From contig CANQCI010000005.1 in assembly GCA_947589675.1 (NCBI GenBank), forward strand, positions 1 to 53,569: 53,569 nucleotides of DNA. The letters run 5' to 3'. A program made the position numbers and the translations under genes. The stretch is from an uncultured Bacilli bacterium (GTDB lineage: Bacteria; Bacillota_I; Bacilli_A; RF39; UBA660). The notes beneath the pieces were generated by a model that saw only the letters and a program-made list of their open reading frames with translations, was not told the DNA's origin and did no database searches. Shown here in pieces: positions 1 to 53,569 of the stretch. Within the stretch, counting starts at the first letter, position 1, and each line of letters opens with the position of its first letter.

Positions 1-22
1 ATCAAATTGTTATAATATGAAA

Positions 23-49
23 AAAAGTAAGTAACCCTTACTTATTTTT
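23..49 (+). terminator. Rho-independent terminator
   Basis: An A-run is followed by a 7-bp stem (25-31 with 37-43, AAGTAAG/CTTACTT), a 5-base loop and then ATTTTT. It probably ends a gene lying to the left of the window. The flanking A-run means it could also work for the opposite strand. Confidence 0.7.
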
Positions 50-102
50 CAGTGCCCTTGACTGAACTGTAACTTATCGAGTAGATTGGGCTCAAAAAAT
101 AT

Positions 103-132
103 TTGACAAACTAATTAGCATTATGATACAAT
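103..132 (+). promoter_or_regulatory. Sigma-A type promoter
   Basis: TTGACA at 103-108 and TACAAT at 127-132, 18 bases apart. Transcription would start near 139, which rules out the ATG at 123 as a start and supports the ATG at 159. Confidence 0.7.
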
Positions 133-158
133 TATCTCTTCGGTTAGGAGGGATAGAT

Positions 159-707
159 ATGAAAGAATATAACCAAGAAGTCAAATATTTTTTAGCATTA
201 GAAAGAATGCCTGGGGATTATAAGTTTATTAATATTAATGATTTAAATTTAGGTTGTAACCCACATAGCTTAGCCGAAATAGATGCCTTTACTATGCAAT
301 ATAGTAAAAATGATTTGTTAGAAGCTATTAAAAAAGTTAATATAGTTGAACCTGATTATTTAGAAGGTAATTTAGTTATTCAAGATAATATGAAACATAA
401 AAGTTTACCAGTTATTGATAAAGAATTATTAGGTAACTTTCAAGTTGGCGAATTTTTTCAAGAAAGAATTACAAATAAGATGTTAATGAATAATATTAAT
501 TATAAATTTAGTATTCTCATTAAAGATAATATGTTAGTTAATGATTTTAAAATATGTGTAAAAATGGGGAATATTCGGGGAATATTAGAAACTATTTTTA
601 AAGTTGAATATAGTCTACAAAGAAAGTTTATGCTCTATTTGTTAGATTTATATCATAAAGATTTAAATAAAGAAGTAACTCAGAATTTAGTGCGGGATAA
701 AAATTAA
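159..707 (+). CDS. Hypothetical protein, 182 aa
   Basis: The start is placed at the ATG at 159 because AGGAGG lies at 146-151, and because the upstream in-frame ATG at 123 falls inside the promoter. The product is a soluble, charged protein with no signal peptide or membrane segment and no motif I recognise. Codon use matches the neighbours. It stands alone between its own promoter and a terminator directly behind the stop, so it is a single-gene transcript. Function unknown; I can make no family assignment from reading alone. Confidence 0.75.
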   Translation: MKEYNQEVKYFLALERMPGDYKFININDLNLGCNPHSLAEIDAFTMQYSKNDLLEAIKKVNIVEPDYLEGNLVIQDNMKHKSLPVIDKELLGNFQVGEFFQERITNKMLMNNINYKFSILIKDNMLVNDFKICVKMGNIRGILETIFKVEYSLQRKFMLYLLDLYHKDLNKEVTQNLVRDKN

Positions 708-708
708 A

Positions 709-740
709 GTGTTTATATTAAATAATATAGACATTTTTTT
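709..740 (+). terminator. Rho-independent terminator
   Basis: An A/T-rich stem (about 710-719 with 724-733, one G-U pair) is followed by seven T. It ends the hypothetical gene before it. Confidence 0.7.
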
Positions 741-795
741 ATGTAAAATTATCGTTAATTTAATTTAAAAAAAATATTTTTTAAAAAAATTAATA

Positions 796-801
796 TATAA
801 T
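796..801 (+). promoter_or_regulatory. Possible -10 element
   Basis: TATAAT at 796-801 in a very A/T-rich stretch, about 20 bases before the transporter start. No good -35 is visible. Confidence 0.35.
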
Positions 802-823
802 AGAAATAGATGAGGTGGGAAGA

Positions 824-1990
824 GTGCTAGGGAGAAAAAAAATCGATAATAATGGGATTAATGAAATTATTAATTTAAGTAAAAATATTTTAAAACTATT
901 ATTTATTGTTTTAATTATTGGGATTATTTTATGTACAGTTATTATATGCCAAAGATTAGGTATATTTGTTTTTATTGGCAATATTTTAAGCGTTTTATCC
1001 CCTTTATTTTTAGGTTTTGTTATTGCTTGGCTATTTTCACCCTTAGTAAATAGACTTACGAAAAGAGGATTTCCGAGAATACTTTCATCGATTATTGTTT
1101 ATCTGGCTTTTATCACTTTCTTATTAGTATTCTTTAAAATATTTATCCCAGTTTTATATGAACAACTAAATGAATTATTAAAAACTTTGCCTAATATTTT
1201 AGATAAGATTAATAATTTTATTGATGGAATCTTTGATAAGATTAGTATCAATGGGGTTGATATTAAAGGAATAGAAGAAAATGTTATGAACTCCATTAAT
1301 GAATATGGAGCTAATTTATCTAGTAACTTACCTAATTTAATTGTAACTGGCTTAAGTGGCATTATTTCGGGGCTAGGAACTATTTTATTTAGTTTAATTA
1401 TTGGTTTATATATGTTATTTGATTTTGATAATGTTTCCATTCATTTTTTAAAGTTAATCCCTAAAAGACATCAAGTTGAAGCGGCAACTTTACTCGAAAA
1501 CATCGGAGTTGAAGTTCGCAAATGTGTAAATGGAACATTCTTAATTGCTTGTATGGTCTTTATTTGTGATACGGTTGGTTTTTCTCTTGTGGGTTTAAAT
1601 GGGGCTTTACTATTTGGTTTATTCTGTGGAATTACCGATTTAATCCCTTATATTGGCCCATATCTTGGAACATTTGTTGCTACTGTTGTCGGCCTAACTC
1701 AAAGCCCTATTACGGGGATTGCCGTTTTAGTTATTGCCATTATTGTCCAAATGATTGAAAGTTATATTTTACAACCAATTGTAATGAGTAAAGCTACTAA
1801 TCTACATCCAGTTACTATTATTTGTGGTTTATTACTTTTTGGTTATTTCTTCGGAATTATAGGAATGATTGTAGCAGCTCCAATTATGTCAATATTTAAA
1901 GTCATTTGGCGGTTCTTTGATGATAAATATGATTTCTTTGGCGATAATGAAGAGATTATTAATAATGATAATACATTAAAAGAAAATTAA
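824..1990 (+). CDS. AI-2E family (UPF0118) transporter
   Basis: Integral membrane protein of the AI-2E exporter/permease family, which includes B. subtilis YtvI-like proteins and Na+/H+ antiporter members. The substrate is not predictable. Two N-terminal membrane segments are followed by a soluble region (about 110-190), then several more segments. The family's signature DLIPYIGP-type loop lies near residues 280-287, and the conserved IVAAP stretch is near the C-terminus. The start is taken as GTG at 824 because GAGGTGG sits just upstream at 812-818; an in-frame GTG at 815 lies inside that ribosome site. Length (388 aa) is normal for the family. It stands alone. Confidence 0.9.
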   Translation: MLGRKKIDNNGINEIINLSKNILKLLFIVLIIGIILCTVIICQRLGIFVFIGNILSVLSPLFLGFVIAWLFSPLVNRLTKRGFPRILSSIIVYLAFITFLLVFFKIFIPVLYEQLNELLKTLPNILDKINNFIDGIFDKISINGVDIKGIEENVMNSINEYGANLSSNLPNLIVTGLSGIISGLGTILFSLIIGLYMLFDFDNVSIHFLKLIPKRHQVEAATLLENIGVEVRKCVNGTFLIACMVFICDTVGFSLVGLNGALLFGLFCGITDLIPYIGPYLGTFVATVVGLTQSPITGIAVLVIAIIVQMIESYILQPIVMSKATNLHPVTIICGLLLFGYFFGIIGMIVAAPIMSIFKVIWRFFDDKYDFFGDNEEIINNDNTLKEN

Positions 1991-2045
1991 GTTTTTTAAT
2001 AGCTATCCTAATTTTGCTTAACTTTATTATGGGAGGTAAATAGAT

Positions 2046-5018
2046 ATGGCAATGAATGAAAAAAAAGTTGGCATAAAAAAGAATAATAAGTTAATGATAA
2101 TAGCCTTGCTAATCCTTTTACTTGCCGTAAGTGGAGCGACCTATGCTTATTTTATCGCTCAAAAAGGGACAGGCGGTAGTTCCCAAATTGAAGTTGGAGC
2201 GGGTACCACTGATTTGTTATCATTTACAAATGGCAATAAAATAAATATCGTCGCTAATCAAGATAATTTTAAAAAAGGGGATAATAGCATCACGGAAAAA
2301 TCAAGTGTTACAGCGACGCTTACTCCCAATAATACCACTAATATAGCTCATGATACTTATAATGTATATTTGATTATAGAAAATAATGATTTAGAATATA
2401 CTACGAGTGATTTAAAACCGGAATTAGTATTAAAAGTAATTAATCCTTTGGGTGAAGAAGTAATTGACATGAAAGGATTTAATTATATTGAAAATCAAGG
2501 ATTTGATATAACTAATAAAAAAAGAGCCGCTTATCCCTTAATAAAAGGTTATGAAATAGATGCTGATGGTAAAGCTCAAGTAGATGAATGGCAAATTGAA
2601 GTTACTTTGGTAAACTTGGAAAGTGATCAATTTGTTAATACAGGAAAAACTTTCACGGGAAGTATTTTAATTACCTCGAAAGATGTAGATACTTATGATT
2701 TAACTGAGATAAAAAGTATGGTCTCAACAACGACTTATAATAGTGTTAATGCTAGTTTAGAGTTAGATGAGGGAACAAATACAATTGATAAATATTATTA
2801 TGCAATTACGGAAACTGATGAAGAGCCAATAGCTTTAGCTCTGACGAGTGTAGCTGATGCCTTAAGTTATAGTTATCATGAAAGTGATGAGGCTACTTAT
2901 GAATTTACGACTACTGATGATGGAGAAAAATTAAAACCCAATCAAAATTATAAAATATTTAGTTATGCTAAAGATATTGAGGGATATCAAAGTAATATTT
3001 ATGAAACAATTGTTACGACTGATAATTATGAAATACCAGTGATAAATGAAGTAACTTATAGTGTTACACCTAATAGTATTACTTTAAATGTTCGGGCAAC
3101 ACCAAAATCTGCTTCCATAATAAAATATCAATTTAGTCAAAATAATGGGGAAGATTGGCAAGATTTTAATGGGACAACTTATACTTTTAATGATTTAGAC
3201 GAGGCAACAGTCTACGAAATTGCGGTAAGAGCTATTGATGAAGAAGAAAATCCATCTAATCAGTGGCATGAAAGTATAACTACGGGAAAATTTGGTTCAA
3301 TAGATTTTCCTTATGAAGTAAGTAAGATTGAGGATTTAGTGGAATTAAGTAAAAATGTGAGTGCCGGAAAAACATATGCGGGGGAATATTTTAAACTTCA
3401 AAATAATTTGGATTTTCAAAATGCTAGTGATTATAATGACTCCACCACTACTTTATATGGAGATATAAATAATAATAGCCAGGATGAGCCTTTAATAAAA
3501 GAATTAACAACTGGAAGTGGTTTTAAACCAATCGGTAGAAGACTGGGGACAATTTTTCAAGGTAATTTTGATGGCAATAATTTTGCAATAAAAAATTTAT
3601 ATATTAATAATAGTACTTTGAATAATGATGATTTTGGACTATTTGGAACTGTTAAAGGAAGTATAATAAGTAATTTAACGGTAACTGGTAATATTCATAC
3701 AACAAAAAATGGTAATATTGGGGGAATTGCTGGGAGTTGTTATGCTTCGACATTTACAAATGTGCAATTTGGCTTAAAGGAAGAAAGTAGCTCAAATAAA
3801 AGCAAGGTTACAAGTGATACAAATGGTTATAGTGTGGGAGGAATTATCGGAACTTTTGGTGAGGATACCAATGGTCTAAATACTTCCACTTTAACTAATG
3901 TCAAAAATTATGGTAATATATCTAATGGAGCAAATGTAGGCGGAATAGCAGGCTATGTTTCTGCTAATACCACAGTAAATATGGATAATTGCCATAATTA
4001 TGAACTTGTGAGTAGTGTGAGAGGATATCGAATAGGCGGTATAGTTGGAATAAATTATGGAAATTTAAATATAAGTAATTCATCTAATGAAACTAATATT
4101 ACTGCGAATATCCCTAATACGACTTTAAGAATGGGTGGATTAATTGGACAAAATAATGGCATTTTTACTATCAAAAATAGTCATAACACTGGTGATATAG
4201 TTAATGAAAATCAAACTTACGAACTTACAGATACTGTAACAGCCTTTGATTTGAATTTAGGCGGAATTATAGGCGTAAATTATGCTGCTGATGCTGAAAA
4301 AATAATTAATACCTACAATACAGGCGATATTATTAGGTGTACAAGAGGCGGCGGTATGATTGGCTATAACGGGAATGGAACTAACATAACGATAGATAAA
4401 GCCTATAATACTGGAAATATAACTAACATTGAGCGAACATGGGGGAATGCTTTTAATCTTGGGGGTATAATAGGTTATGTCCAAACAGATTCGAAAGCAT
4501 ATGTCTTAAATTCTTATAATACTGGTAATATTTCTGGTAATAAATCTTATGCCGGTGGTCTAGTGGGATTTGCTAATGTTTTTGCGGTTTTACTTAATTC
4601 TTATAATACTGGTAATGTAACTAAAACTAGTGGTGTTAGCGGTGGTGTAATTAGCTTTAGTGGAACAGGTTATGTAAATAATGTCTATAACTTAGGAACT
4701 ATTACTGGTTCCAGTGGTTCTTATGCTATTGGTAATTATCCTAACTATGATGCTAATAATATGCTTATAAAAAATGCTTATTATCTAAATACAGCTCCAG
4801 TTGGAAGTGGAGTAGCAAGTAATGTTACTACTAGTCTTAGTGATAATCAAATGAAAGGTAAAGAATTAATTAGTAATAAAAAGTTTGTAGATATATTAAA
4901 TAGTAATATTACTAGTGCGACTACCGAAATGAAAAGTAAATATCCAGAATTAAGTGAATATACATTAAGTAAATGGACAACAGGATCAGATGGCTATCCA
5001 ATTTTAATAAATAAATAA
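2046..5018 (+). CDS. TasA-like leader, Fn3-like and GLUG-repeat surface protein
   Basis: A 990-residue exported protein. Residues 15-37 form a hydrophobic signal ending in GATYAYF, the mark of SipW-dependent TasA/camelysin-type proteins. A TasA-like beta domain follows (about 40-220), then two fibronectin-III-like segments (about 220-420, the second with NEVTYSVTPNSITLNV). A long array of Gly-Gly-Ile-Ile/Ala-Gly repeats of the GLUG type fills about 480-930; such repeats build beta-solenoids in adhesins. The C-terminus ends in a conserved-looking W...SDGYPIL motif. There is no LPxTG sorting signal or C-terminal membrane helix, so it may be secreted or held non-covalently. GGGAGG precedes the ATG. 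A shorter, broken relative lies at 45880-46308, and another TasA-leader protein at 46391. Likely an adhesin or matrix protein. Confidence 0.85.
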   Translation: MAMNEKKVGIKKNNKLMIIALLILLLAVSGATYAYFIAQKGTGGSSQIEVGAGTTDLLSFTNGNKINIVANQDNFKKGDNSITEKSSVTATLTPNNTTNIAHDTYNVYLIIENNDLEYTTSDLKPELVLKVINPLGEEVIDMKGFNYIENQGFDITNKKRAAYPLIKGYEIDADGKAQVDEWQIEVTLVNLESDQFVNTGKTFTGSILITSKDVDTYDLTEIKSMVSTTTYNSVNASLELDEGTNTIDKYYYAITETDEEPIALALTSVADALSYSYHESDEATYEFTTTDDGEKLKPNQNYKIFSYAKDIEGYQSNIYETIVTTDNYEIPVINEVTYSVTPNSITLNVRATPKSASIIKYQFSQNNGEDWQDFNGTTYTFNDLDEATVYEIAVRAIDEEENPSNQWHESITTGKFGSIDFPYEVSKIEDLVELSKNVSAGKTYAGEYFKLQNNLDFQNASDYNDSTTTLYGDINNNSQDEPLIKELTTGSGFKPIGRRLGTIFQGNFDGNNFAIKNLYINNSTLNNDDFGLFGTVKGSIISNLTVTGNIHTTKNGNIGGIAGSCYASTFTNVQFGLKEESSSNKSKVTSDTNGYSVGGIIGTFGEDTNGLNTSTLTNVKNYGNISNGANVGGIAGYVSANTTVNMDNCHNYELVSSVRGYRIGGIVGINYGNLNISNSSNETNITANIPNTTLRMGGLIGQNNGIFTIKNSHNTGDIVNENQTYELTDTVTAFDLNLGGIIGVNYAADAEKIINTYNTGDIIRCTRGGGMIGYNGNGTNITIDKAYNTGNITNIERTWGNAFNLGGIIGYVQTDSKAYVLNSYNTGNISGNKSYAGGLVGFANVFAVLLNSYNTGNVTKTSGVSGGVISFSGTGYVNNVYNLGTITGSSGSYAIGNYPNYDANNMLIKNAYYLNTAPVGSGVASNVTTSLSDNQMKGKELISNKKFVDILNSNITSATTEMKSKYPELSEYTLSKWTTGSDGYPILINK

Positions 5019-5023
5019 ATAAA

Positions 5024-5063
5024 TAAAAACTAGTAAAGTTATAATTAAACTTATTAGTTTTTT
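5024..5063 (+). terminator. Rho-independent terminator
   Basis: AAACTAGTAAAGTT pairs imperfectly with AACTTATTAGTTT, followed by a run of T. It ends the GLUG protein gene. Confidence 0.65.
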
Positions 5064-5109
5064 TGCTTTTCAAAAAAAGTGCAACGGTTCAGTTTTTTTG
5101 GAAAATATA

Positions 5110-5138
5110 TTGCTTGTTGTGATTATTTAAGTTAAAAT
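5110..5138 (+). promoter_or_regulatory. Sigma-A type promoter
   Basis: TTGCTT at 5110-5115 and TAAAAT at 5133-5138 with a 17-base spacer, directly upstream of the ATPase gene. Confidence 0.6.
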
Positions 5139-5161
5139 ATAGATATGGAGGGAGATATAAA

Positions 5162-6412
5162 ATGGAAATAAAACGGGATTATTACTTAAATAGACTTATT
5201 GAATCTAAAAATGATGGACTTATTAAAGTTGTAACAGGTATTCGTCGTTGTGGTAAGTCTTATTTACTTAATACTTTATTTTACAAATATCTTTTAGAAA
5301 ATAATGTTAAAAAAGATCATATTATAAAAGTAGCTTTAGATGATACTGATAGTGAAGAATTATTAATTGCTAAAAATTTAAGTAAATATCTTAAAGATAA
5401 AATAAAGGATGATGATTCTTATTATCTTATTCTTGATGAAATCCAATTAGTAAATAATTTTGAAGGATTATTAAATGGGCTTTTAAGAATAAACAATATT
5501 GATATATATGTAACAGGAAGTAATTCTAAATTTTTATCCTCTGATATTATCACGGAATTTCGAGGACGAGGGGAAGAAATTAGAATATATCCTTTATCTT
5601 ATTATGAATTTATGTCAGTTTATCAAGGTGATAAATTTGATGGCTGGGTTGAGTACATAACTTATGGAGGATTACCATTAGTTTTAACAATGCAAAATGA
5701 TGAAAGAAAAATGGCTTATTTAAAAGACCAACAAAAAAATGTATATATCAATGATGTTATTGAGCGAAATAATATTCAAAATGATGCCGAATTGGTTAGT
5801 TTAGTAGAAATAATTTCTTCAAGCATTGGTTCCCTTGCCAATCCTAAGAAAATTTCTGATACTTTTAAAACAAATGCGGGATTAAATGTTGATTCTAAAG
5901 TAATTAGTCTTTATCTTAAATACTTAGAGGAAGCGTTTTTAATTGAAAAAGCCCAAAGATATGATGTTAAGGGGCGAAAATATATTAGTACTCCTTATAA
6001 GTTTTACTTTAGTGATTTAGGAATAAGAAATTCTTTTATTAATTTTAGACAATATGAAGAAACTCATATAATGGAAAATGTGATATATTTAGAGCTCCGA
6101 AGAAGAGGCTATAACGTTGATGTGGGGGTAGTTGAATTTAGAGAGAAAAAAGATAAAAAACAATTATATAAACAATTAGAAATAGATTTTATTGCTAATA
6201 AAGGAAATAATAAAATTTATATTCAATCTGCCTTTAGTATGCCTAATCAAGAAAAAATTAACCAAGAAGAAAGACCACTTATTAAAGTTAATGATTTTTT
6301 TAAAAAGATTATCATTGTTAAAGATTATATTAAAAGAACAAGGTGGGAAAACGGGATAATTGTTATGAATATATTTGATTTTTTATTAGATTTAAATAGT
6401 TTAGATTATTAA
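5162..6412 (+). CDS. AAA_14/DUF4143 ATP-binding protein
   Basis: P-loop ATPase of the AAA_14 plus DUF4143 type, common in gut bacteria. Walker A (GIRRCGKS) is at residues 26-33 and Walker B (LILDEIQ) near 89-95, followed by a VTGSNS sensor and a RGR arginine motif. The C-terminal half carries the DUF4143 domain, which resembles a restriction-endonuclease-like fold ending in an EIDFIA segment and a lysine-rich tail. The cellular role is not known. GGAGGG precedes the ATG, and the gene has its own promoter. The size of 416 residues is usual for the family, and it looks intact. Confidence 0.9.
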   Translation: MEIKRDYYLNRLIESKNDGLIKVVTGIRRCGKSYLLNTLFYKYLLENNVKKDHIIKVALDDTDSEELLIAKNLSKYLKDKIKDDDSYYLILDEIQLVNNFEGLLNGLLRINNIDIYVTGSNSKFLSSDIITEFRGRGEEIRIYPLSYYEFMSVYQGDKFDGWVEYITYGGLPLVLTMQNDERKMAYLKDQQKNVYINDVIERNNIQNDAELVSLVEIISSSIGSLANPKKISDTFKTNAGLNVDSKVISLYLKYLEEAFLIEKAQRYDVKGRKYISTPYKFYFSDLGIRNSFINFRQYEETHIMENVIYLELRRRGYNVDVGVVEFREKKDKKQLYKQLEIDFIANKGNNKIYIQSAFSMPNQEKINQEERPLIKVNDFFKKIIIVKDYIKRTRWENGIIVMNIFDFLLDLNSLDY

Positions 6413-6463
6413 TTTTTTTGTTAAGTGAGAAACTTTCAGTCCGCATCGCTATATAAAAAATTA

Positions 6464-6492
6464 TTGGCAAAGAGGGAATTTTATGCTAAACT
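6464..6492 (+). promoter_or_regulatory. Probable promoter of the T-box transcript
   Basis: TTGGCA at 6464-6469 and TAAACT at 6487-6492, 17 bases apart, just upstream of the T-box leader. The -10 match is modest. Confidence 0.45.
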
Positions 6493-6498
6493 ATTTTA

Positions 6499-6692
6499 CG
6501 TAATCGTTTGGAAAAAAGAATTTATATAGATTATTTTTTTAAGAGAGTTAGTGGTTGGTGGAAGCTAATAAAAATATTTATATAATGCTACTTTTTAAGA
6601 TTAATCGGTGATGAGTCGTTAAAAATAATAAAGTAAAAAAAAGGATGGTACCGTGCTTTTTGCACTCCTTGGTATTAGTCCTTTTTATTTTT
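6499..6692 (+). promoter_or_regulatory. T-box leader, alanine specifier
   Basis: A tRNA-sensing leader. The apical part of stem I is visible around 6543-6570 (AGAGAGTTAG, the GGTTGGTGGAAG loop, then CTAA). A specifier-loop candidate GCT (alanine) is at 6587-6589. The T-box proper, TGGTACCGTG, starts at 6646; its TGGT can pair with the ACCA end of tRNA-Ala. The competing terminator spans about 6636-6690: AAAAAGGA, TACC and GTGC on one side, GCAC, GGTA and TCCTTTTT on the other. Uncharged tRNA-Ala should therefore favour readthrough into the kinase gene and alaS. Confidence 0.88.
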
Positions 6693-6709
6693 AAGAAAGG
6701 ATGGATTTA

Positions 6710-7243
6710 ATGAAAATATTTGTTGTGGCTGGTAAAGCTGGAAGTGGTAAGGGAGAAGTAGCTAGATTTATAAAAGAATATTATATTTATAAATTTGAAA
6801 ATACCGTTATTACGGAATATAGTAAATATATTAAATCATTTGCTAAAGAAATGACTGATTGGGATGGTACGGAAGAAAGAAAACCTAGAGAATTTTTACA
6901 AAATTTTGGAGTAGAAATAAGAAAAGATGATAAGTATTTTTTTACAAGAAGAATGCTCGAAGATATTAATATATATACATTAAATAATACTGATGTTTTA
7001 GTTATTAGTGACGCAAGAATGCCTGATGAAATTGATGAAATTAAAAAAGAATATCCGGATATGCATAGTATTTATGTCGTAAATCAATTTAAGGAAAGTA
7101 AGCTTACACCTACTGAACAAGCCCATATTACTGAGATTGCTTTAGAAAATTATCCTAATTTTGATTTAACTATAGCTAATGATGGAACATTAGATGATTT
7201 AAAACAAAAAGTATTTACATTTTTAGAAGGGATCGATAAATAA
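6710..7243 (+). CDS. Small P-loop (deoxy)nucleoside monophosphate kinase-like protein
   Basis: A 177-residue P-loop protein. Walker A GKAGSGKG is near residues 8-15, and the ISDARMPDEI segment resembles the substrate or lid part of dNMP and dephospho-CoA kinase relatives. I choose the ATG at 6710 because AAGAAAGG ends 9 bases upstream; the in-frame ATG at 6701 directly abuts that site. It is the first gene behind the alanine T-box and overlaps alaS by one base (TAATG), so it is co-transcribed and probably translationally coupled with alaS. A nucleotide kinase in an alanine-starvation operon is unexpected. The exact substrate cannot be read from the sequence. Confidence 0.75.
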   Translation: MKIFVVAGKAGSGKGEVARFIKEYYIYKFENTVITEYSKYIKSFAKEMTDWDGTEERKPREFLQNFGVEIRKDDKYFFTRRMLEDINIYTLNNTDVLVISDARMPDEIDEIKKEYPDMHSIYVVNQFKESKLTPTEQAHITEIALENYPNFDLTIANDGTLDDLKQKVFTFLEGIDK

Positions 7244-8991
7244 TGAATTTAAAAGATTTATACATAAATTTTTTTGTTAGTAAAGAACATAAACAAATAC
7301 CAAGTGCCCCTTTAGTTCCGGAAAATGACCCATCAGTATTATTTAACACGGCAGGAATGCAACCACTTATTCCTTATTTAATGGGGCAAGCTCATCCCTA
7401 TGGAACAAGACTATGTAATTACCAAAAGTGTTTGCGGACTAATGATTTAGATGAAGTAGGTGATACAACTCATCACACCTTTTTTGAAATGCTTGGGAAT
7501 TGGTCTTTAGGTGATTATTTTAAGGATGAATCAATTAGCTGGAGTTTTGAGTTTTTAACTAAAGTATTAAATATTCCGGTGGAAAGATTGGCAGTTACAG
7601 TTTTTAAGGGTAATGATTTAATTCCTTTTGATGAAGAAAGTTATAATAAATGGTTAAGTTTAGGAATAAAGAAAGAAAGAATAGCTTTAACAGAACAAGA
7701 TAATTTTTGGATTGCGGGGGAAAGTGGACCATGTGGGCCAGATACGGAAATCTTTTACTTTCGAAGTGATGAAGAAATTCCAGAAAAATTTGATCCAGAG
7801 GATAATCGCTGGGTAGAAATTTGGAATAATGTGTTTATGCAATATTATAAAGATGAAAAGCAAAAGATAAGTGAACTTCCCAAAAAGAATGTTGACACTG
7901 GCATGGGGGTAGAACGAACTACTGCGATTCTTGAGGGAGTAAATGATAATTATGCCTCAAGTATTTGGCAAGATATAATTGCCTTGATTGCTAAAATTAG
8001 TGCTAAGCCATATGAAGGTAATGAAAAAAGTATGCGAATTATTGCCGATCATATTAGAACAAGTGTTTTTATTAGTGCCGATTATGCGGGAATTAAACCT
8101 AGTAATACCGATCAAGGATATATTTTAAGAAGATTAATAAGAAGAGCTATTCGTCATGCTAAATCTTTAGGAATTGATATATTTAGTAATTGGGAAGAAG
8201 AAATAGCTAAGTTAATAATTGCTAAATATCAAAAATATTATAAAGAATTAAAAGATAATGAAATGATTGTTTATGAAGTCTTAAAAAATGAAAAGATTAA
8301 ATTTAATCGGACTTTAGAAAAAGGTCTTAAAGAATTTGCTAAAGCTATAAAAGATAAAGAGATGATTGATGATTTAACTGCTTTTCATTTATATGATACT
8401 TATGGTTTTCCAATTGAACTAACGGTAGAATTAGCTGAAGAAAAAGGTTTAAAAGTAGATGTTGATGGCTTTAAAAAAAGATTTAAAGAACACCAAGAAT
8501 TATCAAGGACAGCATCGAGTGGTAAATTTAAAGGTGGGTTAAGTGGTAATGGCGAAGTCGAAACTAAGTATCATACGGCAACTCACTTATTAAATGCGGC
8601 GTTAAAACAAGTAGTTAATAAAGATGTTCATCAAAAGGGAAGTAATATAACTAGTGAACGGATGCGTTTTGATTTTAGTTGTGATCATAAGTTAAGTCCT
8701 GAGGAAATTAAGAAGACTGAGGATTTAGTTAATGAATGGATTAATGAAAAATTAGATGTTAAAGTGGTGGAAATGCCGAAAGAAGAAGCTTTAAAAAGTG
8801 GAGCTGAATGTATGTTTGTGGAAAAATATCCAGATATTGTAACAGTTTATACAATTGGTGATGTTTCTAAAGAACTTTGTGGTGGTCCTCATGTCAAGAA
8901 TACAGGAGAACTTGGGCATTTTAAAATTACGAAAGAAGAAAGTTCTTCGGCTGGTGTTAGAAGAATTAAAGCTATTTTAGAAGAAAAGTAG
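7243..8991 (+). CDS. alaS: Alanyl-tRNA synthetase, C-Ala domain absent
   Basis: Charges tRNA-Ala in the cytoplasm. The class II catalytic core fills the first about 400 residues (motif 2 region around TTHHTFFEMLGNWS; GMGVERT near 220). The editing domain is present with both zinc-binding pairs, His444/His448 and Cys546/His550. The protein then ends at residue 582, whereas most bacterial AlaRS run to about 870 with the DHHA1/C-Ala region. The stop is followed at once by a strong terminator, so this is the natural end and not a frameshift. Short AlaRS forms are known in reduced lineages. The alanine T-box upstream confirms the identity. Confidence 0.95.
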   Translation: MNLKDLYINFFVSKEHKQIPSAPLVPENDPSVLFNTAGMQPLIPYLMGQAHPYGTRLCNYQKCLRTNDLDEVGDTTHHTFFEMLGNWSLGDYFKDESISWSFEFLTKVLNIPVERLAVTVFKGNDLIPFDEESYNKWLSLGIKKERIALTEQDNFWIAGESGPCGPDTEIFYFRSDEEIPEKFDPEDNRWVEIWNNVFMQYYKDEKQKISELPKKNVDTGMGVERTTAILEGVNDNYASSIWQDIIALIAKISAKPYEGNEKSMRIIADHIRTSVFISADYAGIKPSNTDQGYILRRLIRRAIRHAKSLGIDIFSNWEEEIAKLIIAKYQKYYKELKDNEMIVYEVLKNEKIKFNRTLEKGLKEFAKAIKDKEMIDDLTAFHLYDTYGFPIELTVELAEEKGLKVDVDGFKKRFKEHQELSRTASSGKFKGGLSGNGEVETKYHTATHLLNAALKQVVNKDVHQKGSNITSERMRFDFSCDHKLSPEEIKKTEDLVNEWINEKLDVKVVEMPKEEALKSGAECMFVEKYPDIVTVYTIGDVSKELCGGPHVKNTGELGHFKITKEESSSAGVRRIKAILEEK

Positions 8992-9019
8992 AAAAGATTA
9001 GGATTTCTTTTCTACTTTT
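8984..9019. terminator. Bidirectional terminator between alaS and the XRE gene
   Basis: A perfect 14-bp stem (8984-8997 with 9006-9019) is flanked by A and T runs. It overlaps the stop codons of both convergent genes and can stop transcription from either side. Confidence 0.85.
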
Positions 9020-9255
9020 TCTATTTTTATTGTATAACCAATGGGAGCTAAAATTTTTAATAAATTTAAAACTGTCGGACTACTATAGCCACTTTCAATG
9101 CGGGCAATCTTTTCTCTTGATACATGAGAATACTTGGCAAATAAGTCTTGGGTTAAATTGTTTTCTTTGCGAAATTTAATAAATTCATTGATAAAGATTT
9201 GATTTAATTCTAAAGCATCATAGCTTGTTTCTATATAATTAATGTCGTAGTCCAT
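8998..9255 (-). CDS. XRE-family transcriptional regulator (HigA-like)
   Basis: An 85-residue protein with a helix-turn-helix of the Cro/C1 type (about residues 26-75). It shows FRKENNLTQDLFAKYSHVS and KIARIESGYSSPTVLNLLKIL, typical of HigA-type antitoxins and phage-like repressors. No toxin gene lies beside it: the plus-strand neighbours are alaS and a ligase. It has its own promoter overlapped by a perfect palindrome (9273-9300), so autoregulation is likely. It may also control the divergent ligase gene, whose start is only 107 bases away. Function beyond DNA binding is unknown. Confidence 0.85.
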   Translation of the reverse strand: MDYDINYIETSYDALELNQIFINEFIKFRKENNLTQDLFAKYSHVSREKIARIESGYSSPTVLNLLKILAPIGYTIKIEKVEKKS

Positions 9256-9272
9256 AATTTGCTAACCTCTTC

Positions 9273-9300
9273 TTAATTGTATCATATTTGATACAATTAA
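9273..9300. promoter_or_regulatory. Palindromic operator over the XRE promoter
   Basis: A perfect 12-bp inverted repeat: TTAATTGTATCA at 9273-9284 and TGATACAATTAA at 9289-9300, with a 4-base centre. On the minus strand it covers a TACAAT -10, with TTGCCT as the -35 eighteen bases upstream. Repressor binding here would block the XRE gene. It has no T-run, so it is not a terminator. Confidence 0.8.
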
Positions 9301-9312
9301 GGCAAAAGATTA

Positions 9313-9342
9313 TTGAAATAATTGGGTATTTATAATATATTA
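9313..9342 (+). promoter_or_regulatory. Probable promoter of the ligase gene
   Basis: TTGAAA at 9313-9318 and TATATT at 9337-9342 with an 18-base spacer. It lies next to the palindromic operator. Confidence 0.5.
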
Positions 9343-9362
9343 ACAATAATGGAGGAAAAATT

Positions 9363-11246
9363 ATGAATAAAAAAGAACAAAAATTAGAAGCCGCTTTAAA
9401 AGATGTGCGAGAAAATCACAATTGGAGTTGGGCGGAAGAAATAGATTATCGTTTTAAAGACGATATGGATTTTCCAAATATTTATTATCGGGGAAACCAA
9501 ATAGCTTATCGGGATTTTAAGAATGAATCCGATGCTTTTGCGAAAAGCTTAGTCGAAATGGGCTATCAAAAAGGGGATGAAGTTTTAGTTTGCATGAGTA
9601 ACTGTCCCGAACTGGTGATGCTAATGCGGGCAACTAGCTTAATTGGGGGAAAGTTTCATGTAATTGGGAAGGATTTTGATCCTGATTATATCCACAAAAT
9701 TATTGCCTCAGCTAAGGCGACAAATATTTTTGTGAGTGATGATGTTTATGCTACATTAAAACCAGTTTTAGATAAAGAATCTAATTTAAATAAAGTTATG
9801 TTTTCATTATGTGATTCCCTTCCTAAAGGCGTAGATCCTTATGCTATTTTAGATAATCCTTTTTATGAATTTAAAAATAAAGTAAATGATTATAAAAAAG
9901 ATGAAGAAAATATTCTTAATAAAGAAGAATTTTTAGATATTGGTTGTGATTGTAAAAAAGAAATTAAAGCGAAAACGTCAATAGACGATGAATTTTTAAT
10001 TACTTATACAAGTGGATCTACCAATGGCAATCGTCCTAGTGCAATTGTCCACACAACAGGGAGCTTAATTTACATGGGGAGATTTCATGATCCGGATATC
10101 TCCGGTCTACCAGTAATAAAACATATTCGGGTTTTATGTCATATTCCTAGTCATTCTAATACAGATTTAATTACGAGTATAAGTGATGCTTTTATGCAAA
10201 AAAGTGCCGCGGCATTAGAACCAATTTATAATGAAGACTTTTTCTTAAATTCGCTTATTATAAATGAAGTTAATTTTGCTCCTGCAACACGGTCATTTTG
10301 GTTAAAAGCTTGTAAGCTTTATAATAGTAATCCAGTTTATAAACAATTTAAATTTAAAGATTTATTCTTACCTACTATTGTTGGCGAACCAAAAAGTCCT
10401 GGGGAAGAAAAATATATTAATCAAACTTTACGAAAAATGGATGCTGGTGTCAACAAAATTCCTAAACCTCTTGGCCCCGTAGTGGTGTCTTTTGGGGGTG
10501 GTGATTGTGAACATGGTGGCATATTCTTTACACTTTATCCAAGTTTAATGGCTAAATTAAATAAACTAAAATTACGTAAAGAACCCCTTGGTTTAAAACC
10601 ATTTAATAAAGCCATTGAAATTGGATGCCTTGATGAATTTGATAACCAATTAAATGTCGGCGAGGTTGGCTTTTTGGTAGCAAATTCGCCCCTTACAATG
10701 CAAAGATATAAAAATGACCCCGCCAAAACTCGGCAATTCTTTGTAAGAGATAATACTGGAAAAGAATGGGGACGCATGAATGTTTATGGTTATGTTGATA
10801 AATTTGGCTATGCTCATATGCTAGGACGAAATAATGTTGTAACTTTAGACAGTGGTAAAACTATTCCTTTCTATAAAATTAATGAAGCAATTTTAAAAGA
10901 TACCAAAAATATTTTATCATGCGAAGTAGTTTATACTGATGGAGCCTATGTTGCCCACATTGAAGCTTATCCTGACCAAAAAATAAGTAATCAAAAATTA
11001 ATAGAGTCCGTATCCCAAAGATTAGCTCAAGAATTTCCTGAGGAATTATTTAAGAACCTTTTATTTCGCATAAGAACTACCGATGAGGGATTTCCGCTTA
11101 CCGGGTGTGGGAAAAGAAGTAGTATCCTTCTAAGTGAGGAAGGCTTAATAGATGATTTAATTCAAGCGGAGGTAACTACTGATGGAGTAACGTTATCTAA
11201 ACCTTTTGCTGGACTTAGTCGCACTTTAGATAAAAATAATATTTAA
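9363..11246 (+). CDS. AMP-binding acyl-CoA ligase-like enzyme
   Basis: A 627-residue member of the adenylate-forming (ANL) superfamily, which activates carboxylates as acyl-AMP, usually for transfer to CoA. The A3 motif is present in an unusual form, YTSGSTNGNRPS near residues 218-229, with arginine where a lysine is usual and one extra residue. The C-terminal region shows the GRNNVVTLDSGKTIP hinge and a TGCGKRSS segment at the place of the catalytic lysine motif. A GGGDCEHGG stretch in the middle is distinctive. The substrate is unknown. GGAGG lies 7 bases before the ATG. It is followed by sensor kinase genes, but its own transcript is likely separate. Confidence 0.8.
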   Translation: MNKKEQKLEAALKDVRENHNWSWAEEIDYRFKDDMDFPNIYYRGNQIAYRDFKNESDAFAKSLVEMGYQKGDEVLVCMSNCPELVMLMRATSLIGGKFHVIGKDFDPDYIHKIIASAKATNIFVSDDVYATLKPVLDKESNLNKVMFSLCDSLPKGVDPYAILDNPFYEFKNKVNDYKKDEENILNKEEFLDIGCDCKKEIKAKTSIDDEFLITYTSGSTNGNRPSAIVHTTGSLIYMGRFHDPDISGLPVIKHIRVLCHIPSHSNTDLITSISDAFMQKSAAALEPIYNEDFFLNSLIINEVNFAPATRSFWLKACKLYNSNPVYKQFKFKDLFLPTIVGEPKSPGEEKYINQTLRKMDAGVNKIPKPLGPVVVSFGGGDCEHGGIFFTLYPSLMAKLNKLKLRKEPLGLKPFNKAIEIGCLDEFDNQLNVGEVGFLVANSPLTMQRYKNDPAKTRQFFVRDNTGKEWGRMNVYGYVDKFGYAHMLGRNNVVTLDSGKTIPFYKINEAILKDTKNILSCEVVYTDGAYVAHIEAYPDQKISNQKLIESVSQRLAQEFPEELFKNLLFRIRTTDEGFPLTGCGKRSSILLSEEGLIDDLIQAEVTTDGVTLSKPFAGLSRTLDKNNI

Positions 11247-11297
11247 AAAAGCTCCTTATTTTGATATAATTTATATTAATAATAGAAGGTGTTTTAA

Positions 11298-13115
11298 ATG
11301 AATGGTAGTGCTATCTTAATAATTGCTAGTATTATATATAGTATGTGTTTATTTTTCGTATATCGATCTAAACAACATATTGATACCGTGGAACATAAAA
11401 TATTTAGTTTTTTAATAAGCCTTAATTTTATAGGATTAATAAATGAACTTTTAAATTATATATTAGTTTTAAATTTTAAGGATAGTTTAATAACGTTTAT
11501 TATATCGAAATGTTATTTATGGTATTTATTAACTTTTATAATAATATTTACGTATTATATAATTTATATATCGTTTTCAAATCGGGAAAGAATGGTAAAG
11601 TTTATTAAAAATAAGTTAGTAAATATCATGATGGGGATATATTTTATTTGTTTATTATTAGTAGTTTTTTTACCTATTCATTTTTGTAATACTCAAGGAA
11701 TTTATTCCTATGGGGCTAGTGTTAATATTATTTATGTAGTATCAACTATTTGTCTTTTAACTGGGATTATTTGTATGTTTCTTAATTTTAAAAATATATT
11801 ATCTAAAAAATACTTACCATTATTATCATTTTTAAGTTTAGGAATTGTTGCCATGGCTATTCAAAAGTTATATCCATCAATTACTTTAACAACCTCAGTG
11901 GAAACTTTTGTTGTTTACATGATGTATTTTACGATTGAAAATCCAGATATTAAACTAATTGAACAACTTAATATTGCAAGAGCCAAGGCTGAACAAGCCA
12001 ATGCCGCGAAAACGGACTTTTTATCCAATATGTCGCATGAAATTAGAACACCTTTAAATGCTATCATGGGTTTTAGTAATATATTATTAGAAGATAAAAA
12101 AATTCCTAGTAGTGCTAAAGAAGAAATAAATGATATTGTCATGGCTAGTGACAATTTATTTGAAATTGTTAATGGGATTTTGGATATTTCCAAAATTGAA
12201 GCTAATAAGCTCGAAATTGTTAATAATGAATATGATTTTACCAAATTATGTCAGGAATTAATATCTTTAACGAAAGGAAGATTAGGAGAAAAGCCAATTA
12301 CCTTAAAAATGGCAATAGCTCCTGACATTCCTAAGTATTTATATGGCGATAGTCAAAGAATTAAACAAGTTTGTATTAATCTTTTAACTAATGCGGTTAA
12401 ATATACGAAAGAAGGGGAAATAACTTTTCAAGTTGATTGTATTCGGAAAAATGATGTTTGTCGTCTGATTATAGCGGTTGAAGATACCGGAATTGGCATC
12501 AAGAAAGATAATATCAATAAATTATTTAATAAATTTGAAAGATTAGATTTAGAAGAAAATATTACTATTGAAGGAACTGGATTGGGTTTAGCTATTACTA
12601 AAAAATTACTAGATTTAATGAATGGGAAAATTGTGGTACAAAGTGTTTATGGTAAAGGTTCTAAGTTTACGGTTAGTATTGATCAAAAAATTGTTGAGGG
12701 GTCCCCAAAGCAAGAAGAAGTAAAGAAAAGTAAACCTAAGAAAATTACCAAAAAGGGACGAATTTTAGTTGTCGATGATAATCTTATTAATTTAAAAGTG
12801 GCTGAAAAATTATTAGAAAGCTATCATTTACAAATTGATTCAGTCACCAGTGGTGATGAATGTTTAAAACTTTTAAGAAGTAAGAAAAAATATGATTTAA
12901 TTTTACTTGATGATATGATGCCTAAGTTAAGTGGGACAGAAACATTAAAAATTATTCGCAAAGAGTTTCAAGATTTAAAAACCCCAGTTGTCATGCTGAC
13001 TGCGAATGCTTTAACAGGGATGAAAGAAAAATATTTAAATTTAGGTTTTAAAGATTATTTAGCTAAACCAATTGATAAACAAGAACTAGATCGAATTATA
13101 AAAACATATTTGTAG
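11298..13115 (+). CDS. Hybrid histidine kinase with C-terminal receiver
   Basis: A membrane-bound sensor. About seven hydrophobic segments fill residues 1-215, without a large extracellular loop. A short coiled linker follows ([16 protein letters not shown]), then the dimerisation/phosphoacceptor domain with His247 in [11 protein letters not shown]. The ATPase domain has the N box [11 protein letters not shown]1 EDTGIGI and G2 GTGLGLAI. The C-terminal receiver (about 490-605) has VVDDN, the acceptor Asp in LILLDDMMP and the KP motif AKPID. The next gene, 13 bases on, supplies an HPt domain and a second receiver, so phosphate can run His-Asp-His-Asp. The signal is unknown. Confidence 0.92.
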
Positions 13116-13128
13116 GAGGTGTGTTGTC

Positions 13129-13908
13129 ATGAAAGATGTCGATATTTTAGTAAAAAATGGAGTAAATGTTAAAAAAAGTTTAGAGTTATTCGGGGATATT
13201 CAAACTTATGATTCAACCTTGACGGTATTTTTAAATGAAGTTGAGGGAAAGCTTAAAAAAATTGAAAACTATCATGAAGTTGGGGATATGGCTAATTATG
13301 CGATTGAAGTTCATTCTCTTAAAAGTGATTCAAAATATTTTGGTTTTGAGAAGCTTGCTGAGTTAGCTTATGATCATGAAATGGCCAGCAAAAAGAATGA
13401 TTTGAAATACTGTAATAGTCATTATAAAGAATTAATAGAAGAAGCCAATCGGATTGTTAATTTAGTAAAAAAATACATGGGCGAAGAATACGATGAAGAA
13501 GTATTAGAAAGTGATGATTGTGAAAGTTTCGAAAAAGCTATTTTAGTTGTCGATGATTCAAATATTATTTGTAATTTTATAACTAAAATATTTAAGGATG
13601 ATTATTTAGTTTTGGAAGCATCCGATGGAAAGAAAGCTATTGATATTTTGGAATCAAAGAAAAGAAAACAAATTGAAGCTGTTTTACTTGATTTAAATAT
13701 GCCAGATGTTAATGGTTTTACTGTCCTAGATTATTTTAAAGAACACGATTTATTTAAGGATATTCCTGTTGCCATTATAACAGGAGCTGATGATAAAGAA
13801 TCAATTAACAAAGCCTATAATTATAAAATAGTTGATATTTTATTAAAACCTTTTAATGAAAAAGATTTAAAGAAAATTTTAGAAAAGACTTTAAATAGTA
13901 AAAAATAG
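13129..13908 (+). CDS. HPt domain plus receiver protein
   Basis: The partner of the hybrid kinase. Residues about 1-120 form an HPt four-helix domain with the phosphoacceptor His62 in EVHSLKSDSKYFG. Residues about 138-259 form a receiver with VVDDS, the acceptor Asp in VLLDLNMPDVNG and the KPF motif. There is no DNA-binding or enzymatic output domain, so the final effector must be a protein outside this window or a protein contact. GGAGG overlaps the end region of the kinase gene, so the two are one operon. A terminator follows the stop. Confidence 0.9.
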   Translation: MKDVDILVKNGVNVKKSLELFGDIQTYDSTLTVFLNEVEGKLKKIENYHEVGDMANYAIEVHSLKSDSKYFGFEKLAELAYDHEMASKKNDLKYCNSHYKELIEEANRIVNLVKKYMGEEYDEEVLESDDCESFEKAILVVDDSNIICNFITKIFKDDYLVLEASDGKKAIDILESKKRKQIEAVLLDLNMPDVNGFTVLDYFKEHDLFKDIPVAIITGADDKESINKAYNYKIVDILLKPFNEKDLKKILEKTLNSKK

Positions 13909-13943
13909 AGCTGACATGCCTTATGGTGCGTCGGTCTTTTTTT
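13907..13943 (+). terminator. Rho-independent terminator
   Basis: An imperfect stem (about 13908-13920 with 13925-13936, with wobble pairs and one mismatch) is followed by seven T. Confidence 0.65.
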
Positions 13944-13985
13944 GTCTTGTTTACTTAGCTAGTTTCTAGGCTAGCTTGATGACTG

Positions 13986-14112
13986 ATATAACCTGAAACA
14001 GGTTATATTATGGAGAAAATAATTATTTATTTCAAAAAATACAAATTTTTTAAAAAAATTGCCAAAAAAAGAAGTAAAATGACACTTTAGTGGACTATAT
14101 ATAAGTGAGGGG
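13986..14112 (+). repeat. Upstream direct-repeat copy 1, with inverted repeat and promoter
   Basis: Starts with a perfect 10-bp inverted repeat (ATATAACCTG at 13986-13995, CAGGTTATAT at 13999-14008, AAA between). It continues with an A/T-rich stretch containing AAATACAAATTTTT, and ends with TTAGTGGACTATATATAAGTG. The same order recurs at 15496-15618 in front of comEA. The two copies flank the Rpn genes and probably carry a promoter whose -10 is the TATATATAAG block. The rest of the 13944-14224 gap holds a small AGCTAG/CTAGCT inverted repeat near 13955-13975 and the AGGAGAGG ribosome site. Confidence 0.65.
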
Positions 14113-14224
14113 GTAATTGCACCATGAAGTAAAATTAATAAATAATCCAGTTTAAGATTTAAAAGAAAACCCAGAATAATTAGTCAGCACTGGTAAAAAT
14201 AGACTAAAAGGAGAGGAGAAAACA

Positions 14225-15082
14225 ATGGCAAACAAAAAGTTTCAAAAAACTCTTATGTATGATGAGCGTTTTAAATATTTTATTAAAGACCCAAAGTATA
14301 GATGGTACACCATTCTTCTTTTAGCGGGTATTTTAAAATTGGATAAGAATTATGTTGAAAAAAATTTATATTTTTTAGATACAGAACTTACAGGTAATCC
14401 TAATCAAACCGGAAAACGTAGTGATACTGTTTTTGAAGTCGGAAACTACATTATTAATGTAGAGATGAATCAAAATAAGAATTATGACTTTCTGGAAGAT
14501 AAGATTAGATATGTTAATTATCTTTATAACAAATATTTTGATGGTAAACATAAAAGAATGGATTATACTATAATTCAGGTTCATATAAATAATTTTGATT
14601 GTTGTGAAAAAGAAGTAGAATATGTTTATCTAAAAAATCAAAAAGGGATTGTAACCCCGAAGATAAAAATTATTATCTATAATCTTGTCAAACTGAAAAG
14701 AAAATATTATAATAATTTTACATTAAGTAAATTAGAGAAATTATTATTAGTATTAAAATTAAGTGCTAATATGGAAAAATTAAAGAAATTTTTGGAGGAT
14801 GATGAATATATGCGAGAATTAGAAAAAGAAAAAAAGTTCTTTCAAGATGTCATGGAGGGTTTTGCTAAGGAATTTGATTATGATGAGGAATTAGAGGGGA
14901 AGCGAATGGCTGAGATTAGAACAGCTCGGATGGATGGCATAGAAGAGGGCATTAGCCAAGGACAATATGAAGAAAAAAGAAATGTGGTTCATAATATGAT
15001 AAAAATGGCATACCCTAAAGAAGCTATATTAGAAGTAGCAGGAATAAATGCCGAAGAATATGATAAATTAATTACTACATAA
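14225..15082 (+). CDS. Rpn-family PD-(D/E)XK nuclease (recombination-promoting nuclease/transposase-like)
   Basis: A 285-residue protein of the Rpn (YhgA-like, PDDEXK transposase-like) family; relatives are DNA endonucleases and some act in phage defence. The core opens with YDERFKYFIKDPK. A likely active site lies in the RSDTVFEVGNYIINVEMNQ region (about residues 75-93), with Asp and Glu placed as in PD-(D/E)XK enzymes, though the last position reads N where K or Q is usual. The C-terminal third is charged and helical and ends in the family's AGINAEEYDKL type. Inside the gene, GGAGG at 14794-14798 precedes an in-frame ATG at 14810 (Met196), enough to make a 90-residue C-terminal product. AGGAGAGGAG lies before the main ATG. 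Confidence 0.82.
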   Translation: MANKKFQKTLMYDERFKYFIKDPKYRWYTILLLAGILKLDKNYVEKNLYFLDTELTGNPNQTGKRSDTVFEVGNYIINVEMNQNKNYDFLEDKIRYVNYLYNKYFDGKHKRMDYTIIQVHINNFDCCEKEVEYVYLKNQKGIVTPKIKIIIYNLVKLKRKYYNNFTLSKLEKLLLVLKLSANMEKLKKFLEDDEYMRELEKEKKFFQDVMEGFAKEFDYDEELEGKRMAEIRTARMDGIEEGISQGQYEEKRNVVHNMIKMAYPKEAILEVAGINAEEYDKLITT

Positions 15083-15132
15083 TTTAATATTTATATTAAC
15101 TTTAAAGAGTTATCTTATTCGTAAGATGATTC
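14787..15132 (+). repeat. Tandem duplication, copy 1 (3' part of the Rpn gene plus terminator)
   Basis: A 346-base segment from just before the internal ribosome site to within the terminator is repeated at 15145-15478. Identity is near-complete. The copies differ by a 12-base (four-codon) deletion in copy 2, near the DGIEEGISQG codons, and by a few point changes. Confidence 0.9.
14794..15082 (+). CDS. Candidate intragenic small protein RpnS-like, 90 aa
   Basis: An in-frame internal reading unit of the Rpn gene. GGAGG at 14794-14798 is followed, 11 bases on, by the ATG at 14810; the coding part is 14810-15082. The spacing is a little long but the ribosome site is strong for this window. Small proteins made from inside rpn genes have been reported in other bacteria to restrain the full-length nuclease. 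That this one is made and does so is inference. The stand-alone duplicate downstream begins with the same ribosome site and start. Confidence 0.55.
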
Positions 15133-15138
15133 CTTTTT
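15104..15138 (+). terminator. Rho-independent terminator, copy 1
   Basis: GAGTTATCTTA and TAAGATGATTC pair around a TTCG loop, followed by CTTTTTA. It lies directly behind the full-length Rpn gene. Confidence 0.75.
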
Positions 15139-15144
15139 ATAAGT

Positions 15145-15478
15145 AATTTTTGGAGGATGATGAATATATGCGAGAATTAGAAAAAGAAAAAAAGTTCTTT
15201 CAAGATGTTATGGAGGGTTTTGCTAAGGAATTTGATTATGATGAAGAATTAGAGGGGAAGCGAATGGCTGAGATTAGAACAGCTCGGATTGATGGCATTA
15301 GCCAAGGACAATATGAAGAAAAAAGAAATGTGGTTCATAATATGATAAAAATGGCATACCCTAAAGAAGCTATATTAGAAGTAGCAGGAATAAATGCCGA
15401 AGAATATGATAAATTAATTACTACATAATTTAATATTTATATTAACTTTAAAGAGTTATCTTATTCGTAAGATGATTC
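15145..15478 (+). repeat. Tandem duplication, copy 2
   Basis: The second copy of the 14787-15132 segment, starting 12 bases after copy 1 ends. It carries the ribosome site, the C-terminal coding part and the terminator as one unit. The duplication therefore created a complete small gene. Confidence 0.9.
15168..15428 (+). CDS. Stand-alone C-terminal Rpn fragment, 86 aa
   Basis: Encodes only the charged helical C-terminal part of the Rpn protein, without the nuclease core. GGAGG at 15152-15156 precedes the ATG at 15168; an in-frame TTG at 15150 would overlap the ribosome site and is less likely. Relative to the parent it lacks four codons but keeps the frame and the same C-terminus, so it is under some constraint or very young. 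It may be a separate source of an antitoxin-like small protein, or simply a by-product of the duplication. No promoter of its own is visible; it would need readthrough of the first terminator. Confidence 0.6.
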   Translation: MRELEKEKKFFQDVMEGFAKEFDYDEELEGKRMAEIRTARIDGISQGQYEEKRNVVHNMIKMAYPKEAILEVAGINAEEYDKLITT

Positions 15479-15486
15479 TTTTTTTA
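15450..15486 (+). terminator. Rho-independent terminator, copy 2
   Basis: A 14-bp stem AAAGAGTTATCTTA with TAAGATGATTCTTT around TTCG, followed by a T-run. It is a better version of copy 1. Confidence 0.8.
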
Positions 15487-15495
15487 CGTTTATTA

Positions 15496-15618
15496 ATATA
15501 ACCCAAAATGGGTTATATTATACATAAATTAACTCTTTTTTACAAAAAAATACAAATTTTTAAAAAAAATTGTCGAAAAAAAAAGTAAAATGACAAATTA
15601 GTGGACTATATATAAGTG
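15496..15618 (+). repeat. Upstream direct-repeat copy 2, comEA promoter region
   Basis: The inverted repeat ATATAACCCA/TGGGTTATAT (15496-15505, 15509-15518, AAA loop) is followed by the same A/T-rich segment as copy 1, including AAATACAAATTTTTAA and GTGGACTATATATAAGTG. The TATATATAAG block at 15609-15616 is the likely -10 of comEA. A TGACAA block lies 14-17 bases before it. Confidence 0.6.
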
Positions 15619-15633
15619 AAAGGAGGTATTTCT

Positions 15634-16362
15634 ATGCGTGATTTTTTTGAAGAATATAAGATTGCCATAATCATATGTATTCTGTGTTTACTTATTGCGG
15701 TTATCAGTTTTACATTTAGTATGTATTTGTACAGTAATCGGTCAGCTAAAAGCTCACCAAGCTCTCCGGTGATCCTAAGTGAAAATTCCCCAAAGGAAGA
15801 AACTGATAATGAGGAAGTCTTGGCAAAGTTTTTCATTGAAGTTAAGGGCGAAGTCGTAAATCCTGGGGTTTATGAAGTAAATGCAAACCAAATTATTAAT
15901 GATGCAATTACTTTAGCTGGTGGATTTAAAGACACAAGTTATACGGATAACATCAATCTTAGTAAAAGCTTAGCTAAAGAAATGGTTATTTATGTTTATT
16001 CTAAAAATGAATATAAAAAACTAAAAAAAGCTAATGAAGATTTAACACCAACCACAACTTGTAAGTGTCCTGACTATCAAATTAATGATTGCACTGACCA
16101 AGGAAGTAGTATAGTGGAAACTGGTACCCCCAGCAGTAATGTTGCATCTAGTAGTTTGGATGTTACCAGTGGGCTTATAAACATTAATACCGCAGGAAAA
16201 GAAGAGCTAATGACACTTACTGGTATAGGCGATAGTAAAGCCGAAAATATTATTGCTTATCGGACAAGCCATGGTAAATTCCAATATGTCGAAGAAATTC
16301 AAAATGTTACCGGTATAGGTGAGGCAATTTATGCCCAAATTAAAGACCATATTACCATCTAA
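15634..16362 (+). CDS. comEA: Competence protein ComEA (SLBB plus helix-hairpin-helix)
   Basis: A membrane-anchored double-stranded-DNA receptor of the uptake machinery. A short cytoplasmic start and one membrane helix (about residues 8-33) are followed by an SLBB domain (about 70-130, FIEVKGEVVNPGVYEV), a linker and the C-terminal tandem helix-hairpin-helix DNA-binding domain (INTAGKEELMTLTGIGDSKA and VTGIGEAIYAQI). The start is the ATG at 15634 behind AAAGGAGG; a GTG at 15616 lies upstream of the ribosome site. It overlaps comEC by about 30 bases, so the two are translated together. Confidence 0.95.
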   Translation: MRDFFEEYKIAIIICILCLLIAVISFTFSMYLYSNRSAKSSPSSPVILSENSPKEETDNEEVLAKFFIEVKGEVVNPGVYEVNANQIINDAITLAGGFKDTSYTDNINLSKSLAKEMVIYVYSKNEYKKLKKANEDLTPTTTCKCPDYQINDCTDQGSSIVETGTPSSNVASSSLDVTSGLININTAGKEELMTLTGIGDSKAENIIAYRTSHGKFQYVEEIQNVTGIGEAIYAQIKDHITI

Positions 16363-18349
16363 AAAAATAATCCTAATTCTGGGGGTTTTGGGGTTATATA
16401 TATTTATTACGACCAAGGTTATTACTTACTCCTCAAAGTATCAAGAACAAGAAGAAGTTTTAACGGGTAGAATTATTAGTTATAGTTTAAAAGAAGATAA
16501 AATAACATTAATTATTAAAGGGAAAGAAAAAGTTCAGGCTATTTATTATTTAAACCCTAATGAAGAAAATTATTGGTTCAAAGTAAAACTCGGAAGTTAT
16601 GTCCGGCTAACAGGTAATTTTAAAAAAATAAAAAATAATACTGTACCTAATACTTTTAATTATAAGAAATATTTATATAATAAGCATATTTATTTTAATT
16701 TTATAATTAAAAAAATAGAAATATTAAAAGAAGGGAATATTTTTTATAAAATTAAAGATTATGGGTATAAAAAGATTTTAAATAGAGATTATCCAGAGTT
16801 TTTATTAGCCTTTATTATGGGTGATAAATCATTAATTGGGGAAGATATTAAAGAAAGTATGCAAATAAATGGAACGATGCATTTACTTTCTATCTCTGGG
16901 ATGCATGTTAGTTTACTAGTAAGTTTTGTTAGTAAGTTTTTTAAACGAAGTAAGTTTCGCTATGCTTTGTTTTTCTTACTTTCTTTATTTTACATCTTTT
17001 GGGTTGGTTTTCCGGTTTCAGTTTTACGAGTTATGCTGTATTTATTCTTAAAAAAAATAAATGACCAAAAAGAACTTAATTATAGTAATAAACAGTTATT
17101 AATATTAACGATGTTTATATTATTAATTATAAATCCTTTTTATTTTTATGATTATGGGTTTTGGTATTCTTATTTAATTACCTATGGTTTATTTGTAAAT
17201 CAAGATACTTTAAAAGGTAATTATTTTATTAGCATCTTAAAAGTAAGTTGGCTTGCTAGTATTTTTAGTTTGCCAATTACCGCCTTAATGAATTATGAGA
17301 TAAATTTAGTTAGTCTTCTAGCCAATGTTATCATGGTTCCTTTTGTATCTTTAATCGTTTTTCCAATTTCTTTAATAAGCTTTATAATTTCTAATCATTT
17401 ATGGAAGTTAGTAGTTTTCCTTTTATTAAAAATAAGTCTATTTTTTAGTTATTTTAAATTGCTGATTAATATTCCCAAGTTACCAATGGTTTTAATTATT
17501 CTATATTATTTAATAGCTTTTAAAAAGAGAAAGAAAAAATATGTTTTACTTATCTTAATATTAGTTATTAATGGTTTAATCAATAAGATAAATCCTAATT
17601 TTACTTATTATTTTGTTGATGTCGGGCAAGGCGATCAAAGTATAATTATTAGCCCTTATCAAAAAGAAGTAGTTATGATAGATACCGGAGGAAATAAAAA
17701 TACTGATTATATTGGCAAAAATACAATTTTGTTTTTAAAAAGTATCGGGATAACGAAAATTGATTATTTAATATTAAGTCATGGCGATTATGATCATTTG
17801 GGGGAAAGTTTTAATTTAGTAGCGAATTTTAAAGTTAAAAATGTAATTTTTAATCAGGGTTCTTATAATGAATTAGAACAAAGTTTAATTAATATCTTAA
17901 ATAAACAAAAGATAAATTATTATCAGAATCTAGCGAAGATTACTTTAAAAGATTATCAAATATATTTTTTAAATAATGAAATAACTAAAGATGAAAATGA
18001 AGATTCTAATGTTTTGTATTTAGCTTACCAAAATTATAATTTTTTACTAATGGGAGATGCGGGGATAACCAGAGAAGAAGCTATTTTAAAAAAATATAAT
18101 TTACCACCTATAACTTTCTTAAAAGTAGGGCATCATGGTTCTAAGACTAGCAGTGGTAAAAATTTTCTTGCTCAGATAAAGCCTCAGTATAGTTTAATTG
18201 GGGTAGGAGAAAATAATGTTTATCACCATCCTAATGAGGAAGTTTTAAAATCTTTAGCATCATCCCATATTTATCGCACTGACCTAGAGGGAACTATTAA
18301 AATTACGATTCATAACCAAAATATGCAAATTACTACCTACCCACCTTAG
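16331..18349 (+). CDS. comEC: ComEC/Rec2 DNA-uptake channel
   Basis: A polytopic inner-membrane channel that brings single-stranded DNA into the cell. An N-terminal OB-like soluble part (about 40-140) is followed by the competence domain with many membrane helices (about 150-410; GTMHLLSISGMHVSLL) and a C-terminal metallo-beta-lactamase-like domain (VDVGQGDQSIII, SHGDYDHLGE, GHHGSKTSS). GGTGAGG at 16318-16324 sits 6 bases before the ATG at 16331; GTG at 16319 is the alternative. The length of 672 residues is somewhat short but all parts are there. Confidence 0.93.
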   Translation: MPKLKTILPSKKIILILGVLGLYIFITTKVITYSSKYQEQEEVLTGRIISYSLKEDKITLIIKGKEKVQAIYYLNPNEENYWFKVKLGSYVRLTGNFKKIKNNTVPNTFNYKKYLYNKHIYFNFIIKKIEILKEGNIFYKIKDYGYKKILNRDYPEFLLAFIMGDKSLIGEDIKESMQINGTMHLLSISGMHVSLLVSFVSKFFKRSKFRYALFFLLSLFYIFWVGFPVSVLRVMLYLFLKKINDQKELNYSNKQLLILTMFILLIINPFYFYDYGFWYSYLITYGLFVNQDTLKGNYFISILKVSWLASIFSLPITALMNYEINLVSLLANVIMVPFVSLIVFPISLISFIISNHLWKLVVFLLLKISLFFSYFKLLINIPKLPMVLIILYYLIAFKKRKKKYVLLILILVINGLINKINPNFTYYFVDVGQGDQSIIISPYQKEVVMIDTGGNKNTDYIGKNTILFLKSIGITKIDYLILSHGDYDHLGESFNLVANFKVKNVIFNQGSYNELEQSLINILNKQKINYYQNLAKITLKDYQIYFLNNEITKDENEDSNVLYLAYQNYNFLLMGDAGITREEAILKKYNLPPITFLKVGHHGSKTSSGKNFLAQIKPQYSLIGVGENNVYHHPNEEVLKSLASSHIYRTDLEGTIKITIHNQNMQITTYPP

Positions 18350-18459
18350 GCACCAAATTAACTTTTTTTCATAAGATATATTAGTTTATTTAGATGCCTA
18401 TACGTTTTTTTAAAATAAATCATAAAATATAATACCATTATATAATGTTTTAATAGATT

Positions 18460-18483
18460 GAGCCTAGCTAGCTCTTTTTTTTT
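18460..18483 (+). terminator. Rho-independent terminator after comEC
   Basis: GAGC and GCTC (18460-18463, 18471-18474) with further pairing of the CTAG bases, followed by nine T. It separates comEC from holA. Confidence 0.75.
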
Positions 18484-18522
18484 AGGATTTTCTAAGATAT
18501 AATTTAAGTGGAGGGTGTTAAA

Positions 18523-19461
18523 ATGAGAATAGTAGTTATAAGTGGGAGTTCCCATCGTTTAATTAAAGAAGAAATTAAAAAAATAGTTGAAGAGCATAAC
18601 TATATTAAGATGAATATTAATCAGTGTGGAATAAAAAGTGTTTTAGAAGAAGCTAGTTATTTTTCTTTTATGCAAGAAGAAAAATTTATTGTGGCTAGTA
18701 ATGCTGATTTTTTGGCTTCCAAAAAAATGAGTGAAGCTGAGGAAGAAAATATGCTTCAATATTTAAATCATCCTAATGAAAATACCACCTTAATTTTTAC
18801 TTTGTTAGAACCAGTTGATTTACGGAAGAAAATTAGTAAAATAATTAAAGATAATTATGAATTAATAGTAATTCCTAACTTTGATAAAATAAAAATTAAA
18901 GAAGATATTATGAATTATTTAGGACAATATAAATATACTTGTGATTATGAAACAGCTATGTATTTAATAGATAATACTTATAATAATTTAGATGTTTTAT
19001 TTAATGAATTAGATAAGATTATGTTATATTATAATAATCCTTGTAAAATTACTAAAGATGATGTTTTAAAAATAGTAGGTAAAGAAGAAGATAGTAATAT
19101 ATTTCATTTTATTAATGCCGTGATTGAAAGAAGAATAGATGCTTCTTTACAAATATATAAAAGTTTAAAAATATATAAAGTTGAACCAATTAGTTTAATT
19201 AATTTATTAGCTCGAGAATATCGGTTAATGTATATGGTAAAAAATTATAGTAATCAAAAATATGATTTAAAAAAAATTAGTTCTTTACTTAAATTACCAG
19301 ATTGGCAAATTAGTAAGTTATATAATAATAGTTTAAATTATCGAGAAGAAGAGTTACTTACTAATTTATATACTTTGGGGGATATAGATTTAAAAATAAA
19401 AAAAGGGATTTATGATAAAGACATCGCTTTATATCCCTTTTTAATGCATACTTGTAGTTAA
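18523..19461 (+). CDS. holA: DNA polymerase III subunit delta
   Basis: A clamp-loader subunit that opens the sliding clamp during replication. The 312-residue protein shows the family pattern: a non-canonical AAA+ N-terminal domain (VISGSSHRLIKEEI, then LIFTLLEPVDLRKKI), a middle lid domain (NNLDVLFNELDKIMLYY) and a C-terminal helical collar (HFINAVIERRIDASLQIYKSL, LAREYRLMYMVKNY). GGAGGG lies 8 bases before the ATG at 18523; GTG at 18508 overlaps that site. Its position after comEC is the standard Firmicutes order. Its stop overlaps the convergent rnhC stop. Confidence 0.93.
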   Translation: MRIVVISGSSHRLIKEEIKKIVEEHNYIKMNINQCGIKSVLEEASYFSFMQEEKFIVASNADFLASKKMSEAEEENMLQYLNHPNENTTLIFTLLEPVDLRKKISKIIKDNYELIVIPNFDKIKIKEDIMNYLGQYKYTCDYETAMYLIDNTYNNLDVLFNELDKIMLYYNNPCKITKDDVLKIVGKEEDSNIFHFINAVIERRIDASLQIYKSLKIYKVEPISLINLLAREYRLMYMVKNYSNQKYDLKKISSLLKLPDWQISKLYNNSLNYREEELLTNLYTLGDIDLKIKKGIYDKDIALYPFLMHTCS

Positions 19462-20393
19462 TTTAGGATTTTTTCGGTATTTTTAAAATTAAGTTTGGCT
19501 ATTTCTTTTAGTTTATCTTGTCCAAATTGGTTAATGATTTGTTTGCCAAAGGCATCAACATTAGCCCCAGCTCCTTTAGGGACTTCCATGCCTAATTCTT
19601 GACTTAAGGAAGCCATTTCTTTTAAAAAGACATAGCGGCTTATAATCGAAGCACAAGCAACAGAAAGGCATTGATCTTCCGCTTTCGGAGTAAAGGTAAT
19701 ATTTTTAAGAATTTCTTTACTTCCTTGTAAATATTCATAATATTTTTTAGGACTAGCAAATTGGTCAACGACAATTTTATCATAATTAGGCATTTTTTGT
19801 TGCATGCTTATTAAAGCTTTATTATGTAAAATGGCTTTAATTTTATTCATATTAATATCACTTTGATAGTATTTATTATAATCACTTGGTTTTAATATAA
19901 TGGTTGTATAAGGAACTTTAGCAATTATTTTCGGGGTAATTTCTTTTATTTTATCATCAGTTAATTTTTTGGAATCCATTATTTTTAATTCATGGAGAAA
20001 ACTAGAAAGCTCGTTTGAAACGTATGTGGCACTAACCACAATAGGACCAAAGTAATCGCCCGTTCCCACTTCATCAGAACCAATGGTATTATATTTATCA
20101 AAGTTAGCTTTTTTCGGTTCTAAAGAAGATTTATCTTTTTTTAATTCTTTACCCGTTTTTAAATCGATAATTCGGTTATTATGTTTTTTTTCTAAGTCAA
20201 TCCAGATTGCCGCATCAATGTCGGCACTAATGCCTTGAAACATAATCTTGCCACTTTCATATAATGTAATAGTCGTATCAGCTTCTTTAGCTTGAAAGAC
20301 GGAATAAGGGGGCTTTTTTTCTAAACATAAATCATGATAATATTTAATTACCGCCGGTTTTAGATTATCACTTAATTTAAAAACAATAGTCAT
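19458..20393 (-). CDS. rnhC: Ribonuclease HIII
   Basis: Removes RNA from RNA-DNA hybrids. The 311-residue protein has the N-terminal TBP-like DUF3378 domain (about 1-85) and the type 2 RNase H core with IGSDEVGTGDYFGP (catalytic Asp-Glu), IMDSKKLTDD, and VVDQFASP followed by CLSVACASIISRY. GAGGTG precedes the ATG on the minus strand. It is convergent with holA, overlapping by four bases, and divergent from the cvpA-like gene. Confidence 0.95.
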   Translation of the reverse strand: MTIVFKLSDNLKPAVIKYYHDLCLEKKPPYSVFQAKEADTTITLYESGKIMFQGISADIDAAIWIDLEKKHNNRIIDLKTGKELKKDKSSLEPKKANFDKYNTIGSDEVGTGDYFGPIVVSATYVSNELSSFLHELKIMDSKKLTDDKIKEITPKIIAKVPYTTIILKPSDYNKYYQSDINMNKIKAILHNKALISMQQKMPNYDKIVVDQFASPKKYYEYLQGSKEILKNITFTPKAEDQCLSVACASIISRYVFLKEMASLSQELGMEVPKGAGANVDAFGKQIINQFGQDKLKEIAKLNFKNTEKILN

Positions 20394-20425
20394 TTATAAA
20401 CACCTCACAAAGTATTTTATCATAA

Positions 20426-20454
20426 TTGACTTTTTTTTGCATTACCATTATAAT
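20426..20454 (+). promoter_or_regulatory. Sigma-A type promoter
   Basis: TTGACT at 20426-20431 and TATAAT at 20449-20454 with a 17-base spacer, upstream of the cvpA-like operon. Confidence 0.75.
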
Positions 20455-20484
20455 ATAATAAAATAGATAGGAACGAGGGAAAAT

Positions 20485-21180
20485 ATGAATGTTGTTGATA
20501 TTGTGATAATAGTTTTAGCGGTCTTGGGTGGCATTAATGGTTATCGAAAGGGCATAGTTCGAACGTCAATCCAACTAGTTGGGAGTGCGGCAATAGCGAT
20601 ATTATCTTATACTTTTAAAGATATTTTAGCCGATTTTTTAATTGATTTTATGCCATTTTTACAATACAAAGGGGCTTTCTTAGGACTAAGTTCAATTAAT
20701 ATTGTCGTCTATCAAATTGTGTCTTTTGTAGTTATTTATGTTTTATTTTATTGCTTACTTAATATACTACTTGGGGCATCAGGTTTAATAGATACCTTAA
20801 TTAAATTAACGGTTGTTTTAAAAATGCCATCAAAGATTATGGCTGGTTTACTTGGTATCTTAGATGGTTTAGTATTTGCTTTTCTTCTTGCCTTTGTAGC
20901 TCTTCATTTAGGTTTAAGTGAAAAGTATGTAATGGAAAGTAAAATGGGCATTATTCTTTTAGAAAGAACCCCATTTTTATCAACCGTTATGGCGAAGAGT
21001 ACTTTATCTTTAGAAGAAATATGTAATTTAGTTAATTACCGAGATGAAAGTGTTGATGATAATACTTTAAATGCTGAGGTATTACAAACATTAATTCATT
21101 ATAAAATAATAACTAGTCAAAAAGCAATGGAAATTAAAAAAGAAAAAATGCCAGAGTTGGAGCATGTAACATTTGCTTAG
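20485..21180 (+). CDS. CvpA family membrane protein
   Basis: Integral membrane protein with four hydrophobic segments (about 3-28, 32-52, 68-100, 108-142) and a soluble C-terminal tail. The N-terminus MNVVDIVIIVLAVLGGINGYRKGIVR is the CvpA signature; the family is linked to colicin V production and, in Firmicutes, often sits near mutS2 or uvrC. Here it heads a small operon: its stop is 10 bases before the thioredoxin start, whose ribosome site is GGAGGG. Actual role unknown. Confidence 0.88.
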   Translation: MNVVDIVIIVLAVLGGINGYRKGIVRTSIQLVGSAAIAILSYTFKDILADFLIDFMPFLQYKGAFLGLSSINIVVYQIVSFVVIYVLFYCLLNILLGASGLIDTLIKLTVVLKMPSKIMAGLLGILDGLVFAFLLAFVALHLGLSEKYVMESKMGIILLERTPFLSTVMAKSTLSLEEICNLVNYRDESVDDNTLNAEVLQTLIHYKIITSQKAMEIKKEKMPELEHVTFA

Positions 21181-21190
21181 GGAGGGTTTT

Positions 21191-21490
21191 ATGGTTAAAC
21201 ATTTAGAAGAAAATGAGGATTTATTAGAAGTTATTGGGAATGATTTCTTTTTAGTGAATTTTTATGCCAATTGGTGTGGTCCATGCAAAATGCTGGCTCC
21301 CATATTAGAAGAAATTGATTTTATTAAAGTTTTAAAAATTGACACGGATAAGTTTCCTACTTTAGCAGCCCAATATGGCATCATGAGTATTCCTACCTTG
21401 TTATTTTTTAAAGATAAAAAAGAAGTAAAAAGAGTAATTGGTTTTAAAAATAAGGAAGAAATAAAGGATATTGTTGATAATTTAGCATGA
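21191..21490 (+). CDS. Thioredoxin family protein
   Basis: A 99-residue thioredoxin fold with the active site WCGPC (Cys29, Cys32) and the cis-proline segment SIPTLLFF. It reduces disulfides in the cytoplasm using thioredoxin reductase. The start is the ATG at 21191, 4 bases after GGAGGG; an in-frame TTG at 21173 lies within the previous gene. It ends in ATGA, overlapping the next gene by four bases, so the three genes cvpA-like, thioredoxin and membrane protein form an operon. It may be the main TrxA or a specialised copy. Confidence 0.9.
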   Translation: MVKHLEENEDLLEVIGNDFFLVNFYANWCGPCKMLAPILEEIDFIKVLKIDTDKFPTLAAQYGIMSIPTLLFFKDKKEVKRVIGFKNKEEIKDIVDNLA

Positions 21491-21936
21491 AGAGTTTATT
21501 AAAAATTATTATTAAAATTTTAGTTATTGCTTTAATACTATCATTAGTAATCGATTATTGTTTAGTAATGATGCGAAATACCGAACCACTTTTTACTTAT
21601 AAAGAAGAAGGAAATACAAAATATAGTTTAATTTATAAAATTAATTATGATAATGATATTGTTACATTTTATCTATTTAATATTAAGTTAGGGGAAAAAG
21701 ATTTAAAGGCTCCCCCAGAATGGGAGATCGTGGATCATACTGGTAAGGAATGTAATCCGGTTAAAACTTACTTTTTTACTGATGATGCTTATAATTATTA
21801 CTTTGATTGTGAACAAAAATATTATATTAAAGTGGGAGATGTTGAATATACTTTAAAGAATGCTTTAGAAAATAATATTTTAACAATCAGTGACTTAGAA
21901 GAAACTTATATTAAATTTAATAAAGAAGCCAAATAA
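21487..21936 (+). CDS. Hypothetical membrane-anchored protein, 149 aa
   Basis: One N-terminal membrane helix (about residues 5-28) and an extracytoplasmic part of about 120 residues with two cysteines (in KECNPVK and FDCEQK) that could form a disulfide. It is translationally coupled to the thioredoxin gene by an ATGA overlap. I recognise no family. A terminator begins inside its last codons. Confidence 0.8.
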   Translation: MKSLLKIIIKILVIALILSLVIDYCLVMMRNTEPLFTYKEEGNTKYSLIYKINYDNDIVTFYLFNIKLGEKDLKAPPEWEIVDHTGKECNPVKTYFFTDDAYNYYFDCEQKYYIKVGDVEYTLKNALENNILTISDLEETYIKFNKEAK

Positions 21937-21955
21937 TTATTGAGCTTCTTTTTTT
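21922..21955. terminator. Convergent terminator
   Basis: AAAGAAGC (21922-21929) pairs with GCTTCTTT (21944-21951), followed by T. The A-run on the other side lets it serve the minus-strand YigZ-like gene as well. Confidence 0.75.
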
Positions 21956-22296
21956 AAACATAATATTGCCGTATTTTGGTAACTTCGCATAAGTAAACCA
22001 GCTCCTAGTTTAACACCTCCGTAGTAGCGGACAACGACGAAAAGATGTTTATTTAAATTTTTTCGTTCAAGCATTTGGTAAAGGGGAAGTCCTGCGGTAC
22101 CTGTTGGCTCTTTATCATCTGTTTTCCCGGCAGTATTATTAAAGCGATAGGCATAAACCACATGCTTAGCTTTTTTATGTTCTTTTTTAAGATTATTTAA
22201 AATTAATTTTATTTCTTCTAAATTATCTAATTCATAAAAATAACCATAAAATTTAGATTTTTTTTCGATAACTTGACTAGTATTTAATAATTTCAA
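21937..22296 (-). CDS. YigZ/IMPACT family protein, N-terminal domain only
   Basis: A 119-residue UPF0029-type protein. It carries the family core KKSKFYGYF, KHVVYAYRFNN, DDKEPTGTAGLPLYQMLE and VVVRYYGGVKLGAGLLMRSY. Typical bacterial YigZ/YvyE proteins are about 200-210 residues with a second ferredoxin-like DUF1949 domain. That domain is missing here, and the stop sits in the terminator, so the short form looks settled. The family is associated with translation regulation; the exact role is unclear. Confidence 0.88.
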   Translation of the reverse strand: MKLLNTSQVIEKKSKFYGYFYELDNLEEIKLILNNLKKEHKKAKHVVYAYRFNNTAGKTDDKEPTGTAGLPLYQMLERKNLNKHLFVVVRYYGGVKLGAGLLMRSYQNTAILCLKKEAQ

Positions 22297-22368
22297 AGAA
22301 TATCACCAAATTCATTATATCGTAAAATAAATTTATTTTGTAGTATAATAGTTATAGGTGGTTTTCTT

Positions 22369-24162
22369 ATGTTACAGGATAAATTAAAAACTATTCCTCA
22401 TTTACCTGGAAGTTACCAAATGCGTAATGAAAATAATGTGATTATTTATGTTGGTAAAGCCAAGGATTTATATAAAAGAGTTAATAGTTACTTTAAAGGT
22501 AATGTTTATGGTAAGACCGAAAAGTTAGTAAGTGAAATTGTTGACTTTACTTATATAACAACCCAAACGGAACAAGAAGCATTTATCTTAGAAATAAATT
22601 TAATAAAACAATATAATCCTAAATATAATATCTTACTTAAAGATGATAAAAGTTATCCTTATATCGAATATATTAAGAAACCATATCCTAAAGTAAAAGT
22701 ATCAAGATATTTAAATATTAAGAAAAAAGATGGTAAAACTATCTTTGGACCTTATCCTAATGCTTATGCCGCGAGAAAGATTGTTAATTTAATTAATCGG
22801 TTATATCCCTTAAAAAAATGTGATCATATGCCTAATAAAGTTTGTTTATATTATCATATCGGGGAGTGCTTAGGTTATTGTGAAAAAAGAGTTGATAGTG
22901 AAAAACTAGAAGCAATGGAAAATGATATCTTAGCGTTTTTAAAAGGAAATGATAAGATATTAAAAGATAAAATTTTAGAAAAGATTAATTTTTTTAGTGA
23001 ACAATTAAATTTTGAAGCAGCTTTAGAATTAAAAAAAGAATTAAATTATATTTCGGTTATTTTAGATAAACAAAAAGTTGAATTACATGATTATATTAAT
23101 CGGGATGCAATTGGTTTTTATTATAATGAAGGGTTAGTAAGTGTTCAAATTTTATTTATTCGTAATGGAAAAATTGTGGGGGGAAATAATGATAAATTTT
23201 ATTTGATAAGTGATGTTTATGATGAAGTTAATACTTATCTTTTAAATTTTTATTCCCGTCATGAAGTGCCTAAGGAATTAATTGTTCCGGAGGGATTAAA
23301 TTGTCCTATTTTAAAAAATATTTTAAATACTTTGGTTTATACTCCTTTAAAAGGGAAAAAGAAAAAGCTAGTGGAAATGGCTAATACTAATGCTAGGATT
23401 AGTTTAGAACAAGAAATTACGATTATAAAAAAAGATGAAAAAAGAAGTGTTTATGCTAATGAGGAATTAAAAAATATTTTAAAGATGCCTATTTTAGATC
23501 GGATTGATGCTTTTGATAACTCCAATTTATTTGGTAGTTATGCGGTAAGTGGAATGGTGGTTTTTAAAAATGGGGTTCCTATGAAAAAAGAATATCGGAA
23601 ATATAAAGTAAGTGTGGATAAAAATGATGATTATAATACGATGAAAGAAGTTATATATCGCCGTTATTACCGAGCGTTAATGGAAAAAACGGAGATGCCA
23701 GATTTAATTATTGTCGATGGGGGCGAAAACCAAATCAGGGCTACTTTAGAAATACTAGCTAGTTTAAATCTTAATATTAGAGTCTGTGGCTTAAAAAAAG
23801 ATGACCGCCACCGGACTAATCAATTAATTGATGAAAATCTTAATTTAATTGATATTCCCAAAAGTAGTGATGTCTTTCATTATTTAACTAGAATCCAAGA
23901 TGAGGTGCATCGTTTTACCATTACTTATCATAAAACCTTAAGAGATAAAGGCAGTATTGCAAGTATTTTAGATAATATTGATGGGATTGGTAAGGTAAGA
24001 AAAAGAGAGCTTATTAAAAAGTTTGGGAGTATTAAAAAAATGCAAGAAGCTCCCTTAGAAGAACTAACAGAAATTATTCCTGATGCTATTGCTAAAAATT
24101 TAAAGGAATATTTAACTAGTCGGGAAAATACTTTAAAAAGCAAAGGAGAAAGCTATGATTAA
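22369..24162 (+). CDS. uvrC: Excinuclease ABC subunit C
   Basis: Makes both incisions around DNA lesions with UvrB. The 597-residue protein has the GIY-YIG nuclease domain at the start (LPGSYQM, IIYVGKAKDL), the UVR motif that contacts UvrB (about 200-235), the RNase H-like C-terminal nuclease (IDAFDNSNLFG, IIVDGGENQI) and the helix-hairpin-helix pair at the end (LDNIDGIGKVRKRELI). It has AGGTGG before the ATG and TATAAT at 22344-22349. Its last bases overlap the DUF1292 gene. Confidence 0.97.
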   Translation: MLQDKLKTIPHLPGSYQMRNENNVIIYVGKAKDLYKRVNSYFKGNVYGKTEKLVSEIVDFTYITTQTEQEAFILEINLIKQYNPKYNILLKDDKSYPYIEYIKKPYPKVKVSRYLNIKKKDGKTIFGPYPNAYAARKIVNLINRLYPLKKCDHMPNKVCLYYHIGECLGYCEKRVDSEKLEAMENDILAFLKGNDKILKDKILEKINFFSEQLNFEAALELKKELNYISVILDKQKVELHDYINRDAIGFYYNEGLVSVQILFIRNGKIVGGNNDKFYLISDVYDEVNTYLLNFYSRHEVPKELIVPEGLNCPILKNILNTLVYTPLKGKKKKLVEMANTNARISLEQEITIIKKDEKRSVYANEELKNILKMPILDRIDAFDNSNLFGSYAVSGMVVFKNGVPMKKEYRKYKVSVDKNDDYNTMKEVIYRRYYRALMEKTEMPDLIIVDGGENQIRATLEILASLNLNIRVCGLKKDDRHRTNQLIDENLNLIDIPKSSDVFHYLTRIQDEVHRFTITYHKTLRDKGSIASILDNIDGIGKVRKRELIKKFGSIKKMQEAPLEELTEIIPDAIAKNLKEYLTSRENTLKSKGESYD

Positions 24163-24427
24163 TGATAAATTTACGATGCCAAATGAAGCGGGAAAATTAA
24201 CTGATTATGATGTTATTTTAACTTTTGATTTGGAAGAAACTAATAAAAGTTATGTTATATATACTGATAATACTAAAAATGAAAAAGGTATGTTAAAACT
24301 TTATGCTTCCACTTATCTAATCAAGAATAATGTTTGGACTTTAGAGGCGATTAAAACTAAACAGGAATTACAAATAATTAAGATTGTCATGGATGCTTAT
24401 TATCGCGGGCTTAAATCTAATAATTGA
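24155..24427 (+). CDS. DUF1292 (UPF0473) family protein
   Basis: A 90-residue acidic protein of the DUF1292 family: DYDVILTFDLEETNKSYVIYTD and MLKLYASTYL are the family core. It overlaps the end of uvrC by 8 bases with an internal AAGGAGAA ribosome site, so the two are co-translated. Function unknown. Confidence 0.85.
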   Translation: MINDKFTMPNEAGKLTDYDVILTFDLEETNKSYVIYTDNTKNEKGMLKLYASTYLIKNNVWTLEAIKTKQELQIIKIVMDAYYRGLKSNN

Positions 24428-24452
24428 CAAACCTTGAGGATGGTGATAAGCT
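24424..24452 (+). promoter_or_regulatory. Promoter, lipoprotein gene 1
   Basis: TTGACA at 24424-24429, a 17-base spacer, and TAAGCT at 24447-24452 preceded by an extended TGA. It begins inside the last codons of the DUF1292 gene. Confidence 0.5.
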
Positions 24453-24479
24453 AGAAAAGCACTAAAAAAGGGGGATATT

Positions 24480-24932
24480 ATGACAATTAAAAACTTACAA
24501 TTAAATGCTAAAATGCCGTCAAAAATTGCTTCCTTAGCGATTACGGGTTCTATTATGGTTACATCATTCACCGGTTGTGGTCTTGTTAAGCCAAATATTT
24601 TATCAAATCGCTTTTTAGAAAAGACACGTGTAGTTACTTTAAGTGATGGTTCTAAAGATATAGTTATTACTGAGCCAAATCCTTGTCGCACTTCCAAATA
24701 TGACCATTATAACAGTATAATTTCGGGGAATTATTATGCTAATAAGGATTGTACGCATCAAGCTATAAATGGGGAAGTTAACCATCATTATGATATAGCT
24801 TCGGTGGAAAATATATATGAATATTTAACTGATGAAGAAATAAGTAAATTAGATGAACATGCATTATCGGAAACCGAAATTAAAGATATCATTGTAAGAA
24901 TTTTAGAGCAACAAGCAAGCAAAATCAAATAA
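24480..24932 (+). CDS. Lipoprotein of unknown function, paralogue 1
   Basis: A 150-residue lipoprotein. A long basic start is followed by a hydrophobic stretch and the lipobox FTGC, so it should be lipid-anchored on the outer face of the membrane. The mature part shares a pattern with the next gene: LEKT.VVT..DGSKD.V, NPCR, ISGNYY, C.H, GEVNHHYDI.SVENI, YLTD.EI. Two further cysteines and several histidines are conserved, which could mean a disulfide or metal site. Ribosome site AGGGGG. The family is unknown to me. Confidence 0.82.
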   Translation: MTIKNLQLNAKMPSKIASLAITGSIMVTSFTGCGLVKPNILSNRFLEKTRVVTLSDGSKDIVITEPNPCRTSKYDHYNSIISGNYYANKDCTHQAINGEVNHHYDIASVENIYEYLTDEEISKLDEHALSETEIKDIIVRILEQQASKIK

Positions 24933-24939
24933 AAAATGA

Positions 24940-24968
24940 TTGACATTGCTTTTAAATTATGATAGAGT
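24940..24968 (+). promoter_or_regulatory. Promoter, lipoprotein gene 2
   Basis: TTGACA at 24940-24945, a 17-base spacer, and TAGAGT at 24963-24968 with an extended TGA. It has the same design as the promoter of paralogue 1. Confidence 0.5.
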
Positions 24969-25001
24969 AATGACCGTATTAAAAAAAGGGGGGGAAAATA
25001 T

Positions 25002-25457
25002 ATGGCAATTAAGAATTTACAAGTTAATGGTAAAATGGGACAAAAGATTGCTTCTTTAGCAATTGCTGGTTCTATTTTAGCCGCATCATTAACTGGTTGT
25101 GGTAGTTCTAAGAAAAGTTTTTTAAATAAAACTTCTTTAGAAAAAACTAGTGTAGTTACATTTTGCGATGGTTCTAAAGATTTAGTTAATACTTTAAAAA
25201 ATCCATGTCGTGATTCACTAGAATACAATCATTATGTTAGTTTAATATCAGGTAATTATTATTCTGATATGGAATGTAAACATGTTCAAGTTGATGGTGA
25301 AGTTAATCACCATTATGATATTTTATCAGTCGAAAATATTACTAAATATTTAACAGATGATGAAATAACTAAAGCTATTAATGATGAATTAACTGATGAA
25401 GATGTAAAAATCATCATTGAAAGAATTACTGAACCACAAGAAGTTAAAAGTAAATAA
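25002..25457 (+). CDS. Lipoprotein of unknown function, paralogue 2
   Basis: A 151-residue paralogue of the preceding lipoprotein with lipobox LTGC and the same spacing of conserved cysteines, GEVNHHYDI and YLTDDEI. The two probably arose by tandem duplication together with their promoters. The start follows a GGGGGGG ribosome site. Alignment by eye shows roughly half of the positions identical, with the 5' leader parts closest, so the pair is not recent. Confidence 0.82.
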   Translation: MAIKNLQVNGKMGQKIASLAIAGSILAASLTGCGSSKKSFLNKTSLEKTSVVTFCDGSKDLVNTLKNPCRDSLEYNHYVSLISGNYYSDMECKHVQVDGEVNHHYDILSVENITKYLTDDEITKAINDELTDEDVKIIIERITEPQEVKSK

Positions 25458-25484
25458 ATTTGGTAATTGAGCTAAAAATTTTAT

Positions 25485-25513
25485 TTGACAACAGTAGGAA
25501 CTTGTGCTATAGT
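25485..25513 (+). promoter_or_regulatory. Strong extended -10 promoter
   Basis: TTGACA at 25485-25490, a 17-base spacer with TG at 25505-25506, and TATAGT at 25508-25513. It is one of the best promoters in the window and has no gene directly behind it. Confidence 0.75.
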
Positions 25514-25519
25514 GTAGTT

Positions 25520-25597
25520 ACTGGTCTGACAAATACTAGAAATATATGGGGTTAAGTGATACATTAAAAAAAAGCTAATATAGCTTTTTTTTAATGT
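25520..25597 (+). ncRNA. Candidate short RNA or attenuator ahead of rnfC
   Basis: From the strong promoter at 25485 a transcript of about 78 bases would end at a perfect 17-bp stem (25561-25577 with 25581-25597), whose 3' arm contains eight T. The only start codon inside gives a ten-codon frame without a ribosome site. I do not recognise a known riboswitch or sRNA family. It may be an independent sRNA or a leader that controls readthrough into rnfC, whose own -10 (TATAAT at 25617-25622) lies beyond the terminator. Confidence 0.5.
25561..25597 (+). terminator. Terminator of the short RNA
   Basis: A perfect 17-bp A/T-rich inverted repeat around ATA, with the T-run inside the descending arm. 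Confidence 0.75.
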
Positions 25598-25642
25598 AAT
25601 TTAATAATATCCATAGTATAATTAATTTATTAGGTGGATTTT

Positions 25643-26731
25643 ATGAAGTTGGTTAAATTAAATAAAGATAATAGGATTAAAGTAGCTGATGAAACATTAA
25701 TCTATATTGATCCAGATTATTTATATATTCCGGTAGTAAATCCTAATTTTAAAGTTAATGATTATGTATTTAAAGATACTTTACTAACTGATAATATATA
25801 TGCTGGTATTTCTGGGTATATTAAAGAAATAAATAAAAATTATTTAGTAATTGCCAATGATTTTAAAGAAAAAAGTATTAATGTTAAAAAAGAAAAAAGA
25901 ACGATAACTATTGAAACTATTTTAAAAAGATTAGCGATGTATAATAGTGATTTATATAATCTTTTTAAGAGTTTAAAGAATACTGATAATATTGTAATAA
26001 GTGGGATTAATGATGAGCCGTATGTCTATAATAATATTTATATATTAAAAGATAATATTAAAGAAATATTAAGTTTTTTAGATGAATTACATGAGTTATA
26101 CCAAAGTAATAATACTTCTTTAATAATTAAGAATAATGATAGTAAGATAATCGAGGAATGTTTAAAAGAATTAGGAACTTATCCAAGTATTAAATTAACT
26201 TTAGTTGATGATTTATATTTGTTAGGAAAAAAAGAATATTTATTAAATTATTTACATATTCCTATTAATAATACTTTATATTTAACTGTGGAAGAATTAG
26301 TAACTTTAAGAAATTTAGTTAAGTATGGGTTAATTGATAATATGCAATATCTAACCATCAGTGGTGATGCTTTAAATGAGGGAATAGTTCTTAAAGTTAA
26401 AAAATACACTAAGTTAAAAGATATATTAGTAAAATATGGGGATATTACTTATAAAGATTATGTTTTAGTAACGGGAAACTTACTTGTAGGGCATACTGTT
26501 AGTCCTAGTTTAGTGATTACGGATAAAATAAAGGCAATCCATGTCATGAAGAAAAGATGTGAAAAAGAAGATTTATGTATTAATTGTGGGAAGTGTTTAA
26601 GTATTTGTCCTTTAAAAATAAATATTTTAAAAGAAAAGAAAATAAGTAATGCTTGTTATACCTGTGGGCTTTGTAGTTATATTTGTCCTTCTCATATTAA
26701 TCTTTTAGCTAAAGTGAGTGATAAATCATGA
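25643..26731 (+). CDS. RnfC-like electron-transport subunit, shortened
   Basis: Resembles the RnfC subunit of the Rnf ferredoxin:NAD oxidoreductase. It has an N-terminal barrel-sandwich part (NPNFKVNDYVFKDTLL, ISGYIKEI), an SLBB part (LTISGDALNEGIVLKV) and two C-terminal 4Fe-4S motifs (Cys312/315/318/322 and Cys338/341/344/348). The glycine-rich GGAGFP loop that contacts flavin/NADH in RnfC is not visible where it should be, and the protein is about 80 residues shorter than usual. The start is the ATG at 25643 behind AGGTGG. It overlaps the rnfD-like gene by ATGA. Electron donor unknown. Confidence 0.78.
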   Translation: MKLVKLNKDNRIKVADETLIYIDPDYLYIPVVNPNFKVNDYVFKDTLLTDNIYAGISGYIKEINKNYLVIANDFKEKSINVKKEKRTITIETILKRLAMYNSDLYNLFKSLKNTDNIVISGINDEPYVYNNIYILKDNIKEILSFLDELHELYQSNNTSLIIKNNDSKIIEECLKELGTYPSIKLTLVDDLYLLGKKEYLLNYLHIPINNTLYLTVEELVTLRNLVKYGLIDNMQYLTISGDALNEGIVLKVKKYTKLKDILVKYGDITYKDYVLVTGNLLVGHTVSPSLVITDKIKAIHVMKKRCEKEDLCINCGKCLSICPLKINILKEKKISNACYTCGLCSYICPSHINLLAKVSDKS

Positions 26732-27594
26732 AAAGTTATTTACATGCTGAGTTAGATAATAAAAAAAATTTAATAAGTTATTTTATTTTAATAGGACTAT
26801 TATTTTTTTATGGAATTTATAAAAATGGTTATTTAGTTTATATAGCAAAACAAGCTTCCCTTTTTATAATATTTAAATATTTATTATTAATAGTTATTAG
26901 TTTATTAATTAATACTATTAAAGAATTAGTATTATATAAAAAAATAACTTTAAATTATAGTTATTTAGAAGTATTATTAGTTTGTGTATTTATGCCTCCG
27001 ACGTTTAATTTATTTCTTTATATTATTTTATTATTAGGTTTTATTTTTTTAGCTGAGTATTTAGCCAAAAGAATAGTTATTAATAAAGTGGCTTTAATAC
27101 ATTTGTTATTAGTTATAGGTTTTAGTTTGCCTCAGGCTTATAGTTATCAGAATCTTGCGGAAGTTAAAAACTTATATGCTTATCAGTTTAGTGATTTTTT
27201 AGGAGGAAGAGGTGTAAGTGGCATTGCCACATCTAATATTATTTTATTAATTATAAGTTATATTTATTTAAGTTATAAGGGGGTATATAAAAAAAGTATT
27301 CCTAGTATTAGTTATTTAACTTATGGGGTTTTTATTAGTTTATTTATGTTATTAAAACAAGATTTTAATTATCAATTGTTATTATCAAGTATGACGATTG
27401 CCTCGCTTATTTGGGTGGCAAGTTTACCACAGGCTAGTCCCTTACTTAGAAAGGGGCAAATCCTTTATGCTTTGGTGGTAGGATTTTTAAGTGCCCTTTT
27501 AAATTTAATTTTCCCAATGGAAGGGGTATTTATCGCTATTTTAATAGGAAGTTTTCTTTCTAATTTAATTGATAATTATAGTCTAAAGTGCTAA
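26728..27594 (+). CDS. RnfD/NqrB-like membrane subunit
   Basis: A 288-residue membrane protein with about nine hydrophobic helices. FMPPTFNLFLY resembles the RnfD/NqrB P-loop-like helix, and GGRGVSGIATSNI resembles the segment whose threonine carries covalent FMN in RnfD. It follows rnfC with a four-base overlap. No rnfA, B, E or G is beside it, so this is a two-gene Rnf-like module. The FMN threonine assignment is by resemblance only. Confidence 0.75.
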   Translation: MKSYLHAELDNKKNLISYFILIGLLFFYGIYKNGYLVYIAKQASLFIIFKYLLLIVISLLINTIKELVLYKKITLNYSYLEVLLVCVFMPPTFNLFLYIILLLGFIFLAEYLAKRIVINKVALIHLLLVIGFSLPQAYSYQNLAEVKNLYAYQFSDFLGGRGVSGIATSNIILLIISYIYLSYKGVYKKSIPSISYLTYGVFISLFMLLKQDFNYQLLLSSMTIASLIWVASLPQASPLLRKGQILYALVVGFLSALLNLIFPMEGVFIAILIGSFLSNLIDNYSLKC

Positions 27595-27606
27595 AATATT
27601 AAAAAA

Positions 27607-27655
27607 TTTGGCAAATTAAAAAGAAATTTGCCAAGTTATGGGTAATATATATAAG
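27607..27655 (+). promoter_or_regulatory. dnaG promoter region with inverted repeat
   Basis: A perfect 10-bp inverted repeat (TTGGCAAATT at 27608-27617, AATTTGCCAA at 27625-27634) overlaps a TTGCCA -35 at 27628-27633. TATAAG follows at 27650-27655, 16 bases on. The block TAATATATATAAGTAGAGG resembles the TATATATAAGTG blocks before the Rpn gene and comEA. The inverted repeat could be an operator; it lacks a T-run, so it is a poor terminator. Confidence 0.5.
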
Positions 27656-27669
27656 TAGAGGGGAAGTTT

Positions 27670-29421
27670 ATGGCTTATATTAAAGAAGAAGAAATAAATG
27701 TAATAAGACAAAGTGCTGATATAGTAGATATAATCTCATCTTATTTAAGTGTGAGTAAAAAAGGACGAAATTTTGTCGCAGTTTGTCCATTTCATGATGA
27801 TCACAGTCCCAGTTTAGTTATTTCGCAAGAAAAGCAAATCTTTAATTGTTTTACTTGTCGTACCGCCGGGAATGTTTTTCGGTTTGTCATGCTCTATGAA
27901 AATGTGGATTTTGTTACTGCGGTTAAAACTGTCGCTGAAAAAATAGGTTATCATTTAGAAATTGATGCTAGTAGTAATAAAACAAATGACTTTGAAAAAG
28001 AATTGGGTTTAATGGATTTAGCTAAAAAATATTTTGTCAATAATATTAATACAAGTATGGGAAGTGATGCTAAAGAATATTTAGCTAAAAGAGGGATTAC
28101 GGAGGATATAATTAAAGAATTTGAAATTGGGCTTTCTTTACCTAATAAAGATAATTTGTACCAAATACTTGTCAATAAAAATTATAGTTTAGAAGATATC
28201 GAAAGTTTGGGCTTAGTTAATAAGTATGGCTTAAATGTTTATGATACCTTTCAAAACCGGATAATGATTCCCATCACCAATTTAAATGGGGCAGTCGTGG
28301 GCTTTACGGGGCGTATCTTTCACCAAGAGGATATGGCAAAATATTTAAATACCAAAGAAACCAAAATATTTAAAAAAGGGCATATTTTATTTAATTACCA
28401 TAATGCTCTTCGGTATATTAAAGAACAAAGACAGGTTATAATAGTCGAAGGGAATATGGATGCGATAAAGGTTAGTGCCAGTGGCATTAAAAATGTCATT
28501 GCCCTCATGGGCGTAGCTTTATCTAATGAGCAAATAATGGTCTTAAAAAAACTTAGAGTGCCCATAATATTAATGCTTGATAATGATGACGCCGGGTTGG
28601 ATGCGACAGTAAAACTCGGAGAACTTTTAGAAAAATCTGGTTTAGAAGTTTTGGTGGTTCGCTTAAGTGGGGCTAAAGACCCTGATGAATATATCGAAGC
28701 TTTCGGGGTTCCCGCCTTTGAAGAAGTAATTAAGCATGCTTTAAAGTTCTTAGATTTTAAACTGGAATATTTAAAACAAAATAAAAATTTGCATAATATG
28801 GAAGACTTAATAAAATACTTAAAAGAAGTACTTGAAAGTGTTAAAGATAAAGATGACTTGACAAAAGAGGTTATTATAACTAAAATAAGTAAAGATTATG
28901 AGGTTGATGCAAGTGTTTTAAGAAAAGCATTAGGAAAAGAAAATAATAGTTCCAGCCATTTACCTCCGGTTGAGGTTCAAGCTCCTCAGAAGAAAAGCCG
29001 GTATAGTTTGGCAACGGATAAAATATTGTTTGGGATGATGGATAATCCCGCATATATTAGTATCTATAAAAATCGTTTGGGGTATTTTAAAGAAAAAATA
29101 GAACGAATGTTAGCAAGTGAAATTGTTTATTATAATAATGAACATGGTTCAATAAATGTTGCTGATTTTACGAATTTTATTCGGGATAGTAAAGAACTTT
29201 ATGAAAAAGTTAATTTCTTAGTTAGTAGTAATATTGAAAGGGGTATTACGGAAGAAGAGTTTAATAATTGTATAGATATAGTTTTAGATGAATATTTAAA
29301 AAGTGAAATAAGAGAAATAAAAGAAAAGATAAAAAATGAGTTAGATGTTAATAAAAAAATCGCTTTAATAGCGAAATTAACAGAATTAAAAAAAGGAAGT
29401 GTGGAGAATGAAGGAAATTAA
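27670..29421 (+). CDS. dnaG: DNA primase
   Basis: Makes RNA primers at the replication fork. The N-terminal zinc ribbon has Cys39, His42, Cys60 and Cys63. The catalytic TOPRIM domain shows VEGNMDAI and MLDNDDAG. The C-terminal helicase-interaction part is short and helical. A length of 583 residues is normal. It heads the macromolecular-synthesis operon dnaG-rpoD-trmK, and its end overlaps rpoD by 14 bases. AGAGGGGAAG precedes the ATG. Confidence 0.97.
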
Positions 29422-30511
29422 AACATTAGATGAAAGAACAAGTAATCTAGTAAAATTAGGAAAGGAAAAAGGGTATATTACCTTTGAACAGTTAGCTGAT
29501 GAATTAAAAGGTTTAGATATTGATAATGATGCCTTAGATAATCTTTATAATGTTTTGGTGGAAAATAAGATTGATGTGGTAGCTGAGGCTGATGTGGAAG
29601 ATGATGGGACTGGCGGAAGTAACATTAAAATTCATGAAGCACCGATTATTTTAGCTGATGAAGAAATTACCAAAGATGTCAATATTAATGACCCTGTCCG
29701 GATGTATTTAAAAGAAATTGGGCGGATTTCATTACTTTCCAATGAAGAAGAAATGGCAATTAGTAAAAGAGTGGCTGCAGGAGATGAAGAAGCTAAAAGA
29801 ATTTTAGCAGAATCTAATTTACGGTTAGTTGTTAGTATTGCAAAAAGATATGTTGGTCGGGGGTTATTATTCCTTGATTTAATTCAAGAAGGAAATATTG
29901 GGTTAATGAAAGCAGTTGATAAATTTGACTATGATAAAGGATATAAATTTTCAACTTATGCAACTTGGTGGATTAGACAAGCTATTACCAGAGCCTTAGC
30001 TGACCAAGCAAGAACTATTCGGGTTCCGGTGCATATGGTGGAAACTATTAATAAAATGTCTAGAATCCAAAGACAATTAACTTTGGAACTCAATCGGGAA
30101 CCAACGGATGAAGAAATTGCCAAGAAAATGGGGATTGGGGTTGAAAAGGTTCGGGAAGTATTAAAGATTAGTCAAGAACCAGTATCTTTAGAAACGCCAA
30201 TTGGTGAAGAAGAAGACTCCCATTTAGGGGATTTCCTTAAAGATGAGGGTAGTTTGTCCCCTGAAGAATATACGGAAAACGAAATCTTGAAGGAAGAAAT
30301 TAAAGAAGTTTTAATGTCTTTGCAAGCTCGGGAACAAGAAGTTTTAGAGTTACGGTTTGGTTTAATTGATGGTACTTGCCATACTTTAGAAGAAGTGGGG
30401 CGGAAGTTTAATGTTACTAGGGAACGGATTAGACAAATTGAAGCCAAAGCCTTACGGAAACTAAGACATCCCTCACGGGCCAAAAAGCTAAGAGATTTCT
30501 TAGAGGACTAA
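29408..30511 (+). CDS. rpoD: Primary sigma factor RpoD/SigA
   Basis: The housekeeping sigma factor. Region 1.2 ([17 protein letters not shown]), region 2 ([39 protein letters not shown]), region 3 and region 4 ([37 protein letters not shown]) are all intact. The start is the ATG at 29408 inside the end of dnaG with GTGGAG as ribosome site; GTG at 29399 would overlap it. The 367 residues include only a short region 1.1, as in Bacilli. Overlaps trmK by TAATG. Confidence 0.97.
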
Positions 30512-31140
30512 TGTTATCACCAAGATTACAGGCTATTGCCACACTCGTTCCTAAGGATAGTACTTTAGTTGATGTGGGAACAGACCATGCTTATTTGCCA
30601 ATTTATTTAGTGGAAAATTCTTTAGTAAAAAAAGCCTATGCCACGGATATATCACCTCAAGTAATTAAGTTTACGAAAGAAAATATTGCTAATCATCATT
30701 TAAGTAATCAGATTAAAGTTTATGTAGCTGATGGCTTAAAAGATTTAGACTTTACTTATGATACGGTTGTTTTAGCCGGCATGGGTTTTTTTACTATTCA
30801 AAGGATATTAAAGGAGAGTTTAACTCTTCCCTCCACTTTAATTATTGAATGTCAAAGTAAACTAGCTGAACTTCGGTTATTTATGCATAATTTAGGTTAT
30901 AAAATTGCCGAAGAAGTCGTCATTTGGGATAAATTTTATTATGCGATTATTAAATATCAAAAGGGGAAGGAAACTTTAACCGAGGCTCAAATCTTATTTG
31001 GTAAAAGTAATAATATTCTTTATTTTGAAGATTTAAAAAAGAAATATTTAAAAATATATACCCAATCTAAACAGGCTAAATATCAAAAGTATCTTTTATT
31101 ATTAGATGAGATTATTGAAAAAAAATCGGTTGCGAAGTAG
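30511..31140 (+). CDS. trmK: tRNA (adenine-N1)-methyltransferase TrmK
   Basis: Methylates A22 of tRNAs. A 209-residue Rossmann methyltransferase with the SAM site VDVGTDHAYLPIYL, then ATDISP, VADGL and VLAGMG, followed by a helical C-terminal domain. Position directly after rpoD is the standard Firmicutes order. Its last 29 bases overlap the minus-strand yqfQ-like gene. Confidence 0.92.
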   Translation: MLSPRLQAIATLVPKDSTLVDVGTDHAYLPIYLVENSLVKKAYATDISPQVIKFTKENIANHHLSNQIKVYVADGLKDLDFTYDTVVLAGMGFFTIQRILKESLTLPSTLIIECQSKLAELRLFMHNLGYKIAEEVVIWDKFYYAIIKYQKGKETLTEAQILFGKSNNILYFEDLKKKYLKIYTQSKQAKYQKYLLLLDEIIEKKSVAK

Positions 31141-31390
31141 GACTATTAGAATTATTAATAGTCTTTTTTGGGGCTTCTAATTTCGGAAGTTCTTTTTTTG
31201 GTGGGGTAGAAGTCGCCGGCATATTTTTAAATTCTTTTAGGGCACTCATTAATTTGCGAGCATTGCCAATCATGGGTTTAGCTTGTTCGTAAATGGGAAT
31301 TACTTGGTTAGCTATGGAAAGCCCTCGGGAGATGCCACTTAAAACTTTGCCTAAAGTAAGCCCACGGGCGACAACATTGGTTCCAAACAT
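31112..31390 (-). CDS. YqfQ-like protein (spore-associated family)
   Basis: A 92-residue protein with a glycine-rich start, then ANQVIPIYEQAKPMIGNARKLMSALKEF and a proline/lysine-rich tail. The central part matches the repeating xxxV.P...Q..P...N pattern of YqfQ/VrrA proteins, which in Bacillus lie near rpoD-trmK and are linked to spores. AGGTGAT precedes the ATG on the minus strand. It overlaps the 3' end of trmK, so the mRNAs are antisense to each other there. Family call is moderate. Confidence 0.65.
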   Translation of the reverse strand: MFGTNVVARGLTLGKVLSGISRGLSIANQVIPIYEQAKPMIGNARKLMSALKEFKNMPATSTPPKKELPKLEAPKKTINNSNSPTSQPIFFQ

Positions 31391-31489
31391 CTAAATCACC
31401 TATTAAATTATATGTTAAAAAATTTTTTATGTTCCTTTAATTCGACAATTTTTACTTTTAAAAAATGGTATAACATAATTGGTGATAAT

Positions 31490-31927
31490 ATGAAGCTTTA
31501 TGTAAAACTTATTATAGGAGCAGTTATTTTAGGTAGTTGTATGGCAATTCTTTTTTATAAAGATATTAAACAAGATGTTTTAGCTTTAACTAAAGATGAG
31601 GAAGAAGTAAGTCTTATTCAAGTGGGAGCCTTTAAATCTTATGAAAATGCTTTAAAATACCAAAGTCGTTTTCCTAATTCGGTTATTTATCAAGACCAAA
31701 ATTTAGCTCGGGTTATTTTGTGTGCCACAGCGATAAATCAAGAAAAATTAGCTTTAAAATATCAAAATGCCAATATTGCTTATTATTTAAAGAAAGTAAT
31801 TATTAATAAAGATATATATGAAGAAATAAGAAAGTATGATGAAGTTATTAAAGAAACAGTGAAAGACGAAGTAATTGATGAAGCTTGTCTTAAAGTTAGT
31901 GAATTATTTTTAAATAGTAAGACATAA
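31490..31927 (+). CDS. SPOR-domain protein, SpoIIB-like position
   Basis: A 145-residue protein with one N-terminal membrane helix (about 4-23) and a SPOR-type segment (VSLIQVGAFKSYENALKYQSRFP, then ARVILCATAINQEKLALKY). SPOR domains bind denuded peptidoglycan at septa. The place just before mreC matches spoIIB in Bacillus. The start is the ATG at 31490 behind GGTGAT; the frame runs 78 bases further upstream but without a ribosome site. Followed 7 bases later by mreC. Confidence 0.72.
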   Translation: MKLYVKLIIGAVILGSCMAILFYKDIKQDVLALTKDEEEVSLIQVGAFKSYENALKYQSRFPNSVIYQDQNLARVILCATAINQEKLALKYQNANIAYYLKKVIINKDIYEEIRKYDEVIKETVKDEVIDEACLKVSELFLNSKT

Positions 31928-31934
31928 TAAAAAT

Positions 31935-32600
31935 ATGAAAAGAAAATATCAAGAATATTGGATTTTAATGGTTGTTTTTTTAATTTTTATCTTTCAAAAT
32001 AGTATTGATAAAATATTCTTTAAATACCCAAAAATAGATGGCAATATTATTGCGAAACATATTAATCAAAATTTAGAAGAGGAAAATGAAGCCTTAAAAG
32101 AGATGGTGAAATTTAAGATGAGTTTAACAGGAGAATATATAGTTACCAAATTAAAAGGGCGAGATATTTATGATTTCACGGATACATTTACCATCTATGG
32201 AGGTAAAGATGAAAATATAGCCGTGGGTGATGCAGTTTATAATAACGAGGGTTTAATTGGGACTATTAGTAAAGTAAATAAAAATAGTGCCACAGTGAAA
32301 TTAATTACTAATAAACTTAGTAATATCTCGGTTAAAATAAATGATACCTATGGAATTTTAAAATATAGTAAAGGGAAATTAGTGGTCAGTAATGTCACAA
32401 GTAATATGGAGATAAAACCTGGGGATTTAGTTTATACCTCAGGGCTTGCCACCATTCCTGGTAACATCTATATTGGGAGTGTTTTAAAAAGTGAAGTTAA
32501 TTCTTTGGGGATTGAACAAATAATTGAAGTTAAACCAGCAGTTGACTTTAATGATATTTATTATGTGGTGGTGGAAAAAAATGCTTTATCTAATTCTTGA
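31935..32600 (+). CDS. mreC: Rod shape-determining protein MreC
   Basis: A periplasm-side scaffold of the elongasome. A 221-residue protein with a membrane helix (about 8-27), a short coiled coil (about 42-62) and the paired beta barrels of MreC (GDAVYNNEGLIGTISKVNKNSATVKLIT; IKPGDLVYTSGLATIPGNIYIGSV). It is shorter than B. subtilis MreC (about 290), mainly in the coiled coil. No clear ribosome site precedes the ATG. It overlaps mreD by 20 bases. MreB is not in the window. Confidence 0.9.
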   Translation: MKRKYQEYWILMVVFLIFIFQNSIDKIFFKYPKIDGNIIAKHINQNLEEENEALKEMVKFKMSLTGEYIVTKLKGRDIYDFTDTFTIYGGKDENIAVGDAVYNNEGLIGTISKVNKNSATVKLITNKLSNISVKINDTYGILKYSKGKLVVSNVTSNMEIKPGDLVYTSGLATIPGNIYIGSVLKSEVNSLGIEQIIEVKPAVDFNDIYYVVVEKNALSNS

Positions 32601-32970
32601 TTTGTTAATTTATAATTATACTAATTATAAACCTTTTTTCTTATGGCAAAACTTATTTGACCATGGACTTATTTATAATTTATCTATTGCTTTTTTAATT
32701 GATTTTGTTATCTTAAAAACCTATTATTTAAATATAATATTTGTTTTAATAACTTATCATCTTATTAAATATCTATTTAAAAATAAACCTAAACATTTAA
32801 TAACTTATTATTTAGTCATGATAAGTGTTTGTTTAAGTTATTATTTAATTACTAATTTATTATATAGTCATATTATATTTAAAAATTTAATTAATGTTGT
32901 CATAATAAATAGTATTTTTTATTTAATATGTTCTATAAAAACTCTTAAAAACATAAAATTAATTAGGTGA
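32581..32970 (+). CDS. mreD: MreD-like membrane protein
   Basis: A 129-residue, highly hydrophobic protein with about four membrane helices, directly after and overlapping mreC. The true start is the ATG at 32581 with GTGGTGGAAA upstream inside mreC; an upstream in-frame start would run antiphase to the mreC coding. MreD proteins vary greatly in sequence, so the call rests on size, membrane pattern and place. Confidence 0.75.
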   Translation: MLYLILDLLIYNYTNYKPFFLWQNLFDHGLIYNLSIAFLIDFVILKTYYLNIIFVLITYHLIKYLFKNKPKHLITYYLVMISVCLSYYLITNLLYSHIIFKNLINVVIINSIFYLICSIKTLKNIKLIR

Positions 32971-32976
32971 AGAGGC

Positions 32977-33585
32977 GTGGATGAATATGTTCTAGCTTTT
33001 AAGAAGAAAAAAAGAGGGGGTTATCAAGTAACCCAAAATAATAATTCTTCTTCTAGTTATTTGAAAAAGTTTATTACCCGTTTTTTACTGGCAATAATAT
33101 TTTTTTTAGTTAGTATAATTTATACGAATTTAAGTGATAAAAATTTATTATTATATAAAGAATATGTTTTAGAAGAATCTCTTCCTTTTACGAAAATAAA
33201 AACTTGGTATGAAGATTTATTCGGGGAAGTACTTCCGAAGAATGAACCCACGCAAGCCGTTTTTAATGGGAAGTTACTTTATAAAGATATTACCCCTTAT
33301 GGGGAGGGGGAAAAACTAACGGTTACCAGTAATACGTTAATTAATAATTTAACCTCGGGGATTGTGGTTTTTATTGGCGAAAAAGATAATTATGGGCATA
33401 CCGTAATTGTTCAAGGGGTCGATGGCACGGACATTTGGTATGGTAACTTAACCAATGTCTCGATTAATCTCTATGATTATTTAGAAAAAGATACCGTGAT
33501 TGGGGAAGTAAATGGGGAAGATTTATATTTAGTTATTAAGAAAAATAATGAAACAATTAAATATGAAGATTATCAAAATCAATAA
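32977..33585 (+). CDS. SpoIVFA-like protein (degenerate M23)
   Basis: A 202-residue protein with one membrane helix (about 34-52) and a C-terminal lysostaphin/M23-like fold (SGIVVFIGEKDNYGHTVIVQG, DIWYGNL, DTVIGEV). The zinc ligands of real M23 peptidases are missing (no HxH at the end), as in SpoIVFA, which holds the SpoIVFB protease in check during sporulation. The next gene is the M50 protease, so this is the spoIVFA-spoIVFB pair. The start is GTG at 32977 behind AGAGG. Confidence 0.8.
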   Translation: MDEYVLAFKKKKRGGYQVTQNNNSSSSYLKKFITRFLLAIIFFLVSIIYTNLSDKNLLLYKEYVLEESLPFTKIKTWYEDLFGEVLPKNEPTQAVFNGKLLYKDITPYGEGEKLTVTSNTLINNLTSGIVVFIGEKDNYGHTVIVQGVDGTDIWYGNLTNVSINLYDYLEKDTVIGEVNGEDLYLVIKKNNETIKYEDYQNQ

Positions 33586-34291
33586 TTTTACTTACTTTTT
33601 TTTAATTATTGCTTTTTTATGTGGTTATATAAAAATAGCTTTAATTATTTTATTTATAGTGCTTTTTCATGAATTAGGTCATGTTTTTTTTATTAAGTTA
33701 TTTAAGTATAAAATAAAAGATATTACGATATATCCCTTCGGGGGAATTACCCATATTGATAAAAAAATAAATACCCCTTTAAACCAAGAATTATTAATAG
33801 CTCTTGGGGGTATCCTATTTCAAATAATTCTTTATTTAATCCCCTTAAATGGTTTAACTAAAAGTTACTTTATAAAATATAATACCAGTATTTTATTATT
33901 TAATTTATTACCAATTATTCCTTTAGATGGATCTATTATTTTAAATACCTTATTAAATAAAATCTTTTCTTTTGTTAAAAGTTATTATCTTTATTTAATT
34001 ATTTCCATAATTAGTATTGGAGGTTATTTATATTTTAATTATACATATTCTTTAAATAATTATTTTATAATAAGTTTATTTATTATTAAAACTTATGAAG
34101 CTTATAAAAACTATCAATATATTTATTATCGGTTCTTATTAGAAAGATATTTATATGATTATCATTTTAAATATCTGTCAACTAAAAAGGGAAGTTTAAA
34201 GATTTTAAAAAGAGATACTTATCAATATTTTAAAGAAGATCATAATATTATTAGCGAAAAGAAAAAGTTAAATAATTATTTTAAACATTAA
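33548..34291 (+). CDS. SpoIVFB-like intramembrane M50 metalloprotease
   Basis: A site-2-type protease. The zinc site HELGH is at residues 41-45, inside a membrane helix. The second motif LLPIIPLDGS (Asp127) replaces the common NPDG pattern but keeps the aspartate. About six membrane segments in all. It overlaps the spoIVFA-like gene by 38 bases; an in-frame ATG at 33563 is an alternative start, and neither has a strong ribosome site. In Bacillus the enzyme releases sigma-K. Here its substrate is unknown. Confidence 0.85.
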   Translation: MKQLNMKIIKINNFTYFFLIIAFLCGYIKIALIILFIVLFHELGHVFFIKLFKYKIKDITIYPFGGITHIDKKINTPLNQELLIALGGILFQIILYLIPLNGLTKSYFIKYNTSILLFNLLPIIPLDGSIILNTLLNKIFSFVKSYYLYLIISIISIGGYLYFNYTYSLNNYFIISLFIIKTYEAYKNYQYIYYRFLLERYLYDYHFKYLSTKKGSLKILKRDTYQYFKEDHNIISEKKKLNNYFKH

Positions 34292-34298
34292 AGAATGA

Positions 34299-34327
34299 TT
34301 GACCCCTGGTTATAATTTTGGTATATT
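34299..34327 (+). promoter_or_regulatory. Sigma-A type promoter
   Basis: TTGACC at 34299-34304 and TATATT at 34322-34327, 17 bases apart. The predicted transcript start (near 34334) is only about nine bases from the next ATG. Confidence 0.6.
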
Positions 34328-34342
34328 TTAAATGTGATAGTA

Positions 34343-35233
34343 ATGAAAGAAAAGAGTAATGTGCTAGCCATTGTCGTGGCTCTCGGGGTTGGTTTATTAA
34401 TTGGTTTAGGGATATTTTTGGCTTATGATAAGTTCTTTAATGAGCCAAAGAATAATGTATCTTCTAATACTCCTAATTATAATCAAAATGATATGGAAGA
34501 AAATCCGGTTGATTCATCTGATAACGAAAGTAATGATGATGAAGAAGTAAATCTTATAACTATTAATTTAGGTAAAGAATTATTTAATAAAACTTTAGTA
34601 GCAACAGTTGATGAATTATATCCTTTGTATAATATGATGGATAAAACAATTATTAGTTATGATGATTTAGCCAAAGATTTAAATAATATTTCGGTAGCCT
34701 TATTAAGTATTCCTGAGGAAAAATGGAAAATAAATTATGATTATGATTATAGTAGTGCTAGTGATAGTGAACAAGCAAGTGAAAGTAATTATGAAAGTAA
34801 AGTAAAAAAAGATATTTTGGAAAATTATTTTTATGAATTATTTGGTTATGATAAAAATATAAGTTATAAAAATATTATGTATAAAGGTTTAAATAATTGT
34901 TCTTTAAGTAATAACTATATTTATTGTTATCCTATCGAGGGTGGTGGTGATGTTAGTTATGAAAGTGAATTTGCATTTAATAATGCTAAATTAGAACAAG
35001 GTAATTTAATTGTTACCGCTTATCGATTAGGATATAATCCTGATATGGATAGTGTTGATATAAATACTTTTAATAATGATTTACAAAAATTAGAATATGG
35101 TTATAATTTACAAAGTCAAACGGAAAATGAATTAAAGAATAAATATAATGATGATTTACAAAAATTTGAATTAACGTTTAAAAAAGATAGTAAAGATAAT
35201 TATTATTGGTATCAAACTAAGAAACTATTTTAA
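34343..35233 (+). CDS. Hypothetical membrane-anchored acidic protein, 296 aa
   Basis: One N-terminal membrane helix (about residues 5-28), then an Asn/Asp/Ser-rich linker (about 35-72) and an extracytoplasmic domain rich in Tyr, Asn and Asp. No family recognised. The ATG at 34343 is chosen; GTG at 34334 would coincide with the predicted transcript start. It lies between spoIVFB and rplU where Bacillus has no such gene, so it is a lineage-specific insertion. A terminator follows. Confidence 0.75.
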   Translation: MKEKSNVLAIVVALGVGLLIGLGIFLAYDKFFNEPKNNVSSNTPNYNQNDMEENPVDSSDNESNDDEEVNLITINLGKELFNKTLVATVDELYPLYNMMDKTIISYDDLAKDLNNISVALLSIPEEKWKINYDYDYSSASDSEQASESNYESKVKKDILENYFYELFGYDKNISYKNIMYKGLNNCSLSNNYIYCYPIEGGGDVSYESEFAFNNAKLEQGNLIVTAYRLGYNPDMDSVDINTFNNDLQKLEYGYNLQSQTENELKNKYNDDLQKFELTFKKDSKDNYYWYQTKKLF

Positions 35234-35252
35234 TTAGTTTTTTAGTTTTTTT
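35222..35252 (+). terminator. Rho-independent terminator
   Basis: AAACTA (35222-35227) with TAGTTT (35235-35240), overlapping the stop codon and followed by T-runs. Confidence 0.6.
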
Positions 35253-35254
35253 AT

Positions 35255-35282
35255 TTGACAAAAGAGAAAAAATAACTAAAAT
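35255..35282 (+). promoter_or_regulatory. Sigma-A type promoter
   Basis: TTGACA at 35255-35260 and TAAAAT at 35277-35282 with a 16-base spacer. Confidence 0.7.
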
Positions 35283-35301
35283 ATAGATAAAGGTGGTAGT
35301 A

Positions 35302-36159
35302 ATGGAAGAAGAAAAAAAGAATGCTTTAATGATTTTGCTGAATACTTTGGGGTTGGAATTAGACTTAGATAATCAAACTTATAATGGCATATATATTATT
35401 AATAAATTCCAAGAAAAGGTAGGTTATTACCTATATTTTAATAATGGTTTTTATGCTTTTACGGATAAAGGTTTATTAAAAGGAACAATTGAGGGAAGTA
35501 GTGTTAATTATAAAGTAGATTCTCTTAATATTCGTTTTAACTTAAAAGATATTATTGGTAATATGAATTTTACGATTGATAAAGATGTAGAAGAAGTAGC
35601 TTATGAAACATGTTTACAAAAAGATAATAATGATAAACAATATATTATGGGGTTTAAAAATTGTTTTTATAAAAAATTATATCCTATGGAAATGAATCAA
35701 GGAAATTCTTTTAACCTAAGAGAAATTGAAGATAATAAAATTACAACAACTTTATTTTTAGACCCTTTAGGGTATATGGATTTAAATCATTTAATTGATT
35801 ATAAAAGTAAAAAAAGAAATATTGGTTTAACCACTTATAAATATCCTAATAATAAAATATATTTTGATATGGGAAATGTTAAATTTAGTCATGTTATAGA
35901 TGATGATTTAGTGAAATTAGAAGTTAATAGTTTACCTAAGTTATTTCAAGATATTAATGAAGATATTAATATAGCTTTTAAAGAATTTGATGAAGAGTGG
36001 TGTCAAAGATTAATATATATCTTTATGAAGGGTTATAATAAAGAAGAATTAAATTTACTTTTTAAAGATAATTGGCAAGAAATGACATTCCAAAATGGGG
36101 CTGAAAATATCGATGATATTTATTTTCATAATAAAAAGCGGGGTTTAGGTCAAGAATAA
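35302..36159 (+). CDS. Hypothetical cytoplasmic protein, 285 aa
   Basis: A soluble protein without signal or membrane segments and without a motif I know. The start is the ATG at 35302 behind AGGTGG. It has its own promoter and precedes the rplU leader. Like the gene before it, it is inserted between spoIVFB and rplU relative to Bacillus. Function unknown. Confidence 0.75.
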   Translation: MEEEKKNALMILLNTLGLELDLDNQTYNGIYIINKFQEKVGYYLYFNNGFYAFTDKGLLKGTIEGSSVNYKVDSLNIRFNLKDIIGNMNFTIDKDVEEVAYETCLQKDNNDKQYIMGFKNCFYKKLYPMEMNQGNSFNLREIEDNKITTTLFLDPLGYMDLNHLIDYKSKKRNIGLTTYKYPNNKIYFDMGNVKFSHVIDDDLVKLEVNSLPKLFQDINEDINIAFKEFDEEWCQRLIYIFMKGYNKEELNLLFKDNWQEMTFQNGAENIDDIYFHNKKRGLGQE

Positions 36160-36160
36160 T

Positions 36161-36189
36161 TTGACAAGGCTTAGTAATTTTGGTAAAAT
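36161..36189 (+). promoter_or_regulatory. Promoter of the rplU operon
   Basis: TTGACA at 36161-36166, a 17-base spacer with TGG just before, and TAAAAT at 36184-36189. A near-consensus promoter, as expected for ribosomal protein genes. Confidence 0.8.
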
Positions 36190-36195
36190 GAAGTC

Positions 36196-36283
36196 GTTTA
36201 TTTAAGTAAATTGCTTAAAAAACCGCTCTGAGGAGGTTAGAAAACTTCGGTTACCTTAATGGCGCGACTCTAGAAAGAAGGAG
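36196..36283 (+). promoter_or_regulatory. Ribosomal protein L21 leader
   Basis: The 5' untranslated region between the promoter and rplU contains CCGCTCTGAGGAGGTTAGAA and GGCGCGACTCTAG, which matches the type of structured L21 leader described in Firmicutes, where L21 or its partner feeds back on expression. I did not fold it in detail. Confidence 0.7.
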
Positions 36284-36290
36284 GTATGAA

Positions 36291-36590
36291 ATGAAAGCAA
36301 TAATTGAAACAGGTGGAAAACAATATTATGTTACGGAAAAAGACCAAATTTATGTCGAAAAAATTAATGCAGAAGTTGGTAGTGAAGTAACAATTGATAA
36401 AGTTTTATTTGTTGATGGAAAATTAGGGATGCCTTATGTTCCAGGGGCAAGTGTTGTTTGTAAGGTTATCAAACATGGCAAAAATAAAAAAATAAAAGTA
36501 TTTAAGTATCGCCCTAAGAAAAAATATCGTAAAACTCAAGGTCATAGACAACCATATACATGCTTAGAAATTAAGAAAATTAATGGTTAA
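36291..36590 (+). CDS. rplU: 50S ribosomal protein L21
   Basis: A 99-residue L21: [20 protein letters not shown] at the start, and the conserved C-terminal [19 protein letters not shown] segment that contacts 23S rRNA. Strong AGGAGGT ribosome site. First gene of rplU-prp-rpmA. Confidence 0.98.
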
Positions 36591-36592
36591 TT

Positions 36593-36886
36593 ATGATTAA
36601 AATTATAGTTAAAGATAATTTAATTCAAATTAAAGGGCATGCTAATTATGCTACTTATGGGGAAGATATATTATGTGCTTCGGTTTCTAGTATAGTTTAT
36701 ACAACTGTTAATGGGATTATGAATCTTGATAAAAAGGCTATTTCTTTTATTGATGAAAAAGAGATGGAAATAAAAATATTACAAGAAAACCAAGTTGTTA
36801 AGATATTAATTAATAATATGCTAGAATTACTAGAAGATTTAACGAAACAATATCCCCGAAATATAAAAATAATAAAAGGAGAGTAA
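36593..36886 (+). CDS. prp: Ribosomal-processing cysteine protease Prp
   Basis: A 97-residue protease that trims the N-terminal extension of L27 in Firmicutes. The catalytic His16 (in [13 protein letters not shown]) and Cys28 (in ILCASVS) are present. It lies two bases after rplU and six before rpmA, the standard order. The L27 encoded next does carry a cleavable extension. Confidence 0.95.
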
Positions 36887-36891
36887 GACAT

Positions 36892-37179
36892 ATGTTATAT
36901 ATAAAATTAAACATCCAACGTTTTGCCCACGTTAAAGCTCAAGGTTCCACTCGAAATGGTCGTGACTCAGCGGGACGTCGGCTTGGAGCAAAATTATCTG
37001 ATGGACAGTTTGCTAAAGCTGGTTCAATAATATATCGTCAAAGAGGAACAAAAATTTATCCAGGAACTAATGTAGGAATGGGTAAAGATAATACTTTATT
37101 TTGTAAGATTGATGGTTATGTTAAATATGAAAGAACTGGTAAGAATCGCAAAAAAGTTAGTGTTTATGAAACAAAATAG
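36892..37179 (+). CDS. rpmA: 50S ribosomal protein L27 with N-terminal extension
   Basis: A 95-residue L27. The mature protein would begin at [15 protein letters not shown], reached by cutting after Phe11 in KLNIQRF-A, which resembles the known LNLQFF-A site of Prp. The arginine in place of the second aromatic is a small deviation. Core motifs [10 protein letters not shown] and [10 protein letters not shown] are intact. GGAGAG precedes the ATG. Confidence 0.97.
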
Positions 37180-37181
37180 GG

Positions 37182-37215
37182 AAATGTTAGAGTTTATTTA
37201 ACATTTTCTTTTTTA
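37182..37215 (+). terminator. Terminator of the rplU operon
   Basis: AAATGTTA (37182-37189) with TAACATTT (37199-37206), followed by TCTTTTTTA. Confidence 0.75.
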
Positions 37216-37228
37216 TTTAAAGATATTC

Positions 37229-37266
37229 ATATAAAAAATAGAGTTTATTAACCCTATTTTTTATAT
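37229..37266 (-). terminator. Terminator of the AlbA_2 gene
   Basis: A perfect 13-bp inverted repeat (37229-37241 with 37254-37266) with A/T-rich arms. It lies just behind the stop of the minus-strand gene. Confidence 0.65.
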
Positions 37267-37294
37267 GATATTTGTTTATATTAATTCTTTTTTA

Positions 37295-38608
37295 TTATTT
37301 GTGAATAACCCAATAGCCAGATTTATTAGACCCTATTCTTTGAATATAACCATTGTCTTTAAGAATTTTTAAATTATTTGTAATGCTGGTTCTTGATATA
37401 TTTAATTTATCGATTAATTCAGTCTGGGTTATATCTTTTTTCTCCTTTATTAAGGATATTATTTGGGTTTGGATTTCATTAAGAATGCTATTAGAACTTG
37501 GTATATTTTCTAATAAATTGTTATAATTTTTATATTTAAAATTAACCTTTATAAAATTTGGTGTAAATTCGTAAACACTTTCATCATAAGATTTTAATAT
37601 TCTTATTATTCCAGTTCCTAGTTGTTCAACTAGATCTAAATCTTTAAATACCCGCATCAATTCTGGATTTACAGGAAAAGAATAGCCTTTTAAAAATTCT
37701 TCTTTAGTAACATTTGAAGGTAGTCCACCTGTTGATGTTATGGAAATATGGTCATTAAATATTTCAAACTTTGGAGGATTTTCTGTTTGCCAAAGGTTAT
37801 GGACCAAAGAATTAACGATAGCTTCTCTTACAGCTGTCTTATCAAACATTTTTAATTCTTTTCTTTCAGCATCTCCAGTTATTTTAGAAAATGTTTTGTT
37901 AATTATTTCGAATTTATCAATAACTTTTTTAGTAGCTTTAACTAATGAACAATAGCCGTATTCTTCGTTTTCAACTAAGTCATAAGCGTCATCGCCAGAA
38001 TATGTGGCAACTTTAATTGAAATATTATTGTTATCTGATAAAAGGTAAGCAATATAATTATATTTACCATCTTCCATTATTAAATTTAGTTGTTTTAAGA
38101 AGTTATCATTTATTGGATATTTCATTTCTTCATAATATATTTTTAATTGGCTAAAGGTCAAATCTTGTTTCGGCGATATAATATTTCTTAATGAGTTTCT
38201 AGTTCTTCTAGAAAATAAATTGGTTATTTTTTCTTCACTCATTTTTTCGATGGAATTGCCAGTTCTTATGAAACACCCCTCAGGGGTCATGCCCTTTGAT
38301 TTTAAATAGTAAGGAGTTTCCGCCCCACCAGCAATAGAGATATGAATAATATTTTTGTCTTCATATTTTTCAATAAAAATATCAAATAAACCTAAAGCAG
38401 TTGGTAAAATATTATTTTTAATTCTATCTTTAATTTCCAGTTGTATTTTATCAATATTATCCTTTATTCCAACGATTGATAAATCATCTTTTACTCCAAT
38501 ATATAAATTACCACCTCCAGAATTAAGAAAACCAATAACTTCTTTTTCCAGTTTATCATTTAGTATTTCTTTTAGTTCTGTTCTTGAGTCTTCTTGCTTT
38601 TCAAACAT
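37295..38608 (-). CDS. AlbA_2/Schlafen-like ATP-binding winged-helix regulator (COG2865 type)
   Basis: A 437-residue protein with an N-terminal divergent AAA_4 (AlbA_2) domain (EDSRTELKEIL, VIGFLNSGGGNLYIGV), a middle HATPase_c_4-like part (AVREAIVNSLVHNLW, ITSTGGLP, LGTGIIRI) and a C-terminal winged helix (TQTELIDKLNISRTSITNNLKIL). Such proteins are predicted DNA-binding regulators. Promoter on the minus strand: TTGCAT (38664-38659), 18 bases, TATAAT (38640-38635). GGAGCTGAT precedes the ATG. Upstream lies the nested repeat at 38716-38945, which it could bind. Confidence 0.88.
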   Translation of the reverse strand: MFEKQEDSRTELKEILNDKLEKEVIGFLNSGGGNLYIGVKDDLSIVGIKDNIDKIQLEIKDRIKNNILPTALGLFDIFIEKYEDKNIIHISIAGGAETPYYLKSKGMTPEGCFIRTGNSIEKMSEEKITNLFSRRTRNSLRNIISPKQDLTFSQLKIYYEEMKYPINDNFLKQLNLIMEDGKYNYIAYLLSDNNNISIKVATYSGDDAYDLVENEEYGYCSLVKATKKVIDKFEIINKTFSKITGDAERKELKMFDKTAVREAIVNSLVHNLWQTENPPKFEIFNDHISITSTGGLPSNVTKEEFLKGYSFPVNPELMRVFKDLDLVEQLGTGIIRILKSYDESVYEFTPNFIKVNFKYKNYNNLLENIPSSNSILNEIQTQIISLIKEKKDITQTELIDKLNISRTSITNNLKILKDNGYIQRIGSNKSGYWVIHK

Positions 38609-38634
38609 ATAAGTATCAGCTCCTATCCAGTTGT

Positions 38635-38664
38635 ATTATACTATAATCTTTTAGTTATATGCAA
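38635..38664 (-). promoter_or_regulatory. Promoter of the AlbA_2 gene
   Basis: Read on the minus strand: TTGCAT, an 18-base spacer and a perfect TATAAT. Confidence 0.7.
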
Positions 38665-38715
38665 TTAATAAAACATAATATAATCATAATTTTATATAGT
38701 TAATTAATAAAAAAG

Positions 38716-38945
38716 TGGACAATAAAGTGGACAATAAAGTGGACAATAAAATGGACAATAAATTTCCTTAAAATATCGGTATTTTTTGGCGTTTTTAAGA
38801 AACTTTAAACTAAAAAAGTGGACAATAAAGTGGACAATAAAATGGACAATAAATTTCCTTAAAATATCGGTATTTTTTGGCATTTTTAAGAAACTTTAAA
38901 CTAAAAAAGTGGACAATAAAGTGGACAATAAAGTGGACAATAAAA
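38716..38945. repeat. Nested repeat: ten 12-bp units in a 91-bp higher-order repeat
   Basis: The 12-base unit GTGGACAATAAA (or ATGGACAATAAA as the last unit of groups 1 and 2) occurs four times at 38716-38763, three times at 38819-38854 and three times at 38910-38945. The groups are separated by an almost identical 55-base A/T-rich spacer, so the whole is also a 91-base direct repeat. Units are head-to-tail with no gap, unlike CRISPR. This fills the 38609-38991 gap together with the AlbA_2 promoter. Iteron-like binding sites are a natural reading. Confidence 0.92.
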
Positions 38946-38957
38946 TTGAGGATTTAA

Positions 38958-38993
38958 AAAAAGGATTGTCAAATTTATTTAACAGTCCTTTTT
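38958..38993 (-). terminator. Terminator of the ZIP gene
   Basis: AAAAAGGATTGT (38958-38969) with ACAGTCCTTTTT (38982-38993), one G-U pair. The T-run on the minus strand lies directly behind the ZIP stop codon. Confidence 0.8.
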
Positions 38994-39774
38994 AGCCTAA
39001 AGTTACATCAAGTACCATCATTATAATAAAACCAAAAATGGTAAATAAAGCCATGAGATCTTTTCGTTTATTGCTTTGACTTTCCGGAATTAACTCTTGT
39101 ACGACAACATAAATCATAGCTCCCGCAGCAAAACTTAGTAAGATAGGGAGTAAAAAACGAATTTTCATAACCAGAAGGGCTCCGATTAAAGCTGAGATAG
39201 GTTCGACAATGCCTGTTAAGTTGCCAATTAAAAAGGCTTTTCCTCGGCTCATGCCCTCCCGCCTTAAGGGAAGTGATACCGCAGAACCTTCTGGAAAATT
39301 TTGAATACCAATACCTAAAGCAATCATTAAAGCTGAGGTTAAGGTAGCACCACTTAAACCATATTTTAGTGAACCAAAGGCAACACCAATTGCCATGCCC
39401 TCAGGGATATTGTGTAAAGTAATGGAAGTAATTAATAAAATAGACCGTTTATTTTTAAATTTATCTTCTTGATGACTAAAGAATTTATCACCTAAAAATA
39501 GTAAAATTCCGCCCGCAATTATTCCTAGAGATACTATAAGCCATGGAATTAATTTTAACTCAGTAGCCATTTCTAAAGCTGGGGAAAGTAGCGACCAAAA
39601 TGTTGCCGCCAGCATTACACCCGCAGATAAACCGAGCATGCCATCCATAAGATTTTTATTAACTTTTTTAAAAAGAAAAACAACACTAGCACCTAAAGCG
39701 GTGATAAGCCAAGTCATAATTCCGGCTAAAAAAGCTTGATAGGGATAAGCTAAATTGCGAAAAAATTCTCCCAT
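38992..39774 (-). CDS. ZIP-family metal transporter
   Basis: A 260-residue membrane protein with eight hydrophobic helices. The metal-binding motifs of ZIP proteins are present: HNIPEG in helix IV and QNFPEG in helix V (asparagine-glutamate in place of the second histidine). It imports divalent metal, usually zinc, and sometimes iron or manganese. It stands alone between the repeat region and lon, with no visible metal-regulator site that I recognise. Confidence 0.9.
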   Translation of the reverse strand: MGEFFRNLAYPYQAFLAGIMTWLITALGASVVFLFKKVNKNLMDGMLGLSAGVMLAATFWSLLSPALEMATELKLIPWLIVSLGIIAGGILLFLGDKFFSHQEDKFKNKRSILLITSITLHNIPEGMAIGVAFGSLKYGLSGATLTSALMIALGIGIQNFPEGSAVSLPLRREGMSRGKAFLIGNLTGIVEPISALIGALLVMKIRFLLPILLSFAAGAMIYVVVQELIPESQSNKRKDLMALFTIFGFIIMMVLDVTLG

Positions 39775-39837
39775 AATTTATCCTAATTCTCCTTTCTAGG
39801 TAATGTATGATTGTATGCCTTGAAAGGTGAATTTTCC

Positions 39838-39866
39838 TTTACTTTTTCTTTCAGAACCTTTATAAT
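39838..39866 (+). promoter_or_regulatory. Probable lon promoter
   Basis: TTTACT at 39838-39843 and TATAAT at 39861-39866, 17 bases apart. No CIRCE or CtsR-type heat-shock site is evident. A short GAAAGG/CCTTT inverted repeat lies just upstream. Confidence 0.5.
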
Positions 39867-39892
39867 AATTTTAGTTTCGGGAGGTGTTTTAC

Positions 39893-42172
39893 ATGCGATA
39901 TGAAATTCCAGTTATGCTTCTCAAACGTTTAGTTATTTTACCAAATCAAGAAATTAAAATAGATCTTAATAACTCTATTAGTAAACAAGTTATTAAAGAA
40001 GCTAGCTTAAAAAGTGATGGAAAATTATTAGTTGTAGCTCCCATGGATACTTTAGAAGAAGAACCAAGTATTGAGGATTTACCTAAAGTAGGGGTAGTGG
40101 CAAAAATTAAAAATAAAATTGCTATTTCAGAAGATAGTGTGAGGCTTACCTTAAGAGGTCTTTATCGGGTGGCGGTAAAAAGGTATTATTTTTCGAAACA
40201 AGATAATAATATTTTAAATAGTGAAATTTTTAAAATAGATTTACCGAAATATAATCCGAATGAAGAAATAGCTGTTAGAAGAAAATTAATTGAATTATTA
40301 GAAAAATATATTGCCTCATCAAGTGATGTATCTAATAGTATTATTAGTAGTGTTAAAGAAGTTAAAGATTTAAATACTATGACCGATATTATAACTTCTT
40401 TTTTACCTTTTAATATTGAAAAAAAGTTAGAATATATGCAAAATATTAATCCTTTAAATAGAGCTATTTCTTTAATAAATGATATTAAAGGGGAAATTGA
40501 GTTTAATGAAATAGATAATGCTTTAGATGACCGAGTTCATGATGAAATAATTGAAAATCAAAAAGAATTTTTGTTAAAAGAAAAATTAAAGGCAATTAAA
40601 AATGAACTTGGGGAAACATCTTTACAAGAAGAAGATGCGAAAAATTTTCGGGAGCTTTTAGATAAATTAAAAATAAATAAAGAAATTAAAGAAAAACTAA
40701 GTCATGAAATAGATAAGTATGAATTAATGAATTATTCTTCGCCCGAGTTAAGTGTTTTAAGAAATTATTTAGATTGGACTTTAAATTTACCGTGGAATAA
40801 GCTTAGTAAAGAAGAAAATAATTTTAATTTAGTGCAAGTTAAATTAGATGAAACTCATTATGGGTTACAAGAAATTAAAGAAAGAATTATTGAATATATT
40901 GCGGTTAAGAATTTAAATCCAAAGATTAAGAGTCCTATCCTTTGCTTGGTGGGCCCACCAGGGGTAGGGAAAACCTCCATTGCAATGTCGATTGCCAGTG
41001 CTTTAAATCGTAAATTTTATAAAATAAGTGTCGGAGGGTTAAATGACTCGACAGAACTTATTGGGACGAGGCGAACTTATTTAGCCGCTTCCCCAGGAAG
41101 AATAATCCAAGGTTTAAAAAAATGTGGGACAAGAAATCCGTTAATTTTAATTGATGAAATAGATAAAATGGTTAAAGACTATAAGGGAGATCCGGCGGCA
41201 ACTTTATTGGAAATATTAGATCCAGTGCAAAATCAATTATTTACGGATAATTATATTGAAGAACCATTTAATTTAAGTAATGTTTTATTTATTTTAACTG
41301 CGAATAATATTCAAGATATACCTTTAGCTTTACTTGATAGAGTGGAAGTAATTGAGTTAAATAGTTATACTATTTTTGAAAAGAAAGATATAGCTCGGAA
41401 ATATTTATTACCCCAAATATATAGGGAACATTTAGTAAATGCAGAAAATAATATCAAGATAAGTGATGAAGTATTATATTATTTAATTAATTCATATACT
41501 GATGAATCAGGTGTAAGAGATTTAGAAAGAGTTTTAACTTCTTTAGTGCGAAAATTAATAATTAATAATATTAAAACCGTTAATAATGAAAAAATAAGTA
41601 AACTTTTGGGAAGTCCTAAATATAATTTAAATGAAGAAGTAATTTTTGATACACCGGGGGTAGCTAATATTCTGGCTATAAAAAATGCCGGAGGAATAGT
41701 TACTAAAGTAGAGTTAGTTAAATATAAAGGAACGGGGCAAATAATTACGACGGGGATGCTTGAAAAAGTAATGGAAGAAAGCATAAAAGTAGCTGTTAGT
41801 TATGTGAAAAATAAATATAATCATTTACTTAATAATATTGATTTACATTTTCATTTTTTAAGTGCCTCCATTCCTAAAGATGGGCCTAGTGCTGGGGTTA
41901 GTATTACGAGTGCCTTAATTAGTTTGCTAGAAAAAAAGCAAATTCCTGAGGATGTCGCCTTTACTGGGGAAATTTCTTTAAATGGGAATATTTTAAAAAT
42001 AGGTAAATTAAAAGAAAAAATAATTGGGGCATATAATAAAGGTATAAAAGTAGTTTATATACCTAGAAGTAATGTTGATGATTTAAAAAGTATACCAAAA
42101 ATAATATTAGAAAATATGACAATTATAATGGTTACTAATTATCAACAAATCTATCTTGATTTATTTAAATAA
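39893..42172 (+). CDS. lon: ATP-dependent protease Lon (LonA)
   Basis: A cytoplasmic AAA+ protease. Order: N-terminal substrate domain (about 1-185), coiled linker, AAA+ module (Walker A GPPGVGKTS, Walker B LILIDEIDK, VEVIELNSYT) and the S16 protease domain with catalytic Ser in PKDGPSAGVS and Lys in the KLKEKIIGAYNKGIK segment. A length of 759 residues is close to B. subtilis LonA. The start is the ATG at 39893 behind GGGAGG; GTG at 39884 overlaps the ribosome site. Confidence 0.97.
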   Translation: MRYEIPVMLLKRLVILPNQEIKIDLNNSISKQVIKEASLKSDGKLLVVAPMDTLEEEPSIEDLPKVGVVAKIKNKIAISEDSVRLTLRGLYRVAVKRYYFSKQDNNILNSEIFKIDLPKYNPNEEIAVRRKLIELLEKYIASSSDVSNSIISSVKEVKDLNTMTDIITSFLPFNIEKKLEYMQNINPLNRAISLINDIKGEIEFNEIDNALDDRVHDEIIENQKEFLLKEKLKAIKNELGETSLQEEDAKNFRELLDKLKINKEIKEKLSHEIDKYELMNYSSPELSVLRNYLDWTLNLPWNKLSKEENNFNLVQVKLDETHYGLQEIKERIIEYIAVKNLNPKIKSPILCLVGPPGVGKTSIAMSIASALNRKFYKISVGGLNDSTELIGTRRTYLAASPGRIIQGLKKCGTRNPLILIDEIDKMVKDYKGDPAATLLEILDPVQNQLFTDNYIEEPFNLSNVLFILTANNIQDIPLALLDRVEVIELNSYTIFEKKDIARKYLLPQIYREHLVNAENNIKISDEVLYYLINSYTDESGVRDLERVLTSLVRKLIINNIKTVNNEKISKLLGSPKYNLNEEVIFDTPGVANILAIKNAGGIVTKVELVKYKGTGQIITTGMLEKVMEESIKVAVSYVKNKYNHLLNNIDLHFHFLSASIPKDGPSAGVSITSALISLLEKKQIPEDVAFTGEISLNGNILKIGKLKEKIIGAYNKGIKVVYIPRSNVDDLKSIPKIILENMTIIMVTNYQQIYLDLFK

Positions 42173-42197
42173 ATATAAATTAAAAAGGAGAGATGAC

Positions 42198-43574
42198 ATG
42201 GATACTTTAGATGTTTATGAAAATATTAATATTACAAAAGTTTATAATCGGATTAATAAACCCATAAATAATGTTTCAATTGATACGAGAAAAATAAAAG
42301 AGGGAGATATTTATCTTGGGATTAAGGGCGAAAAAATTGATGGGAATGAATTATATAAAGATGCTTTTTTAAAGGGAGCTAGTTTAGCTATTTTAGAGCA
42401 TGTTAATTATACCCAAGAATTAGAAGAGTATTTAAAGGCTAATGATTTAAGTATTGTGGTAGTGCCTGATTCTATTAAAGCTTTAGGTGAGTTAGCTAAA
42501 TTTAAGAGAAAGTTATTTAAAAAGCCAGTTGTAGCCATAACTGGAAGTGCGGGTAAAACTAGTACTAAAGATATGGTATATAGTGTGGTTAATGAAAAAT
42601 ATAATGCTCATAAAACCATTGGTAATCAAAATAATCATATTGGGTTACCCCTTAGTATTTTATCTTTAGATGAAAAGACCGAAGTATTAGTTTTAGAAAT
42701 GGGCATGAACCATTTAGGTGAAATTGCTTACTTATCAGATATTGCTAAGCCAGATATTGCTATCATTACGAATGTTGGTACCGCCCATATTGGTAATCTT
42801 GGAAGTAGAGAAAATATTTTAAAAGCCAAATTAGAAATATTAACTGGTTTAAAAGAAAATGGTAAAATTATTATAAATAATGATAATGATTTATTACATA
42901 ATTGGTATTTAGAAAATAAATCTTTATATGATATTACAACCATTGGTATTAATAATGAATCAACTTATATGGCTAAAGATATATGGGAAAATGAATTAGA
43001 TAGTACTTTTAAATTAAATGATGAAGTAATTGAAGTCCCAGTGGGTGGAGAACATTTCATCTATAATTCTTTGGTGGCAATTGCCGTTGGTAAGATGCTT
43101 GATGTTGCTATGCCCGATATTAAAAGGGGGATTAAAGATTTTGAATTAAGTCAAAACCGGATGCATATTATTGAAAATAAAGAAACAAATATTACCATTA
43201 TTGATGATTCTTATAATGCTAATTTTGATTCTATTAGTTATGCTTTAAAATATTTAGCTAATTTTCCAGGACGCCGGATTGCCGTCTTAGGCACAATGCT
43301 AGAATTAGGTGATTATAGTAAAACTTTGCATCTAAATTTAGGTGATGTTGTTTATAATGAAGATGTTGATGTTTTAATTACGGTTGGTGATTATACTAAC
43401 CTAATTAATGAACGAGCTATTAGCTTAGGCTTTAAAAAAGAGGCTAGTTTTCATTTTGCCACTAATGAAGAAGCTATTGCTTTAATTAATAAAATTAAAA
43501 CTAGTAATGATATTATTTTAGTTAAAGCAAGTTGTTCAATGCATTTTAAAGATATTGTGGAAAAAATAAGTTAA
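42198..43574 (+). CDS. murF: UDP-MurNAc-tripeptide:D-Ala-D-Ala ligase
   Basis: Adds D-Ala-D-Ala in the last cytoplasmic step of muropeptide synthesis. The 458-residue protein shows the Mur N-terminal domain (VSIDTRKIKEGDIYLGIKG), ATP loop AITGSAGKTSTKDM, NNHIGLPLS, EMGMNHLGEI and the C-terminal domain (IIDDSYNANFDS, VLGTMLELG). AAGGAGAG precedes the ATG at 42198; the frame is open upstream into lon but without a site. Followed by spoVID-like. Confidence 0.95.
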   Translation: MDTLDVYENINITKVYNRINKPINNVSIDTRKIKEGDIYLGIKGEKIDGNELYKDAFLKGASLAILEHVNYTQELEEYLKANDLSIVVVPDSIKALGELAKFKRKLFKKPVVAITGSAGKTSTKDMVYSVVNEKYNAHKTIGNQNNHIGLPLSILSLDEKTEVLVLEMGMNHLGEIAYLSDIAKPDIAIITNVGTAHIGNLGSRENILKAKLEILTGLKENGKIIINNDNDLLHNWYLENKSLYDITTIGINNESTYMAKDIWENELDSTFKLNDEVIEVPVGGEHFIYNSLVAIAVGKMLDVAMPDIKRGIKDFELSQNRMHIIENKETNITIIDDSYNANFDSISYALKYLANFPGRRIAVLGTMLELGDYSKTLHLNLGDVVYNEDVDVLITVGDYTNLINERAISLGFKKEASFHFATNEEAIALINKIKTSNDIILVKASCSMHFKDIVEKIS

Positions 43575-43623
43575 AGACATTTTTCGGTAAAGGGAGGCAT
43601 ATAATTTCTTAGGAGGAAATTTT

Positions 43624-44340
43624 ATGAATTGTATAATACCATTTACCAAAGATATTAAGTTTAATACGAATATTAGTGAAATACTAAGTATTTCTTTAGA
43701 GCATGATTATACGCTAAATCCTGAGGAAATACTTGGTAACTTTTTAATTACGGGGGAATATAAAACCCATGAAGTGAGTGTTAATAAAGAAAAGTTTGAA
43801 TATTCACTACCTTTTTCGGTATCGTTAATGTCCCGGATTAAAGAAGATACTTTAGATTTTAATATTGAAGATTTTACTTATGAAGTAATTGATAATAATA
43901 CTTTAAGAGTTAATATTGAATATTCGATTAAAGCTTTAGAGGAAGAAAAGAAAGAAGAAATAAAATTAACAAGGGAAGATACTCTTGATATTGACGATTT
44001 AATAGCGGATAATATCCAAAGTTTAAATTTACCAAAAGAAGATGTTATCCCCGAAGTAATAAAAGAAGAAGTCCCAGTAGTAGAGGAAGATAAAAAAGAA
44101 GTTATTGAAGTCGAAGCTAAAGAAGAATTAAATAAAGAAGAACAAGATACTATTTTAAATAGTATTAATAGTGATGATAATGAATTTGTAACTTATCATA
44201 TTCATGTTTTAAAAGAAAATGAAACAATTGAAACAGTTTGTACTAAGTATGCAACGAGTACCTCTTTAATTGGGGAATATAACGATCTTAGTAACTTAAC
44301 TATTGGGGATAAAATTATTATTCCTGATATAGATGAATAG
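43624..44340 (+). CDS. SpoVID-like protein with C-terminal LysM
   Basis: A 238-residue protein. The N-terminal about 115 residues form a beta-rich domain (IPFTKDIKFNTNISEILSIS, EILGNFLITGEY) like that of SpoVID, the spore-coat encasement factor. A highly acidic linker (about 120-185) and a LysM domain follow (YHIHVLKENETIETVCTKYATSTSLI, IGDKIIIPD). It overlaps the ysxE-like gene by eight bases; spoVID-ysxE adjacency is the Bacillus order and supports the call. AGGAGG precedes the ATG. Confidence 0.8.
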   Translation: MNCIIPFTKDIKFNTNISEILSISLEHDYTLNPEEILGNFLITGEYKTHEVSVNKEKFEYSLPFSVSLMSRIKEDTLDFNIEDFTYEVIDNNTLRVNIEYSIKALEEEKKEEIKLTREDTLDIDDLIADNIQSLNLPKEDVIPEVIKEEVPVVEEDKKEVIEVEAKEELNKEEQDTILNSINSDDNEFVTYHIHVLKENETIETVCTKYATSTSLIGEYNDLSNLTIGDKIIIPDIDE

Positions 44341-45229
44341 AAGCTTAGAAGTACTTAAGAATATTTATAAACCATATCGTTATACTATTAAAGGGAAAGC
44401 AACGGTGTTAGAAACAACCTCGGGAGAGTTTGTTATTAAACCAAAAGATAAAGATTTAAACGACTTATATAATTATTTATTAAGTCGTAATTTTAATAAT
44501 TTCCCTAATTTAATTGACTCTTCAAGGAAAGATGTTAATGTCTTTGAATATGTTGAAGATATTAAAATGCCATTAGAACAAAAATGTGATGATTTAATTG
44601 AATTAATTGCTTCTTTACATAATCGAACTAGTTATTATAAAGAAGTAAGTGAAGATACATTTAAAGCTATCTATGAAGATATATATGCTAATATTATTTA
44701 TTTAAAAAATTATTATAGTTCTTTATATGATTTAGGTTTTAAAGAAGTATATCCCTCACCATCAACTTATTTATTTATGCGTAATTATTCGAAAGTTGCC
44801 GCCTCGATTGATTTTTGTGAAACAGAATTAGAGGCTTGGTATGAGCTTGTTAAAAATGAAACAAAAACAAGGGTAGCTATGCTTCATAATAACTTAGAGT
44901 TAGATCATTTTATTAAAGCTGATCGGGAGATCCTCATAAGTTGGGATCATTATAAAATAGATACACCAGTTTTAGATTTAGTTAATTTATATAAAAAAGA
45001 ATATTTAAAAATGAACTTTGAAGTAATTCTTGCGAAATATTTATCTTTATATCCTTTGTTAGAATCAGAACAAAAATTACTTTTTATATTAATTGCTTTA
45101 CCACCTAGAATGGAAGAAAAGAGTAGTGAGTTTTTGAAGTGTGAAGAAATCGAAAAAATGTTAGATTATGTTTTTAAAACAGAAAACTTACTAAGGCCAT
45201 ATTATACGCATGATGAAGAAGAAAAATAA
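44333..45229 (+). CDS. YsxE/CotS-like spore-coat kinase-fold protein
   Basis: A 298-residue protein with an aminoglycoside-phosphotransferase/CotS-type fold: an N-lobe with ETTSGEFVIKPKD, hinge FEYVEDIKMP, LIASLHNRTSYY, and a catalytic-loop-like AMLHNNLELDHFI followed by ILISWDHYKIDTPVLDL. The usual HxDxxxxN pattern reads HNNLELDH, so the catalytic aspartate is replaced and phosphotransfer is doubtful. Coupled with spoVID-like. The last 39 bases overlap a minus-strand small gene. Confidence 0.8.
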   Translation: MNRSLEVLKNIYKPYRYTIKGKATVLETTSGEFVIKPKDKDLNDLYNYLLSRNFNNFPNLIDSSRKDVNVFEYVEDIKMPLEQKCDDLIELIASLHNRTSYYKEVSEDTFKAIYEDIYANIIYLKNYYSSLYDLGFKEVYPSPSTYLFMRNYSKVAASIDFCETELEAWYELVKNETKTRVAMLHNNLELDHFIKADREILISWDHYKIDTPVLDLVNLYKKEYLKMNFEVILAKYLSLYPLLESEQKLLFILIALPPRMEEKSSEFLKCEEIEKMLDYVFKTENLLRPYYTHDEEEK

Positions 45230-45367
45230 AAATATTTCTAAAAGTAAAACAAATATATTCCATCTAAAAGGTAATATTAATGTAATAAGAGCTTGATAAA
45301 ATATAAGTATTCCTAGAATAAATAAAATAATAACGGTAAAACCATTACCACGTTTCATTGGTTTCAT
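45191..45367 (-). CDS. Small two-helix membrane protein, 58 aa
   Basis: Read on the minus strand: AGGTGAT, then ATG (45367), a basic start (MKPMKRGNGF), a first hydrophobic helix (TVIILFILGILIFYQALITLI), a short turn PFRW, and a second very hydrophobic helix rich in Leu and Phe, ending IIWP. A TATACT -10-like block precedes the ribosome site. It overlaps the 3' end of the ysxE-like gene antisense. Function unknown; the small size and good start signals make it more than a chance frame. Confidence 0.6.
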   Translation of the reverse strand: MKPMKRGNGFTVIILFILGILIFYQALITLILPFRWNIFVLLLEIFLFFFFIMRIIWP

Positions 45368-45464
45368 TTAATCACCTAGTATAATATATTATTTTTTATT
45401 CTAAAGGTTGAATTTGATATAAATAAAAAAAGATGTATAATACAATTATTACTAATTTTAGATA

Positions 45465-45494
45465 TTGAATTATTATAAAAAATTAGTATATAAT
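45465..45494 (+). promoter_or_regulatory. Promoter of the plus-strand RNA of the type I-like locus
   Basis: TTGAAT at 45465-45470, an 18-base spacer, and TATAAT at 45489-45494. A transcript would start near 45501. Confidence 0.65.
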
Positions 45495-45500
45495 ATTATT

Positions 45501-45636
45501 GAACAGAAATTGTTTCTCTCTGTTCTAAAATTTATGAGACTAAAAAGAGATATCTATTTTGTTGTTAGATGCTCGTTAGTCCAATTGTTTTTTGGCTTGG
45601 AGCACCTTATCTAAGAAGACATGGTGCTCATTTTTT
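45501..45636 (+). ncRNA. Candidate antisense RNA (antitoxin-like)
   Basis: About 136 bases from the promoter above to a terminator (GGAGCACC/GGTGCTC, 45599-45629, then TTTTTT). It opens with a 7-bp hairpin GAACAGA/TCTGTTC (about 45501-45526). Its only frame, 26 codons from 45534, lacks a ribosome site. It is complementary to the 3' half of the minus-strand transcript described next, ending at the stop codon of that small frame. This is the layout of SR4/bsrG and RatA/txpA antisense pairs. Confidence 0.55.
45599..45636 (+). terminator. Terminator of the antisense RNA
   Basis: GAGCACC at 45600-45606 with GGTGCTC at 45623-45629, a 16-base loop, then ATTTTTT. Confidence 0.8.
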
Positions 45637-45697
45637 AATGTCTTGGTTGATTTTGTAATAAATACAAAATGATTACTAGAATAACTAAGTATTCCAT
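45635..45697 (-). CDS. Candidate type I toxin peptide, 20 aa
   Basis: The frame reads MEYLVILVIILYLLQ and then the polar tail NQPRH: a single membrane helix with a charged end, in the size class of Ibs-type toxins. A TTG four codons upstream (45709) could extend it. Its ATG overlaps the end of an 11-codon leader frame (45685-45720) that has the good ribosome site AGCGAGG and starts at ATG 45720, so translation may be coupled as in hok/mok. A 45-codon frame also exists in the third phase. Toxicity is inference. Confidence 0.45.
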   Translation of the reverse strand: MEYLVILVIILYLLQNQPRH

Positions 45698-45720
45698 AAA
45701 TCCACACAATCATAGGACAT
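45685..45720 (-). CDS. Candidate leader peptide of the toxin frame, 11 aa
   Basis: MSYDCVDLWNT, starting at ATG 45720 five bases after the AGGTG of the sequestered ribosome site. Its stop (45687-45685) lies ten bases past the toxin ATG, so a ribosome finishing here could restart on the toxin frame. Confidence 0.4.
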   Translation of the reverse strand: MSYDCVDLWNT

Positions 45721-45879
45721 CACACCTCGCTTTCCGTTAAAAAATTAAATTGGACTAGCGAGGAAAGCACCAACAACAATAGATATCTCTAAATAGTATT
45801 ATAATATGAAACAATTTAAAAATCATTAAAAAATTAACAATAAAAACATATTTTTTAAAAAATTAAAATTTAAAATAGG

Positions 45880-46308
45880 TACGACACTTATGCTTATATT
45901 GTCGCCCAAAGGGGAACTGGGGAAGTGCTGAGATTGGTGTTGTTGCCGGCACCATGTACTCTTAACTTTTAATAATGATGATGGTGATATAATAATTGTT
46001 GAAACGGCTACTGTTAAAGCTCAATTAGTTCCTAATAATAACACAAATAAAGCTCATGAAAAATATAGCATCTTTTTAGTAATTAAAAACAATGTTTTAG
46101 ACAATTGATGCTTAAAGATGAACCAGAAGAAAAAACATAGCAAATCGAAGTAGATTTAATTATTTTAGTTCAAGATCAAAATAAAAATACAGGTAATACT
46201 TTTGCGGGAAGTATTTATATAACAAGTGAAAGTGATAACAAATTAAATGAAATAATTACTTTTGAAACTCCAGAAGATGCAGAGCATCCCTTCCGGATTG
46301 TTGTATAG
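45880..46308 (+). pseudogene. Decayed TasA-leader surface protein gene
   Basis: Broken pieces in changing frames match the N-terminal part of the 2046 gene product. TYAYIVAQRGTG corresponds to TYAYFIAQKGTG. VKAQLVPNNNTNKAHEKYSIFLVIKNN corresponds to the parent's ATLTPNNTTNIAHDTYNVYLIIENN. QIEVDLIILVQDQNKNTGNTFAGSIYITS corresponds to QIEVTLVNLESDQFVNTGKTFTGSILITS. The start and signal peptide are lost, there are frameshifts near 45910 and 45965, an in-frame TGA near 46107, an internal deletion and an in-frame TAG before the last block. A strong terminator follows, so the gene once ended here. Confidence 0.85.
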
Positions 46309-46310
46309 AA

Positions 46311-46336
46311 AATCAACCATAGCTGGTTGATTTTTT
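46311..46336 (+). terminator. Rho-independent terminator
   Basis: A perfect 9-bp stem AATCAACCA (46311-46319) with TGGTTGATT (46324-46332), then T. It sits directly behind the pseudogene and isolates the prepilin operon. Confidence 0.85.
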
Positions 46337-46390
46337 CCTGTCTTTTTGCTATTATTTTAATAGATAAATAATAAGGTAGGTTCCTAGTTT

Positions 46391-47713
46391 ATGAAAGAAA
46401 AAAATAATTCTTTAACAAAGCATTTCCTTATAATTGGTTTAGTGTTGTTTTTATTAACAACATCTCTTTCTTATGCCTATTTTGCTAATTACTATGGACC
46501 CGCAGCAAGTGCTGATATTAATATAAATATAACGGATATGGACGAATTATATTTAACCGTTAGTAATGATTTAAATTTACATTTAACCCAATTTAATTTA
46601 CAGGAAGCGGGAGGAAACTTAACTGATAGTGCGACGGCAACCGCAAGTTTCAAGGGAAGCAAGGGTAATTCTAAGATTATGCCAATGTTCTTAGATCCTA
46701 ATGAAGAAAGAAAAAATTATTATGTGTATTTTAATATTCAAAAAAATACTTATATTTATACCCAAGATGAAAATACACCTGAAATAATTTTAACAATTAC
46801 GAAACCAGATGGGGAAGTTTTAAAAGAAGTTGAAGGGTTAAAATATGTAACCTATAATAATATCGAAGGTTTTGATATTACGACTAAACAAGGACTTTAT
46901 ACTATTGCTAAACTTTATAATATTAAATCTAGTGGGAAAAATACTATTCAAAATTGGGATTTTAAAGTTACTTTTGTTAATTTAGAAACTAATCAAAAAG
47001 AAAATGCGGGAAAAGAATTAGATGCGAAAATAATTATTCAAGATCAAGAATATACAGATAATAATTTGGCTAGTAAAATTATTACCACGGGGATAAATGA
47101 TAATAGTTTAGTAAAAGATGATTTAAATAATTATTATTTTATCGGGGATAATCCCAATAATTATATTTGTTTAAGTAATGATTGTAATGATGATTTATAC
47201 CAAATAATAGGTATATTTAATGAAACAGGTAATTATCAAGTTAAATTAATTAAAGTAAATGATATGGATTTATCTTTTATGGAAGTTAAAAATTATTTTA
47301 ATGAAGAATATTTAAGTAATAATCCTGAATATCTTAATTATGTGGTTATTCATAGTTGGGATTATAGTAGTATTCCTTATGAATATCTAAATAATCTTGA
47401 CCAAATAAATGATTTTAATAATGTTAGTTTGATTGGTGCCTTTGGAGGTTTAATTAGTCTAAGTGATTATTTAAATTTAAAAAACTATAATGCTACTTGG
47501 TTAAATTTACAAAATAATTGGTTAATAAATGGGGAAAGTGAAGAAATAAACTATTATGTTAATGAACTTGAGGTAATTGATAAAGCTAGTGTAAGTGAGA
47601 TTAAAAAAATTAGACCAGTTGTTTATTTAAATAGTAGTATTTTATATAAAAGTGGAATGGGTAGTATTGATAATCCTTACAAAATAATGAATGTAGGCGA
47701 AGAAAATGAATAA
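46391..47713 (+). CDS. TasA-leader surface protein, first gene of the prepilin-like operon
   Basis: A 440-residue exported protein. The signal segment (about 11-31) ends in SYAYF, again the TasA/camelysin type, followed by a TasA-like beta domain (about 38-220). The C-terminal half (about 240-435) is a second domain containing YYFIGDNPNNYICL, YQIIGIF, LIKVND and IRPVVYLNSSILYKSGMGSIDNPYKI. The same domain, with NPNNYVCF, YRIIGIF and VRPTFYL, is found in the third gene of this operon, there behind a prepilin-like start. I think it resembles DUF6273-type domains but am not certain. It overlaps the next gene by eight bases. Probably a surface fibre or pilus-associated protein. Confidence 0.8.
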   Translation: MKEKNNSLTKHFLIIGLVLFLLTTSLSYAYFANYYGPAASADININITDMDELYLTVSNDLNLHLTQFNLQEAGGNLTDSATATASFKGSKGNSKIMPMFLDPNEERKNYYVYFNIQKNTYIYTQDENTPEIILTITKPDGEVLKEVEGLKYVTYNNIEGFDITTKQGLYTIAKLYNIKSSGKNTIQNWDFKVTFVNLETNQKENAGKELDAKIIIQDQEYTDNNLASKIITTGINDNSLVKDDLNNYYFIGDNPNNYICLSNDCNDDLYQIIGIFNETGNYQVKLIKVNDMDLSFMEVKNYFNEEYLSNNPEYLNYVVIHSWDYSSIPYEYLNNLDQINDFNNVSLIGAFGGLISLSDYLNLKNYNATWLNLQNNWLINGESEEINYYVNELEVIDKASVSEIKKIRPVVYLNSSILYKSGMGSIDNPYKIMNVGEENE

Positions 47714-48284
47714 TAAAGGGTTTATATTTATTGAAACAATTATTACGGTTGTTATTTTATCTTCAACCTTAATCCTTTTATATAATACTTATAGTAGTGC
47801 TATAGCTGATGAAAAAGATCGTCTGCATTATGATGATGTAGCTTATATCTATCGAACTAATTATATTCGCAACTTTTTAGTTGATCACTCTAATTTAAAT
47901 CAAGTTAAAGACTTCTCTTTTGAAAATTCCTATGCTGTAACAATTGGACCTTATTTGGGTTCTATGTTTACCGAAGAACAAATGAATCAAAATTATCCAA
48001 CCAGTTTTCAAACTTTATATGATGCCTTTAATATAAATCAAATTGTCTTAGTAAAATCAGATTATATATCTCGTTGTTATCAAGATACAGATCCCTTATG
48101 TAGTGCATCACATAATGGTTTAGGTTTAAATTTAACTAATTATTTAAAGAGTTTAAATGATATAAGTTATCAATATTATTTAGTGGTGGAATATGCTGAG
48201 AAAAATTTAGGAGGGCGTTTTCAAAAATGTTATCCTTTAATTGATAGTGATTGTAAATCCTATTATGTTAGTTTAGGAATCTAG
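47706..48284 (+). CDS. Prepilin-like protein 1
   Basis: A 192-residue protein with a class III/type IV prepilin start: KG-FIFIETIITVVIL, with the processing glycine, Phe1 and Glu5 of the mature form, then a hydrophobic helix. The C-terminal part has four cysteines (CYQDTDPLC, CYPLIDSDC) likely paired as disulfides. The ATG lies inside the end of the preceding gene. It could be a minor pilin or pseudopilin. No prepilin peptidase, ATPase or platform protein is in the window. Confidence 0.8.
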   Translation: MNNKGFIFIETIITVVILSSTLILLYNTYSSAIADEKDRLHYDDVAYIYRTNYIRNFLVDHSNLNQVKDFSFENSYAVTIGPYLGSMFTEEQMNQNYPTSFQTLYDAFNINQIVLVKSDYISRCYQDTDPLCSASHNGLGLNLTNYLKSLNDISYQYYLVVEYAEKNLGGRFQKCYPLIDSDCKSYYVSLGI

Positions 48285-48291
48285 GTGAATT

Positions 48292-49218
48292 ATGCTTAAT
48301 AAAAATGGTTTTATATCTACTGCGGTAGTTTATACTTTCTTTTTTGTTTTTTTAATGATGTTATTATATATAATTAATGATTTTGTAGATAATCGGTTAT
48401 ATTTATCTAATATTAAAACAGATATTAAAAATAATTTAACTGATACTAATTTTTCTTATTATTTAATTAATAGATATCAAGATCCTAATGTTAAATTAAC
48501 TAATCATAATATATTTTTATTAACAGGAGCTAATGATAATAGTTATCGCTATGAGGGGGCTAATCCCAATAATTATGTTTGCTTTGGGTCAGTGGCTAAT
48601 CCATGTCCAGCTGAAAATGTTTACCGGATAATTGGCATTTTTAATAATCGGGTGAAATTAATTCGGAATCTTCCTGTATCGAATGATTCGTGGGATTTGC
48701 GGGCTTCAACTGCTTGGCAATTTACAATGTTATATGAATATTTGAATAATACTTTCTTAAATACTTTTAATAGTCAGTGGCAAAGTAAAATTGATACATC
48801 AAAATGGTATGGAATGAGTTTTCCAGAGGCTAAAATTGCTTTACCAGCAAAGGCTTTATATTTAGAAGAAGTGGGTAATGTGGATCGGAATTATTCGCAT
48901 CCGGAAGGTAAAATTGGTTTAATGTATATCAGTGATTATGCTTTTGCGGCCGAGACTAGTTTATGGGCTAATAATTTAACAACTTATAGTGTAACTAAAA
49001 CTAAAAATTGGCTTTTTAATGGGGGTAATCAATGGACTGTAACTTCTCTTCGGGAAGGTAGTAATCTAAAAGCTTATTTTGTTAGTAATACTGGTGATGT
49101 TCGAGCGGGATTATTTACTGATGTTTATCAAGTAAGACCAACATTCTATTTAAGTACTCAAACGCAAATTCAAAGTGGAACAGGGAAAAGTAATGATCCT
49201 TATCGCATCATTGTCTAA
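48292..49218 (+). CDS. Prepilin-like protein 2 with surface domain
   Basis: A 308-residue protein. Its start KNG-FISTAVVYTFFFVF has the glycine and hydrophobic helix of a prepilin but lacks Glu5, as some minor pilins do. The rest (about 75-308) is the same surface domain as in the first gene of the operon: NPNNYVCF, VYRIIGIFNNRVKLI, WLFNGG, VRPTFYLS, DPYRIIV. AGGTGA precedes the ATG, 7 bases after the previous stop. Confidence 0.78.
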   Translation: MLNKNGFISTAVVYTFFFVFLMMLLYIINDFVDNRLYLSNIKTDIKNNLTDTNFSYYLINRYQDPNVKLTNHNIFLLTGANDNSYRYEGANPNNYVCFGSVANPCPAENVYRIIGIFNNRVKLIRNLPVSNDSWDLRASTAWQFTMLYEYLNNTFLNTFNSQWQSKIDTSKWYGMSFPEAKIALPAKALYLEEVGNVDRNYSHPEGKIGLMYISDYAFAAETSLWANNLTTYSVTKTKNWLFNGGNQWTVTSLREGSNLKAYFVSNTGDVRAGLFTDVYQVRPTFYLSTQTQIQSGTGKSNDPYRIIV

Positions 49219-49232
49219 AGTAGGTGAAATAA

Positions 49233-49787
49233 ATGAAATTAAATAAAAAAGGAACAACTTTAATTGAATTAATTATAAGTATTGTTTTAATTAGTGTTGT
49301 TTTAGGATTTATGTTCCGGCTTTTAATTGATTTAGATAATGAACAAAATAATAATACTTTTGCCGTGGATAATCAAATTAAAAGAGCGGAGATAATTAAA
49401 TTTATTGAAAATGATATTACGAATAAAAAGTTATCGTTAGTAAATGCCAATGGAAGTAATGGTTCTACTTTAGTCATTAATTTTAATTTTAAAGATGGGA
49501 CTAATGGCAAAATTACGGCAACAGCCAGTTACTTAGAATATAAAAATAGTAAGAATGAAACTAGACATTGGACAATGCAAAATTGTACGCTTTATCCAAC
49601 TAGAGCTTTAGTAACCTTAAATAAAGATACAAATATTTATGCCATGGATATTAATATTGAAATTCATACTGCTAATGATTTAAATAGTACGACTAATAAT
49701 AATCATGTTGATGATATTTCTCTTAGTTATGTTGGGAATGTTTCCGATTATAATCCTACTTTAACTTGTCTAGGCATAGGCTGTTAA
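49233..49787 (+). CDS. Prepilin-like protein 3
   Basis: A 184-residue protein with a textbook prepilin N-terminus KKG-TTLIELIISIVLIS (Glu5 present) and a soluble C-terminal domain ending in CLGIGC. The pattern is that of ComGF/PulJ-like minor pilins. AGGTGA lies before the ATG. The last 18 bases overlap the convergent ylbJ-like gene. Confidence 0.82.
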   Translation: MKLNKKGTTLIELIISIVLISVVLGFMFRLLIDLDNEQNNNTFAVDNQIKRAEIIKFIENDITNKKLSLVNANGSNGSTLVINFNFKDGTNGKITATASYLEYKNSKNETRHWTMQNCTLYPTRALVTLNKDTNIYAMDINIEIHTANDLNSTTNNNHVDDISLSYVGNVSDYNPTLTCLGIGC

Positions 49788-50612
49788 AATTAAAGCAATG
49801 ATTGAGCCCATGATTCGTCCCTTTAAAAAGTATTTATAATCTAAGTTACTTTCATCTAAAATACATTTTATCTGGGTATGAATTGATAACCCGCCAAAAG
49901 AAATGAAAAAGATACTAATCATTTCTTTTATTTTGGTACTTAATTTTATTTCAGCTAAATAATTTAAGCCTTGAGTAACTTCAAGAATCCCGCGAATCAT
50001 TAAAGACTTAAATAAACTTAATTTTAAAATATGAATTAAAATATTACTTAAGACTAAATAAAATACAATTGCTCCAAGCACCATGGAAGTTGTATTAATA
50101 CCTTTTTTAATAGCTAAAGAAAGATTAAAATGAGGATTACTTGGTTTAAATTTAATTGGTTCTAATTGTTTTTTAGATAAAATATAAATAATAATATTAC
50201 TTAGATAATGAATAATTATTAACTTAAAAGTAATTGCTTGATTATGAAAAATACTGGTAAGGATTGTAACTAAAAATAAAGGATTACTAAAGTAAGTAAA
50301 TAATAAATTAAGATTAGCATTATTTTTAGTTAAATAATTTTCTTGGTATAAGCTATTAATAATATAAGCACTCGTGGGACTTCCTGATAAAAGACTCATA
50401 ATAAATATATAATGACTAGCATTTTTAAAAAGATGAGCAAAATCTAAATTAATTAATAATTCGTTTAGAATAATCATAATAAAAAGATAGGGAAATACTT
50501 TATTAAGCCAAATATCAGTAGCTTTAATTGTTGAAGTTAAAACTAAATTATAATTTGTAAATATTAGTCCAATAAAGGCAATTATACTTATAATTAATAA
50601 TTTTCTTTTCAT
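49770..50612 (-). CDS. YlbJ-like sporulation membrane protein
   Basis: A 280-residue membrane protein with about eight helices. It has the features of YlbJ/nucleoside-recognition (gate) proteins: WLNKVFPYLFIMIILNELL near the start, MSLLSGSPTSAYIINSLY in the middle, and ISFGGLSIHTQIKCIL near the end. In Bacillus YlbJ is a forespore protein. It is divergent from ylbL-like, the same neighbourhood as ylbJ-ylbK-ylbL. Somewhat shorter than Bacillus YlbJ (about 400). Confidence 0.8.
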   Translation of the reverse strand: MKRKLLIISIIAFIGLIFTNYNLVLTSTIKATDIWLNKVFPYLFIMIILNELLINLDFAHLFKNASHYIFIMSLLSGSPTSAYIINSLYQENYLTKNNANLNLLFTYFSNPLFLVTILTSIFHNQAITFKLIIIHYLSNIIIYILSKKQLEPIKFKPSNPHFNLSLAIKKGINTTSMVLGAIVFYLVLSNILIHILKLSLFKSLMIRGILEVTQGLNYLAEIKLSTKIKEMISIFFISFGGLSIHTQIKCILDESNLDYKYFLKGRIMGSIIALILTAYA

Positions 50613-50651
50613 ATCTTCATCCTTTTTTGCTATAATTAATTAGGTGATATC

Positions 50652-51662
50652 ATGCTTAATAAAATATATGAAAAAGTAAAAAATTATATTGTTAATAATT
50701 ATAAATTTTTAATAGCTTTAATCTTAATTGTTTTTATCTGTACTTATGAGTTTCCTTATGTGGTTTATACTCCTGGGGGAATTGTGAAGCTAAATGATCG
50801 CATTAAAATTGAGGATGAATATGACATGGATGGTTCGCTAAATATGAGTTATGTGTCCTTGATGCGGGGTAAACTTCCTATTTTAGCTTTTTCCTTCTTA
50901 ATGAAAGATTGGGATATTGTTAAAAGTGATGATATAACATTAGAAGATCAATCAGTTTCCGATTTACTTAAAATGGAAAAAATTTATATGGCATCATCGA
51001 TTGATAGTGCGACTTTAGTGGCTTACCAAAAAGCGGGGAAAAAGATTGATATTAAAAGTGCCGAAAATAATGTTATTTATTTAACGGAAGAAGCGAAAAC
51101 CGATATTAAAGTTTATGATCAAGTTTTAGAAGTAGAAGGAATTAAAGTTGATAACATTAATGATTTAAAAAAAGTAATTGAGGCAAAAGAAGTGGGTGAT
51201 AAAGTTAATATATTAGTTAAAAGAGATGGTAAAGAATTAAATACTGAAAGTGTGGTTTATAATAGTAGTGATGGCAAAAAGATTGGGGTAATGTTTTTAC
51301 CAACTTATGAGTATGAAACAGACCCGAAGATTACCGTGAAAACAAAAGAACAAGAATCGGGTTCATCTGGGGGCTTAATGCTTACTCTGGCGATTTATAA
51401 TAAACTTACCAAAGATGATATAACTAAGGGGAAGAAAATTGTTGGAACCGGTACTATTGATAATGAGGGTAATGTCGGAGCAATAGATGGGGTTAAATAT
51501 AAAGTCCTTGGGGCTGAAAATAATAAGGCTGATATCTTTTTATGTCCTGAAGAAAATTATGAAGAAGCAAGTAAAATAAAAAGAGAAAGAAAATTAAAAT
51601 TAGTGGTTAAAAGTGTCGCAACCTTTGATGAAGCAATTGATTATTTAAATAGTTTAGATTAA
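50652..51662 (+). CDS. YlbL/SepM-type PDZ and Lon-like serine protease
   Basis: A membrane-anchored extracytoplasmic protease of 336 residues. One helix (about 18-36) is followed by VYTPGG and an N-terminal domain, then a PDZ domain (about 120-200, TDIKVYDQVLEVEGIKVDNINDLKKVIEAK) and a Lon-type S16 domain with the catalytic Ser in SGSSGGLMLTLA (about 239) and Lys in IDGVKYKVLGAE. In Bacillus relatives cut membrane proteins or process peptides. AGGTGATATC precedes the ATG. A terminator follows. Confidence 0.92.
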   Translation: MLNKIYEKVKNYIVNNYKFLIALILIVFICTYEFPYVVYTPGGIVKLNDRIKIEDEYDMDGSLNMSYVSLMRGKLPILAFSFLMKDWDIVKSDDITLEDQSVSDLLKMEKIYMASSIDSATLVAYQKAGKKIDIKSAENNVIYLTEEAKTDIKVYDQVLEVEGIKVDNINDLKKVIEAKEVGDKVNILVKRDGKELNTESVVYNSSDGKKIGVMFLPTYEYETDPKITVKTKEQESGSSGGLMLTLAIYNKLTKDDITKGKKIVGTGTIDNEGNVGAIDGVKYKVLGAENNKADIFLCPEENYEEASKIKRERKLKLVVKSVATFDEAIDYLNSLD

Positions 51663-51685
51663 GCATTTTGACTAATGCTTTTTTT
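51661..51685 (+). terminator. Terminator of ylbL, intron insertion point
   Basis: AAGCATT (51661-51667) with AATGCTT (51674-51680), then T through 51685. The group II intron begins with the next base. Confidence 0.85.
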
Positions 51686-53569
51686 GTGTGCTAGGCATGG
51701 CATATAGCTAGGTGGTGAAAGTCCACTATACACGCAAGTACCTGTGAAGTATTAGAGAAGCACAACGCATTAACAGTGATGTTAGGGCTAAAGGAAGTGT
51801 GGAACAAAATCGTGGCTCAACGAACAGAAACTTGATACTAAGGCTGTATAAACGGATGAGGTTTCAAAACAAACTAAAGTCCAAAAGGTACACGTAACTT
51901 TATGCAGTAAATCAAGTGAGTAAACGAGGAAAGTTATATGTCTTACCCTAGGAGGTCTTGTGGACGTAGGCAAGGAAACGACGAGGAGTACAATAAAACC
52001 TACGGTCGAAAAAGGTTTGTCACAAGAAGTCAGCCGAGGTCATAGTACTAGTAAAACTAGGAAGGACTGAACAATTTATAGTGTTTTAGTACACTAAAAT
52101 TATGTTAGCCATAAATCAGAATAAATAAAAGGTAATAAGTAGAACGTATTTCTATGAATAAATCCTTAAAAGATAAATGGTTGATATTGAAATTAGAAAG
52201 GAAAGAACGAGTATGGAATTACTAGAAAAAGTCTTAGATGATAATAATTTATATGAAGCATATAAGCAAGTATATAAAAATAAAGGAGCAAGTGGAATTG
52301 ATGGAATGACTGTTGATGAACTCGAAGCTTACTTTTATGTACATAAAGAAGAAATCAAAGAACAAATAAGAAAAAGAAAATATAAACCCAGTCCAGTCAA
52401 AAGAGTTTACATTCCAAAAGAAAATGGAGATAAAAGAGGACTTGGTATACCAACAGTGATTGATAGATTAATTCAACAAGCAATAGTCCAAGTGTTATCG
52501 CCAATATATGAACAACAATTTAGCGAAACAAGCTATGGCTTTAGACCTAATCGTTCATGTGAAATGGCAATTGTGAAATTGTTAGAATACTTCAATGAGG
52601 GCTATGACTGGGTAGTAGACATTGATTTGCAAAAGTTCTTTGATACAGTATGCCATGATAAATTAATTGCAATCATCATGAAAACAATTCATGATGGTGA
52701 GTTAGTATCATTAATAAGAAAATATTTAGTAAGCGGAATAATGGAAAATGGAGTAACCAGTCCTACAAAGGTAGGCACTCCACAAGGTGGCAACCTTTCG
52801 CCCATATTATCTAATATCATGCTAAATGAATTAGATAAAGAACTTGAAAAAAGAGGATTAAGGTTCACTCGTTATGCCGATGACTGTATTATCGTAGTCA
52901 AAAGTGAAAAGGCAGCAAATAGAGTTATGGAAAGTATAACGAAATTTATTGAAAGAAAACTTGGACTAAAAGTTAATGCAGAAAAAAGTAAAGTAGCGAG
53001 ACCTAATGAAATCAAATACCTTGGTTTTGGATTTTACTATACAAAAACAGGGATAATTAGACCCAAACCTCATTTAAAATCAATTCAAAAATTCAAAAGA
53101 AAACTAAAATTTCTAACAAGAAGAAGATGGAGTTTATCTTTGGATAAAAGAATTATAAAATTAAATCAAGTCATACGAGGGTGGATAAACTATTTTAGAA
53201 TTGCTGACATGCAAAGAAACATGCGGATTATAACCAGTCACTTAAACAGAAGAATAAGGTGCATTATATGGAAGCAATGGAAAACTCCACAGCATAGAGC
53301 AAAATGTTTAATGCAATTGGGAATAGACAAAAATAAAGCCAGAGCATGTTCGTATTCACGAAAAGGCTACTGGCGACTTAGTGAATGTATACCTGTTCAC
53401 ATGGCAATTACTAACGAAAGACTTAAAATGAAAGGATTAGTTTTTCCACTTGACCATTATTTAAAAGTTCATACTGTAATATAAATTGAACCGCCAAGTA
53501 CCGAACGGTATGCTTGGTGGTGTGAGAGGGACAGATTTACTAGTCATAGTAAATCTTCTCTACTCGATT
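51686..53569 (+). mobile_element. Group II intron, reaching the window edge
   Basis: The 5' end GTGTGC at 51686 follows the terminator T-run. Ribozyme domains I-IV fill 51686-52200; GGTGGTGAAAGTCCAC and GTCAGCCGAGGTCATAGTA are typical group II blocks. The reverse transcriptase is encoded in domain IV. Domain V is the 34-base hairpin at 53488-53521 (GAACCGCC...GGTGGT), and domain VI is the hairpin 53527-53569, ending in CTACTCGATT. The 3' exon is at or just beyond the window end, so the element is nearly or fully complete. Confidence 0.9.
52213..53484 (+). CDS. ltrA: Group II intron reverse transcriptase/maturase
   Basis: A 423-residue protein. RT domains run from GASGIDGMTVDEL through YGFRPNRS, DLQKFFDTV, GTPQGGNLSP, the catalytic YADD (221-224) and KYLGF, followed by the maturase domain (LNQVIRGWINYF, GYWRLSEC) and a short end. 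There is no HNH endonuclease domain. It splices and mobilises the surrounding intron. The ATG at 52213 behind AAAGGAAAG is preferred; an in-frame ATG at 52177 would add 12 residues. The catalytic residues are intact. Confidence 0.95.
   Translation: MELLEKVLDDNNLYEAYKQVYKNKGASGIDGMTVDELEAYFYVHKEEIKEQIRKRKYKPSPVKRVYIPKENGDKRGLGIPTVIDRLIQQAIVQVLSPIYEQQFSETSYGFRPNRSCEMAIVKLLEYFNEGYDWVVDIDLQKFFDTVCHDKLIAIIMKTIHDGELVSLIRKYLVSGIMENGVTSPTKVGTPQGGNLSPILSNIMLNELDKELEKRGLRFTRYADDCIIVVKSEKAANRVMESITKFIERKLGLKVNAEKSKVARPNEIKYLGFGFYYTKTGIIRPKPHLKSIQKFKRKLKFLTRRRWSLSLDKRIIKLNQVIRGWINYFRIADMQRNMRIITSHLNRRIRCIIWKQWKTPQHRAKCLMQLGIDKNKARACSYSRKGYWRLSECIPVHMAITNERLKMKGLVFPLDHYLKVHTVI

Follow-up and report, generated by a model that had tools for sequence, protein, structure and literature searches.

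The question raised by this locus is whether a nuclease gene of the Rpn family also contains, inside its own reading frame, the start of a second and smaller protein which restrains the nuclease. The gene belongs to the window, a stretch of 53,569 nucleotides which forms contig 5 in an assembly of 1.46 Mb. Four features of the gene are necessary to follow the argument:

14225-15082, plus strand: rpnL, a 285-residue Rpn-family PD-(D/E)XK nuclease and putative toxin (TIGR01784 at E 2.9e-7, below the cut-off; homologues; conserved D67, E80 and N82)
14794-14798, plus strand: internal Shine-Dalgarno sequence GGAGG, conserved beyond the demand of the protein
14810-15082, plus strand: rpnS, an intragenic 90-residue C-terminal protein from Met196 and putative antitoxin (conservation of start and Shine-Dalgarno sequence; C-terminal profile against E. 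coli RpnA-S 7TH0)
14926-14958, plus strand: region of 4-residue repeats (MDG-IEEG-ISQG), the family lengths of which vary by multiples of 4 residues only

The sequence-only reading had placed a GGAGG at 14794-14798 and an in-frame ATG at 14810 (codon 196), opening a 90-residue C-terminal product, and these positions are exactly right. The spacing of 11 nt between the GGAGG and the ATG is longer than optimal, though still usable; the paralogues located on contigs C36, C4 and C6 of the same genome have 8 nt. Among the 201 internal ATGs of the 34 open reading frames of at least 200 residues in the window, a Shine-Dalgarno match of at least 5 nt precedes a single one, namely that at 14810, and a match of at least 4 nt precedes 11.

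With 30.6 bits against a cut-off of 52.1, the window protein itself scores modestly with the Rpn profile TIGR01784; a Pfam search with it gave no match, PADLOC made no call for it, and a search of genome and viral contigs with it found no relatives. Its aligned homologues match TIGR01784 at E ≤ 0.001 in 82 of 83 cases (best value 1.4e-25) and PF12784 (PDDEXK_2) in 56 of 83 and, judged by these profiles, the family clearly belongs to Rpn. The active-site residues of RpnA are D11, D63, E82 and Q84 (Kingston et al. 2017, PMC5350276). Their putative counterparts, matched by motif and not by direct alignment to RpnA, are D13, D67, E80 and N82, conserved in 73, 83, 82 and 82 of the 83 homologues, respectively; on this matching, the N82 that occupies the position of Q84 would be a conservative change. 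The AlphaFold2 model of the window protein has a mean pLDDT of 88.9. Structural matches to its N-terminal domain, led by McrC and Nt.BspD6I, consist mostly of PD-(D/E)XK nucleases with modest Z values of at most 5.7, and Foldseek with the full model returned no match at E ≤ 0.001.

For the analysis of the internal start, 128 full-length homologues were collected, 87 of which were retained at less than 80% identity. A start codon occurs at the Met196 position in 85 of these 87 homologues, and a Shine-Dalgarno sequence of at least 4 nt in 71. Two null models were used, a first one in which the protein was fixed and the codons were shuffled within each gene, and a second, context-aware synonymous one in which the neighbouring bases were also kept. 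Under the first, a Shine-Dalgarno sequence of at least 4 nt together with the ATG was found at the site in 65 of 80 cases (40.9±3.8 expected), one of at least 5 nt in 46 (21.7±3.3) and one of 6 nt in 13 (3.0±1.3). Under the second, the corresponding counts were 62 (38.1±3.6), 46 (24.0±3.4) and 13 (2.8±1.2), the excess at the site amounting to about 6 standard deviations over both synonymous nulls. Glutamate codons at -5/-4 before a G are GAG in 16 of 18 cases, against 115 of 810 (14%) elsewhere (p = 8e-12), and Shine-Dalgarno sequences before the other internal ATGs are depleted, with 28 observed for 47 expected. The GGA codon of the conserved Gly-Asp pair was also considered as Shine-Dalgarno evidence and discarded, GGA having a similar frequency in GD dipeptides at other places (29 of 39, against 37 of 46 at the site). 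The synonymous test supports internal initiation at the Met196 site by revealing selection on the site, rather than translation itself, and the sequence evidence for the internal start is strong. In this respect, the homologues keep both the ribosome site and the methionine beyond what the amino acids demand, which is the opposite of the outcome, residues kept and ribosome site or Met codon lost, that the sequence-only reading had named as speaking against its proposal.

Upstream of the internal start, the gene contains a candidate promoter:

14685-14713, plus strand: internal sigma-70-like promoter TTGTCA-N17-TATAAT, with 11 of 12 consensus matches

The motif ends 96 nt upstream of the start at 14810, a distance which is also that of the best sites of the C36 and C6 paralogues and of one genus relative. 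Family-wide, the promoter score reaches 10.41 against 10.05 for the synonymous null, a weak excess (p = 3.5e-5), the control region being non-significant. Zhong et al. 2023 (PMC10327210) mark an internal promoter in rpn genes of E. coli.

Downstream of rpnL, the internal unit occurs a second time:

15104-15137, plus strand: terminator-like hairpin and T-run 3' of rpn (MFE -11.2 kcal/mol, z -2.9)
15141-15484, plus strand: tandem copy of 14783-15138, comprising Shine-Dalgarno sequence, rpnS and hairpin, identified by sequence comparison
15168-15428, plus strand: rpnS', a free-standing 86-residue copy with its own GGAGG at 15152-15156, one 4-residue repeat shorter; comparable copies occur elsewhere
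15450-15483, plus strand: second terminator-like hairpin (MFE -13.1 kcal/mol, z -3.5)

The duplicated unit extends from just 5' of the Shine-Dalgarno sequence to the 3' hairpin, and over about 344 bp the two copies, 14783-15138 and 15141-15484, are separated by 5 substitutions and a single deletion of 12 bp. The deletion corresponds to the loss of exactly one 4-residue repeat (GIEE) from rpnS', the reading frame of which is intact; judged by its sequence, rpnS' is a recent duplicate, and it is most likely translated. This tandem duplication, absent from the sequence-only reading, is the best local evidence. Two more of the close paralogues in this genome, those on C36 and C6, also have a downstream rpnS, with a homologous Met start and Shine-Dalgarno sequences of their own; in the C36 copy the Shine-Dalgarno sequence is a new one, ACGAGGGAGTGATAGTCGTATG, and the upstream protein sequence is absent. 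About eight further free-standing copies were found in related species, about ten rpn genes overall being accompanied by one. Most of these copies have their 5' end no more than about ten codons ahead of the internal start and include the Shine-Dalgarno sequence and the ATG, a clustering of breakpoints which carries some ascertainment bias because the list is limited to frames of 40-220 residues aligning with the C-terminal part. The copy L123 reaches upstream beyond the promoter motif, and the copy L026 has kept this motif and lost the stretch between promoter and start. The reading frames are intact throughout, and dN/dS is 0.11-0.37 in 7 of 9 comparisons of free-standing copies, 0.69 on C6 and 1.08 on C36.

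The region upstream of rpnL is repeated as well:

14030-14170, plus strand: rpn leader with promoter-like TGGACTATATATAAGTGA (14091-14108), found in each of the genome's five close paralogues
15545-15631, plus strand: additional rpn leader immediately 5' of a comEA-like gene, 89% identical over 87 nt

Another extra leader (C6:21052-21130) is located directly 5' of a C39-peptidase ABC transporter gene, and both extra copies sit after free-standing rpnS units. From their sequence and position, the extra leaders look like the remains of a collapsed tandem array, and they may now drive the comEA-like and the C39-peptidase ABC transporter genes. A reading of the shared leader as the mark of a comEA competence regulon is unsupported, because genus relatives have a comparable leader in front of an rpn gene and of an rpn fragment. 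The end of the leader harbours a two-codon reading frame, ATG-AAG-TAA (14124-14132), which is retained in the paralogues, with a strong Shine-Dalgarno sequence in front of it, as ATG-AAT-TAA or ATG-AAG-TAA. Four more distant rpn genes of the genome, L009-L012 on C38, C52 and C54 (two of them on C54), each have a gene behind them that codes for a signal-peptide-like protein of repeated type.

Genes-within-genes of the RpnL/RpnS type are already known, with intragenic RpnS, internal promoters, downstream copies and an example from C. difficile (Zhong et al. 2023, PMC10327210). Like RpnL/RpnS of E. coli, the present system associates a PD-(D/E)XK reading frame with a candidate internal promoter, an internal Shine-Dalgarno sequence and ATG, and a small C-terminal protein with hypervariable 4-residue repeats and a three-helix fold, and it shares with it the downstream free-standing copies and the C-terminal exchange. 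The C-terminal profile matches RpnA-S 7TH0 in hmmsearch (E 1.3e-5), and the modelled RpnS' superposes on 7TH0 in Foldseek at 2.2 Å over 44 residues (TMt 0.73), with a non-significant E of 0.9. RpnS here comprises 74-128 residues (median 91), and its repeats lie 36-59 residues after the start (median 44) instead of the 8-20 of published RpnS (PMC10327210), for which reason the window system is filed as a long-armed variant. The third catalytic residue is N in 82 of 83 homologues, whereas it is Q in E. coli RpnA. On these sequence features, the window system is a long-armed member of RpnL/RpnS; the longer arm, the N in place of the catalytic Q, and the usually different repeat number of the free-standing copies are new here. 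In E. coli, rpnE and ypaA (free-standing RpnES) likewise form such a pair, in which the downstream copy is cut precisely where the internal start lies and has AAGGAG as Shine-Dalgarno sequence; these copies are older, with a dS of 0.46 against 0.04 for the rpnS/rpnS' pair of the window, and the rpnE nuclease is annotated as inactive in K-12. The proposal of an intragenic toxin-antitoxin arrangement in a distant Firmicute is largely supported by the selection on Shine-Dalgarno sequence and start, the candidate promoter and the free-standing copies; a Firmicute case is no novelty as such, since a C. difficile rpn gene expressed in E. coli has been found to make the internal RpnS (PMC10327210). 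The Rpn lineage of C. difficile differs from the present family, which comes from MAGs of uncultured gut Bacilli/Tenericutes (AlaRS neighbours at ~80% identity).

Hypervariable 4-residue repeats are a published hallmark of RpnS (PMC10327210) and, in a set of 74 similar homologue pairs, every one of the 63 with gaps has a C-terminal length difference that is a multiple of 4 residues. Free-standing copies differ from their neighbours in 8 of 10 cases, through a clear 4- or 8-residue indel or through lengths that are less regular; only L093 has the length of its neighbour. The repeats of E. coli rpnE and ypaA are never equal in 11 sampled genomes representing 7 combinations, a mismatch on which the main text of the cited Rpn papers makes no comment. 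Selection for difference is unsupported by either comparison, since 63 of the 74 similar homologue pairs differ too, and random pairing would rarely produce a match among the 7 mismatched E. coli combinations. As 85% of the homologue pairs differ anyway, what the comparison shows is that the free-standing copies are not bound to the repeat number of their neighbour, rather than that a difference is selected. E. coli RpnC is neutralised only by matched repeats (PMC10327210), and the product of rpnS', being one repeat short, would probably neutralise the neighbouring RpnL poorly if the RpnC rule holds here. In the paralogue L002 (C41:6683-7519, minus strand), the first 246 residues are nearly identical and the last 40 are unrelated, which in sequence terms amounts to a swap of C-terminal domains within the repeat region. 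It is a tentative and rather unlikely reading that the free-standing copies provide immunity against incoming or paralogous RpnL, or a stock of specificities recombining into rpn genes, and are not the spare antitoxin of their neighbour. Action on other Rpn variants is suggested because most copies differ in repeat number and neutralisation by RpnC needs matched repeats, and recombination back into rpn because the C41 paralogue has a swapped tail.

Taken as a whole, the locus is quite probably an RpnL/RpnS toxin-antitoxin gene-within-a-gene, in which the nuclease is restrained by its separately made C-terminal 90 residues. The full reading frame, in which the catalytic residues can be read directly, would yield the PD-(D/E)XK DNA nuclease RpnL as putative toxin. 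Depending on the putative promoter near 14700 and on the Shine-Dalgarno sequence and ATG at 14794/14810, for which both selection and re-use of the unit in free-standing copies are apparent, the C-terminal 90 residues would be translated separately as RpnS, with an antitoxin role predicted by homology to the E. coli system. By analogy, RpnS would use its repeat-bearing helix to dimerise with the corresponding part of RpnL and neutralise it, holding the nuclease inactive until a trigger, probably phage infection, frees the toxic RpnL; the same analogy suggests an antiphage role.

A different view would regard the Shine-Dalgarno sequence and the methionine as by-products of a G/E-D-x-x-M motif needed at a helix boundary, with no internal protein. 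Conservation does extend to the acidic-Met motif itself, and the needs of the protein together with codon usage would alone produce about 24 of the 46 sites with at least 5 nt, but the excess over the two synonymous nulls and the GAG preference described above, together with free-standing reading frames that begin at the homologous Met behind new Shine-Dalgarno sequences in places that lack the upstream protein sequence, as on C36, make this view highly unlikely. Internal translation might also be real and the small protein a structural subunit or activator, like Cas11 from cas10d or cas8, rather than an inhibitor. Such a role is improbable, given that the E. coli homologues act as inhibitors in vivo as well as in vitro (PMC10327210) and that the small protein here shares their repeat helix and fold, even if sequence cannot tell an inhibitor from a partner and the N-terminal arm is longer than in E. 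coli RpnS. The functional start could finally be Met228, which is in frame, is preceded by GAGG at 8-nt spacing and would give a 58-residue product with its repeats ~10 residues after the start, within the published range of 8-20. This codon, however, is ATA in the C36 and C4 paralogues and GCT in that of C6, its column contains ATG in only 1 of 87 family members, and the free-standing copies start at the equivalent of Met196, not of Met228, all of which renders Met228 very improbable as the functional start.

On the preferred RpnL/RpnS reading, the evidence of selection would carry the case for an antitoxin inside the nuclease gene beyond the handful of genes tested so far, to an entire family from uncultured gut Bacilli, the conservation of the Shine-Dalgarno sequence against synonymous codon change serving as an experiment-free test of an internal start. 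RpnS can apparently possess a longer N-terminal arm than previously described. In addition, a nearly fresh duplication of rpnS which already differs by one repeat represents a natural test of repeat-matching specificity, and the rpnS/rpnS' pair also bears on the origin of new toxin-antitoxin specificities.
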